From positions 62,001 to 126,000 of the forward strand of contig NZ_CAJATU010000063.1 in the NCBI RefSeq assembly GCF_903944925.1: DNA of 64,000 bases, given 5' to 3'. The position numbers were made by a program, and so were the translations under genes. The notes below the pieces were generated by a model. That model did no database searches, was not told where the DNA came from, and saw only the letters and a list, made by a program, of their open reading frames with translations. Each line of letters opens with the position of its first letter. The first letter of the stretch is position 1. Origin of the DNA: an uncultured Rhodopila sp. Lineage in GTDB: Bacteria; Pseudomonadota; Alphaproteobacteria; Acetobacterales; Acetobacteraceae. Of the stretch, positions 1-64,000 are shown one piece after another.

Positions 1-40
1 CCAGCCATCGGGCGGGTTCGAATCCCCCGTAGCGGCTACG
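1..40 (+). tRNA. possible 3' end of a tRNA truncated by the window edge
   Basis: T-loop-like motif GGTTCGAATCCCC at the extreme left edge; the stem has one mismatch, no encoded CCA, and the rest is outside the window. Confidence 0.35.
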
Positions 41-60
41 TGCAGCAACAACGCCGCGAT

Positions 61-264
61 TCAGAACGGGCGGCGCGCCGGCCGGATCGCCCGCTCGATC
101 TTCTGGTCGGTTTGATACTGGCTGACCGCATAGGCGGCCCAGATCGCCGCCGGGATCCAGCCGATCAACGTGATTTGCAGAATCAGGCACAGCAAGCCGG
201 CAAACGGACGGCCAATCGTGAAGAATGCCAGCCAGGGCAGCAAAAGGGCAATGAGCAGGCGCAT
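61..264 (-). CDS. YqaE/Pmp3 family small membrane protein
   Basis: Two hydrophobic helices with IGRPFAGLLCLILQITLIGWIPAAIWAAYAV, typical of UPF0057/Pmp3; start taken at MRLLIALLLP. Confidence 0.85.
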   Translation of the reverse strand: MRLLIALLLPWLAFFTIGRPFAGLLCLILQITLIGWIPAAIWAAYAVSQYQTDQKIERAIRPARRPF

Positions 265-761
265 GGAGCAAACTCCCAAAACGTACCACGTCATCCGGTA
301 ACCACGCGCGATCTTACGACATTCCGGCGCTCACGCCGAGTGAGCTTCCGGGCCGGCCGGGAATTATCGGCGCTCAGGCGCGCTCCGAGCCGGACGACTC
401 CAGCCTGTGCGGACGACCCGGGCCGCAAAAGACACGCATCATTATCGTGGATCAATAACTGCCCGGGAAAAACGCATGACCGTTGCGTGGCGCTGCCGCG
501 GGCGGCGCGAGTACCTGCTGTTGCCCGGGTGGCGTGCGCGAACAGCGGTCTCTTAACGGTCTGTTAACTTTCTCATGCTTGACTCCATTTTGCGCGTATA
601 AGCAATCCTTCAGGGTGAAAATCCGGGTACGATGAACGCCGCAGTTGACGAAAGGACAAGGGCGCCGCATGGGTGCATCGGGACAATCGGCCGGCCGAAC
701 GAGGCCGGTGTTGATTTCGGGGCTTTGCATCCGGCTCGCAGACGGCTGTAAAGACACATAG

Positions 762-3605
762 ATGAACCTGAGGACCGTATTCCTGCTGTGCTTCGCCGCG
801 GCCTGCTTGCCCGCAGCGGGATGGTCCGGCTGGATCGCCATGCGCGCGCACCGGGAATCGAGCGAAGCCCGCTCCGCCGTGCAGATGGCCAGGGCGATGG
901 GCGATGCGCTGCAGCTTGTCGAAGCCCTCTCAATCGAGCGCGGCGCCTTGCAGGAGCGCTCCCTATCGGATCTTCCCGGCGTCGAAGACCTGGCCGAGGT
1001 GGCCGCGCGCAACGATGCCCTGCTCGACCGCGCACAGCGCAGCATGCTCGCCGCCGGATTGCCCGATGAGGCGGTGACGAGAGCCCGGGCGATGCTGCTC
1101 GATGCGCGCGCCCGGGTCGCCGAGGCGATCAGGCGCCCCAGGGCCGAGCGCGACCTCGGTTTCCTGCAGCCGATGGTCGCGCACGCCATTGAGCGTCTCG
1201 ACGAGGTCGAACTGGCGGTGGCGCGGGCTGAACGCGAGGCCGCGCACGCCAACGCCTCCGTCGGCGCGGTGGTCGCCGTCGGCAGCCTCGCCGTGGAAAT
1301 GCGCTCCGCCGCTGGTCGGCGCAGCACGTATCTCAGCGGCTGGATGGGCGGTCAGCCGATCCCGGCGGGTCAGCTCGATCAATCGATGTATTTGACCGGG
1401 CAGATCCAGCACGCGTGGGAGCGCCTGCAGCGGCAGGTTCTGATCGTTGGCGAGTCGCCCCGGTTGGAGGCCGCCGTCGCCGCGACCCGCAACACATTCT
1501 TCCGCGACGCGGAGCCTCGCTACCGCGAAGTCCTGACGATGGCACGCATCGGCGCCGATCGGCCGATGTCTTTGGTGGAGTGGCGCCGCTGGACCATCGA
1601 CGCGCTGAGAGGCACGCTGATCGCGCGGGATGCCGCCATCGCCGAGGCCGTGGAGCGCGGGACGGCATTGGCGGTCGAAGCCCGGGAACATCTCGCCATC
1701 GCCGCCGCGGCGACCGTCGGCATGCTGCTGCTGGGCGCCGCGGCCCTGCTGGTTCTGCTGCGCCGCCTGGTTCTGCCGGTGCAGCGCCTGACTGAAACGG
1801 TCACGCGGCTGGCAGCGGGCGACGTCGCCGCCGCGGTTCCCGAACGTGGCCGCAAGGATGAAATCGGCGCCATGGCGGCGGCGATCGAGGTGTTCCGCCA
1901 GAACGCGCTCAGTCTGCGGCAAACCAACCTGCGTTTCGACGCTGCCTTGAGCAACATGTCGCAGGGGCTGGCGATGTATGACGCCGAGGAACGGCTGATC
2001 GTGGCCAATCCGCGCCTGTCGGAGGTTGCCGGGGTGGCACCGGGCAGCTTCCGCCTCGGCATGACCTATAGCGACGTTCTCGCTGTCAGCGCGATGGCCG
2101 ATTGCTTCAAGGGCCGGAGCCTGAAGCAGGTCTTTGAGGAGTACCGCGAATTCGGCTCGAACGAGGTCGCCAGCGTCTCGCTCGAGGAAGTCCGCGGCAG
2201 CCGGGTCGTCGCCGCTTCGCTGCGGCCGCTGGAGGACGGCGGCTGGCTGCTGACCCTGGAGGACATCACCGAGCGCCGCCGCAATGAAAAGCGCATCGAA
2301 TACATGGCGCATCACGACGCGCTGACCGGCCTGCCCAACCGCCTGCTGTTCCACACGCGGCTGGAGGAAGCGCTCCTCCGGGCCCGCCGCGGCGAGCGTT
2401 GCGCTCTGCTTTATCTCGATCTCGACCGGTTCAAGGCGATCAACGACACGCTCGGCCATCCGGCGGGCGACGCCCTGCTGCAGGAGGTGACCAAGCGCCT
2501 GGGCGCCGAACTCCGGGATGGCGATACGGTGGCGCGCCTCGGCGGCGACGAGTTCGCCATTCTCCAGCCGGCGGTCGAGCAGGCCCAGCAGGCGGCCCTG
2601 CTGGCCCAGCGGGTGGTCGCGGCGCTCTGCGCGCCGTACCAGGTGAACGGCCACCATGTGGATATCGGCGTCAGCATCGGCATCGCCATCGCCTCCGGCG
2701 AGAGCGAAACGCCCGATACGCTGCTGAAGAACGCGGACCTGGCGCTGTACCGGGCCAAGCTGGACGGGCGCGGCACCTGGCGCTTCTTCGAGCCGGAAAT
2801 GGATGCCCAGATGCAGATCCGGCGGAAGCTGGAACTCGACCTCCGGCAGGCCCTGGAGGCGGAGCAATTCGAGATGTACTACCAGCCGGTCGTCAGCCTC
2901 GAGACCGGCCGGGTGGTCGGTTTCGAGGCGCTGCTGCGCTGGCAGCACCCCGAGGACGGACTGATTTCGCCGGCCCACTTCATCCCGCTCGCCGAGGAAA
3001 TCGGCCTTATCGGCCCCATCGGCGAATGGGTGCTGCGGCGATCCTGCGCTGATGCCGCCGGTTGGGCGGGGGATGTCAAGATCGCGGTCAACATCTCGGC
3101 GGTGCAGTTCCGCGCAGGTCCGTGGCTGGTCGATATGGTCGGCGACGTGCTCCGCTCCAGCGGCCTGGCCGCGTCCCGGTTGGAGATCGAGATCACCGAA
3201 ACCGCGATGTTCCAGGACACCGAGGAGACGCTGGCGACGCTGCACGGCCTGAAGGCGCTCGGTGCCAGGATCGCGCTCGACGATTTCGGCACGGGCTATT
3301 CCTCGCTCAGCCACTTGCGGCGATTCCCGTTCGACCGGGTGAAGATCGACCAGAGCTTCGTCCAGTGCCTGGGCAAGACCGAGACCGACAGCGCGGCGAT
3401 CGTGCGGGCGGTTATCGGCCTGTGCGCCGGCCTCGGCGTCGCGGTCACGGCGGAAGGGGTGGAAACCCGCGAGCAGTTGGAGTGGCTGATCGCCGCGGGT
3501 GCGGTGGATGCCCAGGGCTTTCTGCTGGCCCGTCCGGTGCCGGCTGCCGCGGTGCCGGGATTGGTCGAGACCTTCGGCTTCGGCCGCGCCGGAATCGCCG
3601 CCTGA
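762..3605 (+). CDS. membrane-bound diguanylate cyclase/phosphodiesterase (sensor-HAMP-PAS-GGDEF-EAL)
   Basis: N-terminal TM, HAMP-like segment after second TM, ARLGGDEFAIL with RDGD I-site 5 aa upstream, FEALLRW and DDFGTGYSSL. Confidence 0.95.
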   Translation: MNLRTVFLLCFAAACLPAAGWSGWIAMRAHRESSEARSAVQMARAMGDALQLVEALSIERGALQERSLSDLPGVEDLAEVAARNDALLDRAQRSMLAAGLPDEAVTRARAMLLDARARVAEAIRRPRAERDLGFLQPMVAHAIERLDEVELAVARAEREAAHANASVGAVVAVGSLAVEMRSAAGRRSTYLSGWMGGQPIPAGQLDQSMYLTGQIQHAWERLQRQVLIVGESPRLEAAVAATRNTFFRDAEPRYREVLTMARIGADRPMSLVEWRRWTIDALRGTLIARDAAIAEAVERGTALAVEAREHLAIAAAATVGMLLLGAAALLVLLRRLVLPVQRLTETVTRLAAGDVAAAVPERGRKDEIGAMAAAIEVFRQNALSLRQTNLRFDAALSNMSQGLAMYDAEERLIVANPRLSEVAGVAPGSFRLGMTYSDVLAVSAMADCFKGRSLKQVFEEYREFGSNEVASVSLEEVRGSRVVAASLRPLEDGGWLLTLEDITERRRNEKRIEYMAHHDALTGLPNRLLFHTRLEEALLRARRGERCALLYLDLDRFKAINDTLGHPAGDALLQEVTKRLGAELRDGDTVARLGGDEFAILQPAVEQAQQAALLAQRVVAALCAPYQVNGHHVDIGVSIGIAIASGESETPDTLLKNADLALYRAKLDGRGTWRFFEPEMDAQMQIRRKLELDLRQALEAEQFEMYYQPVVSLETGRVVGFEALLRWQHPEDGLISPAHFIPLAEEIGLIGPIGEWVLRRSCADAAGWAGDVKIAVNISAVQFRAGPWLVDMVGDVLRSSGLAASRLEIEITETAMFQDTEETLATLHGLKALGARIALDDFGTGYSSLSHLRRFPFDRVKIDQSFVQCLGKTETDSAAIVRAVIGLCAGLGVAVTAEGVETREQLEWLIAAGAVDAQGFLLARPVPAAAVPGLVETFGFGRAGIAA

Positions 3606-3662
3606 CGCACCCTGCCGCCGCGGGCGCTTGGCGGACGGCCCGGAAAGCGGGATAACCGCAGC

Positions 3663-3977
3663 ATGACAAACTCATCCTCCTCGCGGGCCGAACGGATCGA
3701 AACGGCCCTGACCACCGCTTTCGCGCCAAGCGTCGTGCGGGTCGAAGACGACAGCGACCGGCATGCCGGTCATGCCGGCGCCCAGCCGGGCGGCCAGTCG
3801 CATTACAGCGTGCTGCTGGTGAGCAGCGCGTTCCAGGGTGTCGGCCGCGTGGCCCGGTCCCGCGCCGTCCACACCGCCCTGGCCGCGGAATTCGGTCCGG
3901 CGGAGCAGGGGGGGATGCACGCGCTCGCGCTGACCTTGCGCACGCCGCAGGAGCACGCGGCGCAAACAGAAAAATAA
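3663..3977 (+). CDS. bolA: BolA family protein
   Basis: SHYSVLLVSSAFQGVGRVARSRAVHTALAAEF...GMHALALTLRTPQE pattern of BolA. Confidence 0.85.
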   Translation: MTNSSSSRAERIETALTTAFAPSVVRVEDDSDRHAGHAGAQPGGQSHYSVLLVSSAFQGVGRVARSRAVHTALAAEFGPAEQGGMHALALTLRTPQEHAAQTEK

Positions 3978-4095
3978 TTCTACGGGCATGGCCTAATTCC
4001 AGCACTTCCGAGATTTTCTTCTCTGCCGGAACCGTTTAAGAGTATCTCTCAGTGAGATTCGCCGGTTCGCCGGCCTGAGAGAAAGGCTGACGCGC

Positions 4096-4560
4096 ATGGC
4101 TGCCGACAAGGATATCGATCGCCTCGACCGGGAGATTCTCCGGCTGATTTCGGTCGATGCCTCGCTGTCCCTGGCGGATATTGCCGTCAAGGTGGGGCTG
4201 ACCCCGACGCCGTGCTGGAAGCGCATCCGCCGGATGGAGCAGGACGGCATCATCCAGCGCCGGGTGGCGATCCTGGACGCCGACAAGGTCGGCTTGCCGG
4301 TGTCGGTATTCGTCGCAGTGGAGACGGCGGATCACAGCAGCGACTGGCTCGGCCGCTTCGCCAGGGTGATCCAGGACACGCCGGAGATCGTCGATGCCTG
4401 GCGCATGAGCGGCGATGTCGATTACCTGCTGCATGTCGTGGTGGCGGATATCGCGGCCTACGACCAGTTCTACCGCAAGCTGATCGCCGCCGTCCCGCTG
4501 CGCAATGTCAGCAGCCGCTTCAGCATGGAGCGGATGAAGGCGGCGCCGCTGCCGGTGTAG
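4096..4560 (+). CDS. Lrp/AsnC family transcriptional regulator
   Basis: DRLDREILRLISVDASLSLADIAVKVGLTPTPCWKRIRRMEQDGIIQRRVAIL HTH plus AsnC ligand domain. Confidence 0.95.
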   Translation: MAADKDIDRLDREILRLISVDASLSLADIAVKVGLTPTPCWKRIRRMEQDGIIQRRVAILDADKVGLPVSVFVAVETADHSSDWLGRFARVIQDTPEIVDAWRMSGDVDYLLHVVVADIAAYDQFYRKLIAAVPLRNVSSRFSMERMKAAPLPV

Positions 4561-4647
4561 GGGATGCCGTTAACCTTCCTGACGTCGCCAGGAATGTCTA
4601 AACGGTTGGCGCGACCCGGCCGGCAAGATTTGTGCGATTGAAACGAT

Positions 4648-4790
4648 CTACCTGAAACGATGGCTGATCCCGGCCTGTTTTTCCCCGAATGAGGGCTGTA
4701 CCAGATCTCGTGATCGCCCTTTCCCTGTCGTTCGAAATAACAGCCCGCAGATCGAAGCGTGTCCTTCACCTCCGCCGTCCAGCTAGCCAT
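4648..4790 (-). pseudogene. degenerate HicA-family toxin with internal deletion/frameshift
   Basis: N-terminal VKDTLRSAGCYFERQGKGDHEIWYSPHSGK is HicA-like; the frame then shifts and a HicA-like C-terminus KQAGISHRFR* is found in another frame ending at 4648. Confidence 0.6.
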
Positions 4791-5065
4791 CAGGCGCTGA
4801 GACGACCGGTACTAACGTGTTGATAAAGAACGTCTAACGGAACGTTTTCCCAGCCTTTTTCTGATCCGGTGCGACCCGAAGGGCGCGGGCGAGGATCGGC
4901 ATTCAATTCCAACAGCTCAGGAACGAGAACCGCCAGCTTCGCATGCAGCGCGTCCGTCGTGGCCGCCTCGGCCACCAGACCGCGCACATCATCGCTCGTT
5001 GCGACGGAGACCCTGGCTTCAGGATCCCATATTGCCCGGACCAAGATCGCTCCATTGAACATCAA
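4790..5065 (-). CDS. DUF1902/HicB-like antitoxin
   Basis: AIWDPEARVSVATSDDVRGLVAEAATTDALHAKLAVLVPELLELN matches the DUF1902 pattern; stop overlaps the start of the HicA-like remnant. Confidence 0.75.
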   Translation of the reverse strand: MMFNGAILVRAIWDPEARVSVATSDDVRGLVAEAATTDALHAKLAVLVPELLELNADPRPRPSGRTGSEKGWENVPLDVLYQHVSTGRLSA

Positions 5066-5360
5066 ATGCTCCTCGTCAACCGCCCGCGGCGGTCCGCCTG
5101 ACTTTGATAGCTCGGATCAGTTGATGCAATTCCAGCGTGAGCAATCCGGCGGGGCCAATGATCCCGCCGACAAGAGGACGTGCACCGCTTTCCGGCTCCG
5201 CTGCCGATACCCGGATCAGGCAACCGGCTCGGCAGCCCGCCGTGTCGGACCTCATACGCGCTTACAATCGCGTGCCAAAAAAACCTGAAATTTCTGCGCG
5301 CTGTGAACCTTCTGTTAACCAACTTCCGGTTACCTCCTTCTCGGCAATCAGGAGGTGCCC

Positions 5361-5687
5361 ATGTCAACCAGTCGTCTAGTCAACCGAAACGTCGTCGCCG
5401 AACGCGGGCGCACCAGCATGCGGCTGGAGCCCGAACTCTGGGATGCTCTGCAAGAGATCTGCGAGAGGGAATCGCAGGACATGAGCACCCTGGTGCGTCA
5501 GGTCGAAGCGAACGGCCACGAAGGCGGACGCACCAGTGCGATCCGTGTCTTCATCCTCAACTACTACCGCGCGGCCACCACCGAAACCGGTCATGCCGGC
5601 GCGGGCCACGGGCCGATTCTCAAGTCCCGCCTGGTGGCGGAGATTCCGGCCTTCCGCTCGTTGGTCCCCGCCCACGCCGCGGTCTGA
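5361..5687 (+). CDS. ribbon-helix-helix domain protein
   Basis: RNVVAERGRTSMRLEPELWDALQEICERE resembles the RHH_4 domain. Confidence 0.75.
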   Translation: MSTSRLVNRNVVAERGRTSMRLEPELWDALQEICERESQDMSTLVRQVEANGHEGGRTSAIRVFILNYYRAATTETGHAGAGHGPILKSRLVAEIPAFRSLVPAHAAV

Positions 5688-5736
5688 GACGAAAACCGCA
5701 AGTGCCAACAGGATGATGGGCTTGCGGCTCTACTCT

Positions 5737-7125
5737 CTACCGCGGCGGCAGCGCATCCAGCGCCGACTGAACCAGTTTCGCGTCCTCTCCGCCTGCCGGC
5801 AACCGGGCCAGCAGGGTGTTCCAATCGCGCCGCGCTTCGTCGAGATGTCCGTCCTGAGCCGCCGCGATGCCGAGATACCAAAGCACCATCGGCTCCTGCG
5901 GGGCACTGGCCTGCGCCCGCTTCAGGAACGCCACCGCCTGTGCCGGAAGCTTCTCCGGCGGCTTGAGATCGGCCAGCAGCGCCCGCGCCGCCTGCAGCGG
6001 GATGGAGACATCGTCCGGCTTCAGGGCGATCGCCTTGTCGAAGGCAGCGGTGGACTTGTCCGGCTCGTGCAGCACCGCATAGGCCTGACCCAGCCGTAGC
6101 CACCCCTCCAGGTTCCCCGGTTCGGCTTGCTGCTTCGCCGCCAGCTTCTCCACCATGCCGCGGATCATGGCCTGGCGCTGGTCCTCCGGCAGCGATGCGG
6201 CATCCGCCATCGCTTTGGCGTCCGGCCCGGGCGCCCCCGCTTCAGGCTGCGCCGGCGCCGTGCCTTTCGCCAGTTCGGGCACCGGAATCCCGGCCGCCTT
6301 CGCCGCTTCGGCGATCCGCTGGCCGACGGCATCGCGCACCGACGCGTCCGACGGCATGTCGGCCAGCAGCGCCTGCCAGCCTTCGATTGCCTTCAGCGGC
6401 TCCCCCGCCTGCGCGGCGGCCGTCGACAGGTAGAACCGCGCCAACCCGTTTCGGGGATCGACTTTCAATACCTGCCTAAACGCATCCTCGGCGGCCGGAG
6501 TCACCGTGCCGCCTGCGCCCATTACCATCATCTCGGCACGGTCCGCCGCGACGTCAGGGCTTTTGTCGCCAAGATCGATGGCGTGCTGGTAGGCCTCCGC
6601 CGACTTGTCCCACTGGTTCAGCATCGCCAGGCTGCGTCCGTACAGCAGCCATCCCTCGGGGTCGGAGGGGTTCTGCCGCAGCTTGTCCTCCAGCTTGGCC
6701 GTCGCCTCCTGCAAGGTCGCGTGCTCGCTGGCGTCCGTATTTGCCGCCGTCGCCGGCCGTGAGGCGAACGGTTCATCCGGGATGCCCGGCGCGCCCAGCC
6801 AAAGGTATCCGCCAACGGACCCGAAACCCACCACCACGAACACCAGGGCGGCGATAACCGGACTGCGCGACAGCACGGACGGCTTCGCCGGGATCTGGTC
6901 CGACGCCAGCAGACGGCGCTGGATTTCCAGCCGCGCGGCGTCCGCGTCGCCTTGCGTCAGCAGCCCGCGGGCGATCTCCCGGTCGAGTTCCTGCAACTGG
7001 TCGCGATAAACCGCCTGATCAAAGCTCGCACGCGCCGGCACGGGCCGAGCGCCCCGCAGCAGCGGCACGAGGATCGGCAGCACGGCCAGGAAGGCCAGCA
7101 GGGCAAGAAAAAACGGAAGAATCAA
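5737..7125 (-). CDS. ccmI: c-type cytochrome biogenesis protein CcmI (CycH), TPR-containing
   Basis: N-terminal TM, DQAVYRDQLQELDREIARGLL, TPR repeats, in a ccm gene cluster. Confidence 0.9.
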   Translation of the reverse strand: MILPFFLALLAFLAVLPILVPLLRGARPVPARASFDQAVYRDQLQELDREIARGLLTQGDADAARLEIQRRLLASDQIPAKPSVLSRSPVIAALVFVVVGFGSVGGYLWLGAPGIPDEPFASRPATAANTDASEHATLQEATAKLEDKLRQNPSDPEGWLLYGRSLAMLNQWDKSAEAYQHAIDLGDKSPDVAADRAEMMVMGAGGTVTPAAEDAFRQVLKVDPRNGLARFYLSTAAAQAGEPLKAIEGWQALLADMPSDASVRDAVGQRIAEAAKAAGIPVPELAKGTAPAQPEAGAPGPDAKAMADAASLPEDQRQAMIRGMVEKLAAKQQAEPGNLEGWLRLGQAYAVLHEPDKSTAAFDKAIALKPDDVSIPLQAARALLADLKPPEKLPAQAVAFLKRAQASAPQEPMVLWYLGIAAAQDGHLDEARRDWNTLLARLPAGGEDAKLVQSALDALPPR

Positions 7126-7586
7126 CCCTCATTATCCCTTAGCAACCCGGCCAGCCGCCGGCTTTCATCCGGGCTGAGCGGTGCGGTGTCGGTTGGCGCC
7201 GCCTGGCGGCGATGCAGCCACATCCCCGTTGCCGCCAACCCGAGCAGAACCAGCGCCGGCGGCCCGAACCACAGAACATAGGTCGCCGGTTCGACCGGCG
7301 GCTTCAGCAACACAAACGCGCCGTAGCGATTGACTACCGCCTGGATGGTCTGTGCGTCGGTATCTCCGGCGGTCAGCCGCTCCCGCACCAGGATGCGGAT
7401 ATCGTGCGCCAGGTCTGCGCCGGACTCATCGATCGACTCATTCTGGCAGACCAGGCAGCGGAGCTCCCCGCTGATCGTCCGGGCGCGGGCTTCCAGCGCG
7501 GGATCGGCCAGGCGCTCCTTCGGTTCCACGCCGCCGGCCGGCAGCGCGCCGAGCAGCAGGACCAGGCAAAGCACGAACTTCCTCAT
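7122..7586 (-). CDS. ccmH: cytochrome c-type biogenesis protein CcmH (CycL)
   Basis: ELRCLVCQNESIDESGADLAHDIR with LRCxxCQ motif. Confidence 0.95.
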   Translation of the reverse strand: MRKFVLCLVLLLGALPAGGVEPKERLADPALEARARTISGELRCLVCQNESIDESGADLAHDIRILVRERLTAGDTDAQTIQAVVNRYGAFVLLKPPVEPATYVLWFGPPALVLLGLAATGMWLHRRQAAPTDTAPLSPDESRRLAGLLRDNEG

Positions 7587-8122
7587 GATGAAGGCTCGAG
7601 CTGCTTCAGCAGCGGCATCAGGTCCCGCTCCACCGCCTCGGCGGTCAACGGGCCGACGAAGCGCTTGCGGATGATGCCATTCGCATCGATTACATAGGTC
7701 TCAGGCACGCCATAGACTCCGAAATCCAGTCCGACACGGCCGTCCTGGTCCAGGCCGACTTGCCGGAACGGATTCCCGTAGGTGGCGAGCAGGCGGGCTG
7801 CGTCGTCGGGCTTGTCCTTGTACGCGATGCCATACAGCGGCAAGTGATCCTGCTGTGACAGCCGCATCAGCAGCGGGTGTTCGATGCGGCACGGCACGCA
7901 CCAGGACGCGAAGAAATTGACGATGACCGGATGGCCCTTCAGCCCGGTCAGCGCCAGCCTGTTGTCGTCGCCGAGGTCCGCCAGCTCGAACGAGGGCGCA
8001 GGCTTTTCGAGCATCGCCGAAGGCAGTTCGTGCGTGTCGTGACCCGGCCGCAGCGAGATCAGGAAGTAACCCACCAGCACGAAGAACAGTGCCAGCGGCA
8101 GCAGATAGATGATGCGTTTCAT
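7583..8122 (-). CDS. ccmG: thiol:disulfide interchange protein DsbE/CcmG
   Basis: VIVNFFASWCVPCRIEHP thioredoxin-like WCxxC motif; gene context. Confidence 0.95.
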   Translation of the reverse strand: MKRIIYLLPLALFFVLVGYFLISLRPGHDTHELPSAMLEKPAPSFELADLGDDNRLALTGLKGHPVIVNFFASWCVPCRIEHPLLMRLSQQDHLPLYGIAYKDKPDDAARLLATYGNPFRQVGLDQDGRVGLDFGVYGVPETYVIDANGIIRKRFVGPLTAEAVERDLMPLLKQLEPSS

Positions 8123-8125
8123 GAC

Positions 8126-10114
8126 CTACTCGCCTGCCGCCGGAACCGCTTGCTGTGATCGCCGGGCGGCGCGCGCGGCGACACCCACCCGCCAACGCCG
8201 ATCGCTCAGGCTGACCATGCCGCCAAAGGCCATGATGACCCCGCCGAGCCAGATCCATGGCACCAGCGGCTTCCAGTAGACCCGCACCGTCCAGTCGCCT
8301 TTCGTGTCCGCATCGCCCAGCGCCACATACAGGTCCGCCAACAGGTTGGTGCGGATCGCGGTCTCGCCCGTGGTCTGGTTCTGGAGCTGGAAGTAGCGCC
8401 GCTCCGGGTGCATCACGGTCACCAGGCTGCCGCCGCTGGTCACCCGGATCGTCGCGTCGTCGGCGACGTAGTTCGGGCCGGGCAGCCGATCGACGTGCTC
8501 AAGGGTGATTTCGTAGCCGGCGATATGGATCGAGCCGCCGGGTTTGAGGATCTCGATCGCCTCCCGGGCGAATGGCGAGGCGGCGAAACCGGCGACCGAC
8601 ACCGCCAGGCCGAGATGCGCCACCGACATGCCGTAGCTGGCGCGGGGCAGGTTGACCGCGCGCCGCCAACTATCCGCCAGCGGGATGCGGAACAGCCGCA
8701 CCCGGTCCGCCAGCTCTGTCAGCACCGCGGTGAACAGCCAGGTCGCGAGCCCAAGCCCGAGCACCGCCATGACCGGGCCACCATAGGTGAGGTAAAACGT
8801 CACCAGAAGGACCAGCGCCGTCGCGATATAGGCGACCCAAAGGCGTTGCAGCGCGCCCAGCAGGTCGCCGCGCTTCCAGGCCAGCATCGGGCCGACACCG
8901 GCGGCGACGATCATCGGCACCATCATCGGCACGAAGCTGCGGTTGAAGAACGGGAAGCCGACGGAGAGTTTTGGGCCGCCCATGGCGTCGAGGAACAGCG
9001 GATACAGCGTGCCGATGAACACAGTGGCGCAGCCGCAGGACAGCAGCAGGTTGTTGAGCACCAGCGACCCCTCGCGGGAAATCGGCGCGAACAGGCCGCC
9101 CCCCTGAAGTGACGGCGCGCGCACCGCATACAGCGTCAGCGACCCGCCGATGGCGGTGACGAGCAGCAGCAGGATGAACATGCCGCGTTCCGGATCGGTT
9201 GCGAACGCATGCACCGATGTCAGCACGCCGGAGCGGACCAGGAAGGTGCCGACAAGCGACAGGGAGAAGGTGATGATCGCCAGCAGGATGGTCCAGGATT
9301 TCAGCGTGTCGCGCTTTTCCACGACGATCGACGAGTGAATCAGCGCGGTGCCCACCAGCCACGGCATGAAGGAGGCGTTCTCGACCGGGTCCCAGAACCA
9401 CCAGCCGCCCCAGCCCAGAGTATAGTAAGCCCACCATGATCCCATGGCGATGCCGATGGTCAGCGCGCACCAGGACGCCAGGGTCCACGGCCGCACCCAG
9501 CGCGCCCAGGCGGCATCGACGCGGCCCTCGATCAGCGCGGCGACGGCGAAGGCGAAGGCGACCGAGAAGCCGACATAGCCGAGGTAGAGGAACGGCGGAT
9601 GGAAGGCCAGGCCGGGGTCCTGCAGCACCGGGTTCAGCCCCTGGCCGTTCGGGGCCGGAGGAAAGGTGCGCAGGAACGGGTTGGAGGTCAGCAGGATGAA
9701 CAGCAGGAAGCCGACGGCGATCATGCCCTGGACCGCGAGCACGCGCGCCCGCAAAGCCGGCGGGAGATTGTTGGAAAACAGCGCCACCGCGGCGGCGCAC
9801 AGCGACAGCATGAAGACCCACAGGAGCATGGATCCCTCGTGGTTCCCCCAGACTCCGGTGATCTTGTACAGCAGCGGCTTGTCGGTGTGGCTGTTCTGGA
9901 TGACGTTGACCACGGTGAAGTCGGATGTGACGTAGGCATGCATCAGCGACAGCATCGCCAATGCCGTCAGCCCGAAGCCGATCAGCGCGCAGGACCGTCC
10001 GACTGCCATCCAGCCGATGTGGCGCCGCGCGGCGCCGATAAGCGGGATGGTGGATTGGATGATCGCCACGAACAGCGCCAGGATCAGCGCGAAGTGGCCA
10101 AGTTCGGTGATCAT
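8126..10114 (-). CDS. ccmF: heme lyase CcmF/NrfE family protein
   Basis: Multi-TM protein with GWGGWWFWDPVENASFMPWLVGTALIHS (WWD domain). Confidence 0.95.
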   Translation of the reverse strand: MITELGHFALILALFVAIIQSTIPLIGAARRHIGWMAVGRSCALIGFGLTALAMLSLMHAYVTSDFTVVNVIQNSHTDKPLLYKITGVWGNHEGSMLLWVFMLSLCAAAVALFSNNLPPALRARVLAVQGMIAVGFLLFILLTSNPFLRTFPPAPNGQGLNPVLQDPGLAFHPPFLYLGYVGFSVAFAFAVAALIEGRVDAAWARWVRPWTLASWCALTIGIAMGSWWAYYTLGWGGWWFWDPVENASFMPWLVGTALIHSSIVVEKRDTLKSWTILLAIITFSLSLVGTFLVRSGVLTSVHAFATDPERGMFILLLLVTAIGGSLTLYAVRAPSLQGGGLFAPISREGSLVLNNLLLSCGCATVFIGTLYPLFLDAMGGPKLSVGFPFFNRSFVPMMVPMIVAAGVGPMLAWKRGDLLGALQRLWVAYIATALVLLVTFYLTYGGPVMAVLGLGLATWLFTAVLTELADRVRLFRIPLADSWRRAVNLPRASYGMSVAHLGLAVSVAGFAASPFAREAIEILKPGGSIHIAGYEITLEHVDRLPGPNYVADDATIRVTSGGSLVTVMHPERRYFQLQNQTTGETAIRTNLLADLYVALGDADTKGDWTVRVYWKPLVPWIWLGGVIMAFGGMVSLSDRRWRVGVAARAARRSQQAVPAAGE

Positions 10115-10180
10115 GCGGGAGGGGCCTTTATTAGGCGGGTTGTCCAGTCAACGAGGACTTGGTGCGCCACTTCTACCCTC

Positions 10181-10262
10181 ACCGTCATGGCCGGGCGTGT
10201 CCCGGCCATCTGCGCACCGGCGGTGAAGCGCGAATGTCCGGGACACGCCCGGCCATGACGGT
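10181..10262. repeat. intergenic palindromic element (REP-like)
   Basis: 25-bp perfect inverted repeat ACCGTCATGGCCGGGCGTGTCCCGG (10181-10205) / CCGGGACACGCCCGGCCATGACGGT (10238-10262). Confidence 0.9.
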
Positions 10263-10268
10263 AGGTAG

Positions 10269-11489
10269 TCACGCTGCGCAGCGCCGTTCCTGCGGGATTA
10301 TCTTGCCCAGCGCGTCCACCAGCTCCGCCATCATCGCGTCGGTATGCAACGGTCCGGGGGTGAACCGCAGGCGTTCTTCCCCGCGCGGTACGGTCGGATA
10401 GTTTATCGGCGTCGCATACATGCCGAACTCGTTCAGCAGACGCTGGCTCACTTCCGTGCAAAGCGCGGCCTCCCCGATATGCAGCGGCACGATATGGCTG
10501 ACCGAATCGATCCGTGGCAGCCCGGCCCGGTCGAACCGTGCCTTCAATGCCGCGGCGCGCTCGAACAGCGCAGCCCTGCGGGCGTGGTCCTGCCGCACAT
10601 GCCGCACGCTGGCAAGAGCCGCCGCGGCGGTCATCGGCGGAATCGACGTGGTAAAGATAAATCCGGGCGCTGTGGAGCGAATGTAATCCACCACCTCGGC
10701 ATCGCCGGTGATATAGCCGCCATGGCAGCCATAGGCTTTGGCCAGGGTGCCCTCGATGATGCTGACGCGGTGGGCGACGCCGTCCCGCTCCGACACGCCC
10801 GCCCCGGTGGGACCATACATGCCGACGGCATGCACCTCATCCAGATACGTCAAGGTATCGTACTTATCCGCCAGATCGCAGATCGCGCCGATAGGCGCAA
10901 TGTCGGCGTCCATCGAATAGACCGATTCGAACGCGATCAGCTTGGGTGCCGCTTTCGGCGCGGCGCGCAGCAGGGCGTCCAGGTGCGCAAGGTCATTGTG
11001 GCGGAAGATGCTGACCAGTGCCCGCGTTCCTTTGATGCCGGCGATCATCGAGGCATGGTTCTTGGCGTCGGAGAAGCAGTGGAATGGCTGGTCCGGACCG
11101 TTCGGCAGACTGTTCAGGATAGTGGAGAGCGCTGCCTGGTTGGAAACGAAGCCTGAGGTGAACAGCAGTCCCGCCTGCTTGCCATGCAGCGACGCGAGTT
11201 CGGCTTCGAGGTCATCATGCACCCAGCTCGTGCCGCTGATGTTGCGCGTGCCGCCGGCCCCGGCACCCATCGCCCGGGCAGCCTCGCAGGCCGCATTCAC
11301 CACCACCGGATGGCCGCCCATCGCGATATAGTCGTTCGAAGACCAGACGAGTATACGGGACCCGTCGCGGCGCAGGTAATATGGGAAACCATCGGCCCGC
11401 TTCTGCAGCGGGGTGAAATTTCTGTAACGTCCCTGGTCGCGGATAGACTCAAGTGAGCGGCGGCAATGGTCGTTGAACCCGTTCATCAA
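10269..11489 (-). CDS. hemA: 5-aminolevulinate synthase
   Basis: [50 protein letters not shown] signature. Confidence 0.96.
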
Positions 11490-11702
11490 TAAATGATCCC
11501 CGTCTTAATGCCCCTTCTTCCCCCCATAGCCGATCGGCGACCCATGATCTGGATCAACCGGGGTGCCGCACTGCGTGTGAAAATGCGCTCGTGATACTAA
11601 TCGTCAACCGCGGATTTGCGGGGGCCGCAGCAGCGCTTGGCAAGCGTCGCGCCGTCTGTCATAGGAGAATGTTGCATCGCACCATGCCATTAAGGAAGCC
11701 CC

Positions 11703-12335
11703 ATGCCATTGAGCCAGCCCGCCGCGCGCGAGCGCCTGCACACGCGGTCGATCGAAATCAACGGATATCGCCGGGCCGACGGCTTGTATGACATCGAGGC
11801 GCATCTGACCGACTGTAAAACCTACGGCATGGCCAATGTCGATCGCGGCTATATCGAAGCCGGAGAGCCGCTGCACGATCTTTGGATGCGGCTGACGGTG
11901 GACGAGAACATGCTGATCACCGCGGTAGAGGCCGCGAGCGACCAGACCCCCTATAATGTGTGCCCCAACGCGGCGCCGAATTTTGCACGGCTGGCCGGAT
12001 TGGAGATCAAGGGCGGGTTCCTGCGGGAGGCAACCCGTCTTGTTGGCGGAACAATCGGTTGCACCCACCTGCGTGAGCTTTTGCAGCAGATGGCGACGAC
12101 GGCATACCAGACCATCAATCCGTCCAGGGCGCGCCGCGAATTGGCGGCCGAGGGCAAGCCGGCCGAAAAGCACGGCAGCGACGCGCTCGACAAGCGCATT
12201 ACCGAGAAATGGGGCGGCGTCTCCAAGATTCTGAACACCTGCCTGGCCTATGACGAGAAAGGTCCGCTAGTGCAACGGCGCTGGCCGAACCTGTATATCG
12301 GGCCGGACCGGATGCCCGGGACGGCGGCGGAATAG
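11703..12335 (+). CDS. DUF2889 domain-containing protein
   Basis: RSIEINGYRRADGLYDIEAHLTDCKTY...GGTIGCTHLRELL pattern of DUF2889. Confidence 0.8.
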   Translation: MPLSQPAARERLHTRSIEINGYRRADGLYDIEAHLTDCKTYGMANVDRGYIEAGEPLHDLWMRLTVDENMLITAVEAASDQTPYNVCPNAAPNFARLAGLEIKGGFLREATRLVGGTIGCTHLRELLQQMATTAYQTINPSRARRELAAEGKPAEKHGSDALDKRITEKWGGVSKILNTCLAYDEKGPLVQRRWPNLYIGPDRMPGTAAE

Positions 12336-12350
12336 AGCCGGCGCCGGGCG

Positions 12351-13571
12351 CTAGCAAGCCATCCGATTCAGGTTGTTCGCTTCGATGCTCGCAGCGGCAA
12401 GCGGCAGAAACAGGGTGACGCTGGTTCCCTGGCCGGGGGCGCTCTCGATCGTTGCATGGCCGCCAGCCTGCCGGGCGAAGCCGTAAGTCTGGCTGAGGCC
12501 GAGGCCGCCGCCTTCGCCCAGCCCCTTGGTGGTAAAAAACGGCTCGAACGCGCGGGCCAGCACGTCTTCCGTCATGCCGCATCCGGTGTCGCGCACCGTG
12601 ATCCGGACGTAGTCTCCGGCGTTAAGGTTTGCGTCGGTTTCGAGCCGGACCGTGTCGGTTTCAACGGAAAGCGTTCCGCCGCCGGACATGGCTTTGCGCG
12701 CGTTGAGAGCAAGATTGAGAATAACGCGCAGAATCTCCTCGCGGTCGAGGAAGCAGACAGCGCGCTCCGCCCGAAGCCGGAAATCCACGCCGATCATTGG
12801 ACCGGCAGCCGTTCGGACGATCTGGCCGCACTCCAGCAGCACGTCGTTCACATTGAGATGTTCCGGCCGCACCATTTGCCGCCCGCCGAACGTCAGCAGT
12901 TGCCGTGTCAGTTCGGCGCCGCGAGCGGCTGCCGCCAGGGCCGCGGTTATCAGCCGGGCATGGCCGTCGTCATTGATGCGCGCCTCCAGCAACGACAGGC
13001 TGCCGACGATCACTGTCAGGAGGTTGTTGAAATCATGCGCGATCCCGCCGGTCAGTTGGCCGATGGCCTTTAGCCGTTGCGCCCGCTCCAGCGTTTCCTC
13101 GGTCTTCTGGCGCCGCTCGATCTGAACCTGCAGCTCCGCGGTGCGTGCTACGACGAGTTGGTCCAGCCGCTGCTCGTTTTCGCGTGCCACGATATCTACG
13201 GCGCGGCGAGCGAGCGCCATCTGGATGGTGGCGTGCAATTCGCGCTCGGAAAACGGCTTCACCAGATACCCGGATGGTTTCGTTGCGCGGGCGCGCTCCA
13301 GCGTGACATCTTCGGCGTGCGCGGTCAGATAGATCACCGGCACCATGAGCTCCGGCGCAATCCGCGCTGTCGTTTCAATGCCGTCGAGGGGGCCTTCGAG
13401 ACGGATGTCCATCAGGACCACGTCCGGCCGGTGCGCATCGATCTGGCGCAAGGCGTCTTCCCCGGAAGCCGCGACCGCCGCTACGGTGTAGCCGAGTTTT
13501 GCCAGTTGCCGCCGGAGATTGAGTGCGACGATGCGCTCGTCTTCGACCAACACCACGCGCGAAGCGTCCAT
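12351..13571 (-). CDS. receiver-histidine kinase hybrid protein
   Basis: N-terminal REC (VVLMDIRLEGPLDG), HisKA (GGIAHDFNNLLTVIVGSLSLL), HATPase with GLGLSQTYGFARQAGG. Confidence 0.95.
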   Translation of the reverse strand: MDASRVVLVEDERIVALNLRRQLAKLGYTVAAVAASGEDALRQIDAHRPDVVLMDIRLEGPLDGIETTARIAPELMVPVIYLTAHAEDVTLERARATKPSGYLVKPFSERELHATIQMALARRAVDIVARENEQRLDQLVVARTAELQVQIERRQKTEETLERAQRLKAIGQLTGGIAHDFNNLLTVIVGSLSLLEARINDDGHARLITAALAAAARGAELTRQLLTFGGRQMVRPEHLNVNDVLLECGQIVRTAAGPMIGVDFRLRAERAVCFLDREEILRVILNLALNARKAMSGGGTLSVETDTVRLETDANLNAGDYVRITVRDTGCGMTEDVLARAFEPFFTTKGLGEGGGLGLSQTYGFARQAGGHATIESAPGQGTSVTLFLPLAAASIEANNLNRMAC

Positions 13572-13577
13572 GATGCG

Positions 13578-14978
13578 CTACTCCACGTCCGAAACGCGAA
13601 ACCGTAGCTCAATCCGGGTCGGGTTGGCGCGGTTGATCGTCAGGTCTGCCTTGAGTTGTTCCGCCAGCAGCGTCACCAACTGCAGGCCCAAGGTCGAGCT
13701 TTCGGCAATATCGAGCCCGTCCGGCATGCCGGCGCCATCGTCGCTGACGGAAAGGACGACCCTGTCGTCTGGCTCGCTGAAGATATCAACCCGGATGGCG
13801 CCGGGCCTGTTTCCGGGAAAGGCATGCTTGAGAGCATTGGCGATCAGTTCGTTGACCACCAGCCCGCACGGAACCGCGGCATTGATCGGCAGGCGCACAT
13901 GGGCGGCGTTGATGAACAGCGTGATCCGCCCGGGATCGATGCCATAGGCGGATATCAGGGTCGGAACCAGGTTGTCGAGGAAGCCGGCGAAATCCACCTG
14001 CACGAAATCGTTGGCTTCGTAGAGCATCTGGTGAATCAGGGCCATGGATTTGACCCGGTTCTGGCTTTCTCGCAGCAAACCGAGTGCGACCGCATCCTCG
14101 ATGCCGGAGGATTGCAAATCCAGCAGGCTGTAGACGATTTGCAGGTTGTTCTTGACCCGGTGATGAATCTCACCCAACATGATTTCTTTTTCTTTTAGCG
14201 CGGCCTTGATGCGCTCTTCTTTCTGTTTCCGGTCCGAGATATCGGCGATCGCCGCCAGCACCATGGTGCCGTCCTCGGTGTCGATCGGGTTCAAAGCGAC
14301 CTCGACGGGAAATTCGCTGCCGTCGCGCCTGACCGCATGCAGATCGCGCCCCGCGCCCATCGGCCGGGACTGCGGCGAGGCGAGAAACGCCGTCCGCATC
14401 CCCGGATGCCGGTCGTGATACCGCTCCGGCAAAAGCGTTTCCATCGGCCGGCCGATGAGCGTTTCGCGGGGATAGCCGAAGACCTGTTCCGCCTGGATGT
14501 TGACCATTTCGATGGTGCCCGAAGCATTGACCATCAGCATGGCGTACGGCGAGAACTCGATTATCCGTCTTGCCCGCTCCTCCAGACGTCTCTGCGCCGA
14601 AATATCACGGGTGACCTTGGCAAAGCCGACGACGCTGCCGCTTTGGTCCCGGATCGAATCCATAACAACTTGTGCGAAAAAGCGGCTACGATCTTTCCGG
14701 ACTCGCCAGCCGTGCCATTCGGCACGGCCATTTGCTCGCGCGCTGACCAGTGCCTCCGCCGGTTTTCCGGTGCGACGGTCTTCTTCGGTAAAAAACAATG
14801 AGAAGTGGCGTCCGATGACTTCGTCGGCGGCGTAGCCCTTGATCGTCTGGGCGCCCGAGGTCCAGCTTGCGACGTTGCCATCCACGTCCAGCATGAAGAC
14901 CGCCAGACCGGTGACGGCTTCGACGAGGCGTTGAACACTTAAATCTCTGGTCTGCGTCTGCGTCGGTTCAATGTTCAT
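13578..14978 (-). CDS. PAS-PAS sensor histidine kinase (HisKA_2/HWE type)
   Basis: Two PAS domains, EIMLGEIHHRVKNNLQIVYSLLDLQ, HATPase domain. Confidence 0.93.
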   Translation of the reverse strand: MNIEPTQTQTRDLSVQRLVEAVTGLAVFMLDVDGNVASWTSGAQTIKGYAADEVIGRHFSLFFTEEDRRTGKPAEALVSARANGRAEWHGWRVRKDRSRFFAQVVMDSIRDQSGSVVGFAKVTRDISAQRRLEERARRIIEFSPYAMLMVNASGTIEMVNIQAEQVFGYPRETLIGRPMETLLPERYHDRHPGMRTAFLASPQSRPMGAGRDLHAVRRDGSEFPVEVALNPIDTEDGTMVLAAIADISDRKQKEERIKAALKEKEIMLGEIHHRVKNNLQIVYSLLDLQSSGIEDAVALGLLRESQNRVKSMALIHQMLYEANDFVQVDFAGFLDNLVPTLISAYGIDPGRITLFINAAHVRLPINAAVPCGLVVNELIANALKHAFPGNRPGAIRVDIFSEPDDRVVLSVSDDGAGMPDGLDIAESSTLGLQLVTLLAEQLKADLTINRANPTRIELRFRVSDVE

Positions 14979-15110
14979 GGGTGGCCAATCCCTGTCCGCG
15001 GGGGCAACGTTCCCGCATTTTTCAGTGTGGCCGCAGGTTATGAATTGCGCAACGGTTATGTTTTAAATCATAAGAGAGGATCTGTAACTTTCGAATTCCG
15101 AAAAGAACCT

Positions 15111-15866
15111 TCACCCGGTGCGACCGCCCTGCGCCTTCCGCACGGCAGCGATATAGTCAGTCAGCGCCTCGTCCAGCCGATGGTGCATGAACGCCTGGAA
15201 CGGCGCGACATCGCCGGCCAGGGAGCCCTGTTCGAGTGCGTCCAGATAGGTGTTGCGGTCCGCCGGCCGGACTGAAATCGGAACGTATCCCCAGCGGATC
15301 AGCAACAGGTTCATCAGCAGCCGCGCGGTCCGGCCATTGCCGTCGGCGAACGGGTGAATCGCCGCAAGCCGGAAATGCGCGTCGAACGCCGCTGCCGGTG
15401 CAGGTCCGGCGTGCTCGATCCGCCGACCAAGCTCCTGCATCAGGTCAGGGACCTGCTGCGGGTTCGGGAATACCACCGGCGATCCGGCAATTCGCCGCCG
15501 GTGGGCGCTGTAAACCCCCGCGATGTGAGGTTCGCTGCGCGCCACGATCCTCCGGTGCAGCTCCCGCACCACCGCCTCATTGATGGGTGTCGTCTGCGCA
15601 GCGAGTTCCCGCACCCAAAGCACGGCATCATAATGGTCGACGGCCTCAAGGTGGTCCTTCGGCTGCCCGTCGCCCGCGGGAACCCCGTGCTCGATGACCT
15701 CGGCAGTCTCCCGCAAGGTAAGCGAGTTGCCCTCGATTGCATTCGAGTTGTAGGTCAGTTCGATGTCGTAGTGCTTTTGCAGGTGCTGAAGGGCGCCGGG
15801 GGACAGCGGCCGCAGCTCCAGGAGCTGCTGCTTTTTCCGTGCGATCGGGGCCAATAGTGCGTCCAT
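15111..15866 (-). CDS. Fic family protein (class II)
   Basis: HPFADGNGRTARLLMN Fic motif and N-terminal inhibitory-helix motif SNAIEGN. Confidence 0.93.
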   Translation of the reverse strand: MDALLAPIARKKQQLLELRPLSPGALQHLQKHYDIELTYNSNAIEGNSLTLRETAEVIEHGVPAGDGQPKDHLEAVDHYDAVLWVRELAAQTTPINEAVVRELHRRIVARSEPHIAGVYSAHRRRIAGSPVVFPNPQQVPDLMQELGRRIEHAGPAPAAAFDAHFRLAAIHPFADGNGRTARLLMNLLLIRWGYVPISVRPADRNTYLDALEQGSLAGDVAPFQAFMHHRLDEALTDYIAAVRKAQGGRTG

Positions 15867-15871
15867 CTGTC

Positions 15872-18800
15872 CTACACTTCCTCTACCTGATCCACGCCCG
15901 GTAGCGATTTCAGCGCCTGCGCCAACCGGGGAGTCACGTTATACCCCCCCGGCAGCGCAATCTCCACGTCCTGTTCCGCGCCGATGCGTGGAACCAGTGT
16001 GACGCGGCCGCGGCCGCCGCTTTCGCGCGCCAGCACGTCGCGGATATGCGGCACCCCCGCACTTTCGTGTAGCCACACCCGTATCGACGCGCCGGCCGAG
16101 GCGGCGGCCTGGTCCAGCGGCACGACGTCCATAGCCGTGATCCGCACCGCCTCACCTTCGGTTTTCAATTCCGCCGTCACCAGCACGTTCGATCCCGATG
16201 CCAGCACCTCGCGGGAGCGGGCCAGGACCTCGCTGAAGCAGGTGACCTCAACCGATCCCGCGGCGTCGGAGATACGCACCCAGGCCATACGGCTGCCGGT
16301 GCGGGTGATCCGTTCCTTGGTCGCTACAACCGTGCCGGCCAGCTTCACCCGGCTGACGCCCGCGGCGGCGCGCGCCTCCACCTGCACCGACGACGTTACG
16401 CCGATGCGCCGCAGCGCCTGCGCGTATGCGTCCAGCGGATGCGCGGTGAGGTGGAAGCCGACGGCCTCGGCCTCGAACGCCAGCCGTTCCAGCGGCGGCC
16501 AGTCGGGAACGTCCGGCAGGCGCAACGGCTCCGGCTTGCTTGTTGCGCCACCGAACAAGCCGATCTGCCCGCTTTCTTTCTCCTGTTGATCTGCCTGGGA
16601 TCTGCGAAGAATCGTTTCTGCACCGGCAAAGACACGGGCGCGGTTGGCATCCAGACGGTCGAAGGCGCCCGAGCGGGCAAGATTCTCGATCTGCATGCGG
16701 TTCAACTGCCGCGGATCCACCCGCGTTGCAAAATCCGCGAGATCGGCGAACGGCGTATCCCCGCGCGCAACGGCGACGGATTCCATCGCCGAGAAGCCGA
16801 CTTTCTTCACCGCCGCCAGCGGATAACGAATTGCCAGCCGCCCGTCCTCCAGGCGCTCGACCGAGAAATCGGCCCCCGACCGGTTGATGTCGGGAGGCAG
16901 GATCTTGATCGATCCACGCTCGGCGTCCTGCTTCAATGCCGCCAACCGGTCGGTGTTGTTGATCGCAAGGCTCATGCAGGAGGCGAGGAACACCTCCGGG
17001 TGGTTCGCCTTCAGCCAGGCGGTTTGATACGCGATCAGCGCGTAGGCGGCGGCGTGCGATTTGTTGAAGCCGTAATCGGCAAACTTCGCCATCAGGTCGA
17101 AAACTTCAGTCGCTTTCGCCGGATCGATACCGCGTTTGATCGCGCCGTCCGTGAAGATCGCCCGTTGCGCTTCCATTTCCGCCGCGATCTTCTTGCCCAT
17201 CGCGCGGCGCAGCAAATCGGCACCGCCGAGGCTGTAACCCGCCATCTTCTGGGCGATCTGCATCACCTGTTCCTGGTAGACCATGATGCCGTAGGTCTCG
17301 CCCAGGATTTCCGCCAGTTCGGGATGCGGCGGCTCCCACTTCTCGCCGTGCTTGCGCCGGCAGTAATCCGGGATGTTGGCCATCGGTCCGGGGCGATACA
17401 GCGCCACCGCGGCGATCAGGTCCTCGAAACGATCGGGCTTCATCTGCCGCAGGCAATCGCGCATGCCCTGGCCTTCCAACTGGAACACCCCGCCGGCATC
17501 GCCTTTTTGCAGCATCTCGTAGGTGCGCACATCGTCTAAAGGCAGCCGTTCCAGGTCGAACGGTATTTGCAGACCCTTCAGGAAATTCTCCGCGCGCCGC
17601 AGGATGGTCAGCGTGGTCAGGCCGAGGAAGTCGAATTTTACCAACCCCGCCTGTTCGACATATTTCATCGAATATTGCGTGACCAGGAAATCGGATTTCG
17701 GATCGCGATACAGCGGCACCAGTTCGACCAGGGGGCGGTCGCCGATGACGACACCGGCGGCATGGGTGGAGGCGTGGCGATACAGCCCCTCCACCCGCAG
17801 CGCGATTTCCATCAGGCGGCCGATGGCTTCGTCCTCGGTGCGCATGGCCTGCAGCTTCGGTTCGCCATCGACCGCCTGCTGCAAGGTTACCGGCTTGGCG
17901 GGATTGTTGGGGATCAGTTCCGCGACGCGATTGACGTGGCCGAACGACATGCCCAGCACCCGGCCGACATCGCGCACCGCTGCACGCGCCTGAAGCTTTC
18001 CAAATGTAATGATCTGCGCCACCCGGTCGCCGCCGTACTCGTTGCGCACATAGTCGATGACTCGGTCGCGGCCTTCCTGGCAGAAGTCGATATCGAAGTC
18101 GGGCATCGACACGCGTTCCGGGTTCAGGAACCGCTCGAACAGCAGGTTGAAGCGCAATGGATCGAGGTCGGTGATGGTCAGCGCCCAGGCGGCCACCGAT
18201 CCGGCACCCGATCCGCGGCCGGGACCGACGGGAATGCCCTGGCCCTTGGACCATTGGATAAAGTCGGCGACGATCAGGAAGTAGCCGGAAAATCCCATCG
18301 AGGCGATGACCGACAACTCGTATTCCAACCGCTGAGCATACACCGCGCGCATCGCAGCGTCAGCGCCCACGGCGTCCATCCGGCGTTCCAGGCCCTCGAC
18401 CGCCATGGCGCGGACGGTCTCCTCTTCGGAAGCGCCAGGGCGGACCTTCGGGCAGACCGGCAACAGCGGCTTTCGGGTTTCCGCCATGGCGGCGCAGCGG
18501 CGGGCGATAGCCAGGGTGTTGTCGCAGGCTTCCGGCAAGTCGGCGAACAGGGTCCGCATCATCGCCGCGGGCTTGAACCAGTGCTCCGGCGTGACGCGGC
18601 GGCGGTCCTGTTCGGACAGGGTGCGGCCCTCGGCGATGCACAGCAGGGCGTCGTGCGCCTCGTGCATGTCGGGTGTCGCGAAGTAGCAGTCGTTGGTGGC
18701 GGCCAGAGGAATGCCGCGCGCGTCGGCCAGGCCGATCAGGCCCGGCTCGATGGCGGCCTCGACCGGCAGGCCGTGGCGGTGCAGCTCTTGCACCACGCGA

Positions 18801-19294
18801 CCGGCAAAGGCTTCGGACAGCGCGTCCAGAAGGCGTTCGGCTTCCGGCTTCTGGCCCTCCGCCAGCAGGCGGCCGATGGGGCCAGTGGTGCCGCCGGTCA
18901 GCAGCAGCAGCCCGGCCGCGTTCTCCCCGATGCGCTGGAACGGCAGTTGCGGCTTCAGGGTCGGGTCGGTTTCCAGGAAGCCGAACGACGACAGCCGCTG
19001 CAGGTTGGCCATCCCGGCGGCGTCCTGCGCCAGCAGCACCATCGGATCGGGCGGCAGGCGGGGGTTGTCGGTCCGCGCCAGGGACACCTGGCAGCCGATA
19101 ATCGGCTGGATGCCCTTGCCGGAGCAGTACTGCGAGAATTCCAGCGCCCCGAACAGGTTGCCGGTATCGGTGATCGCCGCGGCCGGCATTTTCTCCGCCT
19201 TGGCCAGGGCGGCGATCTTGTCGGGCCGGATGGCGCCCTCGCTCAACGAGTAGGCGGAGTGCGTGCGGAGATGGATGAAATCGGCGTGCGGCAT
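15872..19294 (-). CDS. dnaE: DNA polymerase III subunit alpha
   Basis: 1140 aa; PHP domain start FIHLRTHSAYSLSEGAI, GPGRGSGAGSVAAW, PDFDIDFCQEGRDRVIDYV. Confidence 0.97.
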   Translation of the reverse strand: MPHADFIHLRTHSAYSLSEGAIRPDKIAALAKAEKMPAAAITDTGNLFGALEFSQYCSGKGIQPIIGCQVSLARTDNPRLPPDPMVLLAQDAAGMANLQRLSSFGFLETDPTLKPQLPFQRIGENAAGLLLLTGGTTGPIGRLLAEGQKPEAERLLDALSEAFAGRVVQELHRHGLPVEAAIEPGLIGLADARGIPLAATNDCYFATPDMHEAHDALLCIAEGRTLSEQDRRRVTPEHWFKPAAMMRTLFADLPEACDNTLAIARRCAAMAETRKPLLPVCPKVRPGASEEETVRAMAVEGLERRMDAVGADAAMRAVYAQRLEYELSVIASMGFSGYFLIVADFIQWSKGQGIPVGPGRGSGAGSVAAWALTITDLDPLRFNLLFERFLNPERVSMPDFDIDFCQEGRDRVIDYVRNEYGGDRVAQIITFGKLQARAAVRDVGRVLGMSFGHVNRVAELIPNNPAKPVTLQQAVDGEPKLQAMRTEDEAIGRLMEIALRVEGLYRHASTHAAGVVIGDRPLVELVPLYRDPKSDFLVTQYSMKYVEQAGLVKFDFLGLTTLTILRRAENFLKGLQIPFDLERLPLDDVRTYEMLQKGDAGGVFQLEGQGMRDCLRQMKPDRFEDLIAAVALYRPGPMANIPDYCRRKHGEKWEPPHPELAEILGETYGIMVYQEQVMQIAQKMAGYSLGGADLLRRAMGKKIAAEMEAQRAIFTDGAIKRGIDPAKATEVFDLMAKFADYGFNKSHAAAYALIAYQTAWLKANHPEVFLASCMSLAINNTDRLAALKQDAERGSIKILPPDINRSGADFSVERLEDGRLAIRYPLAAVKKVGFSAMESVAVARGDTPFADLADFATRVDPRQLNRMQIENLARSGAFDRLDANRARVFAGAETILRRSQADQQEKESGQIGLFGGATSKPEPLRLPDVPDWPPLERLAFEAEAVGFHLTAHPLDAYAQALRRIGVTSSVQVEARAAAGVSRVKLAGTVVATKERITRTGSRMAWVRISDAAGSVEVTCFSEVLARSREVLASGSNVLVTAELKTEGEAVRITAMDVVPLDQAAASAGASIRVWLHESAGVPHIRDVLARESGGRGRVTLVPRIGAEQDVEIALPGGYNVTPRLAQALKSLPGVDQVEEV

Positions 19295-19428
19295 CCGTCC
19301 TTCTTATCAGCCCGCGGCGAGTCCGTGTACTATGGTTGCGCCCCGGCAGCAAAGTTCGTCGGGGCAACCCGACCACCTGGCGCGCGTTGCCGACAGTCAA
19401 CAATCGCCCGACACAAAGGCGCGCCGAG

Positions 19429-21261
19429 ATGCCTGACCAAAACCCGACGGTTGCAATCTCCTCACGGGCGCCGAAAGCCCCCGCCGAATCGCCGGAACAG
19501 CCCGCTCGCCGGCTTGCCTTGCTGACGCTTTCGCTGCTGGCCATGGTCGTCGGCGTCATCACCGGCTTCGGCGCGGTGGCGTTCCGGGACCTCATCGGCC
19601 TGGTGCATAACGCCGTGTTCCTTGGCAAGTATGCGTGGGCCTACGATTCCAGCCTGTTCACCCCGTTCAATCCTTGGGGACCCTACGTCATCCTGGTGCC
19701 GGTGCTCGGCGGCATCGTCGTCACCTGGCTGGTCTCGACTTTTGCCCCGGAGGCGAAGGGGCACGGCGTGCCGGAGGTGATGGACGCGATCTACTACAAG
19801 CAGGGCATCATCCGCCCCGTGGTGGCAGTGGTGAAATCGCTTGCTTCCGCCGTCGCCATCGGCACCGGCGCGGCCGTCGGGCGGGAAGGGCCGATCATCC
19901 AGATCGGCTCGGCTTTGGGGTCGACGCTGGGGCAGGTGATCCGGATGCAGGCCGGCCAGCGGATCACATTGGTCGCGGCCGGGGCAGGGGCGGGGATCGC
20001 GGCGACCTTCAACACCCCCATCGGCGGCGTGCTGTTCGCCACCGAGCTGATGCTGCCGGAGATCAGCGTCAACACCTTCCTGCCGGTCGCCCTCGCCACC
20101 GGCACGGCGACCTTCATCGGCCGCGTGTTCTTCGGCTCCCAGCCGGCGTTCAGTGTGCCGAACAACCTGGCGCCGATACCGAATGACCCGGGCGCGCTGG
20201 TGACCTTGCTGCTCTATGCCGTCCTGGGCGCGCTGGCGGGCGTTGCCGCCGCTTTGTTCATCCGCGGTCTGCACTGGCTCGAGGATGGGTTCGACCTGAT
20301 CCCCTGGCGCTATCCCCGCCACATGCTCGGGATGGCGCTTGTCGGCGCCGGGATGTACGGGTTCTGGCTGACCTCCGGCCACTACTACATAGACGGCGTC
20401 GGCTACGATGCGATCCAGTCGATCCTGCAAGGCCGGCTCACGATGCCGCTGTTCCTGCTGATCCTGTTCGGCTCCAAGTTGCTGGCGACGTCCGTCAGCC
20501 TGGGGTCGGGGTCGTCGGGCGGCATCTTCTCGCCCTCGCTGTTCATGGGAGCGGCCTTGGGCGCGGCGTTCGCCACCGGCGTGCAGGCCATCTATCCCGG
20601 CGCCCCCGTCAGCCCCCCGGCTTTCGCCATGGTCGGCATGGGCGCGATGGTGGGCGGGGGCACCGGCGCGGCGATGACCGCCGTGACCATGATCTTCGAG
20701 ATGACACTCGACTACAATATCGTCCTGCCGATGATCCTGGCCGTCGCCGTGGCGCTCGGCGTGCGGCGGATGCTGTCGGTCGAGAACATCTACACGATAA
20801 AACTGATGCGCCGCGGCCACCCGATCCCGAAGGCGCTGCACGCCAACATGTTCCTGGTGCGCAGCGCGGTGGAGATCATGGATCGCGACGTGCTGGTGCT
20901 CGACGAAGGCACTCTGTTCGCGACCTTCCTGAAGCTGGCCATGGTGCAGGGTGGTCTGCGGCATGTGGTGGTGACGCGGGACGGCACGGTTATCGGCGGT
21001 TTGCGGGTGAACACCGACCTGCGCCGGACCTTGGGCGTGGCCGCGGGAGACGTGCGACTGGGCGACCTGGCGAACCCGGCGTTCATCATCGTGCGGGAAG
21101 CCGAGGTCGCCTTCGACGTCATCACCGCGATGTGGAATCGCAAGGCCAACATGGCGATCGTCGTCAGCCAGGAGGGTGGAACGGAACACGTGCTCGGTGT
21201 GATCACCAAGGAGCATGTTGCGGACACCGTCGCGCGCAGCGTCCAGATCTATCCGGGTTGA
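19429..21261 (+). CDS. ClC family chloride channel with CBS domains
   Basis: GTGAAVGREGPIIQIGSALGS, GSGSSGGIFSPSLFMGAALG, C-terminal CBS pair. Confidence 0.95.
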   Translation: MPDQNPTVAISSRAPKAPAESPEQPARRLALLTLSLLAMVVGVITGFGAVAFRDLIGLVHNAVFLGKYAWAYDSSLFTPFNPWGPYVILVPVLGGIVVTWLVSTFAPEAKGHGVPEVMDAIYYKQGIIRPVVAVVKSLASAVAIGTGAAVGREGPIIQIGSALGSTLGQVIRMQAGQRITLVAAGAGAGIAATFNTPIGGVLFATELMLPEISVNTFLPVALATGTATFIGRVFFGSQPAFSVPNNLAPIPNDPGALVTLLLYAVLGALAGVAAALFIRGLHWLEDGFDLIPWRYPRHMLGMALVGAGMYGFWLTSGHYYIDGVGYDAIQSILQGRLTMPLFLLILFGSKLLATSVSLGSGSSGGIFSPSLFMGAALGAAFATGVQAIYPGAPVSPPAFAMVGMGAMVGGGTGAAMTAVTMIFEMTLDYNIVLPMILAVAVALGVRRMLSVENIYTIKLMRRGHPIPKALHANMFLVRSAVEIMDRDVLVLDEGTLFATFLKLAMVQGGLRHVVVTRDGTVIGGLRVNTDLRRTLGVAAGDVRLGDLANPAFIIVREAEVAFDVITAMWNRKANMAIVVSQEGGTEHVLGVITKEHVADTVARSVQIYPG

Positions 21262-21473
21262 CGGGCAAGTTGCCTGTTAGCCGGACGGAGCCGGATTGAC
21301 CACCGGCCTCAGCCCGGCACGCCGTTCATGTCGTACAGGTCAGCTTCCGTCATTACATCATGGCCTTCGAGTCTGGCGGCACTGGCCATGCTGATGATCT
21401 GAAGGTCATGTCGGAGGCTATTCCGCCCGGCGCTATCGGCCTGTTAAGCACCTGTAATACCCAAGCAGCTCCG

Positions 21474-21541
21474 GTCGGCATCCACGCCTTCTGGTTGCGC
21501 GACCAAAGCGTGGATGGCGGGCCTTCGCCCGCCACGATTAC
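21474..21541. repeat. intergenic palindromic element (same family as 32309-32362)
   Basis: TGGCGGGC-CTTC-GCCCGCCA stem (21515-21534) plus flanking ATCCACGCCTT/AAGCGTGGAT arms; reverse complement aligns with the element at 32.3 kb. Confidence 0.8.
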
Positions 21542-21575
21542 GCGGATCGGTGAGCAGCCGATTCCGCCTCAGCGA

Positions 21576-22916
21576 TTACGGACAAATATACCCCGTCCCC
21601 GACGGCGCCTTGAAGCATCCGACCGATTCCGGGAACACGTGCCGAGGCAGCCACAACACGACCTCCGGCAGGAAAATCGTCAGCGCGATGGCAGCAAAGA
21701 AAATCACGTAGATCGGCAGGCTGGCCCGCAACGCCGCGGCAAACCGGACGCCGAGGAACTTCGACGCCATCAGCAGAGCCAGCCCGTAGGGCGGCGTGAT
21801 CAGCCCGAACGCCAAGGTAACGATCAGCACCACGCCCATATGGACCGGGTTGATCGAGGCTTGATCGGTCAGCATGTTGACCACCGGCATGAAGATGATG
21901 ATCGCCGGAACCGGCTCGATGAAATCGCCGACGATGACGAAAACCACCACCAGCGCGAACATTGTCTTGTAGGCGCTGTCGCCCGCGAAGGCGCCGATCC
22001 AGCCGGATACGACGATCGGGCCGCGCAGATAGGCCAGGACCCAGCCGAACGCCGAGGCCGCTGCGATGGTGATCAGCGGCAGCGAGTAGACCAGGCCCGC
22101 CGTCATGAAGTCATACGGCACTTGCCTGAGATGCGCCGGGTTCAGGCAGGGAATGACGACCAGCAGGATATAGCCGACGGCGATGACTCCGGCCTCGGTC
22201 GGGGTGAACCAGCCGGTCAGGATGCCGCCCAGCAGGATGATCGGGATCATCATCGGCAACGCGGCGGCCTGCCCGGCGGAAACCAGGCGGCCGAACGTCG
22301 CCCGCGGACGCTGCAAGCCGCGCGGGCCGAAGAAGTAGCAATACACCATCAGCCCGAAGCCGATGAACAACCCGGGCGCGATGCCACCCAGGAACAGCCC
22401 GGCGATCGAGACATTGCCGATGGCGCCATACACCACCGCCATGATCGAGGGCGGCACCAGCGCAGCGATGGTGGACGCGGCGGCGATCAGCGCCGCGGTG
22501 AACTCCGGCCGGTAGCCTTCGCGCGCCATCGGCTTGGCCATGGTGCGCGACAGCACCGCCACATCGGCGGACGACGATCCGGACATGCCGGAAAAGAACA
22601 TCGAGAACACCGTCGTCACCTGCGCCAAACCGCCGCGCACGTGCCCCACCAGCGCCTGCGATAGTTCGGCGATGCGAATGACGACGTTGGCCGAGGTCAT
22701 CAACTCGCCCACCAGCAGGAAGAACGGAATCGCCATCAGCGCTTCGGAGTCGATGCCGTTGAACAACTGCGCCATCATCGATTGCAGCGTGATCGGGGTG
22801 AACGCCGTGCCCACAAGCACGCCCGCGATCAGCGCGAACGCCACCGGGACACCCAGGTAACCGAGTGCCAGGAACAGCGACGTCATCAGCCCCAGCAGCA
22901 GCCCGTTCGACATCAT
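21576..22916 (-). CDS. TRAP transporter large permease subunit (DctM family)
   Basis: MAIPFFLLVGELMTSANVVIRI, FSGMSGSSSADVAVLS; upstream ORF extension likely not coding. Confidence 0.93.
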   Translation of the reverse strand: MMSNGLLLGLMTSLFLALGYLGVPVAFALIAGVLVGTAFTPITLQSMMAQLFNGIDSEALMAIPFFLLVGELMTSANVVIRIAELSQALVGHVRGGLAQVTTVFSMFFSGMSGSSSADVAVLSRTMAKPMAREGYRPEFTAALIAAASTIAALVPPSIMAVVYGAIGNVSIAGLFLGGIAPGLFIGFGLMVYCYFFGPRGLQRPRATFGRLVSAGQAAALPMMIPIILLGGILTGWFTPTEAGVIAVGYILLVVIPCLNPAHLRQVPYDFMTAGLVYSLPLITIAAASAFGWVLAYLRGPIVVSGWIGAFAGDSAYKTMFALVVVFVIVGDFIEPVPAIIIFMPVVNMLTDQASINPVHMGVVLIVTLAFGLITPPYGLALLMASKFLGVRFAAALRASLPIYVIFFAAIALTIFLPEVVLWLPRHVFPESVGCFKAPSGTGYICP

Positions 22917-23461
22917 CACAGGCCGGCGTCTCGCACTGCGCCGTCGCCCACGGGCGCGGTAAATCCGTTGCGCAGTCCGTTGACGATCTGCTCCAGCGAA
23001 AACAGCGCGACCAGCGCGCCGCACAGCGGGATACCGAGATACAGATAAGACATCGGCAGCATCGACGGCATTCGGAAGCTGCCCAGTCCGGTCAGGACAT
23101 TCTGCCAACCGAACCAGACCATGCCGAGTCCGACGAGAAGCACGACGGATCGGTTGAAAACCTCGAAGAAACGGCGCGGGGCGCCGGTCATCTTCTCAGT
23201 CAGTGCCGACAGGAACAGATGATCGTTCCGCCGTGTCGCCACCGCGCTGCCGACAAAAACGCCATAGGTGAAGAATGTCGATGTCACCTCTTGCAGCCAA
23301 AGCAGCGGATGCCCGGATTCGCGCGTCGCAACGTCGAGCAGGGTTGAGAGCGTGAACCCGGTCAGGCAGACGCCGCACAGGACCATCAGCACGCGCTCAA
23401 GCGGGTCGAGGGCGCGCCATTTCATATGACGGTCCGCCTCCAGGACCAGCGGCGCGGCCAT
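22916..23461 (-). CDS. TRAP transporter small permease subunit (DctQ family)
   Basis: 4-TM protein, EVTSTFFTYGVFVGSAVATRRNDHLFL; operon context. Confidence 0.88.
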   Translation of the reverse strand: MAAPLVLEADRHMKWRALDPLERVLMVLCGVCLTGFTLSTLLDVATRESGHPLLWLQEVTSTFFTYGVFVGSAVATRRNDHLFLSALTEKMTGAPRRFFEVFNRSVVLLVGLGMVWFGWQNVLTGLGSFRMPSMLPMSYLYLGIPLCGALVALFSLEQIVNGLRNGFTAPVGDGAVRDAGL

Positions 23462-24471
23462 TATTGAACCGCGCGGCAGATTTCCAGCACCTTGACCGCA
23501 TGCGGACCGAGACTGGCCGCGATCTTGTCCTGCAGCGGCTCCGCCAACTTGATGAACCCCGTCTTATCGACGTCGGAAACGAACCGCACGCCGAGCTTTT
23601 GCAGCTTGGCCCGCGATTTGGCTTCCAGCGCGACGGCCTGCGCCGGCTCCTTCGTTGCTACTTCGTCAGCCGCGGCCTCGACCCAGCGTTTTTGTTCGGC
23701 GGTCAGCGAATCCCATAGCTTGCCGCTGATCCACAGCAGATTCGCGTTCGCCTCATGCCCGGTCAGCGACATGATCGGCGCGACTTCGTAATGCTTGTTG
23801 GTGTCGTAGACGTTGATGCCGTTCTCGGCCATGTCCACGACACCCGTCTGTAAGCTTGTATAGACACTGCCGAACGGCATGTGCACGGTCTGGGCTCCAT
23901 ACGCCGGGAACATCGCGTCTTCCGTCGGGGTCGCCTGCACACGGATCTTGAGGTTTTTCACGTCCTCGACAGTGTGAATCTCCTTCTTTCCGTACAGGTC
24001 GCGCAGCCCCAGCGTCAACGGTGCCAGGAAATGCGCGTTCGTCACCGTCTCTGAAAACATCTCCCGCAGCGCCGCGACCAGCCGGGGATCCGCCAGCGCG
24101 CGCACGAGGTGGTCTTCCGACCGGAACAGGTAGTGGATCGACAGCACACCCGATTCCGGAGAAATCGTGGCGGCGTTGGCGGAGGAACTGAAGATGAAGT
24201 CGATGTCGCCGGTGCGGATTTTTTGCAGCATCTGCGGCTCCTGGCCAAGCTGCGCGCCGGGGAACTGGTCGATCTCCATCGTGCCGTGACTGAGTTCCGA
24301 CAGCCTGGCGGCGAACATATCGGCGCCGATGCCGTATCCCGTGGTGTGCGGCTGGTCGTAGCCCAGGCTGTAGTGCGTTGGGTCCGCCGCGCGGGCGGGC
24401 GCAACGGCTATGATCGCGCCGCATAACAGCAGCGCGCTTGAAAAGGCTGCCCGGATGCGGTCTGCCTGCAT
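23461..24471 (-). CDS. TRAP transporter substrate-binding protein (DctP family)
   Basis: Signal peptide; GIGADMFAARLSELSHGTMEIDQFPGAQLG; VEDVKNLKIRVQATP. Confidence 0.92.
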   Translation of the reverse strand: MQADRIRAAFSSALLLCGAIIAVAPARAADPTHYSLGYDQPHTTGYGIGADMFAARLSELSHGTMEIDQFPGAQLGQEPQMLQKIRTGDIDFIFSSSANAATISPESGVLSIHYLFRSEDHLVRALADPRLVAALREMFSETVTNAHFLAPLTLGLRDLYGKKEIHTVEDVKNLKIRVQATPTEDAMFPAYGAQTVHMPFGSVYTSLQTGVVDMAENGINVYDTNKHYEVAPIMSLTGHEANANLLWISGKLWDSLTAEQKRWVEAAADEVATKEPAQAVALEAKSRAKLQKLGVRFVSDVDKTGFIKLAEPLQDKIAASLGPHAVKVLEICRAVQ

Positions 24472-24686
24472 GATGCTCCTCCCCATGGTCCCGCCTGCTT
24501 GGTGCGGCGGTTCGATGGGGAGCGTAGCGGCGAGAGGCGTCCTCGTCCACGCGAGGGCGCCTCAAATACCTATAACCATTTCGGATATGTCGTTCAGGGC
24601 TCCGGCATGCGGAGCAAAAGGCGGCGGCTTCAGGTCGAGGAAGCAACGGACCAGGAGCCGATGGGCCCCTGGTCCACGTTTGGTCG

Positions 24687-26066
24687 TTAGAACGTCACAA
24701 CGGCGTCTGCGCCGAAGGTGAAGCTGTTGGCACCACCCTTGTTGCCAGCCCCGGTAACATAGTTCTGGTTGAAGGGATTGTTTGATGTTAGCGCATGATC
24801 CCACCGTACTTCCGGCCGGAGCAGCAGGCTTGTGACAACCGGCAGCGTCGGCTTGTAGGTGACGCCGAGGGTCAACGCGCCATAGGTCGTGTTGCCGCCC
24901 GGTGCAGCGTAGACATTGGAGATCGGCGTCAGACCCTGGGCGACCCGGACCGGATCGTTGTTGCCCGAATATGCGGCGACGAAGAAGTTGTTGTCGTCGC
25001 GCCAGACTTCAAGCCGGCCATTCAGGGTCAGCGTATCGGTCAGCGTATAGGAGGCGTATTGCGCCGCACCGAACGCGTTCACGGGCTTGTTCGCGATGCC
25101 GTAGGAATCACGCGCCCAGTTGAACTCAGTCGTCAAGGTCAAGGCGTCGCTGTACTTGTAGGTGATCACCGCGTCGTTAAACGACCGCCAGGTGCCATTC
25201 GCGTTGAACGTGGGCAGCCCGACGGCAGAGGCATTGGTTGACAGGGCGCGCGTGGACTGTTCGGGGCCGAGATGGCTCAGCGCCAGGATCGTCAGGGCGC
25301 CGTCATACAGGGTCAGGTTGAAGCCGCCGATGCCGCCGACGGCACCGTTATTTTCACCCAACGGCCCCCAGGTAGTATTGGTGCCGGTATCGACGCCTGC
25401 ATACAGGTCCACCATTCCCGTTAGATGCGTAACGGTCAAAGCGCCGGTATGCTCGTACGGCAGGCCATACTGGAAGATGTATGAGTGTGAGTAGAACGGA
25501 TTGGTAACCGGATTGATCGTTTCATACCCGAGCGGCGTCGCATACTGGCCGACCTTGATGTCCATGCCGCCCGCGGTGGGGAAGGGCACGTGGCCCTGCA
25601 CGTTCGCCTCAACGAGGTCGAACTGATAACGGTCACCCGGCAGGGCGTTATTGAACTGGCCCAGATACTGCGTAAAGCGCGCGTCCGAACCGTACATGAA
25701 CTGGACCTTGAAGCCCCACTGGTAATCCGGGTTCTTCGGATCCAGCGGCTTTTCGGCGGTCAGCAGAAGCTGATTCAACTGCGCCTGGTTGCTGTGATCG
25801 GTGAACGCCTGGCCCCAGTTCAAACCGGTGCTCGGCCGGAACGGGTTGAAGATCACGCCGGCGTCCAACTGCGCCGATAGGTGGATGCCGTCGATCCAGA
25901 AACCGGGCGGCGGGGCATCGGCGGCGGGTGTCGGCGCTGGTGCGGTGGTGGTCGCGGCGGGCGCGGGCGCAGTGGGCGCGGGCGTCTGAGCGTAGGCCGC
26001 ACCGAACGTCGCCATCGTTGCTGTCGCAGCAAAGCAGGCGCCTTGCCAGAGCATTTTTGAACTCAT
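24687..26066 (-). CDS. outer-membrane beta-barrel porin (OmpL-like/BBP2 type)
   Basis: Signal peptide, Ala/Pro-rich linker, alternating beta strands, NPFYSHSYIFQYGLPYEHTGAL, C-terminal aromatic F. Confidence 0.8.
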   Translation of the reverse strand: MSSKMLWQGACFAATATMATFGAAYAQTPAPTAPAPAATTTAPAPTPAADAPPPGFWIDGIHLSAQLDAGVIFNPFRPSTGLNWGQAFTDHSNQAQLNQLLLTAEKPLDPKNPDYQWGFKVQFMYGSDARFTQYLGQFNNALPGDRYQFDLVEANVQGHVPFPTAGGMDIKVGQYATPLGYETINPVTNPFYSHSYIFQYGLPYEHTGALTVTHLTGMVDLYAGVDTGTNTTWGPLGENNGAVGGIGGFNLTLYDGALTILALSHLGPEQSTRALSTNASAVGLPTFNANGTWRSFNDAVITYKYSDALTLTTEFNWARDSYGIANKPVNAFGAAQYASYTLTDTLTLNGRLEVWRDDNNFFVAAYSGNNDPVRVAQGLTPISNVYAAPGGNTTYGALTLGVTYKPTLPVVTSLLLRPEVRWDHALTSNNPFNQNYVTGAGNKGGANSFTFGADAVVTF

Positions 26067-26164
26067 CTGTCTTCCATCCTTATTAGCGGATAAGGCCCGC
26101 ATTGCCCTGAGCGCCACTTTATGGCTTTTCGGTTACAAGGGGGTGTTGTTCTTGCAACACAGGC

Positions 26165-26197
26165 AAAAAAAGGGCGCCCCGCCTGCGCGGGGCGCCC
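26165..26197 (-). terminator. rho-independent terminator downstream of amtB
   Basis: 11-bp GC stem GGGCGCCCCGC/GCGGGGCGCCC followed on the minus strand by a T tract. Confidence 0.88.
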
Positions 26198-26211
26198 GAT
26201 CTTTTGCAGCC

Positions 26212-27621
26212 TTACAACACTTGCTCGCCGTGAAGAACGATATCCAGTCCTTCGCGCTCTTCTTCCGCGTCGACCCGCAGGCCGACAAGCGCCTTGGTCA
26301 CCATGAGCAGGATAAATGTCATGACAGCGCTGTAGACGAGTGTGGAGCACACGCCGATCGCCTGCAGCTTGAGCTGGTCAAGACCGCCGGGGCTGCCGTC
26401 CGGGCTGGCGTCCGTGGCGGACAGCGGCCCGTAGGAGAACACGCCGGTCAGCAGCGCACCGACGATACCGCCGATACAGTGCACACCGAACGCGTCGAGG
26501 CTATCGTCGTAGCCTAGCATGTGCTTCAGGCTGGTCGCGGACCAGAAGCAGATAACGCCGGCGGCGACGCCGATGACGATCGAACCGCCGGGAAGCACGA
26601 AACCCGAAGCCGGGGTAATCGCAACGAGGCCGGCAACCGCACCGGAAATCGCGCCGAGCACCGAGGGCTTGCCCTTGGTGATCCACTCCGCGAACATCCA
26701 GCCCAGGGCCGCGGCGGCGGTGGCGATCTGCGTGACCGTCATGGCCATGCCCGCACGGCCGTTGGCGGCAGTGGCGGAACCCGCATTGAACCCGAACCAG
26801 CCAACCCACAGCAGCGATGCACCGATCACCGCGTACGCCAGGTTATACGGCGCCATATTGTCGCTGCCGTAGCCGACGCGCTTGCCAAGTACCAAAGCGC
26901 AGACCAGGCCGGCGATGCCGGCGTTGATGTGCACGACGGTGCCGCCCGCGAAGTCGAGAACGCCCAATTGGTTGGCCCAGCCGGAAGGCGCCCAAACCCA
27001 GTGCGCTATCGGCGAGTAAACCAGCAGGGACCACAGCGTGATAAAGATGCACAGCGCAGAGAACTTCATGCGATCCGCGAACGCACCACAGATCAGTGCC
27101 GGCGTGATGATCGCGAAGGTCATCTGGAACATCATGTAGACGGTCTCGGGGATCGTCGTGGACATGTCCGCGACGTCCTTGATGCCCGAGGCCAGCACGA
27201 AGGCCTGGGTATCGTTACCCTTGGCGATAAAGCCGCCGATGTTGTTCAGCAGAATGCGGGAGAAATCGCCGAAGTAGGCGTTCCCGGTGGTGAAGGCGAT
27301 GCTGTAGCCGGCAACTGTCCAGACGATCGTCACGATGCAGGTGATCGCGAAGGACTGCATCATGGTCGCCAGCACGTTCTTCTTACGCACCATACCGGCA
27401 TAGAACAGCGCCAGCCCCGGAATGGTCATCAACAACACGAGCGCGGTGCTGCTCAGCATCCATGCGGTATCGCCGGAATCGAGTTTGGGAGGCGCCGCGG
27501 CAGCCGCAGCGGCCGCTGCCGCGGCGGGTGCCGCGGCATCGTCGGCGAAGGCAGGCAGGGCGAGCAACAGAGCGGGCAGCAAGAGCGCGCTCAGTCCCCA
27601 CACATTGAGGGGCTTCTTCAT
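26212..27621 (-). CDS. amtB: ammonium transporter
   Basis: Multi-TM; DFAGGTVVHINAGIAGLVCALVLG, DDSLDAFGVHCIGGIVGALLTGVF. Confidence 0.97.
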   Translation of the reverse strand: MKKPLNVWGLSALLLPALLLALPAFADDAAAPAAAAAAAAAAAPPKLDSGDTAWMLSSTALVLLMTIPGLALFYAGMVRKKNVLATMMQSFAITCIVTIVWTVAGYSIAFTTGNAYFGDFSRILLNNIGGFIAKGNDTQAFVLASGIKDVADMSTTIPETVYMMFQMTFAIITPALICGAFADRMKFSALCIFITLWSLLVYSPIAHWVWAPSGWANQLGVLDFAGGTVVHINAGIAGLVCALVLGKRVGYGSDNMAPYNLAYAVIGASLLWVGWFGFNAGSATAANGRAGMAMTVTQIATAAAALGWMFAEWITKGKPSVLGAISGAVAGLVAITPASGFVLPGGSIVIGVAAGVICFWSATSLKHMLGYDDSLDAFGVHCIGGIVGALLTGVFSYGPLSATDASPDGSPGGLDQLKLQAIGVCSTLVYSAVMTFILLMVTKALVGLRVDAEEEREGLDIVLHGEQVL

Positions 27622-27646
27622 AGTCCAGTTTCCCTATGCTTCTTGT

Positions 27647-28072
<426 letters not shown>

Positions 28073-28381
28073 TCAGCAACGGCAGACGCGATACGTACAC
28101 TTCCAACAATCGTGCCAACCGGCCTCTTCGGGGCCGGGAAGCGGATTATGCGTTCGGCTCCGGGGTGCGGCTGATGATGATGCACATTTAATTGGCAGTT
28201 GCCCGTTCAGCTTCCTGGATTCGTTGAGAGAGAAACCAATAGATGCTTTACCGGAATGCAATCCGGGCGGCGCGGGACTGCGTCGGATCGGGCGGGAATC
28301 CTTTCTTGCGGCTCCGGTCCCGGGTTAGGCTGCAACCGCCGGGTGCTGCTTCCCGGTCCAGTTCAACGCGACGACGCCAAG

Positions 28382-28550
28382 ATGCGAAAAAGCCAAGTTG
28401 TTGAACTCTCTGCCGAGCACGATCTTTTGGCGCATCAGATCGTCCACGCTGCGTTCGCCGTCCATACGGCACTCGGGCCGGGACTGCTGGAGTCCGTATA
28501 CGAGCAATGCCTGGTCCATGAACTGGAAGCCCGTGGACCCGGACGGCCGC
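28382..28550 (+). pseudogene. N-terminal remnant of a GxxExxY family protein
   Basis: HDLLAHQIVHAAFAVHTALGPGLLESVYEQCLVHELEARG matches the family N-terminus, then similarity stops. Confidence 0.65.
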
Positions 28551-28605
28551 GGCGAGCCACAGCGCCGACTGGTCCACGACGCGCTCGTAACGGCCCGTTC
28601 CGGCA

Positions 28606-28638
28606 TGAAAAAACCCCGCCGTGCGACACGGCGGGGTT
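28606..28638 (-). terminator. rho-independent terminator downstream of glnA
   Basis: 12-bp stem AACCCCGCCGTG/CACGGCGGGGTT with T tract on the minus strand. Confidence 0.92.
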
Positions 28639-28661
28639 CGTTTCTCGGCGTTGCGGTCTGA

Positions 28662-30101
28662 TCAGACCGAGTAGTACATTTCGAACTCGACCGGGTGCGG
28701 CGTGTGCTCGAAACGATACACCTCAGACCATTTCAGTTCGATATAGCTCTCGATCTGATCGGTGCTGAACACGCCGCCTTCCAGCAGGAATTCGTGGTCC
28801 GCAGCCAGCGCGCCCAGCGCTTCGCGCAGGCTGCCGCACACCGTCGGGATGCCGGCGAGTTCTTCCGGAGGCAGGTCGTACAGGTCTTTGTCCATCGGGT
28901 CGCCCGGATGGATCTTGTTCTTGATCCCGTCCAGCGCCGCCATGGTGATGGCGGAGAACGCCAGGTACGGATTGGCGGCCGGATCGGGGAAGCGCACTTC
29001 GACGCGCTTGGCCTTCGGGTTGGTCGCATACGGTATACGACATGACGCCGAGCGATTCCGCGCGGAGTAGGCCAGCAGCACCGGCGCCTCGAAGCCCGGA
29101 ATCAGCCGCTTGTAGCTGTTCGTCGAGGGGTTGGAGAACGCGTTGATCGCCTTGGCGTGCTTGATGATGCCGCCGATGGCATACAGGCAGGTCTCCGACA
29201 GATCGGCGTAGCCGTTGCCGGCGAACAGCGGCTTGCCGGCCTTCCAGATCGAGATATGCGTATGCATGCCCGAGCCGTTGTCGCCGTAGATCGGCTTCGG
29301 CATGAACGTCGCCGTCTTGCCGTAGCTGTGCGCCACGTTGTGCACCACATACTTGTAGATCTGCATCTGGTCGGCCATCTCTGTCAGCGGGCCGAACTTG
29401 TTGCCGAGCTCATGCTGCGACTGCGCGACTTCGTGGTGGTGCTTTTCGATCGTCAGGCCCATTTCGCCCATCGTCGAGAGCATTTCGGCGCGCAGGTCGC
29501 TGTCGCCATCGACCGGCGGAACCGGGAAGTAGCCGCCCTTGATCGCCGGGCGGTGGCCCATGTTGCCTTCCGGATAGTCCTTCAGCGAGGATTGCGGACC
29601 TTCGACGCTATCAACCTGATAGGTCGCGTAATTGCCGCCGGTGCCGAACTTCACGCTGTCGAATACGAAGAATTCGGCCTCGGGGCCGATGAAAACGGTG
29701 TCGCCGATGCCGCTGGACTTGACGTAGGCCTCACACAGCTTGGCGGTCGCGCGCGGATCGCGCGCATAGAACTGGCCCGTGGACGGCTCGACGATATCGC
29801 AGAACACGATCAGGCTCGGCTTGGCGGCGAACGGGTCCATGACCGCGGTCGACGGGTCCGGCATCAGGATCATGTCGCTTTCGTTGATCGCTTTCCAGCC
29901 GGCGATTGAGGAGCCGTCGAACATGATGCCGTCGCGGAACGCGTCCTCGTCCATTGTCGAGACATGCTGGGCAGTGTGCTGCCACTTGCCGCGGGGATCG
30001 GTGAACCGGAGATCCACATATTCCACGGAATTATCGCTGATCAGCTTGAGCACCTTGCTCACATCGCCGCTCGAAGCGTCACTTGCCGGCTTCTTCGCCA
30101 T
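28662..30101 (-). CDS. glnA: glutamine synthetase type I
   Basis: [42 protein letters not shown]. Confidence 0.98.
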
Positions 30102-30287
30102 CCTGATTTCCCCGTTGCCAATCTGGTCGCCGCAAAACCCTGCCCGTCACCCGGACGTGGCGGGACGCGGCCAATCGAAGCCCCGCACCACGCGGAACTC
30201 CATGAGCCGGCCTTCTGTTAGAGTATCCGCCGAAGGCCGGAAGCGGATGCGGAATGGGTGTGTGTTTAACCTTGCCTGCGGAGTCAA

Positions 30288-30316
30288 GCTGTTCGCCGTG
30301 CAGAACGGCGAACAGC
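30288..30316. other. intercistronic stem-loop between glnB and glnA
   Basis: 12-bp perfect stem GCTGTTCGCCGT-GCAGA-ACGGCGAACAGC without a T tract. Confidence 0.75.
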
Positions 30317-30325
30317 AGGCAGGCG

Positions 30326-30703
<378 letters not shown>

Positions 30704-30758
30704 TCACGCTGCCCGTAACGCTACTGAGGTTTCAGCGGCATGAACAGCACCCTAGGTT

Positions 30759-30774
30759 TGCATGTGGCGTGCCA
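30759..30774 (-). promoter_or_regulatory. sigma-54 (-24/-12) promoter for glnB-glnA
   Basis: Minus-strand TGGCACGCCACATGCA fits TGGCACGNNNNTTGCA except one position; about 95 bp upstream of the glnB start. Confidence 0.75.
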
Positions 30775-31061
30775 AGCAGCAACGATGAAGGTGAGGTTGG
30801 ATCCCCCTCGGCGATTGAATCGCCGGGACGGGGGGATTGCAGGCAAAGGCCGCGAAAGTGATGCAGCGGGAGCAAGCGGCGCCCGGCGAATGACAGAGTG
30901 CCTGCTTCTTGCGCAGTGGAAACAGATGCAAACCGCCCGTTTTTTATGCAGCCGATGGGGTAAATCTATACGAGCGATCCGCGCTTCGTGCCCTTTCCAA
31001 CTCGATCGCCCGGCGATATTCCCGCATTCACCATTTGCAGCCAGGATGGAGCGCGAAACTG

Positions 31062-32225
31062 ATGCGTAGCGCCAACAGCTATCTAGGGTCTATCGGCACC
31101 ACCATCTTCACGGTGATGTCCGCCCTTGCCACCGAGCACCGCTCGATCAACCTCGGCCAGGGCTTCCCGGACACCGAGGGGCCGCGCGACGTGGTGCAGG
31201 TCGCGGCCGACGCGCTGCTGGACGGGCGCAACCAGTACCCGCCCATGCCGGGCGTGCCGGAGCTGCGCCAGGCCGTCGCCGCGGCGAACCGGCGCTTCTA
31301 TGGCCTGGACATCGAATGGGCGAAACAGGTCACCGTCACCTCCGGCGCCACCGAAGCGATCACCGCCTGCCTGATGGCCGTGCTCGACCCCGGCGATGAA
31401 GTCGTGCTGATCGAGCCGCTGTACGATACCTATGTGCCGGTGGTGCGGATGCTCGGCGCGATCCCCCGCATCGTCCGCCTGGCGCCGCCGCTCTGGGACC
31501 TGCCGCGCGAGCAGCTTGCCGGCGCGTTTGGAGCGAAGACCAAGGCGATCCTGTTCAACTCGCCGATGAACCCGTGCGGCAAGGTGTTCACGGCGCAGGA
31601 GCTGGGCTTCATCGCGGGCCTGGTCGAGCGGCACGACAGCTATGCGATCTGCGACGAGGTGTATGAGCACCTGACCTTTGACGGCACCCGCCACATTCCG
31701 CTGATGACCTTGCCCGGGATGGCCGATCGGACGATGCGCATCGGCAGTGCCGGCAAGACGTTTTCCCTGACCGGCTGGAAAGTCGGCTACATCACCGCAA
31801 GCGCCGCGCTGACGCCGCTGGTGCAGAAGGCGCATCAGAACCTGACCTTCACCACGCCGCCGAACCTGCAGCGGGCGGTCGCCGTCGGCCTCGCCAAGGA
31901 CGATGTGTATTTTGGCTCGCTCGCAGGCAGCCTGCAGGCGCGGCGGGATCAGTTGGCCGAGGGGCTGGCGTCAATCGGGCTGACGGTGCTGCCGACGCGG
32001 GGCACGTATTTCATCACCACCGATTTCGCGCCCTTGGGCTACAACGGCGACGACGTGTCGTTCTGCCGGCACATTACCGAGAAGGCGGGGGTAACGGCGA
32101 TCCCGGTATCGGCGTTTTATGACGAGCCGGATGCGCCGGATCATTACGCCCGCTTCGCGTTCTGCAAGAAGTCCGAGGTGCTGGAGGAGGCGATCACGCG
32201 GCTGCGGCGGCATTTTGGCGGGTGA
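31062..32225 (+). CDS. class I/II PLP-dependent aminotransferase
   Basis: INLGQGFPDTEGP, VTSGATEAITACLMA, SAGKTFSLTGWKVGY. Confidence 0.95.
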   Translation: MRSANSYLGSIGTTIFTVMSALATEHRSINLGQGFPDTEGPRDVVQVAADALLDGRNQYPPMPGVPELRQAVAAANRRFYGLDIEWAKQVTVTSGATEAITACLMAVLDPGDEVVLIEPLYDTYVPVVRMLGAIPRIVRLAPPLWDLPREQLAGAFGAKTKAILFNSPMNPCGKVFTAQELGFIAGLVERHDSYAICDEVYEHLTFDGTRHIPLMTLPGMADRTMRIGSAGKTFSLTGWKVGYITASAALTPLVQKAHQNLTFTTPPNLQRAVAVGLAKDDVYFGSLAGSLQARRDQLAEGLASIGLTVLPTRGTYFITTDFAPLGYNGDDVSFCRHITEKAGVTAIPVSAFYDEPDAPDHYARFAFCKKSEVLEEAITRLRRHFGG

Positions 32226-32308
32226 GCGCGGCGGGCACCGTTGGTATATGCGGTGCGGGAAAGCGCCTCGGTCCGTTTTCGCTGCGGCCGGGCACGGTTG
32301 CCTCCAAC

Positions 32309-32362
32309 CGTCATGGCGGGCGCAGGCCCGCCATCCACGCCTTCGTTTTGCAACGCGACATA
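32309..32362. repeat. intergenic palindromic element
   Basis: TGGCGGGC-GCAG-GCCCGCCA stem (32314-32333) followed by TCCACGCCTTCGTTTTGCAACGCG. Confidence 0.8.
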
Positions 32363-32416
32363 CACCGGCCGTGGCGGCCTCTGCCGGCAAGCGGGAGCCA
32401 AAAGCTGTCAGGCCGC

Positions 32417-33541
32417 TCAATTCACCCCGCCCCGCGCCGCCACCGGCCACAGGCATTCCACCCGGCCGCCGCGCACGCCGACATACCAGTCGAACTTGTC
32501 AACCGTCGGGTCGCAGTGCCCCGGCACCAGTCTCAGTTTCTCTCCGAGCCGAGGCGCCGCGGTTTCGCTGCCGACTGCCAGCTTGCCGTGCTCGTCCGAG
32601 GCGCCGACGTACTGGATATCCGACCGCTGCCACACCGTCGGCATACCCGAATCCACCGCCAGCGACTTCAACCCCGCGTCCAGCACCGCCACACCCGGCT
32701 TGCTCGCGCTCATCACCGAGGCCAGCACGAACAGCGCGTGCCGGAATGTGCTGACGGGGGCGCCCGCTGCGTCCAGGTTGCGAGCGTAGTCGGCGTCCAT
32801 GAACACGTAGCTGCCCGCCTGCATCTCGTTGTAGACGCCGGACTGCGATTCGATTTCGAACGTGCCGGTCCCGGCGCCGCCGACGATCGCGCAATCAAGT
32901 CCCTGCTGGCGAAGCTGCTCGATCGTCCGGCGAGACGCTGCCACAGCGCCGCCTATCAGGGTCCGCCGTTCCTCAGGGGTGCGCTTGTGCTGGGCGCTGC
33001 CGTGATAGGCCTGCAAGCCGCCGAAGATCAGGTGCTTCGAGCCGGCGATGCGCGTCGCCAGCGCCACCGCCTCCGGACCGGGCTGAACGCCGCAGCGGCC
33101 GGCGCCGACATCGATCTCAACCAGCACCGTCATGCGGATGCCGGCATCGGCGGCGGCGGTCTCGACCGCGGCGACCTGTTCGGCGGCATCGGCGCAGACC
33201 GCGACCTTGGCGATGCGGGCGAGGGCGCAGAGGCGCGCCAGCTTGGCCGCTCCGACGATCTCGTTGCTGACCAGGATGTCGGGTATGCCGCCCCAGGCCA
33301 GCACCTCCGCCTCGGCCACCTTCTGCACGCAGTTGCCGACGGCGCCGCGGGCGATCTGCAGCTTCGCGATCACCGGCGATTTGTGGGTCTTGGCGTGCGC
33401 CCGCAGTTTCACGCCGGTGGGTGCCAGCAGCCGGGCCATGGTGTCGAGGTTGAACTCGAACGCATCGAGGTCGATGACCAGGGCAGGGGTGTCGATCTCG
33501 TCCTCACGCATGCCGGGTATGGCGGGGGGTGATTGTAGCAT
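32417..33541 (-). CDS. DSD1-type PLP-dependent enzyme (D-threonine aldolase/alanine racemase N-domain)
   Basis: DEIDTPALVIDLDAFEFNLDTMA, RAHAKTHKSPVIAKLQI, fold-type III PLP motif. Confidence 0.9.
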   Translation of the reverse strand: MLQSPPAIPGMREDEIDTPALVIDLDAFEFNLDTMARLLAPTGVKLRAHAKTHKSPVIAKLQIARGAVGNCVQKVAEAEVLAWGGIPDILVSNEIVGAAKLARLCALARIAKVAVCADAAEQVAAVETAAADAGIRMTVLVEIDVGAGRCGVQPGPEAVALATRIAGSKHLIFGGLQAYHGSAQHKRTPEERRTLIGGAVAASRRTIEQLRQQGLDCAIVGGAGTGTFEIESQSGVYNEMQAGSYVFMDADYARNLDAAGAPVSTFRHALFVLASVMSASKPGVAVLDAGLKSLAVDSGMPTVWQRSDIQYVGASDEHGKLAVGSETAAPRLGEKLRLVPGHCDPTVDKFDWYVGVRGGRVECLWPVAARGGVN

Positions 33542-33682
33542 GGGCAGGGTCCTTCAGCGGAAGCCGGAGTGTTGCCGGTCGGACGAAAAACGGCAACCGG
33601 CGTTAACCGGCTATTAAGGATTAAGGCGCTATCGTTTAACAACGTCAGCCGCTATTAAAGCATCCTTTAACAAGGCGCCCCG

Positions 33683-34858
33683 ATGCCCGCATCGTACCCG
33701 ACCCGCGTAGGCCGCTACGAAACCACCTCCGTCGCCGGGGAAAACGTGCGCGCCTACATCCCGTTGCCCCTGCCGCCGAACCCGCCGGTCGATCTGACCG
33801 GCCAGCAGGCCGCATTGGAACTGGCCAACCAGACCCTCGGGCGCCTGGACGGCATCGCCTCCGTGCTGCCCGATCCGTCCCTGTTCCTGTATATCTATAT
33901 CCGCAAGGAAGCGCTGCTGTCCTCGCAGATCGAGGGCACCCAATCCTCCCTGTCCGACCTGCTGCTGTTCGAAGCCGAGGAAGCCCCCGGCGTGCCGATA
34001 GACGACACCCGCGAGGTGTCGAACTACGTCGCCGCGATGGATCACGGGCTGCGCCGGTTGCGCGAGGATTTTCCCCTGTCGCTCCGGCTGATCAGTGAGA
34101 TCCACGCCATCCTGCTGGCGAAAGGCCGCGGCCAGGACAAGGATCCCGGCGAATTCCGCCGCAGCCAGAACTGGATTGGCGGCACCCGTCCGGGTACTGC
34201 GCTGTTCGTGCCGCCGCCGCCGCATGAAGTCATGGCCTGCCTGGGGGAGCTGGAAACGTTCATCCATGCCAGCACACCCGACCTGCCGCTGCTGGTGAAA
34301 GCGGCGCTGGTGCATGTCCAGTTCGAGACCATCCACCCTTTTCTTGACGGCAACGGACGCCTCGGCCGCCTGCTGATCACCTTCCTGCTCTGTGAGCGCG
34401 GGGTGCTGCGCGAGCCGCTGCTGTATCTCAGCCTGTTCTTCAAGCAGAACAGGACCGCCTACTACGCGCACCTGCAGGCCGTGCGCGAATACGGCGCCTG
34501 GGAAGTCTGGCTCGACTTCTTCCTGCGCGGCGTCACCGAAACCGCGCGGCAAGGCATCCAGACGGCGCAAAGCCTGTTGCGGCTGTTCGGCAACGATCGC
34601 GCCCGGGTCGAGCAGCTCGGCCGCCCGGCGGCAACCGCGCTGCGCCTGCACCAGTTTCTCCAGCGCCGGGCTTTGACGACGATACAGGATGCGTCGCGCC
34701 ACCTCGGCCTTTCGCAGCCGACGGTGACCAGCGCGCTGGCGCATCTGCAAGGCCTGGGCATCGTCCGGGAAACCACCGGCCGCCAGCGCGGCAGGGTATT
34801 CGTCTACGGCGCGTTCCTGGACTTGCTGAGCGAAGGCACCGATCCGCTGCCGCGATAA
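33683..34858 (+). CDS. Fic family protein (class II, with Fic N-terminal domain and C-terminal wHTH)
   Basis: SSQIEGTQSSL inhibitory motif, HPFLDGNGRLGRLL Fic motif, C-terminal HTH. Confidence 0.95.
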   Translation: MPASYPTRVGRYETTSVAGENVRAYIPLPLPPNPPVDLTGQQAALELANQTLGRLDGIASVLPDPSLFLYIYIRKEALLSSQIEGTQSSLSDLLLFEAEEAPGVPIDDTREVSNYVAAMDHGLRRLREDFPLSLRLISEIHAILLAKGRGQDKDPGEFRRSQNWIGGTRPGTALFVPPPPHEVMACLGELETFIHASTPDLPLLVKAALVHVQFETIHPFLDGNGRLGRLLITFLLCERGVLREPLLYLSLFFKQNRTAYYAHLQAVREYGAWEVWLDFFLRGVTETARQGIQTAQSLLRLFGNDRARVEQLGRPAATALRLHQFLQRRALTTIQDASRHLGLSQPTVTSALAHLQGLGIVRETTGRQRGRVFVYGAFLDLLSEGTDPLPR

Positions 34859-34926
34859 CGCAAGCCGGTTTGCGCGCCGAGCCGCCCGCGCTAGGCTGAT
34901 CCGCCAACAACGGGGGAAATCAGGCC

Positions 34927-35868
34927 ATGTGGGAACCGAACCAGCGCTACCCGGATGCGTCCGTCCACGTGCTCGACTCCAGCTTCAACGCGCTGCGCCT
35001 GCCGGCCGCGTCCGTGGAACGCCTGGCGACGGGCTGCCGCTGGTCCGAGGGCCCGGTGTATTTCGGCGACGGCCGCTATCTGCTCTGGAGCGACATCCCC
35101 AACGACCGCATCCTGAAATGGGAGGAGGAAACCGGCACCGTCAGCGTGTTCCGCAAAACCTCCTGGAACGCCAACGGCAACACCCGCGATCGCCAGGGGC
35201 GCTTGATCACCTGCGAGCACCGCGGGCGCCGCGTCACCCGCACCGAGTACGACGGCGCCATCACCGTGCTGATCGACAGCCACCAGGGCAGGCGGCTGAA
35301 CTCGCCCAACGACGTGGTGGTGAAATCGGACGGCTCGATCTGGTTCACCGATCCGCTGTTCGGCATCAGCGGCTACTACGAAGGCGAGAAGGCGGACTCC
35401 GAGCTGCCCGCCGCGGTGTGGCGCATCGATGGCCAAACCGGCGAGGCCTCGATCATGGCGGATGAGATCGAGGGCCCGAACGGGCTGGCGTTTTCGCCGG
35501 ATGAATCGATCCTTTACGTCGTCGCCTCGCGCGCGTCGCCGAACCGCCTGATCCGCGCGTTCGATGTGGCCGACGGCGGCCGCAAGCTGACCGGCAACCG
35601 GGTGTTCATCGATGCCGGTCCGGGAACGCCGGACGGTTTCCGTGTCGATATCGATGGCAACCTGTGGTGCGGCTGGGGCATGGGTAACGAAGAACTGGAC
35701 GGCGTGAGGGTGTTCGACCGGAACGGCTCACCGATTGGGCATATCGTGTTGCCCGAACGCTGCGCCAATGTGTGTTTCGGCGGCCGCTTCCGCAACCGGC
35801 TGTTCATGGCAGCCAGCCACGGCCTGTATGCGCTCTACGTCAACACGCAGGGTGTCGCCGGTGGGTGA
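34927..35868 (+). CDS. SMP-30/gluconolactonase/LRE family protein
   Basis: EGPVYFGDGRYLLWSDIPNDRILKW, EGPNGLAFSPDESILYV, PDGFRVDIDGNLWCG. Confidence 0.95.
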   Translation: MWEPNQRYPDASVHVLDSSFNALRLPAASVERLATGCRWSEGPVYFGDGRYLLWSDIPNDRILKWEEETGTVSVFRKTSWNANGNTRDRQGRLITCEHRGRRVTRTEYDGAITVLIDSHQGRRLNSPNDVVVKSDGSIWFTDPLFGISGYYEGEKADSELPAAVWRIDGQTGEASIMADEIEGPNGLAFSPDESILYVVASRASPNRLIRAFDVADGGRKLTGNRVFIDAGPGTPDGFRVDIDGNLWCGWGMGNEELDGVRVFDRNGSPIGHIVLPERCANVCFGGRFRNRLFMAASHGLYALYVNTQGVAGG

Positions 35869-36489
35869 CGGATGCATGCGCGTCATGATCACGCGATGGA
35901 TTCCCCAGCCGATGGCGCAGCAGACCAGCAGGATGGCGCCCCATACCGCGGCTGACTCCCACTGTCCGTCCTCCAGCCGGCTGAGCGACATCCCGGCCAT
36001 TTTCGCCGGGTAAATATGCAGCGGCGCCCAGACGAAGGCGGACGCCACGTTGGCCATCACGAAGCGCCGCCGACACATGCCGGCCATGCCGGCGACCAGC
36101 GGCACGGTGGAGCGCAGTATCGGCACGAACCGGCACAGCGCCACGCTATAGGTGCCATAGCGCTCGAAAAAATGCGCCGCATTGGCCATCAGCGCCGGGC
36201 GGCGGTTGAACGGCCACACTCCGCAGAGCCGAACGCTGAACCGGCCGCCGAACCAGAACGACACGAAATCGCCGATGACCGCGCCGATGATGGACAAAGC
36301 GAGCAACGGGACCATCGGCTGGCCGGCCATCGCCGCCGCCCCCGCGACCGCCATCAGTATCGGCGTACCGGGTATCAGGATACCCAGCACCGCCACTGCC
36401 TCGATGATCGCGGCAAGGAAAACCGCGGCCATGGCACCGGCGGGATACAGAGCAACCAGATCGACGGCGGCATTGATCCAGGACCACAT
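35728..36489 (-). CDS. DedA/SNARE-associated (VTT) membrane protein
   Basis: PGTPILMAVAGAAA, GAVIGDFVSFWFG, FGRFVPILRSTVPLVAGMAGM-like segment; start at MWSWINAAV. Confidence 0.88.
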   Translation of the reverse strand: MWSWINAAVDLVALYPAGAMAAVFLAAIIEAVAVLGILIPGTPILMAVAGAAAMAGQPMVPLLALSIIGAVIGDFVSFWFGGRFSVRLCGVWPFNRRPALMANAAHFFERYGTYSVALCRFVPILRSTVPLVAGMAGMCRRRFVMANVASAFVWAPLHIYPAKMAGMSLSRLEDGQWESAAVWGAILLVCCAIGWGIHRVIMTRMHPSPTGDTLRVDVERIQAVAGCHEQPVAEAAAETHIGAAFGQHDMPNR

Positions 36490-36959
36490 GAGGTTGATAC
36501 GTCTCTCCCGTTTCGAAAGGTAACAACTAATATGGCGGGTTCCGTCGCAAAAAGGAAGCAACAACACCGGGCGACATGCCATGGCCGCGGCGCGATCCGG
36601 TTGCTCCTTTACCGGAAAAAGTCCAGGAGCGCGGCCGGTTTGCTGACCGATCCGGGACCACGTTGCAGCGCAGCATTAAAAAACCTTTGGAATTGACCCG
36701 GTCCCGCCGTGCGTGTTTAAAGATTATTCGTTGATAACGCAGGATGTTGGACAGAAAATCCGCACAGAACCTTCCTGTACGATGACAGGACGGACATGTT
36801 ACTCCGAGGTTTGCCGCCCGCTTCAAGTCCTGGTGACTTGCCGCCCGGGTTCCCCGGCCGAATATGCCGCCCTGGCCGATGGGGCCGATTGACAGCAATC
36901 GGTGCAGTGCGGTTGATCCGGGTCCGAACGATCGCGACCATAACCAGGAGTGACGACGC

Positions 36960-38045
36960 ATGCGCTATCGCAATGCGGTGATTGCAGCAGCTTTCCTCGC
37001 GACCCCGGTCGCGGCGATCGCGCAGCCGATAAACGGCCTCTATGTCGGGGCCGGCGCTGGCCTGCATGCCCCGATCAATCCCAACGTCACGCCCTATGGT
37101 CCGGGATTCGGCACCGGCAGTCTGGAACTGAACCAGGACTACGGCTTCAACTCGAATCTCGCCCTCGGTTACGCCATTGGCAACGGGTTCCGCTTCGAGG
37201 TCGAAGGCGACTTCATGCGCAGCGGCGTGAACCAGTTGCGCGGGACGCCGTTCCCGACGGCCAGCAACGGGACCGTCCGCACCTGGGGCGTCATGGCCAA
37301 CGCGATGTTCGATCTCGATGTCGGTTCGCCTTGGGTCTACCCGTATCTCGGCGTCGGCGCAGGCTACCAGTGGACTCGGCTCAATTCGCTGACGTCGGTG
37401 CGGCCGGGCGGCGGGTTCGCGTTGGCGGCCAGCGGTGAGACGGGCGAGCCGGCCGGCCAGGCGATCATCGGCGCATCCTTCCCGATCCCGAACATGCCGG
37501 GCTTGTCGGTGACGGCGGATTACCGATTCATGGATATCCTCGGCGGCGCAAAATACGACGGCGTGGTGGTGAATGACGCCGTCGCCTCCCCCGCGGTGCT
37601 GAAGTTGCACAACCAGTTCAACAACGACGTCGTGGTGGGTATCCGCTACGCCTTCAACACGCCGGCCCCGCCGTCCGCGGCGCCCGTGCCGGTCGCGGCC
37701 CCCGCTCCGGCGCCCGCCCGGTCGTACCTGGTGTTCTTCGACTGGGACCGGGCCGATTTGACCGACCGGGCGAAGGCGATCGTCAAGGAAGCCGCGGATA
37801 ACTCCACGCGCGTGCAGGTGACCCGCATCGAGGTCAACGGCTACACTGACACCTCCGGCAAGCCGCACTACAACCAGGGCCTGTCGGTCCGCCGCGCCAA
37901 GGCGGTGGCGGCCGAGCTGGTGAAAAACGGCGTGCCGCAAAACGTCATCGACATCCAGGGCTTCGGTGAGACTCATCTGCTGGTCGCAACCGGGCCCGGG
38001 GTGCGGGAGCCGCAGAACCGGCGGGTGGAGATCATCATCCGCTAA
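36960..38045 (+). CDS. outer membrane protein with N-terminal beta-barrel and C-terminal OmpA domain
   Basis: Signal peptide, barrel strands, YLVFFDWDRADLTDRAKAIVKEA...VNGYTDTSG...NRRVEIIIR. Confidence 0.94.
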   Translation: MRYRNAVIAAAFLATPVAAIAQPINGLYVGAGAGLHAPINPNVTPYGPGFGTGSLELNQDYGFNSNLALGYAIGNGFRFEVEGDFMRSGVNQLRGTPFPTASNGTVRTWGVMANAMFDLDVGSPWVYPYLGVGAGYQWTRLNSLTSVRPGGGFALAASGETGEPAGQAIIGASFPIPNMPGLSVTADYRFMDILGGAKYDGVVVNDAVASPAVLKLHNQFNNDVVVGIRYAFNTPAPPSAAPVPVAAPAPAPARSYLVFFDWDRADLTDRAKAIVKEAADNSTRVQVTRIEVNGYTDTSGKPHYNQGLSVRRAKAVAAELVKNGVPQNVIDIQGFGETHLLVATGPGVREPQNRRVEIIIR

Positions 38046-38186
38046 AGCCAGCCGCATTGTCTCGCGGGATCGGCCGGCCGAGCTCCGGCGGCTGAGCCCG
38101 GGGTTGAAACGTATCACGCAGGAACGATTTGCCTTCCGCATGGGCAACCGGGCAAGTCGCGCCTCGGTTCGCCCGGGAGAGTCGCT

Positions 38187-38585
38187 ATGAGAGCTTTGAT
38201 TTTGGCCACTGCAGTGCTTGCGACGGTCGCCGCCGCACCGGCCTTGGCGCAGACCGAGACCTACGAAACGCCAAAATACACGCCGGCGGAACCAACCGTC
38301 CTGGACCCGAATTTCGGCCTGCCGTCCTTCGGCATGCCGGGCGCCGGATTGCCGCAGCAGAGGACCCAGGCGCCCGATCCCAACGCGCCGGACAAGCCGG
38401 AGATCTTCAAAACCGATCCGCCGGATTTCACGCTGCCGCAAAACCGTCTGCTCAAGCCCGGTTACACCACCGGCTACGGCAACATGGAAACCACCCCGCT
38501 GACGACCTCGGAAACACCGCTGTTCACCACCAATGAGACGGGGACGACCGGCGACGACACGACGTCCGACGACGACACGAAGTAG
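38187..38585 (+). CDS. hypothetical exported protein with Thr/Asp-rich C-terminus
   Basis: Clear signal peptide MRALILATAVLATVAAAPALAQ; low-complexity tail TTGDDTTSDDDTK. Confidence 0.65.
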   Translation: MRALILATAVLATVAAAPALAQTETYETPKYTPAEPTVLDPNFGLPSFGMPGAGLPQQRTQAPDPNAPDKPEIFKTDPPDFTLPQNRLLKPGYTTGYGNMETTPLTTSETPLFTTNETGTTGDDTTSDDDTK

Positions 38586-38586
38586 A

Positions 38587-39102
38587 TCAGCCGGAAACGT
38601 GCAGGCTCTTGAACGGGTGCGCCGGTAGCCGCCCGCCGGCATGCAAAAGCGACCAGGCCATCCCGCACACCAAGAGGATAACGATGATCGGCTCGCCGGG
38701 CGAGCCGGTGCGGCATACCGGCAATCCCCAGGTCCGCCGCAGCGGCCAGGCCAGCCTCAGCCCTCGCGGGGTGAGCAGGTCTGCCACGAGGTGCGAAAGG
38801 TAGCCGACGGCCAGGGCGGACACGGCACCGCGCCGGCTTCCGGCATGCGCCAGCACTGCGATCAGGATGACCACCGCAACCGCCGAATGCGTGATACCGC
38901 GGTGGCCCAGAACCGCCGCGATCACGCTCGAGATCGGTCTCGCCCGCCGACCAACCCAGGATTGCGGATGATCGATGTCCGGCAGCAGGGAGCCGGCGAC
39001 GGCGAGACCAAGATAGACCGGATCGACGGGCGAGAGGTGCAGCACCGGCGCCGCGGCAACCCACGCTGCAAGGCCGACGATCACATGAGACCTTGCCATC
39101 AT
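38587..39102 (-). CDS. membrane-bound metal-dependent hydrolase (YdjM/DUF457)
   Basis: GSLLPDIDHPQS, GHRGITHS, GYLSHLVADLLTPRGLRLAWP. Confidence 0.9.
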   Translation of the reverse strand: MMARSHVIVGLAAWVAAAPVLHLSPVDPVYLGLAVAGSLLPDIDHPQSWVGRRARPISSVIAAVLGHRGITHSAVAVVILIAVLAHAGSRRGAVSALAVGYLSHLVADLLTPRGLRLAWPLRRTWGLPVCRTGSPGEPIIVILLVCGMAWSLLHAGGRLPAHPFKSLHVSG

Positions 39103-39248
39103 CCCGCGCTGCTACACGCCACGCCCCGGCAAGGCAACGGTCCGGCAGTCCCGTCCTTATCCCGGTCGTCCGGTCCGGAACCGGCCGAAGCTTGCGGTGT
39201 TAGAGACCCACAGAAGGTTTTGCGCGTATACCCAGGGAGTTTGTCGTC

Positions 39249-39836
39249 GTGGATGGAATGGTCGAATCCGCCTCGCTGCCCGATCACCCCTATGCGGAGG
39301 AGCGAGCCGAACCCGTTATCGAGCCGCGCACCCGGGCCAGCGTGGGCCGGTGGATCCTGCGGGAGTCGCCGCATATTGCCATGCTTTTGCTCGCCTTCGT
39401 CGGCATCAGTTTTCCGGTGCCGGTTACTTACTGGCTGGTGATGACGCCGATATTCGGCCTGATCAGCATCGTCTCGGGCTGGCCGCATTTCGCGACCAAC
39501 CAGGCGCGGCTGCGCATGGTCTGCCTCCAGGCGTTGAGCTGGAGCGCGCTGGTGCTGGCTATCTACGCGCTCTACAATAACGGGTCCCAGGGCGTCCTGA
39601 ACGCCAATGCGATTTCCCTGGCGATGATCACGCTGCTGGCGCTTGGCACCTTCCTGGCCGGCCTGCACGCCCATTCATGGCGAACCTGCGTCGTTGGCAT
39701 CGTCCTGTTCGTAGCGGTTCCCGTGCTTGGCTGGATCGACCAGGTATCGATCCTGCTGGTGATCGGGGCGCTGGTTATCGTGGCGGTCGCGGCGGGGACA
39801 TGGTTCGTCACCGAACGGAACGCGGCGGAGGTTTGA
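39249..39836 (+). CDS. hypothetical multi-pass membrane protein
   Basis: About five predicted TM segments; no recognised family. Confidence 0.7.
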   Translation: MDGMVESASLPDHPYAEERAEPVIEPRTRASVGRWILRESPHIAMLLLAFVGISFPVPVTYWLVMTPIFGLISIVSGWPHFATNQARLRMVCLQALSWSALVLAIYALYNNGSQGVLNANAISLAMITLLALGTFLAGLHAHSWRTCVVGIVLFVAVPVLGWIDQVSILLVIGALVIVAVAAGTWFVTERNAAEV

Positions 39837-39842
39837 TCCGTA

Positions 39843-40382
39843 TTACGGCGCCGGAACCCGGACGTAGATGATGGTGCCCATCGGCTGGGCAGGCGCGAGC
39901 AAGTCTATCGGCTGGCAGTTCAGCAGGGCTGCCAGCACCTTGAGCGGCCCGCCGTGCGACACGATGGCGCAATCCTTGAGCTCGTGGCGGAGGGTCGTCT
40001 CGAACGCACGGACACGGTCGATCAGCGCCGAGCCGGATTCGCCACCGGGCGGCGCGAAACTCATCGGCGACCCGGCCCAGCGATCAAGCTCGGTGCGGGG
40101 CACCGAATCCCAGGCAAGCCCCTCCCAGGCGCCAAAATCCAACTCCTGGAGCCGGGCGTCGACGGACAGAGAAGCCGCCAGGGTTTCGGCGATGGCATCG
40201 GCAAGCTGCCGGCACCGGAGGGCAGGGCTGGTCCAGACCCTGGTTGCCCCGCGCAGGCCCGGATCCAACACGATCCCGGCCGTGATGCCCGCTGCCGCCG
40301 GATCCACCGGTATGTCGAGCCGCCCGTAACAGATCCCCGGCGCGATAAGAGGCTTCGCGTGCCGGATCAGGGCGAGCTTCAT
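39843..40382 (-). CDS. histidine phosphatase family protein (probable alpha-ribazole phosphatase)
   Basis: LALIRHAKPLIAPGICYGRLD, overlaps the cobU-like gene. Confidence 0.88.
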   Translation of the reverse strand: MKLALIRHAKPLIAPGICYGRLDIPVDPAAAGITAGIVLDPGLRGATRVWTSPALRCRQLADAIAETLAASLSVDARLQELDFGAWEGLAWDSVPRTELDRWAGSPMSFAPPGGESGSALIDRVRAFETTLRHELKDCAIVSHGGPLKVLAALLNCQPIDLLAPAQPMGTIIYVRVPAP

Positions 40383-40882
40383 TTCACCGTCATCGGCAAC
40401 CCGGCGACCATGAACAGCACCCTGTCCGCCGCCGCCGCCATGTGCTGGTTCAACCGCCCCGCTTCATCCCGGAAGGCGCGTCCGAGCGGCGTGTCCGGCA
40501 CGAGTCCAAGCCCGACCTCATTGCTGACCAGCACGACCGGCGCCTGCCGGCGGTCCAGTGCGGCCTCCAGCGCGTCGGTCGCTGCCACAATGTCGTGATT
40601 GCCCAGCATCAGGTTGGTCAGCCACAGCGTCAGGCAATCCACCAGCACCGGCAATGCGGCGTGCCGTATCAGCGCGTCTGGCAGGTCCACCTGCGCCTCG
40701 ACCGTGCGCCAGCCGATCTCGCGCCGGGCCTGATGCTCGGCGATGCGTTCGCGCATCTCGTCGTCGAACGCCTCGGCGGTGGCGATATAGATCCACGGCG
40801 CCTCATGCGCGGCGACGAGTCGCTCGGCGTGGCGGCTCTTGCCGGACCGCGCGCCGCCGAGAACCAGTGTCATTGGGGGCAA
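40379..40882 (-). CDS. cobU: adenosylcobinamide kinase/adenosylcobinamide-phosphate guanylyltransferase
   Basis: LVLGGARSGKSRHAERL P-loop, YIATAEAFDDEMRERIAEHQARR, VSNEVGLGLVP. Confidence 0.95.
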   Translation of the reverse strand: MPPMTLVLGGARSGKSRHAERLVAAHEAPWIYIATAEAFDDEMRERIAEHQARREIGWRTVEAQVDLPDALIRHAALPVLVDCLTLWLTNLMLGNHDIVAATDALEAALDRRQAPVVLVSNEVGLGLVPDTPLGRAFRDEAGRLNQHMAAAADRVLFMVAGLPMTVK

Positions 40883-41010
40883 TGCAGGAATGAGCGTCGG
40901 CCTGTGTTCGAGGGCAAAAACCTGTGATACGGCCGCCGGACCGGCGAATCAAACGGAAGCGGAAGCGCGCTTCCGGCGCCGCGTTTTATCCGCCAGCCAA
41001 CAGGTTGCTT

Positions 41011-42027
41011 ATGAACACGTTTCCCGATTTTGCCGCGCTCAACGCCGCATGCCTGAACCTTCCCGCCGGCAACGCCGCCGCGGCGACGGCCGTCCGCGAG
41101 CGGCAGGCTACCCTGACCAAACCGCCGGGCAGCCTGGGGCGGCTGGAAGACATCGCGGCCTGGCTGGCGACCTGGCAGGGCCGGGCGATGCCACGGCTGG
41201 ACAAGGTCGAAACGCTGGTTTTCGCCGGCAATCACGGCATCGCCAGCCAGGGCGTGTCGTCCTATCCGCCGTCGGTGACGGCGCAGATGGTCGCCAATTT
41301 TTCGCATGGCGGCGCTGCCATCAACCAGATCGCCCGGGCTGCGGGTTCAGTACTGCGCGTGATCCCGCTCGACCTTGACACGCCTACGGAGGACTTCACC
41401 GTGGCGCCGGCGATGACCGAGTCGGATTTCCTGCGCGCCGTCATCGCCGGCTATGAAGCCGTTACACCGGACGCGGATCTGGTTTGCCTGGGGGAGATGG
41501 GCATCGGCAACACGACGGTCGCCGCCGCCCTGGCGGCTGCTTTGTTCGGCGGCGGCGGCGAGCGCTGGGCCGGCCGCGGCACCGGCGTGGATGACGCCGG
41601 CCTGCGGCGCAAGCAGAGCGTGATCGACGCCGGGCTGGAGCGTCATGCGGCGCTGCTGGACGACCCGCTGCTGGTCGCGATGGCGCTGGGCGGGCGGGAA
41701 CACGCGGCGATGCTCGGCGCCACCCTGGCAGCCCGGCGGCACGGCATCCCGGTGCTGCTGGATGGCTTCGTCTGCACCGCCGCCGTGGCGCCGTTGGCCG
41801 CTTTGCGGCCGGGTGCGCTCGACCATACGATGCTGGCGCATAACTCCGCCGAGGCCGGCCATCGGGGTCTGGCCGAGGCGCTCGGGCTGCGCCCGTTGCT
41901 CGACCTGGGCATGCGGCTGGGCGAAGCGTCCGGGGCGACGCTGGCGGTTCCGCTGTTGCGGGCCGCGGTCGCCTGCCATACCGGCATGGCGACGTTTGCC
42001 GAAGCCACGGTCGACAACCGGGCCTGA
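41011..42027 (+). CDS. cobT: nicotinate-nucleotide--dimethylbenzimidazole phosphoribosyltransferase
   Basis: TKPPGSLGRLEDIAAWLA, FAGNHGIASQGVSSYP, GEMGIGNTTVAAAL. Confidence 0.96.
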   Translation: MNTFPDFAALNAACLNLPAGNAAAATAVRERQATLTKPPGSLGRLEDIAAWLATWQGRAMPRLDKVETLVFAGNHGIASQGVSSYPPSVTAQMVANFSHGGAAINQIARAAGSVLRVIPLDLDTPTEDFTVAPAMTESDFLRAVIAGYEAVTPDADLVCLGEMGIGNTTVAAALAAALFGGGGERWAGRGTGVDDAGLRRKQSVIDAGLERHAALLDDPLLVAMALGGREHAAMLGATLAARRHGIPVLLDGFVCTAAVAPLAALRPGALDHTMLAHNSAEAGHRGLAEALGLRPLLDLGMRLGEASGATLAVPLLRAAVACHTGMATFAEATVDNRA

Positions 42028-42031
42028 TCCG

Positions 42032-42787
42032 TTGCTGCTGTCGGATCTGACGACCGCCTTCATGCTGCTGACGCGGCTGCCGGTTGGGCGCTTCGCCCGG
42101 CCGGGGGTTGCGCCCGAGATGGCGCGTTGCGTCTGGGCCTTCCCCGTCGTCGGGTTGGTGGTGAACCTCGCGGCGGCGCTGGCCTACCGGCTTGGCCGGG
42201 AGGCCGGCCTGCCGCCGCTGCTGGCCGCCACGTGGACCCTGGTGGCCGTGGCGCTGATGACCGGGGCGTTGCACGAGGACGGCCTGGCGGACACGGCCGA
42301 CGGATTCGGTGGCGGCGCTACCCCGGCGCGCAAGCTGGAAATCATGCGCGACAGCCGCATCGGCAGCTACGGCGCGCTGGCGGTGCTGCTGTCGGTCGTG
42401 TTGCGCGTGTCGGCGATCGCGGCGCTCGGCCAGCCCGGCGCGGTCGCGGTCGGCTTGATCCTGGCGGGGATGCTCGGACGCAGCGGCATGATCCTGTTGC
42501 TTGTGCTGCTCCGGCCTGCGCGTGCGGACGGACTGGGCGCCTCCGTGGCACGGCCGCCGTTTTGGTCCGTGGCGGCCGGGCTGGGACTTTCGGTTGCCGC
42601 GTCGTTCGCGCTGCTGCCGGTGCGTCCGGCCCTGGCGGCGGTCGTGCTTGGCGCCGGCGCCTCGCTGGTGCTGGCGCGGATGGCTGTGGTCCGTATCGGC
42701 GGCTATACGGGCGACGTTCTGGGCGCCACCGAGATGGTCACCGGATGTGTCGTCCTGACCGGGCTCGCAAGCGCGTTCAGCGCGTAG
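42032..42787 (+). CDS. cobS: adenosylcobinamide-GDP ribazoletransferase
   Basis: FMLLTRLPVGR, GALHEDGLADTADGFGGG, RDSRIGSYGALA; likely TTG start just after the cobT stop. Confidence 0.94.
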   Translation: MLLSDLTTAFMLLTRLPVGRFARPGVAPEMARCVWAFPVVGLVVNLAAALAYRLGREAGLPPLLAATWTLVAVALMTGALHEDGLADTADGFGGGATPARKLEIMRDSRIGSYGALAVLLSVVLRVSAIAALGQPGAVAVGLILAGMLGRSGMILLLVLLRPARADGLGASVARPPFWSVAAGLGLSVAASFALLPVRPALAAVVLGAGASLVLARMAVVRIGGYTGDVLGATEMVTGCVVLTGLASAFSA

Positions 42788-42815
42788 CGTGACGCGCTGG
42801 CCCCACCGCCGACTG

Positions 42816-43667
42816 TCAGGGCAAGGCGGTCGCCGCTTCCTCCGCCACGATGGGGTTCCGCAACACGCCGATGCCGCTGATCTCGACCTCGATCGTGTCG
42901 CCCGGCTTCATCCAGAGCGGCGGAGTCTGATAGGCGCCCACCCCGCCCGTCGTGCCGGTGGCGATCACGTCGCCGGCCTCCAGTTGCGTGAAGGTGGAGC
43001 AGTATTCGATCAGCGCCGGGATGCCGAAGCACAGGTCGTCAATGGTGGCGTGCTGTTGCTCCACCCCGTTCAGCCGGCTGATCAGATGCGCTTTGGTGAT
43101 GTCGCCGGCTTTCTCCGGCGTGACGATCCACGGCCCGAACGCGCCGGACCGGAAGAAATTCTTGCCCGGGGTGAACTGCGAGGCGTGCCGCTGCCATTCC
43201 CGGATCGAGCCGTCGTTATAGCAGGAATACCCCGCCACCACGCTCTCCCAGTCCGCGGCCTTCACATGGCGGCAGCGGCGGCCGATGATCACCGCCAATT
43301 CGCCCTCATAGTCGAACGTCGCCGAGGCGGCCGGCCGCACCATTGCCTCGCCGTGCCCGACCTGCGCATTGGCAAACCGGGTAAAGATGATCGGCTTGGG
43401 CGGCGGCTCCCGCCCGCCTTCCTTGATGTGGGAGAGGTAGTTCAGCCCGATGCACAGGATCTTGTCGGGGTCCGGTATCGGCGGCAGGAAGCTGATGTCC
43501 TCCAGCCTGAAATCGGCGTGGCGGGCGGCTTCCTCGGCCAGCGACGTGGTGGCCCAGAGGGCGTGCTTCAGGGCCGGGGCCCTGGCGCCGAGGTCGATGA
43601 CGCCTTCGTTCTTGGCGATGCCCCAGCTTGCGACGCCGTCCGGACGGCGGAAGGTCAGCAGCTTCAT
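42816..43667 (-). CDS. fumarylacetoacetate hydrolase family protein
   Basis: ILCIGLNYLSHIKEGG, DYEGELAVIIGRRCRHV, ATGTTGGVGAYQTPP. Confidence 0.95.
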   Translation of the reverse strand: MKLLTFRRPDGVASWGIAKNEGVIDLGARAPALKHALWATTSLAEEAARHADFRLEDISFLPPIPDPDKILCIGLNYLSHIKEGGREPPPKPIIFTRFANAQVGHGEAMVRPAASATFDYEGELAVIIGRRCRHVKAADWESVVAGYSCYNDGSIREWQRHASQFTPGKNFFRSGAFGPWIVTPEKAGDITKAHLISRLNGVEQQHATIDDLCFGIPALIEYCSTFTQLEAGDVIATGTTGGVGAYQTPPLWMKPGDTIEVEISGIGVLRNPIVAEEAATALP

Positions 43668-43741
43668 TGCGACGGTCTCCTGTTCCCTGATCAAGGGATA
43701 CGGCGGAGGCGGCCGGGCGGCAATGACTGCTTTCCGATGGC

Positions 43742-44353
43742 CTAGCCGGCGTCGGATGACGCGATCGATACGTTCAGGTCGGTGACCAACCCGTTCTCCA
43801 ACGAATAAACCCAGCCATGCACGGTGATCTCCTGCCCGCGCGCCCAGGCTTCCTGCAGGAACACGTCGGATGCGACATTCTTTACTTGCCGCATGACATT
43901 CAGTTCGCACAGCCGGTTCAGCATCGCCGGCCGATGCGGGATGGCTTCCAGCGTTTCGCGGTTTTCGGCGTAGATTTCGCGGATCGGGTGCAGCCAGTGA
44001 TCCACCAGTCCGCGCCGCTGGCCGTCCACTGCGGCGGCGACACCGCCGCAGCCGTAATGGCCGACAACGAGGATGTGCCTCACTTTCAGCACATCGACGG
44101 CGAATTGCAGCACGGACAGGTAGTTGGCGTCCTGCGGCGGCGCCAGGTTGGCGACGTTACGGTGAACGAACAACTCGCCGGGGTCGAGATCGACGATCTC
44201 ATTCGCCGGCACGCGGCTGTCGGAGCAGCCGATCCAGAGGTATTCGGGGGTTTGCTGGGCGACAAGGCGCTTGAAGAAGTCGGCGTCGGCCGCGACTTTG
44301 CGCGCGGCCCAGGCCCGATTGTTCGCCTTCAGGTTATCCAGCATTGTCCTCAT
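43742..44353 (-). CDS. beta-carbonic anhydrase
   Basis: WIGCSDSRVPANEIV, FVHRNVANL, VVGHYGCGGVAAAV. Confidence 0.96.
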   Translation of the reverse strand: MRTMLDNLKANNRAWAARKVAADADFFKRLVAQQTPEYLWIGCSDSRVPANEIVDLDPGELFVHRNVANLAPPQDANYLSVLQFAVDVLKVRHILVVGHYGCGGVAAAVDGQRRGLVDHWLHPIREIYAENRETLEAIPHRPAMLNRLCELNVMRQVKNVASDVFLQEAWARGQEITVHGWVYSLENGLVTDLNVSIASSDAG

Positions 44354-44354
44354 T

Positions 44355-45671
44355 TCACGTTCTGACGGCAGGCGGGCCGGCGACGGCATCCAGTTCAGCA
44401 TTTGTAATCGGTTCAGCGCGGATGACAACCAGATATGCGAGTGCCGATACAAGCCCGATCGCCGCCGCCGCCAGCAGGGCCGGGACGAAGCTGCCGGTTG
44501 CCTGGACGATGAAGCCGGTGATCGTGGGCGCCAGGGCGCCGCCGAGATAGCCGCCGAAATTCTGGATCGCCCCGAGTGAGGCGGTGCAATGCGCCGGTGC
44601 GGCAACGGACGACAGCGCCCAGGACATGCCGCTGGCCGAGGCGCCGAACATCAGCGCCCCGGATATCGCCGCGACAGCAATGAAATCGCTGGATGATTCC
44701 GCTGCGACGACGGTAAAGCAGACCATGCCGAGCAGACCGACGATGACGGGGATCTTGCGGGAGTTGACGGGGGAAAAACCGCGCCGCATCAGGAAGTCGG
44801 CGATCCAGCCGCCGCCGATGCTGCCGGCGACCCCGAACGCGAAAGGAATGGCTGCGACGAGGCCGGTTTTCGGTATCGACATGTGCCGCTGTAACTCCAG
44901 ATAGCCGGGCAGCCAGGCGAGGTAGAGCCAGTTGATGTAGACGACGCCGAAAAATCCCAGCACCAGGCCCCATGTGGTGCGAAAGCGGAACAAGCCCAGC
45001 CATTCTGACAGGCTTACCCGGGCGTAGGTGCGGGTTTCCTCGCCTTCGGTGAGATAGTGGCGTTCTTCTTCGGTAAAGTGCTGCTCCGCGGGGTCGCGAT
45101 ACAGCAGGAACCAGACCGCGGATACGATCAGTCCGACGATGCCCATCGTTACGAACATCCAGCGCCAGCCGAAGCCGATCATCAGCGCCGTCAGTATCGG
45201 TGGCGCAATGGCCGGGCCGAGCGACGATGTGCAGTTCCAGGTTCCGGTCGGCAGGCCGCGGTCGCGGACGTTGTACCAGTCTCGAACGACGCGGACGGCG
45301 GAGGAGAACATCGGCGCCTCGCCCAGGCCGAGGAACACGCGGGCGATGGAGAACTGCCAGAACGAGGTGACGAACCCGGCCGTCGCCTGGGCAATGGACC
45401 ACAGGGCGAGGCCGGCGCCCAGAAGGCGATGCGGGCCGACGCGATCGACCAGCGCGCCGCCGGGCAGTTGGGCGAAGGCATAGGCCCAGAGGAAGGCCGA
45501 CAGCAGCAGCCCCATGTCGGCGATCGACAGCCCGAGTTCCTGGCGGATCAGCGGATTGGCGATCGAGAGGGTGGAGCGGTCGAGGTAGTTCAGGGTGCCC
45601 GCGACGACCAGCATGATCAGGGCGGTGCGTTGTTTGCGCCGGATGCTGGCGGGTGCAATTGGTTTGGCCAT
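44355..45671 (-). CDS. MFS transporter
   Basis: 12-TM pattern, NYLDRSTLSIANPLI, FGLGEAPMFSSAVRVV-like segment. Confidence 0.92.
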   Translation of the reverse strand: MAKPIAPASIRRKQRTALIMLVVAGTLNYLDRSTLSIANPLIRQELGLSIADMGLLLSAFLWAYAFAQLPGGALVDRVGPHRLLGAGLALWSIAQATAGFVTSFWQFSIARVFLGLGEAPMFSSAVRVVRDWYNVRDRGLPTGTWNCTSSLGPAIAPPILTALMIGFGWRWMFVTMGIVGLIVSAVWFLLYRDPAEQHFTEEERHYLTEGEETRTYARVSLSEWLGLFRFRTTWGLVLGFFGVVYINWLYLAWLPGYLELQRHMSIPKTGLVAAIPFAFGVAGSIGGGWIADFLMRRGFSPVNSRKIPVIVGLLGMVCFTVVAAESSSDFIAVAAISGALMFGASASGMSWALSSVAAPAHCTASLGAIQNFGGYLGGALAPTITGFIVQATGSFVPALLAAAAIGLVSALAYLVVIRAEPITNAELDAVAGPPAVRT

Positions 45672-45839
45672 TGAACGTCCTCCCCGGGACTTTGCTTCGG
45701 CGGCGGATGTTAGGGTCGGATGGGCTGTGCCGAAAGGCTTCACGGTTCAGTGAAGATGAGAGAAAAGTTCTGCCCGATCCGTGCAGGCTTGACCAAGATG
45801 CGGCCGCATGCAAACCAGTATGGCAGGATAGCTGCTCTT

Positions 45840-45872
45840 GTGTCATGGCCGGATTTAGTCCGGCCATGACAC
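45840..45872. repeat. intergenic palindrome
   Basis: 14-bp perfect stem GTGTCATGGCCGGA-TTTAG-TCCGGCCATGACAC. Confidence 0.9.
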
Positions 45873-45945
45873 GGGGGCGTCTTGCCTCCCCGGCCGCCAA
45901 GCCAGCACATGCAGCGACCGGGCATGACAAAGGAGGGAAACCGGG

Positions 45946-47094
45946 ATGACACCAACGCAATTCGCACTGTCTGTCCCGGAACAGCATCTGGCCGATCTCC
46001 GGGCGAGGCTTGCGCTGACGCGTTTCCCCGACCAGGCCCCGAACGCGCCCTGGGCCTATGGCACCGACCTGGACTACATGAAATCGCTTGTCTCCTACTG
46101 GCACAACCAGTTCGACTGGCGGGCGCAGGAGGCGCTGCTGAACGCCTTCCCGCAGTTCAAGGTCTCGCTGCCGGATGTCGATATGCATTACCTGCACGTG
46201 CCTGGGCGGGGGCCGTCGCCGATGCCGCTGCTGCTGATGCATGGCTGGCCCGGCTCGGTGTTCGAATTCGTCGATATCATCCCGCGGCTGACCGATCCCA
46301 CCCGTTTCGGCGGCGATCCGGCCGATGCGTTCACCGTGGTGGCGCCTTCGCTGCCCGGCTACGGCCTGTCGTTCAGGCCGGGGCAGAAACGGTTCAGCAT
46401 CGAGGAGATCGCCGAGCGGTTTTCGACCCTGATGACTGACGTGCTGGGATACCGGCGCTACGGCGCGCAGGGCGGCGACTACGGCGCCTTCACCGCCTCT
46501 CGCCTCGGTCACGCCCGGGCAGACCAGGTGATCGGCATTCACATCAACCTGCTTGCCGTTCGCCGCGACGGCCCGCCCCCGACCGAACCGACCGAGGCGG
46601 AACAGCGCTATTTCGCCGATCTCGCCGACTGGCTGAAGGAGGAAACCGGATACCAGTGGATTCAGGGCACCAAGCCGCAAACCCTGGCCTATGCACTGAC
46701 GGATTCGCCTTCCGGCCTGGCCGCGTGGATCGCGGAGAAGTTCCGCACCTGGACGGACTGCGGCGGCGACCCGGAAACCGCCGTCAGCCGCGATCGCATG
46801 CTGGCGAACATTTCATTATACTGGTTCACCGGCGCCATCGGCTCTTCGTTCTGGCCTTACTATGCCCGAATGCACGGCGGATGGCCGATTCCGCGCAGCG
46901 GAACGGTGGATGTGCCGATGGGGTATTGCGAATTTCCGAAGGAAATCGTTCGTCCGCCGCGATCCGTTGCGGAACGCGTGTACACCGACATCCGGCGCTG
47001 GACGGCGATGCCGCGCGGCGGTCATTTCGCCGCGATGGAACAGCCCGAGGCGCTGGCCCGGGAGGTTTCGGCGTTCTTCCGCGATTTGCGATAG
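45946..47094 (+). CDS. epoxide hydrolase family alpha/beta hydrolase
   Basis: N-terminal epoxide hydrolase domain, LLMHGWPGSVFEFVDIIP, AQGGDYGAFTASRLG. Confidence 0.94.
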   Translation: MTPTQFALSVPEQHLADLRARLALTRFPDQAPNAPWAYGTDLDYMKSLVSYWHNQFDWRAQEALLNAFPQFKVSLPDVDMHYLHVPGRGPSPMPLLLMHGWPGSVFEFVDIIPRLTDPTRFGGDPADAFTVVAPSLPGYGLSFRPGQKRFSIEEIAERFSTLMTDVLGYRRYGAQGGDYGAFTASRLGHARADQVIGIHINLLAVRRDGPPPTEPTEAEQRYFADLADWLKEETGYQWIQGTKPQTLAYALTDSPSGLAAWIAEKFRTWTDCGGDPETAVSRDRMLANISLYWFTGAIGSSFWPYYARMHGGWPIPRSGTVDVPMGYCEFPKEIVRPPRSVAERVYTDIRRWTAMPRGGHFAAMEQPEALAREVSAFFRDLR

Positions 47095-47173
47095 TCCTTC
47101 GTCTTGCCAGCGCCCGGCGGGGCGTGCAGGGTCGCGCCAAGGCCCGGCACAGGGCGGCCCCCGGGAGGACAAG

Positions 47174-48481
47174 ATGCTGCAAACGAAGACGGCGCCTGCG
47201 GACACGGTTGGCGCGCCGGTTGGCCACTATCGCTGGACGATTATCGGCCTGCTGTTCGTCATTACGACGATAAACTACATGGATCGCAACCTGCTTGGCG
47301 TGCTGAAGCCGACGATCCAGGGCGATCTGCATTTCAATGAGACCGAATACGGGCAGATCGTCTTCGCCTTCAGCATGGCCTATGCCGCCGGCTATGCCAG
47401 CATGGGCGCCTTCACAGACAAGGTCGGCGTTCGCATCGGCCTCGCGGTCGCGGCGATGATCTGGTGCGCGGCCTCGGCAGCGCACGGACTGGTTACCGGC
47501 GTGACCGGTTTCATCTTTGCCCGGATCGCGCTCGGGATTGGGGAGGGCGGCAATTTCCCGACCTGCATCAAGTCGGTCGCCACCTGGTTCCCGGTGCGGG
47601 ACCGGGCACTCGCCACGGGTATTTTCAACTCCGGCAGCAATGTCGGCGGATTGGTGGCGCCGCTGATCGCGGCATTCGTTACTTCGCTATGGGGGTGGCA
47701 GGCGGCGTTCTACGTCACCGGCTTCGTCGGCTTCGTTTGGGTTGCGTTCTGGTGGGCGATTTATCGCGCTCCGGAGGAGCATCCCCGGGTCACCGCGGCG
47801 GAACTGGCCTATATTCACAGCGACCAGGACGTGCCGGCCAAGCCGATAGCCTGGTCCCGGTTACTGCAATATCCCGGGACGTGGACGTATATTATCGGTG
47901 CCGTGCTGACCAATCCGGTTTGGTGGTTCTACAACAACTGGGTGCCGAGCTTCCTGTTCTCGAAATACCACGTCAACCTGATGGCGCTGGGGCTGCCGCT
48001 GGTGGTCATCTACCTGATGACGGATGTCGGCTCGATCGTCGGCGGCTGGGTGTCGGGGCGGTTGATCAAGTCCGGGTTCGGGGTTTTCACCTCCCGCAAG
48101 CTGGCGCTGCTGGGCTGCGCGCTGTGCACGGTGCCGGTTTTCATGGCGCCCGATGCCGATTCCATCTGGGTCTCGGTCCTGCTGATTGGCCTGGCGATGG
48201 CGGCGCATCAGGGGTTTTCGGCAAACCTGTTCACCATGGTTTCGGATACGATGCCAAAGGCCGCGGTGGCGGGCGCCGTCGGCCTGGGCGGATCGATCAG
48301 TTCGGTGCTGAGCGGGTTCTCGGCAATTTTCGTCGGGCGGCTTCTGGATGCGACGCATAACAACTACACGCTGCTGTTCTTCATCGGCGCGGCGGCCTAC
48401 GTGGTGGCGACGTTGGCGATCCATTTCCTGCTGCCGCGGCATCGGGCCGATCTGATCGGATCGATGTCGGCTGCGGAGTAG
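47174..48481 (+). CDS. MFS transporter (hexuronate/anion:cation symporter-like)
   Basis: TTINYMDRNLLGVLKPTI, GIGEGGNFPTCIKSVATWFP, GIFNSGSNVGG. Confidence 0.93.
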   Translation: MLQTKTAPADTVGAPVGHYRWTIIGLLFVITTINYMDRNLLGVLKPTIQGDLHFNETEYGQIVFAFSMAYAAGYASMGAFTDKVGVRIGLAVAAMIWCAASAAHGLVTGVTGFIFARIALGIGEGGNFPTCIKSVATWFPVRDRALATGIFNSGSNVGGLVAPLIAAFVTSLWGWQAAFYVTGFVGFVWVAFWWAIYRAPEEHPRVTAAELAYIHSDQDVPAKPIAWSRLLQYPGTWTYIIGAVLTNPVWWFYNNWVPSFLFSKYHVNLMALGLPLVVIYLMTDVGSIVGGWVSGRLIKSGFGVFTSRKLALLGCALCTVPVFMAPDADSIWVSVLLIGLAMAAHQGFSANLFTMVSDTMPKAAVAGAVGLGGSISSVLSGFSAIFVGRLLDATHNNYTLLFFIGAAAYVVATLAIHFLLPRHRADLIGSMSAAE

Positions 48482-48508
48482 GGTGGGAGGGCAGCAAAAA
48501 GGAAGATC

Positions 48509-48638
48509 TGACATGGATTTTCACGGATTAAGGGCACAGATTACACGGAAAACCCCAACGACAAAGCAGGGCGGTCCGACCCGACGCATTCGACTGTTCA
48601 GTGTAATCTGTGCCCTTAATCCGTGAAAATCCGTGTCA
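48509..48638. repeat. long inverted repeat in the MFS-hpnK intergenic region
   Basis: 38-bp arms with one mismatch (48509-48546 / 48601-48638), inner 32 bp perfect, 54-nt spacer. Confidence 0.93.
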
Positions 48639-48736
48639 CGACTTGCCTTGCTTACAGCCCCCCGGGCCGCTCGATGTCCGAAGGTGCTGCGGGCAGGCGA
48701 CTGGACGAACGCTGCCGTATCCGTCAGCAAGCCGGC

Positions 48737-49531
48737 ATGAAAACCGTCACCTTCTCCGCCGACGATTTCGGCCTTACCGACTCCGTCAACGAGGGCATCG
48801 AGCGTGCCCACCGCGACGGCGTCCTCCAGGCCGCCAGCCTGATGGTTGCCGCCCCGGCGGCAGCCGATGCCGTCCGCCGCGCCCGCGCCAATCCGTCGCT
48901 GCGTGTCGGCCTGCACCTGGTGGTCATCGAGGGGCCGGCAGTTCTGCCGCCCGCCACGATTCCGCGCCTTGTGGACGCAACCGGCACGTTCCCCTCCGAT
49001 CAGCTTCGGCTCGGCATCGACTATTTCTTCCGCCCGCGTATCCGCCGCCAGCTTGAGGCGGAAATCCGCGCGCAGTTCGCCGCCTTCGCTGCCACCGGGC
49101 TGCGACTGGACCACGCCAACGCGCACAAGCACATGCACCTTCACCCGACGGTCGGGGCGATGATGCTGCGCATCGGCCGCGAGTTCGGCCTGGACCGCAT
49201 CCGCATCCCCGCCGAACCGCCCGCCGTCCTGGCGCGTTGCGGCACCAGCGCCGGCATCGGCGATGCGGTGCTGTACCGCTGGACAAATGTCCTCCGCCGC
49301 CAGGCCCGCGCCGCCGGCGTCGCCACCAACGATCACTGTTTCGGCCTGGCCTGGAGCGGCCACATGACAGCCGAGCGCGTCCGCCGCCTGCTGGCCAACC
49401 TGCCGGACGGCGACAGCGAAATCTACTTCCACCCGGCGGCCCGCCCTGATGCGGTGCTACAGCGGCTGATGCCGGACTATGAGCACGAAGCCGAACTCGC
49501 CGCGCTGTTGGAGGCCGGAACAAACGCCTGA
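48737..49531 (+). CDS. hpnK: hopanoid biosynthesis-associated HpnK / ChbG-YdjC family deacetylase
   Basis: KTVTFSADDFGLTDSVNEGIERAHRDGVLQAASLMV, LDHANAHKHMHLHPTV. Confidence 0.88.
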   Translation: MKTVTFSADDFGLTDSVNEGIERAHRDGVLQAASLMVAAPAAADAVRRARANPSLRVGLHLVVIEGPAVLPPATIPRLVDATGTFPSDQLRLGIDYFFRPRIRRQLEAEIRAQFAAFAATGLRLDHANAHKHMHLHPTVGAMMLRIGREFGLDRIRIPAEPPAVLARCGTSAGIGDAVLYRWTNVLRRQARAAGVATNDHCFGLAWSGHMTAERVRRLLANLPDGDSEIYFHPAARPDAVLQRLMPDYEHEAELAALLEAGTNA

Positions 49532-49539
49532 GCCCCCTC

Positions 49540-50259
49540 TTGCTGCCGCCGCAACAAACCCGCAAATATGCCGCCAACGGGGACTGGCCGCAGGAGACCG
49601 CTTTGGCGAAAGCTGCCGCGAACAGGCAGGGTACGGCGACAGACGTGCTCTGCCTGAAAATAACGTTGCGCCACATCAAGCCGCCGATATGGCGCCGCAT
49701 CCTGGTGCCCGGTTGCATGACCTTGGCCGACCTGCATCTCGCGATCCAGGCGGCCATGGGGTGGCAAAATGGCCACCTGCACGCCTTCGATATCAACGGC
49801 GAGCAATACGGCGACCCGTCGATGATGGACGACGTCGCCAGCGAGCGCCGGCTGAAGCTCAACACTCTGGCCAACAGCGGCGTCACACGTTTCACATACA
49901 CATACGACTTCGGCGACGACTGGGAGCACGAGGTCCTGATCGAGAAGGCTCCCTCCGCCCACTCCGCGACAGCCTTCCCGGCCTGCGTCGGCGGCAAGCG
50001 CAACTGTCCGCCGGAGGATTGCGGCGGCCCGTGGGGCTATGCGGACCTGCTGCCCATCCTGGCCGATCCGGCCAATCCGCAATACAAAGAGATGCAGGAG
50101 TGGATCGGCGGGGCGTTCGATCCTGAAGCGTTTTCGGTCGAGGATGCCGACGCGAGCCTGGCGGCGTTCTTCGGCCGGAAGGAACCGGCGGCGGATGCGG
50201 AATCGCGCGCTCCGGCGCCGAAGCCTGCCCGCAAGCGCAAGGCTGTTCCATCGCCATAA
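49540..50259 (+). CDS. plasmid pRiA4b ORF-3 family protein
   Basis: LKITLRHIKPPIWRRILVPG, YTYDFGDDWEHEV, CPPEDCGGPWGYADLL. Confidence 0.92.
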   Translation: MLPPQQTRKYAANGDWPQETALAKAAANRQGTATDVLCLKITLRHIKPPIWRRILVPGCMTLADLHLAIQAAMGWQNGHLHAFDINGEQYGDPSMMDDVASERRLKLNTLANSGVTRFTYTYDFGDDWEHEVLIEKAPSAHSATAFPACVGGKRNCPPEDCGGPWGYADLLPILADPANPQYKEMQEWIGGAFDPEAFSVEDADASLAAFFGRKEPAADAESRAPAPKPARKRKAVPSP

Positions 50260-50356
50260 CCAAAGCGCGCGGGCCGATTGCGACGGCCCCGTTAGCAGAT
50301 TATGAACGCGGCTTCATCAGGCTCGCCGAAAGCGCGTGCCAGGGAGAGACGCCGCC

Positions 50357-51988
50357 ATGACCAGCCCGTACGACCAACTGCCGAAGAATCAGGCCAATTA
50401 TGCGCCTCTGACGCCGCTGACCTTCATCGAGCGGGCGGCGTATGTCTACCCGGACAAGCTGTCGGTGATCCATGGCGATGTGCGCTTCACCTGGAAGCAG
50501 ACCTATGCGCGCGCGCGGCGCCTTGCCTCCGCCCTGTCGCAGCATGGCATCGGCAAGAACCACACGGTTGCGGTGATGGCGCCCAACACTCCGCCGATGG
50601 TCGAAGCGGCGTTCGGCGTCCCGATGTGCGGCGCTGTGCTGAACACGCTGAACACCCGCCTCGACGCCCCGACCATCGCGTTCATGCTCAAGCATGGCGA
50701 GGCGAAGGCGCTGATTACCGACCGGGAGTTCTCGCCGGTCATCGAAGAGGCGCTGGCGCTGCTGGAGACGAAGCCGCTGGTGATCGACATCGACGACCCT
50801 GAATGGACCGGCGGCAAGCTGCTGGGTGCGACGACGTATGAGGCATTCCTGGCGGGCGGCGATCCGGACTACGCTTGGCAGAATCCGGCCGACGAGTGGG
50901 ACGCCATCGCGCTGAACTACACCTCCGGCACCACGGGCGACCCGAAGGGCGTGGTGTACCACCATCGCGGCGCGCACCTGAACGCGATCAGCAACATCCT
51001 GAACTGGGGGATGCAGCAGCACGCGGTGTATCTGTGGACGCTGCCGATGTTCCACTGCAACGGCTGGTGCTTCCCGTGGACGGTGGCGGAACGCGCCGGG
51101 ATCAATGTCTGTCTGCGCCGGATCGACGCAAAATCGGTGCTGGACGCCATCCGCGATCATGAAGTGACGCATATGTGCGGCGCGCCGATTGTCTACGCCA
51201 TGCTGATCAATGCGCCGAAGGAGTTGCGGGAGGAGATCACGCATCGCATTGCCGGGCAGGTGGCCGGTGCGGCGCCTCCCGCGGCGATCATCGAAGGCGC
51301 CGATCAGATGGGCATCGAACTCACGCATGTGTACGGGCTGACCGAGGTATACGGGCCGGCCAGTGTCTGCTCCAAGCAAGAGTCCTGGGCGTTCCTGCCG
51401 ATCGACCGCCGCGCCGAACGCAACGGCCGGCAAGGGGTGCGGACGCCATTGCAGGAGGCGATGGCGGTGCTTAATCCGGAAACAATGGAATCCGTGCCGT
51501 GGGACGGCGAGACCATGGGCGAGATCATGTTCCGCGGCAACATTACGATGAAAGGCTACCTGAAGAACCCGTCCGCCACGGACAAGGCGTTCGAAGGCGG
51601 CTGGTTCCATACCGGCGACCTCGCGGTGATGCAGCCCGACGGGTACGCGAAAATCCGCGACCGCTCGAAGGACATCATCATCTCCGGCGGCGAGAACATC
51701 TCATCCATTGAGGTCGAGGATACGCTGTATCGCCACCCGGCGGTGCTGAGCGCCGCGGTGGTGGCGCAACCGGACGAGAAATGGGGCGAGACCCCCTGCG
51801 CCTTCATCGAACTGAAAGTCGGCGCCACGGCGACAGCGGACGAACTGCGTGACTTCTGCCGCGAGCACATGGCCCGGTTCAAGGTGCCGAAGACGTTCGT
51901 GTTCCGGGAGATTCCGAAGACGTCCACGGGGAAGATCCAGAAATTCGTGCTGCGGGCGCTGGCGAAGTCTTCCTCGGCGATCGAGTAG
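50357..51988 (+). CDS. acyl-CoA synthetase (AMP-forming)
   Basis: NYTSGTTGDPKGVVYHHRGAH, GWFHTGDLAVMQPDGY, PKTSTGKIQKFVLR. Confidence 0.95.
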   Translation: MTSPYDQLPKNQANYAPLTPLTFIERAAYVYPDKLSVIHGDVRFTWKQTYARARRLASALSQHGIGKNHTVAVMAPNTPPMVEAAFGVPMCGAVLNTLNTRLDAPTIAFMLKHGEAKALITDREFSPVIEEALALLETKPLVIDIDDPEWTGGKLLGATTYEAFLAGGDPDYAWQNPADEWDAIALNYTSGTTGDPKGVVYHHRGAHLNAISNILNWGMQQHAVYLWTLPMFHCNGWCFPWTVAERAGINVCLRRIDAKSVLDAIRDHEVTHMCGAPIVYAMLINAPKELREEITHRIAGQVAGAAPPAAIIEGADQMGIELTHVYGLTEVYGPASVCSKQESWAFLPIDRRAERNGRQGVRTPLQEAMAVLNPETMESVPWDGETMGEIMFRGNITMKGYLKNPSATDKAFEGGWFHTGDLAVMQPDGYAKIRDRSKDIIISGGENISSIEVEDTLYRHPAVLSAAVVAQPDEKWGETPCAFIELKVGATATADELRDFCREHMARFKVPKTFVFREIPKTSTGKIQKFVLRALAKSSSAIE

Positions 51989-52036
51989 GGCGCGGCGGCG
52001 GCAATCGCGCACCGTCCAGGCCTCGCCCCGGCCCGA

Positions 52037-52891
52037 TCAATCCGGGTCGCGACCGCTGACCGACGCGTACCCGTTGCCGAACGCTGCATCCCGCTGCTGG
52101 AACGCATGCTTGACGCCGTGCTCGCGCATCGTCTCCCGGAACGCCCGTGCCTTCGGGGCGAGGTGCCCGCGCGCGTCGATTTCCGCGCCGATGCGCTGGA
52201 TCGTTCGCGCGCCCATCAGTTCCAGCCCCAGATTGACGATACGCTTGTTGGCCGACAGCAAATGCGGATCGACCAGGCCCATGCGGTCGGCCAGCCGCGT
52301 CACCTCGTCTTCAAGCTGCTCCGCCGGATAGGATTTCAGCGCCAGCCCGATCGCGGCCGCATCTTTCCCGCTCAGGCTGTCGCCGGTCAGCAGCAATCGT
52401 TTTGCCCATTGCGGGCCGCAATGATACAGCCACATCGACCCCGGCGGCGTGCCGAGGTCGCGCACCGGCGGGAAGCCGATACGAGCATCGTCGGCGACGA
52501 TGATCAGGTCGCAAAACCACGCGAGTTCCGTACCGATGCCGATACAGGTCCCCTGCACCTGAGCAATGACAGGCTTGTGCATATCGAAAATCTGCACTCG
52601 CATCCTCTGGCCTTGCTCCAGCCGCCAGATGTCGTCGTCGATTTCGTCCCGCCCGCGATACTCCGGTCCCCGGCCGCTGGAATATTCGGTCAGGTCAGCG
52701 CCGGCGCAAAAATGCGGGCCGGCGCCGCGCAGCACGACGCAATGCACGGCGTTGTGCTCGTCGGCTTCCAGAAGGGCGGCGTTGAGTTCGCGCAACAGCC
52801 TGCCGCTGAGCGCATTGCGGCGTTCGGGCCGGTTCAGTGTGACGACCGCGGTGCCGCCGCGGATGGCGTAGGTGATCTGTTCGAAGTCCAT
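52037..52891 (-). CDS. enoyl-CoA hydratase/isomerase family protein
   Basis: VVTLNRPERRNALSGRLLREL, GAGPHFCAGADLTEY, GTCIGIGTELAWFCDLIIV. Confidence 0.95.
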   Translation of the reverse strand: MDFEQITYAIRGGTAVVTLNRPERRNALSGRLLRELNAALLEADEHNAVHCVVLRGAGPHFCAGADLTEYSSGRGPEYRGRDEIDDDIWRLEQGQRMRVQIFDMHKPVIAQVQGTCIGIGTELAWFCDLIIVADDARIGFPPVRDLGTPPGSMWLYHCGPQWAKRLLLTGDSLSGKDAAAIGLALKSYPAEQLEDEVTRLADRMGLVDPHLLSANKRIVNLGLELMGARTIQRIGAEIDARGHLAPKARAFRETMREHGVKHAFQQRDAAFGNGYASVSGRDPD

Positions 52892-52987
52892 GCTGTCCGT
52901 CCTCCGCTCGATGTCCTCGCTGCCGCAAATTTACCGGAGGGCAAGGATCGGCACCAGCGCAGGGCGACGTATCGCTTCGGCTGCGCC

Positions 52988-53557
52988 TCAGTCCACCTGT
53001 CCGAGGCTCTCGGCGACGAAGCGGCCAAGCCCGGCCGCTGAAAACGGCTTGGCCAGCAATTTTTCCCCGACGAGGCTGTGGGCGTGACGATAGCCGCTGA
53101 TGAAAACGACCCTCAGCCCCGGAAAGTCGTGCCGCAGCCGGGCTGCCAACCGGGTCCCGTCCTCCTCGGGCATGACGACGTCGGTGACGACCAGATCGAG
53201 TTTGCCGACAGTGTGGGCGATCGCGTAGGCCGCTTTGGCGCTGGCAGCCTCGACGACAGTATAACCAAAATCCGTCAGCATTTCACTGACCACTTCGCGG
53301 ACATTGTCGTCGTCGTCAACGACGAGTATTGTAATGCTACCATCCCGCAACGGGCCGCCGGCGGGAGCGTCGGCGGCCTTGCCGTCCATCGCGCCGCCGC
53401 GCGGCTTCTCTTCGCCGGTGGCGCAAATCCCGCCGAACGCCCCGGCATCGGGCGAAAGATACGAGGCGGCCTGCATAAATCCGAAGGTCCTGGCGCCCGG
53501 CGCCCGGGTCCGCCTGCGTGTTCCGGGGCCGAACTGTATGTCATTGACTGCGTTCAT
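52988..53557 (-). CDS. stand-alone response regulator receiver protein
   Basis: ITILVVDDDDNVREVVSEML, LDLVVTDVVMPEEDG, KPFSAAGL. Confidence 0.92.
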   Translation of the reverse strand: MNAVNDIQFGPGTRRRTRAPGARTFGFMQAASYLSPDAGAFGGICATGEEKPRGGAMDGKAADAPAGGPLRDGSITILVVDDDDNVREVVSEMLTDFGYTVVEAASAKAAYAIAHTVGKLDLVVTDVVMPEEDGTRLAARLRHDFPGLRVVFISGYRHAHSLVGEKLLAKPFSAAGLGRFVAESLGQVD

Positions 53558-53770
53558 CACTCGCCCCGACTGTTTGAGGGGCATTGGTAGGCTCGATGCG
53601 GCATGCCGCAAACTCAGGAAATTCCCTACGGCAAGCCGTTTGGTCATCGGAAGCCGGCGGCAAATATATTATTCTCGCATATTTGGCTCAAGAGAGCAAA
53701 AAAACACCGATACTCAACAAAAGACACGGCAAGCTCGTTACGAAGTCATCGCGAGGCCTGGTGTCGTGCA

Positions 53771-54400
53771 TCAAAAGTGGCCCAGCAGCGCCCGCAGGAC
53801 GCCGATCCGTACGAGGGCGTAAGGTGTATCGACTTTGAGCTTCTCGTATAGATGCGAGCGATGTGTTTCAATGGTCTTCGGGCTCACGCCAAGTTCGTTG
53901 GCGACTTGCTTGGTCGATAAGCCCCGGGTGAAACCATCGAACACCTCGCGCTCACGCGGGGACAGGGTGGAAATCCGGAAACCCGCCGCGGCCGCCTCGC
54001 TCCGCAGGCTGACGGTTGTCGTGGCCTGCTGCATGGCGGCATGCAGAGTCCGCAACAATATCGCCGGGTCCAACGGCTTGTTCAGGAAATCGACCGCGCC
54101 CGCGCGCATCGCTTCAACCACCAGGGGCGTCTCGGCATATCCGCTGATGACAATGACGGGCAGCCGGTTCGGTCGGCGGCTCAGTTCCTCCACCAGCCGG
54201 ACACCGTCCATCCGCGGCAATCGCACATCGGTGATCAGGCATCCGGTCAGCTCCGGCGTGTGGTCCAGCAGGAACGCCTCCGCCGACTCATAACTTTTGA
54301 CGACCAGTCCGGCCACTTGCAGGTGCAAACAAAGCCGATCGCGGGCTTCCGGATCGTCCTCGACAACGAAAACGGTTGGAATCGCTGGTTCGATCTGCAT
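53771..54400 (-). CDS. FixJ/LuxR-type two-component response regulator
   Basis: TVFVVEDDPEARDRL, TDVRLPRMDG, LSPREREVFDGFTRGLSTKQVANELGVSPKTIETHRSHLYEKL. Confidence 0.96.
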   Translation of the reverse strand: MQIEPAIPTVFVVEDDPEARDRLCLHLQVAGLVVKSYESAEAFLLDHTPELTGCLITDVRLPRMDGVRLVEELSRRPNRLPVIVISGYAETPLVVEAMRAGAVDFLNKPLDPAILLRTLHAAMQQATTTVSLRSEAAAAGFRISTLSPREREVFDGFTRGLSTKQVANELGVSPKTIETHRSHLYEKLKVDTPYALVRIGVLRALLGHF

Positions 54401-54611
54401 GACGGTTGTCCGTTGCCAGCCGGCTCGTGCATGAAGAACGCATTACCTCAGTGGCGGTGGCTGGCCCGGTCTCCAACGGGTCGCAACCACCGGTGGCCTC
54501 GACTTAGTCTCGCTTCAACAAACCGGCTATATCGCCAGCGATACTACACGCTTAAACCCTCACCCGCGCCGCACGTTTTCTTGGGTAGCGATCCCTCGCG
54601 GGAATTCGGGC

Positions 54612-54986
54612 TCAGGATTCGCGTCTCAGGAAGATCCAGCAGCCACCGCCGGCGGCGGACTGGATGCGCACGTCCAGCGCCCGGGTCCGGTCATCGAAAT
54701 CGCCGATATGGGAGAAGGCGATGTCCAGTTTCCCCGCTGCCAGGGCGCGCTCGATGCGGCCGCGAAAGTCCGGGTTATTCATGCACGGCGCGATATCGAC
54801 GAAAAACTCCAGCCCGATGGCGGGTTTCGTATAGCCGGAGAGGCGCCTCTCGGCAGCGTTGAAGGAAACCACGCGTCCGTCCGGATCGAGATGGATCGCG
54901 CCGAACGAAAGCTGATCCACCTCATGTGCGGCCAGGCTTTCCACCGCCGCGGCAAGCCGGGGTTCATCGAAATCCACCTTTTCCAA
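54612..54986 (-). CDS. pyp: photoactive yellow protein (PYP) homologue, Tyr42->Phe variant
   Basis: DQLSFGAIHLDPDGRVVSFNAAERRLSG...FFVDIAPCMNNPDFRGRIERALAAGKLDIAF...CWIFLRR aligns by eye with the recalled H. halophila PYP sequence (FGAIQLDGDGNILQYNAAE...FFKDVAPCTDSPEF). Confidence 0.85.
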   Translation of the reverse strand: MEKVDFDEPRLAAAVESLAAHEVDQLSFGAIHLDPDGRVVSFNAAERRLSGYTKPAIGLEFFVDIAPCMNNPDFRGRIERALAAGKLDIAFSHIGDFDDRTRALDVRIQSAAGGGCWIFLRRES

Positions 54987-55011
54987 CGCCAGTCTCCTTC
55001 CACCTGATACT

Positions 55012-57222
55012 TCATTGCGATAGTTGCGGGCCGGTCCGGCCGGTGAACATGACGATCCCCGTTAGGTGCGTCACGCTGGTGCCGTTGTCCGACAGCGGCA
55101 GCAACAGCCGCTCGAAGCTGACCGGTTCGCTGTCGCCGAAGTCGCAACGGGCATACTCATAGCTGGGCGCCCGGGTCCGGGCGCAGCGTCGGTAGGCGCC
55201 GTCCAATGAACCGATGGCCTGGTCGTCCGGACTCTGCCCGGATTCCGGCGTCATCGCGAGCGTGCGGCCGAGCCGCGCAGCCAATGCCGGGCCGAACCGC
55301 AGGAAGCGAAACGTCAGCGGACCTTCCTGCTGTTCCACCGCCACGGTAAACGCATGGTTCGCCTCCGGCAGCAGCGCAGGTTCCAAATCGGCCGGCCGCG
55401 GCAGCAACTGACCGTTCTGCGCGGCACGCCATGCCAGGTAGGTGGCGCACAGGCCGGGACTGCGGAACTTCCTGAGGAACTTCGCGTCCGCCGAAACCAC
55501 CGTTTCGGCAGCGCGGTTGAGGCCGCGAAACACCGCTTCCCGCAGTTGGCTGCCGGAGAACGGCTTGCGCAGCACGGGCTGGCCGCTGATGGCTGCATGG
55601 CCCGATTCCCCGGTGACAAACAGCACCGGCAGGCCGGGGCGTTCGGCCCGGAGCCGCGCGATCAGTTGCGGTCCGGTCGCGCCCGGCAACGCCACGTCGG
55701 TCACCAGCAGGTCCAGCGCCGGCATGCCGTGCGCCAGAACCTCCGCGGCCTCCGCGTTGCGGGCATGCACGACACGGTATCCCCAGTCGCGCAACAATCC
55801 GGTTGCGATGCGTTGCAGGTGGTCGTCGTCCTCCACCAGCAGGATGCTGCCGCCCGGCCCGTCCGCCGGCTGTGCCGCCTCCGGCGTGCCGTCCCGGGCG
55901 GCGGTGACTGCGGCGCGCGGCAGGATGATCTCGATCAGCGTGCCACCGTCCGGCGGGCTGTCGATCATCAGGCAGCCGCCTGACTGGTTGGCGAAGTCGT
56001 TCACCATCGCCAGCCCCAGGCCGGTGCCCTTGCCCTGCGGCTTGGTGGTGAAGAACGGCTCGGTGGCGCGCGCCTGCACCTCGGGCGGCATGCCCGGGCC
56101 GTTGTCGCGCACGGCGATGGCGACGTAATCCTGCTCGCGCAGATGCGCGGGCCGCTCTTCGGCGGCCAGATTGCGCGCCGAAATAGCCAGCGTGCCGCCG
56201 TCCGGCATGGCGTCGCGCGCATTGACCCCGAGGTTGAGCAAGGCGATCTCAAGCTGGTGCGGGTCCGCCAGAACGGGCCAGACGCCGACGGGAGCCTCGA
56301 CCGATCGTTTTATGCCGGCGCCCGTTGCATGGCGCAGCAGATCGTCAGCGGAACGAAGCGCGGCTGCAACGTCGAGCACTTCAGGGGCCAACGCATCCCT
56401 GCGGCCGAAGCAGAGGAGCTGCTGTACCAGAATGACCGCCCGGTTCGCAGCAGTTTTCCCGCGCGCCGCCAGGCTGGCGATCGCCGGATCCTTCGACCGG
56501 TTTTCGATCAGTTCGTAAACGCCGAGTACGGCATTCAGGATGTTGTTGAAATCATGCGACACGCTGGCGGTCAAATGCCCGAGCGCCTCCAGCTTCTGCG
56601 ATTGCAGCAGCGCCGTCTGGACGGCCTCGCGCCGCCGCATCTCGGCACCGAGCTCATCGGCGGCGTCGGTCAGCGCGCGGGTCCGCTCGACCAGGCGGGT
56701 TTCGAGCGCTTCCAGCCGGTGTGCCGCGACCTCGCGGGCCAGGACCAAAGTCGTAATGTCGGTGCACGTGCCGAGCCAGCACAGCACGTCTCCGGCCGGG
56801 TCGGTGCGTTGCGCCGAGGCGCGGGTGATGAACCAGCGATAGCCGCCTTCTTTGCCACGCATCCGCTGCTCGGACTCGAAGTCCTCACCGGATTCGACGG
56901 CGCGGCGCCAGGCGTGTTCGGCCCGGTCGCGGTCGTCCGGGTGCAGGGCGTCGGTCCAGCCGGTGGCGGTGTCCGGCTCGGAGCCGCTATAGGCGTGCCA
57001 GCGGCGGTTGCGGAACAGGATACGGCCGTCCGGTGCGGCAACAAAGGCGATCCCGGGCATGGCTTCCACCAGCGCGTGGAGCCGGCATTCATCGGTGGCG
57101 CAGCAGCCGGCGGCCGGGGGTGCGGACCTTGCCCGGGGGGACTTGCCGGCGCGGCGCGTTGCGGGATCACAGGGGAGCGGGGTGCGAAGCAAGGTACGGA
57201 TACTGCCTGTCTTGGCGGTCAC
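55012..57222 (-). CDS. hybrid sensor histidine kinase (PAS-HisKA-HATPase-REC-C-terminal PAS-like domain)
   Basis: PAS with WHAYSG, LGHLTASVSHDFNNILNAVLGVYEL, GKGTGLGLAMVNDFA, REC DLLVTDVALPGATG, then a 180-aa C-terminal PAS_5-like region. Confidence 0.93.
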   Translation of the reverse strand: MTAKTGSIRTLLRTPLPCDPATRRAGKSPRARSAPPAAGCCATDECRLHALVEAMPGIAFVAAPDGRILFRNRRWHAYSGSEPDTATGWTDALHPDDRDRAEHAWRRAVESGEDFESEQRMRGKEGGYRWFITRASAQRTDPAGDVLCWLGTCTDITTLVLAREVAAHRLEALETRLVERTRALTDAADELGAEMRRREAVQTALLQSQKLEALGHLTASVSHDFNNILNAVLGVYELIENRSKDPAIASLAARGKTAANRAVILVQQLLCFGRRDALAPEVLDVAAALRSADDLLRHATGAGIKRSVEAPVGVWPVLADPHQLEIALLNLGVNARDAMPDGGTLAISARNLAAEERPAHLREQDYVAIAVRDNGPGMPPEVQARATEPFFTTKPQGKGTGLGLAMVNDFANQSGGCLMIDSPPDGGTLIEIILPRAAVTAARDGTPEAAQPADGPGGSILLVEDDDHLQRIATGLLRDWGYRVVHARNAEAAEVLAHGMPALDLLVTDVALPGATGPQLIARLRAERPGLPVLFVTGESGHAAISGQPVLRKPFSGSQLREAVFRGLNRAAETVVSADAKFLRKFRSPGLCATYLAWRAAQNGQLLPRPADLEPALLPEANHAFTVAVEQQEGPLTFRFLRFGPALAARLGRTLAMTPESGQSPDDQAIGSLDGAYRRCARTRAPSYEYARCDFGDSEPVSFERLLLPLSDNGTSVTHLTGIVMFTGRTGPQLSQ

Positions 57223-57608
57223 GGGATGGGAGCGGGCAGGGCGCGGCGAGCCGCGCCCCAGCAGACCGGGCAGCGATTCGGTGTCGGCGAGGGAAGCTGC
57301 GGTGGATCATGTCAAAGTCATACTCGCGGGTCCGTGAGTCCACAATGGAAAACCGGGGTTACCGGCGGTGTTCGAGGCGGGGCGGAATGTTTGACTAGGG
57401 GATTGTTGCTGTATCCTTGCGTGTTGGCCGGGAAATAGGGGGGTTAAACTTGATGTTCCCCAATCCCAGTATGATGCCAAAACCACATGACTCGGCCGGG
57501 ACGCTCGGCCGGGCCTGGAGGCGCATCGGGATGGTAGCGGGATTTGACTCTCAGAGTAACTACAATTACAATATTATGCCGTACTCGATCACAAGGGTGG
57601 AGTAAGCA

Positions 57609-57690
57609 ATGCCGTCCGTGTGGAACTTGTTGGAGAGCAGCAACAACCGCGACATCCTCAAAATGATGGGCGGAGGTTTAGCCGCGCGGG
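57609..57690 (+). pseudogene. possible truncated N-terminus of an unidentified gene
   Basis: RBS-like GGTGGAG, then MPSVWNLLESSNNRDILKMMGGGLAA, then loss of a sensible continuation at the pdeM 3' end. Confidence 0.35.
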
Positions 57691-57704
57691 TGGATCGGCA
57701 CCGT

Positions 57705-58394
57705 CTACCCCACCCGCAGTGCGCTCCTCCGACCGATCTCGAAGCTGAACAGCCGATCGTTGCCTAATAGGAACACTCGGCCGCCGCGCGGAAACAGGCG
57801 GTTGATCGCCGGGTCGCGCACATCCAGCCCACCCGTGTAAGCCCCGAAGGCCGGCATCATCAGCCGCCTTCCGTCGAACACGAAGCACGGGCGGCTGACA
57901 TTCCCCGCGCGGGCCGGGATCATGGCCTTGGGGTGATGGTGCCCGACCACCTCACCGGCATCCGCGCCGAACACCGCTTCATGCCGGAACGTCATCGGGC
58001 CGGCGGCGAAACTGTCCACCCAGTCGCCGCCCAAACCCGACGGCGCAACCCGGTCATGGTTGCCCAGCACCCAGACGAACCGGTGCGCGACTGTCATGGC
58101 GTTTAATCGCTGCTGCTCCGTCGCCGGCAGCCGCGCGCAGCCGTCACTGTCATGAAACGAGTCGCCCAGCGCCACGACAATCTCCGGCGACCAGCGCCGC
58201 AGCAGCAAGGTCAAACGGTCGATCGTCGCGTGCGTGTCCCACGGCGGCAGCAGCATGCCGCGCCGCGCGAACGACGATCCCTTCTCCAGATGCAGGTCCG
58301 AAACGGCCAGCAGCTTCATCGCCGGCCAGAACAATCCCCCCATCGGGTCCAGCATCAGCCGTTCGCCTGCCATGTGTATCGGCGCTGCGGTCAT
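57705..58394 (-). CDS. pdeM: ligase-associated DNA damage response endonuclease PdeM
   Basis: LLAVSDLHLEKGSSFARRG, ALGDSFHDSDG, GNHDRVAP, GHHHPKAMI; overlaps the helicase gene by 4 bp. Confidence 0.93.
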   Translation of the reverse strand: MTAAPIHMAGERLMLDPMGGLFWPAMKLLAVSDLHLEKGSSFARRGMLLPPWDTHATIDRLTLLLRRWSPEIVVALGDSFHDSDGCARLPATEQQRLNAMTVAHRFVWVLGNHDRVAPSGLGGDWVDSFAAGPMTFRHEAVFGADAGEVVGHHHPKAMIPARAGNVSRPCFVFDGRRLMMPAFGAYTGGLDVRDPAINRLFPRGGRVFLLGNDRLFSFEIGRRSALRVG

Positions 58395-60907
58395 GAAAAC
58401 AGGTCCGTCTGCACGGCACGCTTGCGCGGCAGTAACGTCTTCTGCGCGCCGGTGGAGCGCCGCGCCATGTTCGCCCGGTGCACCGCGGGGACGCGTGGCG
58501 GTTCGGCCTCGCCGATGGCTTCGGCGATGATGGCTTCGGCCTCGGCCAGCAGCGCATCCTCGTCGGTGTCGGTGCGCACGCTTTCGCGGCCGATCTCCAG
58601 CAGGACGGGGACGGCCAGGGGGGAGACGCGGGATAGAACCATGTGCACGATATGCCCTTTCACCCGCGCCAGCATCCCGGCGATGCGGCCGATATCGGTC
58701 AACCCGCCCGCGGCGTCGGCCCTGGTCGCCCGCAGCAGGATGTGGTCCGGCTGGTGGCGGCGCAGCACGTCATAGATCAGGTCGCTGTTGATCGTCACCT
58801 GCCGGCGGTTCTTTTCCGCCCCCGGCACGTTGCGCTGGATCAGCCCGGCGATCACCGCGACGTTGCGGAACGTCCGCTTCAGCATCGAGCTGTCCGCCAT
58901 CCACGCCTCCAGGTCGTCGCCGAGCATGTCCTGGTCGAACAGCGCCGCCACGTTCAGCGGCTGGTTGGCGGACCACACGCCCAGCACGTAGTCGGTGGCG
59001 ACGAAGCCCAGCGGGGCGAAACCGGCGCGCTCCATCCGTTTCGTCACCAGCATGCCGAGGGTCTGGTGCGCGTTGCGGCCCTCGAAGCAATACGCCACCA
59101 GATACCATCGGTCGCCGCGCGGGAACGTCTCGATCAGCAGGTCGTTGCGGCCGGGCAGGCGGGAGACGCCCCGCTGGAGCCGCAGCCAGTCGCGCACCTG
59201 CTCGGGGAAGAGGTCCCAGGTGTCCGGGTTCTGCAGCATGCCGCGCACCCGGTCCGCGAGGTTGGTGGTCAACGGCAGGCGGCCGCCCGCGTAGGCGGGG
59301 ACCATCGGGTCGCCGGAGCCGCCTTCCATGCACTCGCAGGCGGTGTCGCGGATGCGGATGAAGCGCAGCAGGCGGCCGGCGAACATGAAGGTGTCGCCGG
59401 GGCGCAGCATGTTGACGAAATATTCTTCGATTTCCCCAAGCGTCGGACCGAAGCCGCGCTTGCCGGTCAGTTTCACCTTCAGCACCGGCGCTTCGACGAT
59501 GGTGCCGATATTCATGCGCAACGTGACGGCGGTGCGGGCGTTGCGGACGTGCATGCGGCCCTCGCTGTCGCGGAACAGTTTCTTCCATTGGTCGTAGGCG
59601 GCCAGCGCGTAGCCGCCGTGCTCGACGAAGCCCAGCACGTCGTCGAAGTCCAAACGGGACAGGGCGGCGTAGGGCGCGGCTGTCGTTACTTCGGAATACA
59701 CGTCGTCCGGCAGGAACGGCGCGCTGCACGCCAGGCACAGCAGATGCTGTGCCAGCACGTCCAACCCGCCGGGGCGGGGCGGGTCGCCGTCCAGTTCGCG
59801 CGCGGCGACGCCGAGGATGGCGGCCTCGCATTCCAGCACCTCGAATCGATTGGCCGGGACCAGGATGGCCTGCGAGGCTTCGTCCATCCGGTGGTTGGCG
59901 CGGCCGACGCGTTGCAGCAGCCGCGAGACGCCTTTCGGGGCGCCGACCTGGATGACCTGGTCGACTCCGCCCCAGTCGATGCCGAGGTCCAGCGAGGATG
60001 TCGCCACAACGGCGCGCAACGACCCCGCCGCCATGGCGGCTTCGACCTTGCGGCGCTGCTCCACTTCCAGGGAGCCGTGGTGCAGGCCGATGGGCAGCAT
60101 CGGATCGTTCAGCTTCCACAGCGCCTGGAACATCAGTTCCGCCTGGGCCCGGGTATTGACGAAGACGATGGTCATGCCGGCGGCGCGGATTTTTTCCATC
60201 ACCTGCGGCGCGGCTTCCAGCCCCATATGGCCGGACCAGGACAGGCGGCCTTCCGGCAGGGTGATGGACAAAGCGGGCGGCGCGCCATCTGCCACCTCGA
60301 TGCGGCGCGAGGCTCCGGTGTAGGCCTGGATCGCGTCGGGGTGGGCCACGGTGGCGGACAGGCCGACGCGGCGGGCGGCGGGGGCGAGGCTGCGCAGCCG
60401 GGAGACGCCGAGGGCGAGTTGGTCGCCGCGCTTGGTGCCGGCCAGCGCGTGCACCTCGTCCATGACGATGCATTGCAGGGTCTGGAAGAACAGCGGCGCG
60501 TCGGGCAGGGAGAGCAGAACGGCGAGGCTTTCCGGCGTGGTAAGCAGGATCTGCGGCGGGGTGGCACGCTGGCGGGCGCGGCGGTTGGCGGGGGTGTCAC
60601 CGGTGCGCGCCTCGATGGCGATGGGCAGGTGCATGTCCTGCGCCGGGCGTGTCAGGTTGCGGGCGATGTCGGTGGCCAGCGCCTTCAGCGGGCTGATGTA
60701 GATGGTGTGCAGGCCGGGGCGCGGGTTGGCGGCGAGATCGATCAGCCCGGGCAGGAATCCGGCGAGGGTCTTGCCGCCTCCGGTGGGGGCGATCAGCAGG
60801 ACGCTGTCGTTCGCCCGTGCGGCGTCGAGCATCGCCATCTGGTGCGGGCGCGGGGACCAGCCCTGGGAGGCGAACCAGGCGGCGAATGGTTCCGGTAATG
60901 TTCCTGG
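58391..60907 (-). CDS. ligase-associated DNA damage response DEXH box helicase (Lhr-like)
   Basis: LIAPTGGGKTLAGFLPGLIDL, VMDEVHALAGTKRGDQLALGVSRL, QRVGRANHRMDEAS. Confidence 0.95.
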   Translation of the reverse strand, partial: PGTLPEPFAAWFASQGWSPRPHQMAMLDAARANDSVLLIAPTGGGKTLAGFLPGLIDLAANPRPGLHTIYISPLKALATDIARNLTRPAQDMHLPIAIEARTGDTPANRRARQRATPPQILLTTPESLAVLLSLPDAPLFFQTLQCIVMDEVHALAGTKRGDQLALGVSRLRSLAPAARRVGLSATVAHPDAIQAYTGASRRIEVADGAPPALSITLPEGRLSWSGHMGLEAAPQVMEKIRAAGMTIVFVNTRAQAELMFQALWKLNDPMLPIGLHHGSLEVEQRRKVEAAMAAGSLRAVVATSSLDLGIDWGGVDQVIQVGAPKGVSRLLQRVGRANHRMDEASQAILVPANRFEVLECEAAILGVAARELDGDPPRPGGLDVLAQHLLCLACSAPFLPDDVYSEVTTAAPYAALSRLDFDDVLGFVEHGGYALAAYDQWKKLFRDSEGRMHVRNARTAVTLRMNIGTIVEAPVLKVKLTGKRGFGPTLGEIEEYFVNMLRPGDTFMFAGRLLRFIRIRDTACECMEGGSGDPMVPAYAGGRLPLTTNLADRVRGMLQNPDTWDLFPEQVRDWLRLQRGVSRLPGRNDLLIETFPRGDRWYLVAYCFEGRNAHQTLGMLVTKRMERAGFAPLGFVATDYVLGVWSANQPLNVAALFDQDMLGDDLEAWMADSSMLKRTFRNVAVIAGLIQRNVPGAEKNRRQVTINSDLIYDVLRRHQPDHILLRATRADAAGGLTDIGRIAGMLARVKGHIVHMVLSRVSPLAVPVLLEIGRESVRTDTDEDALLAEAEAIIAEAIGEAEPPRVPAVHRANMARRSTGAQKTLLPRKRAVQTDLFS

Positions 60908-61040
60908 CATCGGCACACATAAGCATGGCAAGCCGGCGGGCGACAATCATCTTTGGAGGTTCGGCGGGGCTTCTATCGGCATGGCCGCCCGTCCCTCCGT
61001 GTCAGGGCTCCCGGCCGTGCCTTTGTGACAGGTGCGCCGC

Positions 61041-61140
61041 CCTTGTGTCGTGGCCGGCCTTGTGCCGGCCATCCACGACTAGCGGTGCTGTTGGCGGTAA
61101 AGTCGTGGATTGCCGGACTAAATCCGGCCATGACACAAGG
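61041..61140. repeat. composite intergenic palindromic element
   Basis: Outer arms CCTTGTGTCGTGGCCGG / CCGGCCATGACACAAGG (one mismatch) and inner ATCCACGACT / AGTCGTGGAT. Confidence 0.88.
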
Positions 61141-61152
61141 AGCCGACGGACA

Positions 61153-62349
61153 TCACACGATTGCATCAGCCCGCAGCGCGGCGATCTCGGCCGCATCATA
61201 CCCGATATCCGCCAGCACGGCATCGGTGTCCGCCCCCGTCGGCGGGGCGGCGCTGTCCAGCTTTCCGCCGCCATGCGCCATCTGGAAGCCGGACCCCATC
61301 AGCCGCAGCGGACCGTACGGGCTCTCCACCGACTGCAAAACGCCACGGGCCACGACCTGCGGATGGTCGATGATATCCTCCACCTTCCAGATCGACCCGC
61401 ACGGCGCGCCGGCATCGTTCAGCCGGCGTTCCCATGTCCGCGCATCCTCCTGCGCCAGCGCGGTCTCGATAATTTCCCGCAACGCCGCGGCGTTTTCCTC
61501 GCGCGCATACCAGTCGCCGAAGCGCGGATCATCCAGCACATCCGCCCGTCTCAGCGTCGTCATCAGCGCGCTGAACTGCCGCTCATCGTTCACCGCCAGC
61601 AGCAGGAAGCTGTCGCGTGCGCGGAACAAATTGGCCGTCACCTTGCGGCTGACCGCCTGGTTGCCCGACTGCTGCTGCCGGTGCCCGGCAACGGTGTAAT
61701 CCGCCACCTGGGTGGTCAGGAACGCCAGGCTCGCCTCCAGCATCGAGACGTCGATGAACTGCCCCAGCCCGGTATGGGTGCGCTGGAACAGCGCCGACGA
61801 GATCGCGAACGCCCCCGTCGCCCCGGACAAAATGTCGCACACCGCGAAGCCCGCCCGCGTCGGCCCCATCTCCGCATGCCCGGTGATCGCCATGATCCCG
61901 GACATCGCCTGGATCTTGCCGTCATACCCGGCCTCGCCGCTGGACGGGCCGGTCTGACCGAAGCCGGAGATGGCGCAGTAGATCAGCTTCGGATTGACCG
62001 CCGACAGCGCCGCATAGCCCAGCCCGAGGCGGTCCATCACGCCGGGCCGGAAATTCTCCATCACCACATCGGCGTTCGCCGCCAGCTTCAGCACGATCTC
62101 CCGCGCCGCCGGTTTTTGCAGATCCAGGGTCAGGCTTTTCTTGTTGCCGTTCACCGCCAGGAACGGCGGCGCCATGTTGCGATCGGCCCATTCGCGCGAC
62201 AGCGGCGTGCGCCGCATGTCCTCGCCGCCGCGGCGCTCGATCTTGATCACCTCGGCGCCGAGCAGCGCCAACTGGTAGCTGGCAAAGGGGCCGGCCAGCA
62301 CCTGGGTGAAGTCCAGGATGCGGATGCCGGAGAACGGGCGGCCGGTCAT
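61153..62349 (-). CDS. CaiB/BaiF family (class III) CoA transferase
   Basis: GIRILDFTQVLAGPFASYQLALLGAEVIKIE, DVVMENFRPGVMDRLGLGYAAL. Confidence 0.96.
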   Translation of the reverse strand: MTGRPFSGIRILDFTQVLAGPFASYQLALLGAEVIKIERRGGEDMRRTPLSREWADRNMAPPFLAVNGNKKSLTLDLQKPAAREIVLKLAANADVVMENFRPGVMDRLGLGYAALSAVNPKLIYCAISGFGQTGPSSGEAGYDGKIQAMSGIMAITGHAEMGPTRAGFAVCDILSGATGAFAISSALFQRTHTGLGQFIDVSMLEASLAFLTTQVADYTVAGHRQQQSGNQAVSRKVTANLFRARDSFLLLAVNDERQFSALMTTLRRADVLDDPRFGDWYAREENAAALREIIETALAQEDARTWERRLNDAGAPCGSIWKVEDIIDHPQVVARGVLQSVESPYGPLRLMGSGFQMAHGGGKLDSAAPPTGADTDAVLADIGYDAAEIAALRADAIV

Positions 62350-63284
62350 GCCGCCTGCACCGCGCGGTTCGGCCGGGCGAGTTCTTTCTGCCGATCAAAT
62401 TCCTCGCGGCGGCGGCGGAGTTCGTCCTCGCCGATTTGTTCGAGATTCAGGTAGTCGAGCTTCCAGCGCCCGTCCTCTGTCCAGCGAAGCGGCGACTGTA
62501 GGGTTGTCTGCGGGCCGAAGGCGGCTTCCAGCAGCAGCAGCGCAATGTCGAGCGTCCGGTCCTGGGACACAACATCGTGCGGTTTGCCGGCGCTGTTGCC
62601 CAAAGGAAAATCGCTGAACAGGAAGCGCGGCGCGGCGGCGTGCTCGACGATGTCCTTGGCGCAGCCCATCACGACGGTGGGAATGCCGTTCGCCTCCAGA
62701 TGGCGGGCGACCAGGGTGCTGGTCTGGTGGCAGACCGGGCAGTTCGGCACGATCAACACCGCATCGGCACCGTCCTCACGCAGGCGGGCGAGGATTTCCG
62801 GAGCATCGGTCTCCACCGTGACGCGGTGGCTGCGATTGGTGGGCGCGCCATGGAAGCGGGCGGCGACCGAGCCGATGCGTCCGGCTGCGGCGGCGCGGCG
62901 CAAAGCGGGCAGCGGGAACCAGGTGTTGCTGTCGGTCGCCGTGGTGTGGGTACGGTCGTAGCCGATATGGGAGATGCGCAGGTCGTGTTCGGCTGCCGTG
63001 TCGCCGGAGTAGACGGTGTAGAACTTGGCACTGCCGTTATACGGCGCCCCCGGCCCCTGGTCGCCCTTGTCCGGCTGGAACGGCGCCGCCGTGGTTACGA
63101 TGGCGATATTGCTGTCGTTCAGCGGCTTCGCCAGCGGGGTAAACGGCGCCGCCACGTAGTGTGCCCAGCGATACGGCGTCGTGTAGCCGATAGCCGCGTA
63201 ATACTCCCGCGTCCGGCGCATATACGGTATCGGCGCGTGGTAGTCGGGCGCGAAGCCCAACAGGGTGTCGAGGGTTTGTTCCAT
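62346..63284 (-). CDS. glycine/sarcosine/betaine reductase component B (GrdB)-like protein, Cys-containing
   Basis: VLIVPNCPVCHQTSTLVARHLEANGIPTVVMG...FSDFPLGNSAGKPHD resembles GrdB-family proteins; start taken at MEQTLDTLLGF. Confidence 0.72.
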   Translation of the reverse strand: MEQTLDTLLGFAPDYHAPIPYMRRTREYYAAIGYTTPYRWAHYVAAPFTPLAKPLNDSNIAIVTTAAPFQPDKGDQGPGAPYNGSAKFYTVYSGDTAAEHDLRISHIGYDRTHTTATDSNTWFPLPALRRAAAAGRIGSVAARFHGAPTNRSHRVTVETDAPEILARLREDGADAVLIVPNCPVCHQTSTLVARHLEANGIPTVVMGCAKDIVEHAAAPRFLFSDFPLGNSAGKPHDVVSQDRTLDIALLLLEAAFGPQTTLQSPLRWTEDGRWKLDYLNLEQIGEDELRRRREEFDRQKELARPNRAVQAA

Positions 63285-63415
63285 AGGCCGTGTCTCCAGC
63301 GTGTTAACCGAAGTCGTCGCATGACGGAACCGATGGCCGCAAGGTCTGCACGCGCGTCGGCGACCAAACCAAACCGCTCCCCGCAACGTTGACACCGGCA
63401 ACAACGGGGACCCGC

Positions 63416-64000
63416 ATGCTGAGAAAACTGTGGACCGCCACCCGCCGCAGCGCCGAGGCGTTCATCGACAACGGCGACCTCAGCCGGGGCGCCGCCATCG
63501 CGTTTTACGCCATCACGTCCATCGGCCCGGTGCTGCTGATCATCGTCGCGGTCGCCGGCCTGTTCTTCGGCGAGGACGCCGCGCGCGGCGCGCTGATGGG
63601 CAAGCTGCACGACGCGATGGGCGAGCAGGCCGCCGGCTTCCTGCAAACCGCCATCGGCAGCGCCTCCAACCACCACGCCGGCCTGCTTGCCAGCGTCATC
63701 GGCGTAGTCTCCCTGATCGTCACCGCCAGCGGCGTGTTCGGCGAAATGCAGACGGCGCTGAATGCGATCTGGCGCACCAAGCCGGAGGGCGATTCCGTCA
63801 CCCGGCTGATCAAGGCCCGGCTGACCAGCCTGACCCTGGTGGTGACGCTGGGCTTCCTGCTGCTGGTGTCGCTGGTCGTCGGCGCCGCCATCGCCGCCGT
63901 CGGCCAGGTGCTGAACGGCATCATGCCGTTCACCCAGGTGCTGCTGCATATGCTGAACTTTGCCGTGTCGCTGACGCTGCTGGGGGCGATCTTCATGGCG
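63416..64000 (+). CDS. YihY/BrkB family membrane protein (partial, runs off the window)
   Basis: LWTATRRSAEAFIDNGDLSRGAAIAFYAITSIGPVLLIIV, NAIWRTKP; open to the window end so absent from the ORF track. Confidence 0.92.
   Translation, partial: MLRKLWTATRRSAEAFIDNGDLSRGAAIAFYAITSIGPVLLIIVAVAGLFFGEDAARGALMGKLHDAMGEQAAGFLQTAIGSASNHHAGLLASVIGVVSLIVTASGVFGEMQTALNAIWRTKPEGDSVTRLIKARLTSLTLVVTLGFLLLVSLVVGAAIAAVGQVLNGIMPFTQVLLHMLNFAVSLTLLGAIFMA

Follow-up and report, generated by a model that had tools for sequence, protein, structure and literature searches.

A hybrid histidine kinase gene and a photoactive yellow protein gene form a conserved pair in Rhodopila and related bacteria

The stretch of DNA analysed here (64,000 nucleotides, hereafter the window) carries a gene for a photoactive yellow protein (PYP) directly behind the gene of a hybrid histidine kinase, and the conserved unit is this kinase-pyp pair, not the four-gene cluster in which it lies. 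We favour, with a probability of about 0.6, a two-gene module in which the kinase, through its C-terminal PAS_5-like domain (P5), would be contacted in trans by PYP as the blue-light input.

The cluster proposed in the earlier note is real: four ORFs, all on the minus strand between 52988 and 57222 of a Rhodopila-like Acetobacteraceae genome, encode in this order a hybrid kinase, PYP, a FixJ/LuxR regulator and a lone receiver. The genes and the kinase domains are as follows.

55012-57222, minus strand: hybrid histidine kinase, 736 aa, GTG start, PAS-HisKA-HATPase_c-REC-P5 (Pfam; NCBIfam CckA-like core; intact motifs)
56749-57084, minus strand: N-terminal PAS domain of the kinase, aa 47-158 (Pfam PAS_4/PAS_3/PAS)
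56392-56583, minus strand: HisKA dimerisation/phosphoacceptor domain, aa 214-277 (motif SHDFNNIL; Pfam 25.9 bits, under the cut-off of 26.9)
55915-56265, minus strand: HATPase_c domain, aa 320-436 (Pfam, 69 bits)
55531-55845, minus strand: C-terminal receiver domain of the kinase, aa 460-564 (motif LVTDVALP; Pfam, 54 bits)
55042-55500, minus strand: P5, C-terminal PAS_5-like domain, aa 575-727 (sub-threshold Pfam PAS_5; own profile and alignment; structure model)
54612-54986, minus strand: pyp, photoactive yellow protein homologue, 124 aa, TTG start (TIGR02373; PDB; model; pocket residues)
53771-54400, minus strand: FixJ/LuxR-type response regulator, 209 aa (Pfam Response_reg and GerE)
52988-53647, minus strand: lone receiver protein, listed with 219 aa, receiver domain at aa 107-189 (Pfam)

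The proposed PAS-HK-REC-PAS_5-like layout of the kinase was borne out by Pfam, with HisKA and PAS_5 below threshold. The protein combines a HisKA domain with its His, a HATPase_c domain and a C-terminal receiver with its Asp, as expected of a hybrid histidine kinase, with all of its motifs (H, N, G1, G2, receiver Asp) intact. The PAS_5 match (PF07310; aa 594-724) scores 19.7 bits, under the gathering score of 22, and P5 is accordingly called PAS_5-like only. Our own profile and alignment detected P5 in all 18 partner proteins encoded next to pyp. The structure model of P5 gave a weak match to a PAS-type fold (TM ~0.42) and nothing beyond it, and an assignment as LOV domain was rejected.

The kinase stop and the pyp start are separated by 25 bp, as the earlier note had stated, with the pyp start at a TTG codon preceded by the Shine-Dalgarno sequence GGAAGGAGA. 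This is the only tightly spaced junction of the cluster, and judged by spacing and conservation the two genes are probably cotranscribed. Synteny is lost at 57701, just upstream of the kinase gene. The window holds apparent housekeeping genes to the left of the cluster; a mobile island enclosing the cluster is therefore unsupported, and the break at 57701 has the look of a junction left by a rearrangement or an insertion.

The PYP sequence matches TIGR02373 with an E value of 1e-24 and 87 bits, under the cut-off of 143 bits; all its sequence matches in the PDB are PYPs, and its AlphaFold model (pLDDT 78) superimposes on PYP crystal structures with a TM score of ~0.8, so that both sequence and fold place it in the photoactive yellow protein family. 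Cys69, which forms the chromophore thioester and defines the family in the survey of Xing 2022 (PMC9664959), is present in the window PYP, as is Glu46, and Thr50 is replaced by Ser. Cys69, Glu46 and Ser50 are invariant in the PYPs linked to P5 (18/18). The window PYP further shows Tyr42 to Phe, Phe96 to Gly and Met100 to Asp exchanges, which sit less easily with a light-input function. Tyr42 is retained in 14 of the 18 and replaced by Phe in four, the window PYP among them, and both Phe96 and Met100 are lost in most of this PYP clade. Of the hydrogen-bonding residues Glu46 and Tyr42 the window PYP retains the first; Y42F, found in ~9% of PYPs, is on comparison of sequences a tolerated natural variant, and conservation of Phe96 among PYPs reaches only 56% (PMC9664959, PMC12826048). 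Gly96 and Asp/Ser100 would be expected to alter recovery, probably by slowing it.

Conservation of the neighbourhood in relatives had been set beforehand in the earlier note as one of the points on which its proposal should stand or fall, and the kinase-pyp adjacency is kept in Rhodopila, in other Acetobacteraceae and in one other alphaproteobacterial family. Including that of the window, we found 18 loci in which a P5 partner gene and pyp lie side by side on the same strand, pyp being downstream in 17 and upstream in one (L090); the repetition in 17 other loci argues that the adjacency is not due to chance. The gaps mostly range from -26 to +55 bp, with 137 and ~490 bp at two loci with HWE kinases. 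All 18 PYPs fall inside one clade (support 100/99), and the P5 next to them is borne by HisKA-REC kinases, by HWE kinases and once by a protein without kinase. Outside the Acetobacteraceae the single strong kinase-borne P5 among 385 genomes is again followed by pyp. Three P5-pyp loci occur in Rhodopila globiformis DSM 161, which is in culture. P5 is not exclusive to pyp neighbourhoods: eight P5 loci clearly have no adjacent pyp, and two further ones are cut by contig ends. PYP thus seems to depend on P5, and not the reverse. Within Rhodopila, the PYPs of the window and of locus L037 are sisters, whereas the corresponding kinases group otherwise, which is suggestive of an exchange of pyp partners (AU p = 0.055).

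Because the pairing recurs in many related bacteria, PYP probably switches the kinase by docking on it. A single-domain PYP with a hydroxycinnamate chromophore on Cys69 would perceive blue light, its signalling state would alter a direct PAS-PAS contact with P5, and the altered contact would shift the kinase/phosphatase balance in one direction or the other. P5-family kinases also occur without PYP and with PAS/GAF inputs of their own, which suggests that PYP was added to them as a modulator by light. In this genome, the adjacent FixJ/LuxR regulator may be the final phosphoryl acceptor, the lone receiver serving as a sink or competitor; transfer to the regulator would require an unlinked Hpt protein or a direct step.

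The earlier note had let PYP act through the relay of the entire cluster, or modulate it. In such a relay the PYP-controlled hybrid kinase would phosphorylate both the FixJ/LuxR regulator and the lone receiver and place transcription under light control. Shared strand and gene order are consistent with this, and so are the lack of a predicted terminator in the 211 bp between pyp and the FixJ/LuxR gene, the 40-47% identity of the lone receiver to the receivers of P5 kinases, and the occurrence of the closest Rhodopila FixJ relatives within FixJ-kinase-receiver clusters. Yet the FixJ and lone receiver genes are missing at all other kinase-pyp loci, which led us to reject the four genes as a conserved unit; a small receiver follows pyp at two HWE-kinase loci only and is unrelated to that of the window. 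In the Rhodopila genomes searched besides this one, no FixJ ortholog was found (44% identity at best), and with 191 bits against the curated cut-off of 255 of the NF006900 equivalog the regulator can be called FixJ-like in architecture only. The gaps are large (211 bp, and at least 123 bp between FixJ and receiver genes), and ahead of the receiver gene lies a promoter-like site (53691-53663, minus strand), so that this gene may be transcribed separately; its true start probably lies further in, as the receiver domain begins only at aa 107 of 219. Moreover, the cluster encodes no Hpt protein, which a classical hybrid-kinase relay requires. A relay of all four genes is therefore unlikely, and of the original proposal the tie of PYP to the kinase stands while the FixJ and receiver parts are unsupported. 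The regulator is a possible output outside the conserved unit, and the lone receiver a possible, non-conserved phosphate sink.

The remaining alternatives concern PYP itself. No member of the aromatic ammonia lyase family was detected in this genome or in six other P5-pyp genomes, although the pocket is conserved; in draft genomes such an absence is not proof. PYP might then be a chemical sensor, or be light-sensitive only with plant-derived hydroxycinnamate, so that the module would report light and phenolics jointly; uptake of p-coumarate by some bacteria has also been suggested by Dohmen et al. (PMC12826048). However, p-coumarate may come from other enzymes, and just 5% of pyp operons have TAL beside pyp, its absence being frequent among accepted PYPs (PMC12826048); we hold this reading to be improbable to a similar degree as the four-gene relay. 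An acyl-CoA synthetase and a crotonase gene nearby match generic families, all matches to the p-hydroxycinnamoyl-CoA hydratase/lyase model are below cut-off genome-wide, and these neighbours were dropped as chromophore genes for lack of positive evidence. Less probable than either is mere co-expression, with PYP acting on a different target and P5 serving an unrelated function. Linkage by itself could mean no more than this, and the P5 kinases that lack pyp are interspersed with those linked to it; what speaks against mere co-expression is that the tie of the PYP clade to P5 holds for two types of kinase, for a protein with P5 only and in two families. Least probable of all is that the window PYP has lost photoactivity and is kept as a scaffold or is decaying. 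The Phe42 set, the loss of Phe96 and Met100 and the degenerate sister copies at loci L097 and L098 would fit such a loss, but the invariance of Cys69 and Glu46, the frequent retention of Tyr42, and the occurrence of Y42F and incomplete conservation of Phe96 among PYPs at large argue against it. P5 loci lacking pyp, the missing lyase and the poor conservation of FixJ and receiver also count against the docking model, which we nevertheless prefer.

The signal output of single-domain PYPs is an open question according to both recent family surveys (PMC12826048, PMC9664959). In the present case the PYPs of an entire clade are linked to a single domain, P5, which is kept while the attached kinase changes; this gives a poorly understood photoreceptor output one named candidate partner and interface, present in a cultured species. 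More tentatively, P5 might be a dedicated PYP-docking domain, and P5 plus PYP a portable two-part light-input module for HisKA-REC and HWE kinases, loaded with exogenous hydroxycinnamate in many hosts, as the genomes without recognisable ammonia lyase would suggest. If true, P5/PYP would provide histidine kinases with a separable blue-light switch.

Several known systems resemble parts of this module. In Ppr of Rhodospirillum centenum, cited for control of a kinase by a fused PYP domain (PMC12826048), PYP likewise feeds a histidine kinase; there it is fused N-terminally with a phytochrome, whereas the window PYP is a separate protein of another PYP clade, encoded apart from the kinase and without phytochrome. 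The PAS_5 protein MopJ of Caulobacter binds the histidine kinase DivJ (PMC4432633); it is a stand-alone protein without PYP, while P5 is fused to the C-terminus of the kinase, and a homology of the two rests on the sub-threshold Pfam match. Kinase control in Ppr and kinase binding by MopJ both count in favour of the preferred model. PYP and PAS-GGDEF pairs (clade C type of Xing), one of which is also present in this genome (L029), share a single-domain PYP with one dedicated output gene but belong to another PYP clade and have c-di-GMP rather than a kinase as output. In NCBIfam the HisKA-HATPase-REC core matches CckA-type hybrid kinases best, with a score of 289 bits (equivalog cut-off 1000); the window kinase differs in its sensory part and in its C-terminal P5. 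The predicted pyp operons of Dohmen and Xing are a further case, and the earlier view that nothing comparable had been described needs correction: HisKA/HATPase genes occur in 17 predicted pyp operons, preferably upstream (Dohmen 2025, PMC12826048), and kinases adjoining pyp were noted in clade A neighbourhoods (Xing 2022, PMC9664959). In these operons, too, a histidine kinase gene, in most cases the upstream one, accompanies that of a single-domain PYP, with TAL usually outside the operon, and the window kinase gene, adjacent, on the same strand and 25 bp upstream of pyp, conforms to them. The main texts of both surveys do not mention Rhodopila, Acetobacter- or Roseomonas, and that of Dohmen describes neither a PAS_5/P5 domain nor the pattern of two kinase classes; some P5-pyp loci may be contained in the supplementary lists of PYP surveys. 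Operons with a kinase gene upstream of pyp are thus already reported (Dohmen 2025), and the P5/PYP module, set against that main text, is a new variant of them.

The four minus-strand ORFs described by the earlier note are all present in the window:

55012-57222 (-), hybrid histidine kinase, PAS-HisKA-HATPase_c-REC followed by a PAS_5-like C-terminal domain (P5)
54612-54986 (-), pyp, with a TTG start and a good Shine-Dalgarno sequence
53771-54400 (-), FixJ/LuxR-type regulator
52988-53647 (-), lone receiver, preceded by a promoter-like site

The genome (7.0 Mb, 200 contigs, 99.4% complete) shares its GTDB genus with Rhodopila globiformis, a member of the Acetobacteraceae. All catalytic motifs of the kinase are intact, and its P5 scored 19.7 bits against Pfam PAS_5, below the cut-off of 22. 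The pyp gene begins 25 bp past the kinase stop, confirming the tight spacing previously reported, and is separated from the FixJ-like gene by a 211-bp gap, with the lone receiver gene lying beyond. Judged by sequence and predicted fold, the pyp product is a PYP. Its score against TIGR02373 was below the model cut-off; according to the text of the survey by Xing (2022, PMC9664959), this model picked up only ~20% of PYP homologues.

A PYP model search detected homologues in 42 of 397 Acetobacteraceae genomes, and neighbourhoods were analysed with gene calls and profiles built in this analysis. This revealed a recurrent order, in which a [PAS]n-HisKA-HATPase-REC-P5 kinase is directly followed by pyp. 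The proposed association of kinase and PYP was thereby supported, as the gene pair recurs across Acetobacteraceae and in one genome outside the family. In total, we found 18 loci in which pyp adjoins a gene for a P5-bearing protein, among them:

L028 (window genome, second copy, contig C76), L037 (genome G007), L038 (genome G024), L031 (genome G029, presumed to be R. globiformis DSM 161): Rhodopila kinase-pyp loci with a common gene neighbourhood
L014: kinase-pyp locus of Roseomonas nepalensis
L069, L071, L072, L074, L075, L081, L089: kinase-pyp loci of other genera
L090: order reversed, pyp upstream of the kinase
L034, L035: HWE-type kinases with P5 adjoining pyp, a small receiver gene after pyp
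L032 (R. globiformis, 8622-9594): 204-aa P5 protein that lacks a kinase part and is hydrophobic at its N-terminus; its gene overlaps pyp

The L032 protein is either what remains of a kinase or one half of a minimal P5-PYP pair. Scanning 385 class-wide genomes for P5 yielded many weak matches, mostly short ORFs; outside Acetobacteraceae, a strong kinase-borne P5 was detected in one case only (G761, 161 bits), and here pyp comes next with a 4-bp overlap.

In a tree of 73 PYPs, all 18 P5-linked PYPs belong to a single clade (support 100/99), which has just four further members. The loci of two of these (L099, L125) are cut by contig ends; the other two (L097, L098) are degenerate and lack Cys69, Glu46 and a P5 neighbour, light sensing possibly having been lost along with the partner. 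Except for these degenerate and contig-edge copies, the clade was never seen without P5. Among the 28 loci of the P5 tree, pyp adjoins P5 in 18 and is absent in eight, while in two (L160, L161) a contig edge lies where pyp could be. Loci without pyp are interspersed among those bearing it, which implies repeated loss or gain of pyp. The P5 kinases carry PAS/GAF inputs of their own, to which PYP would add an optional light input. We infer that P5 may serve as the contact for PYP. This reading is helped by MopJ of Caulobacter, which consists of a single PAS_5 domain and binds the histidine kinase DivJ (PMC4432633).

The window PYP (54612-54986) clusters with that of G007 (L037:9167-9547), both having Phe42; the G007 kinase, unlike its PYP, clusters with other Rhodopila kinases. 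Partner exchange is possible (AU p = 0.055).

Cys69, Glu46, Ser50, Ala67, Phe92 and Trp119 are invariant in all 18 P5-linked PYPs, so that chromophore-attachment and proton-transfer residues are retained. Replacements were seen of Tyr42 by Phe (4/18, including the window PYP), of Phe96 by Gly (16/18) and of Met100 by Asp or Ser (16/18); positions proposed, in the text of Dohmen et al. (2025, PMC12826048), to tune the photocycle have thus changed. The window genome, R. globiformis, G007, G009, G311, G133 and G258 yielded no aromatic ammonia-lyase family member. A single lyase (~590-610 bits), probably histidine ammonia-lyase, is present in seven other P5-pyp genomes, and G143 has two. The simplest guess for the chromophore source is exogenous p-coumarate, which is likewise raised in the text of Dohmen et al.

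The FixJ-like regulator and the lone receiver, previously counted as parts of the system, fall outside the conserved unit. The other Rhodopila genomes that were searched yielded no FixJ ortholog, with 44% identity at best. The closest FixJ relatives in these genomes (L230, L231, L232) are clustered with genes for a PAS-kinase and a stand-alone receiver. The window receiver is 40-47% identical to receivers of the P5 kinase family. Hybrid kinases normally reach a separate regulator via an Hpt protein; none is encoded within the window cluster. Synteny with other Rhodopila genomes, at ~91% DNA identity to G007 in the collinear part, ends a short way upstream of the kinase, at 57701, and the distance between the nearest matching anchors is 13.5 kb in G024 versus ~67 kb in the window genome. 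The window copy of the kinase-pyp pair thus seems to adjoin the junction of a rearrangement or insertion, and its link to FixJ may be a local addition.

Other PYPs have different neighbourhoods. The window genome encodes a third PYP, which belongs to another clade (L029:228-1867, contig C89). Its gene is followed after 14 bp by one for a PAS-GGDEF protein, a pair also present in R. globiformis and G007 (L033, L036). Higher-scoring PYPs (L106, L107, L108, L110, L111, L116) are flanked by three similar small proteins (~160-215 aa) without assigned function, and this neighbourhood recurs in other Acetobacteraceae. At L070 (7425-9893), a tandem pyp pair precedes a protein combining a GGDEF-like stretch and a histidine kinase, followed by a receiver gene.

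The earlier note knew of no described system with this exact architecture. Comparable arrangements with a kinase upstream of pyp are described: the text of Dohmen et al. catalogues such genes and reports HisKA/HATPase in 17 predicted pyp operons, and kinase-pyp neighbourhoods are also noted in that of Xing. Neither survey text was found to mention the P5 domain, its distribution over two classes of kinase and a kinase-free protein, or its link with a single PYP clade, although some of the loci may be listed in the supplementary tables; the P5 pattern thus appears new with respect to both texts.
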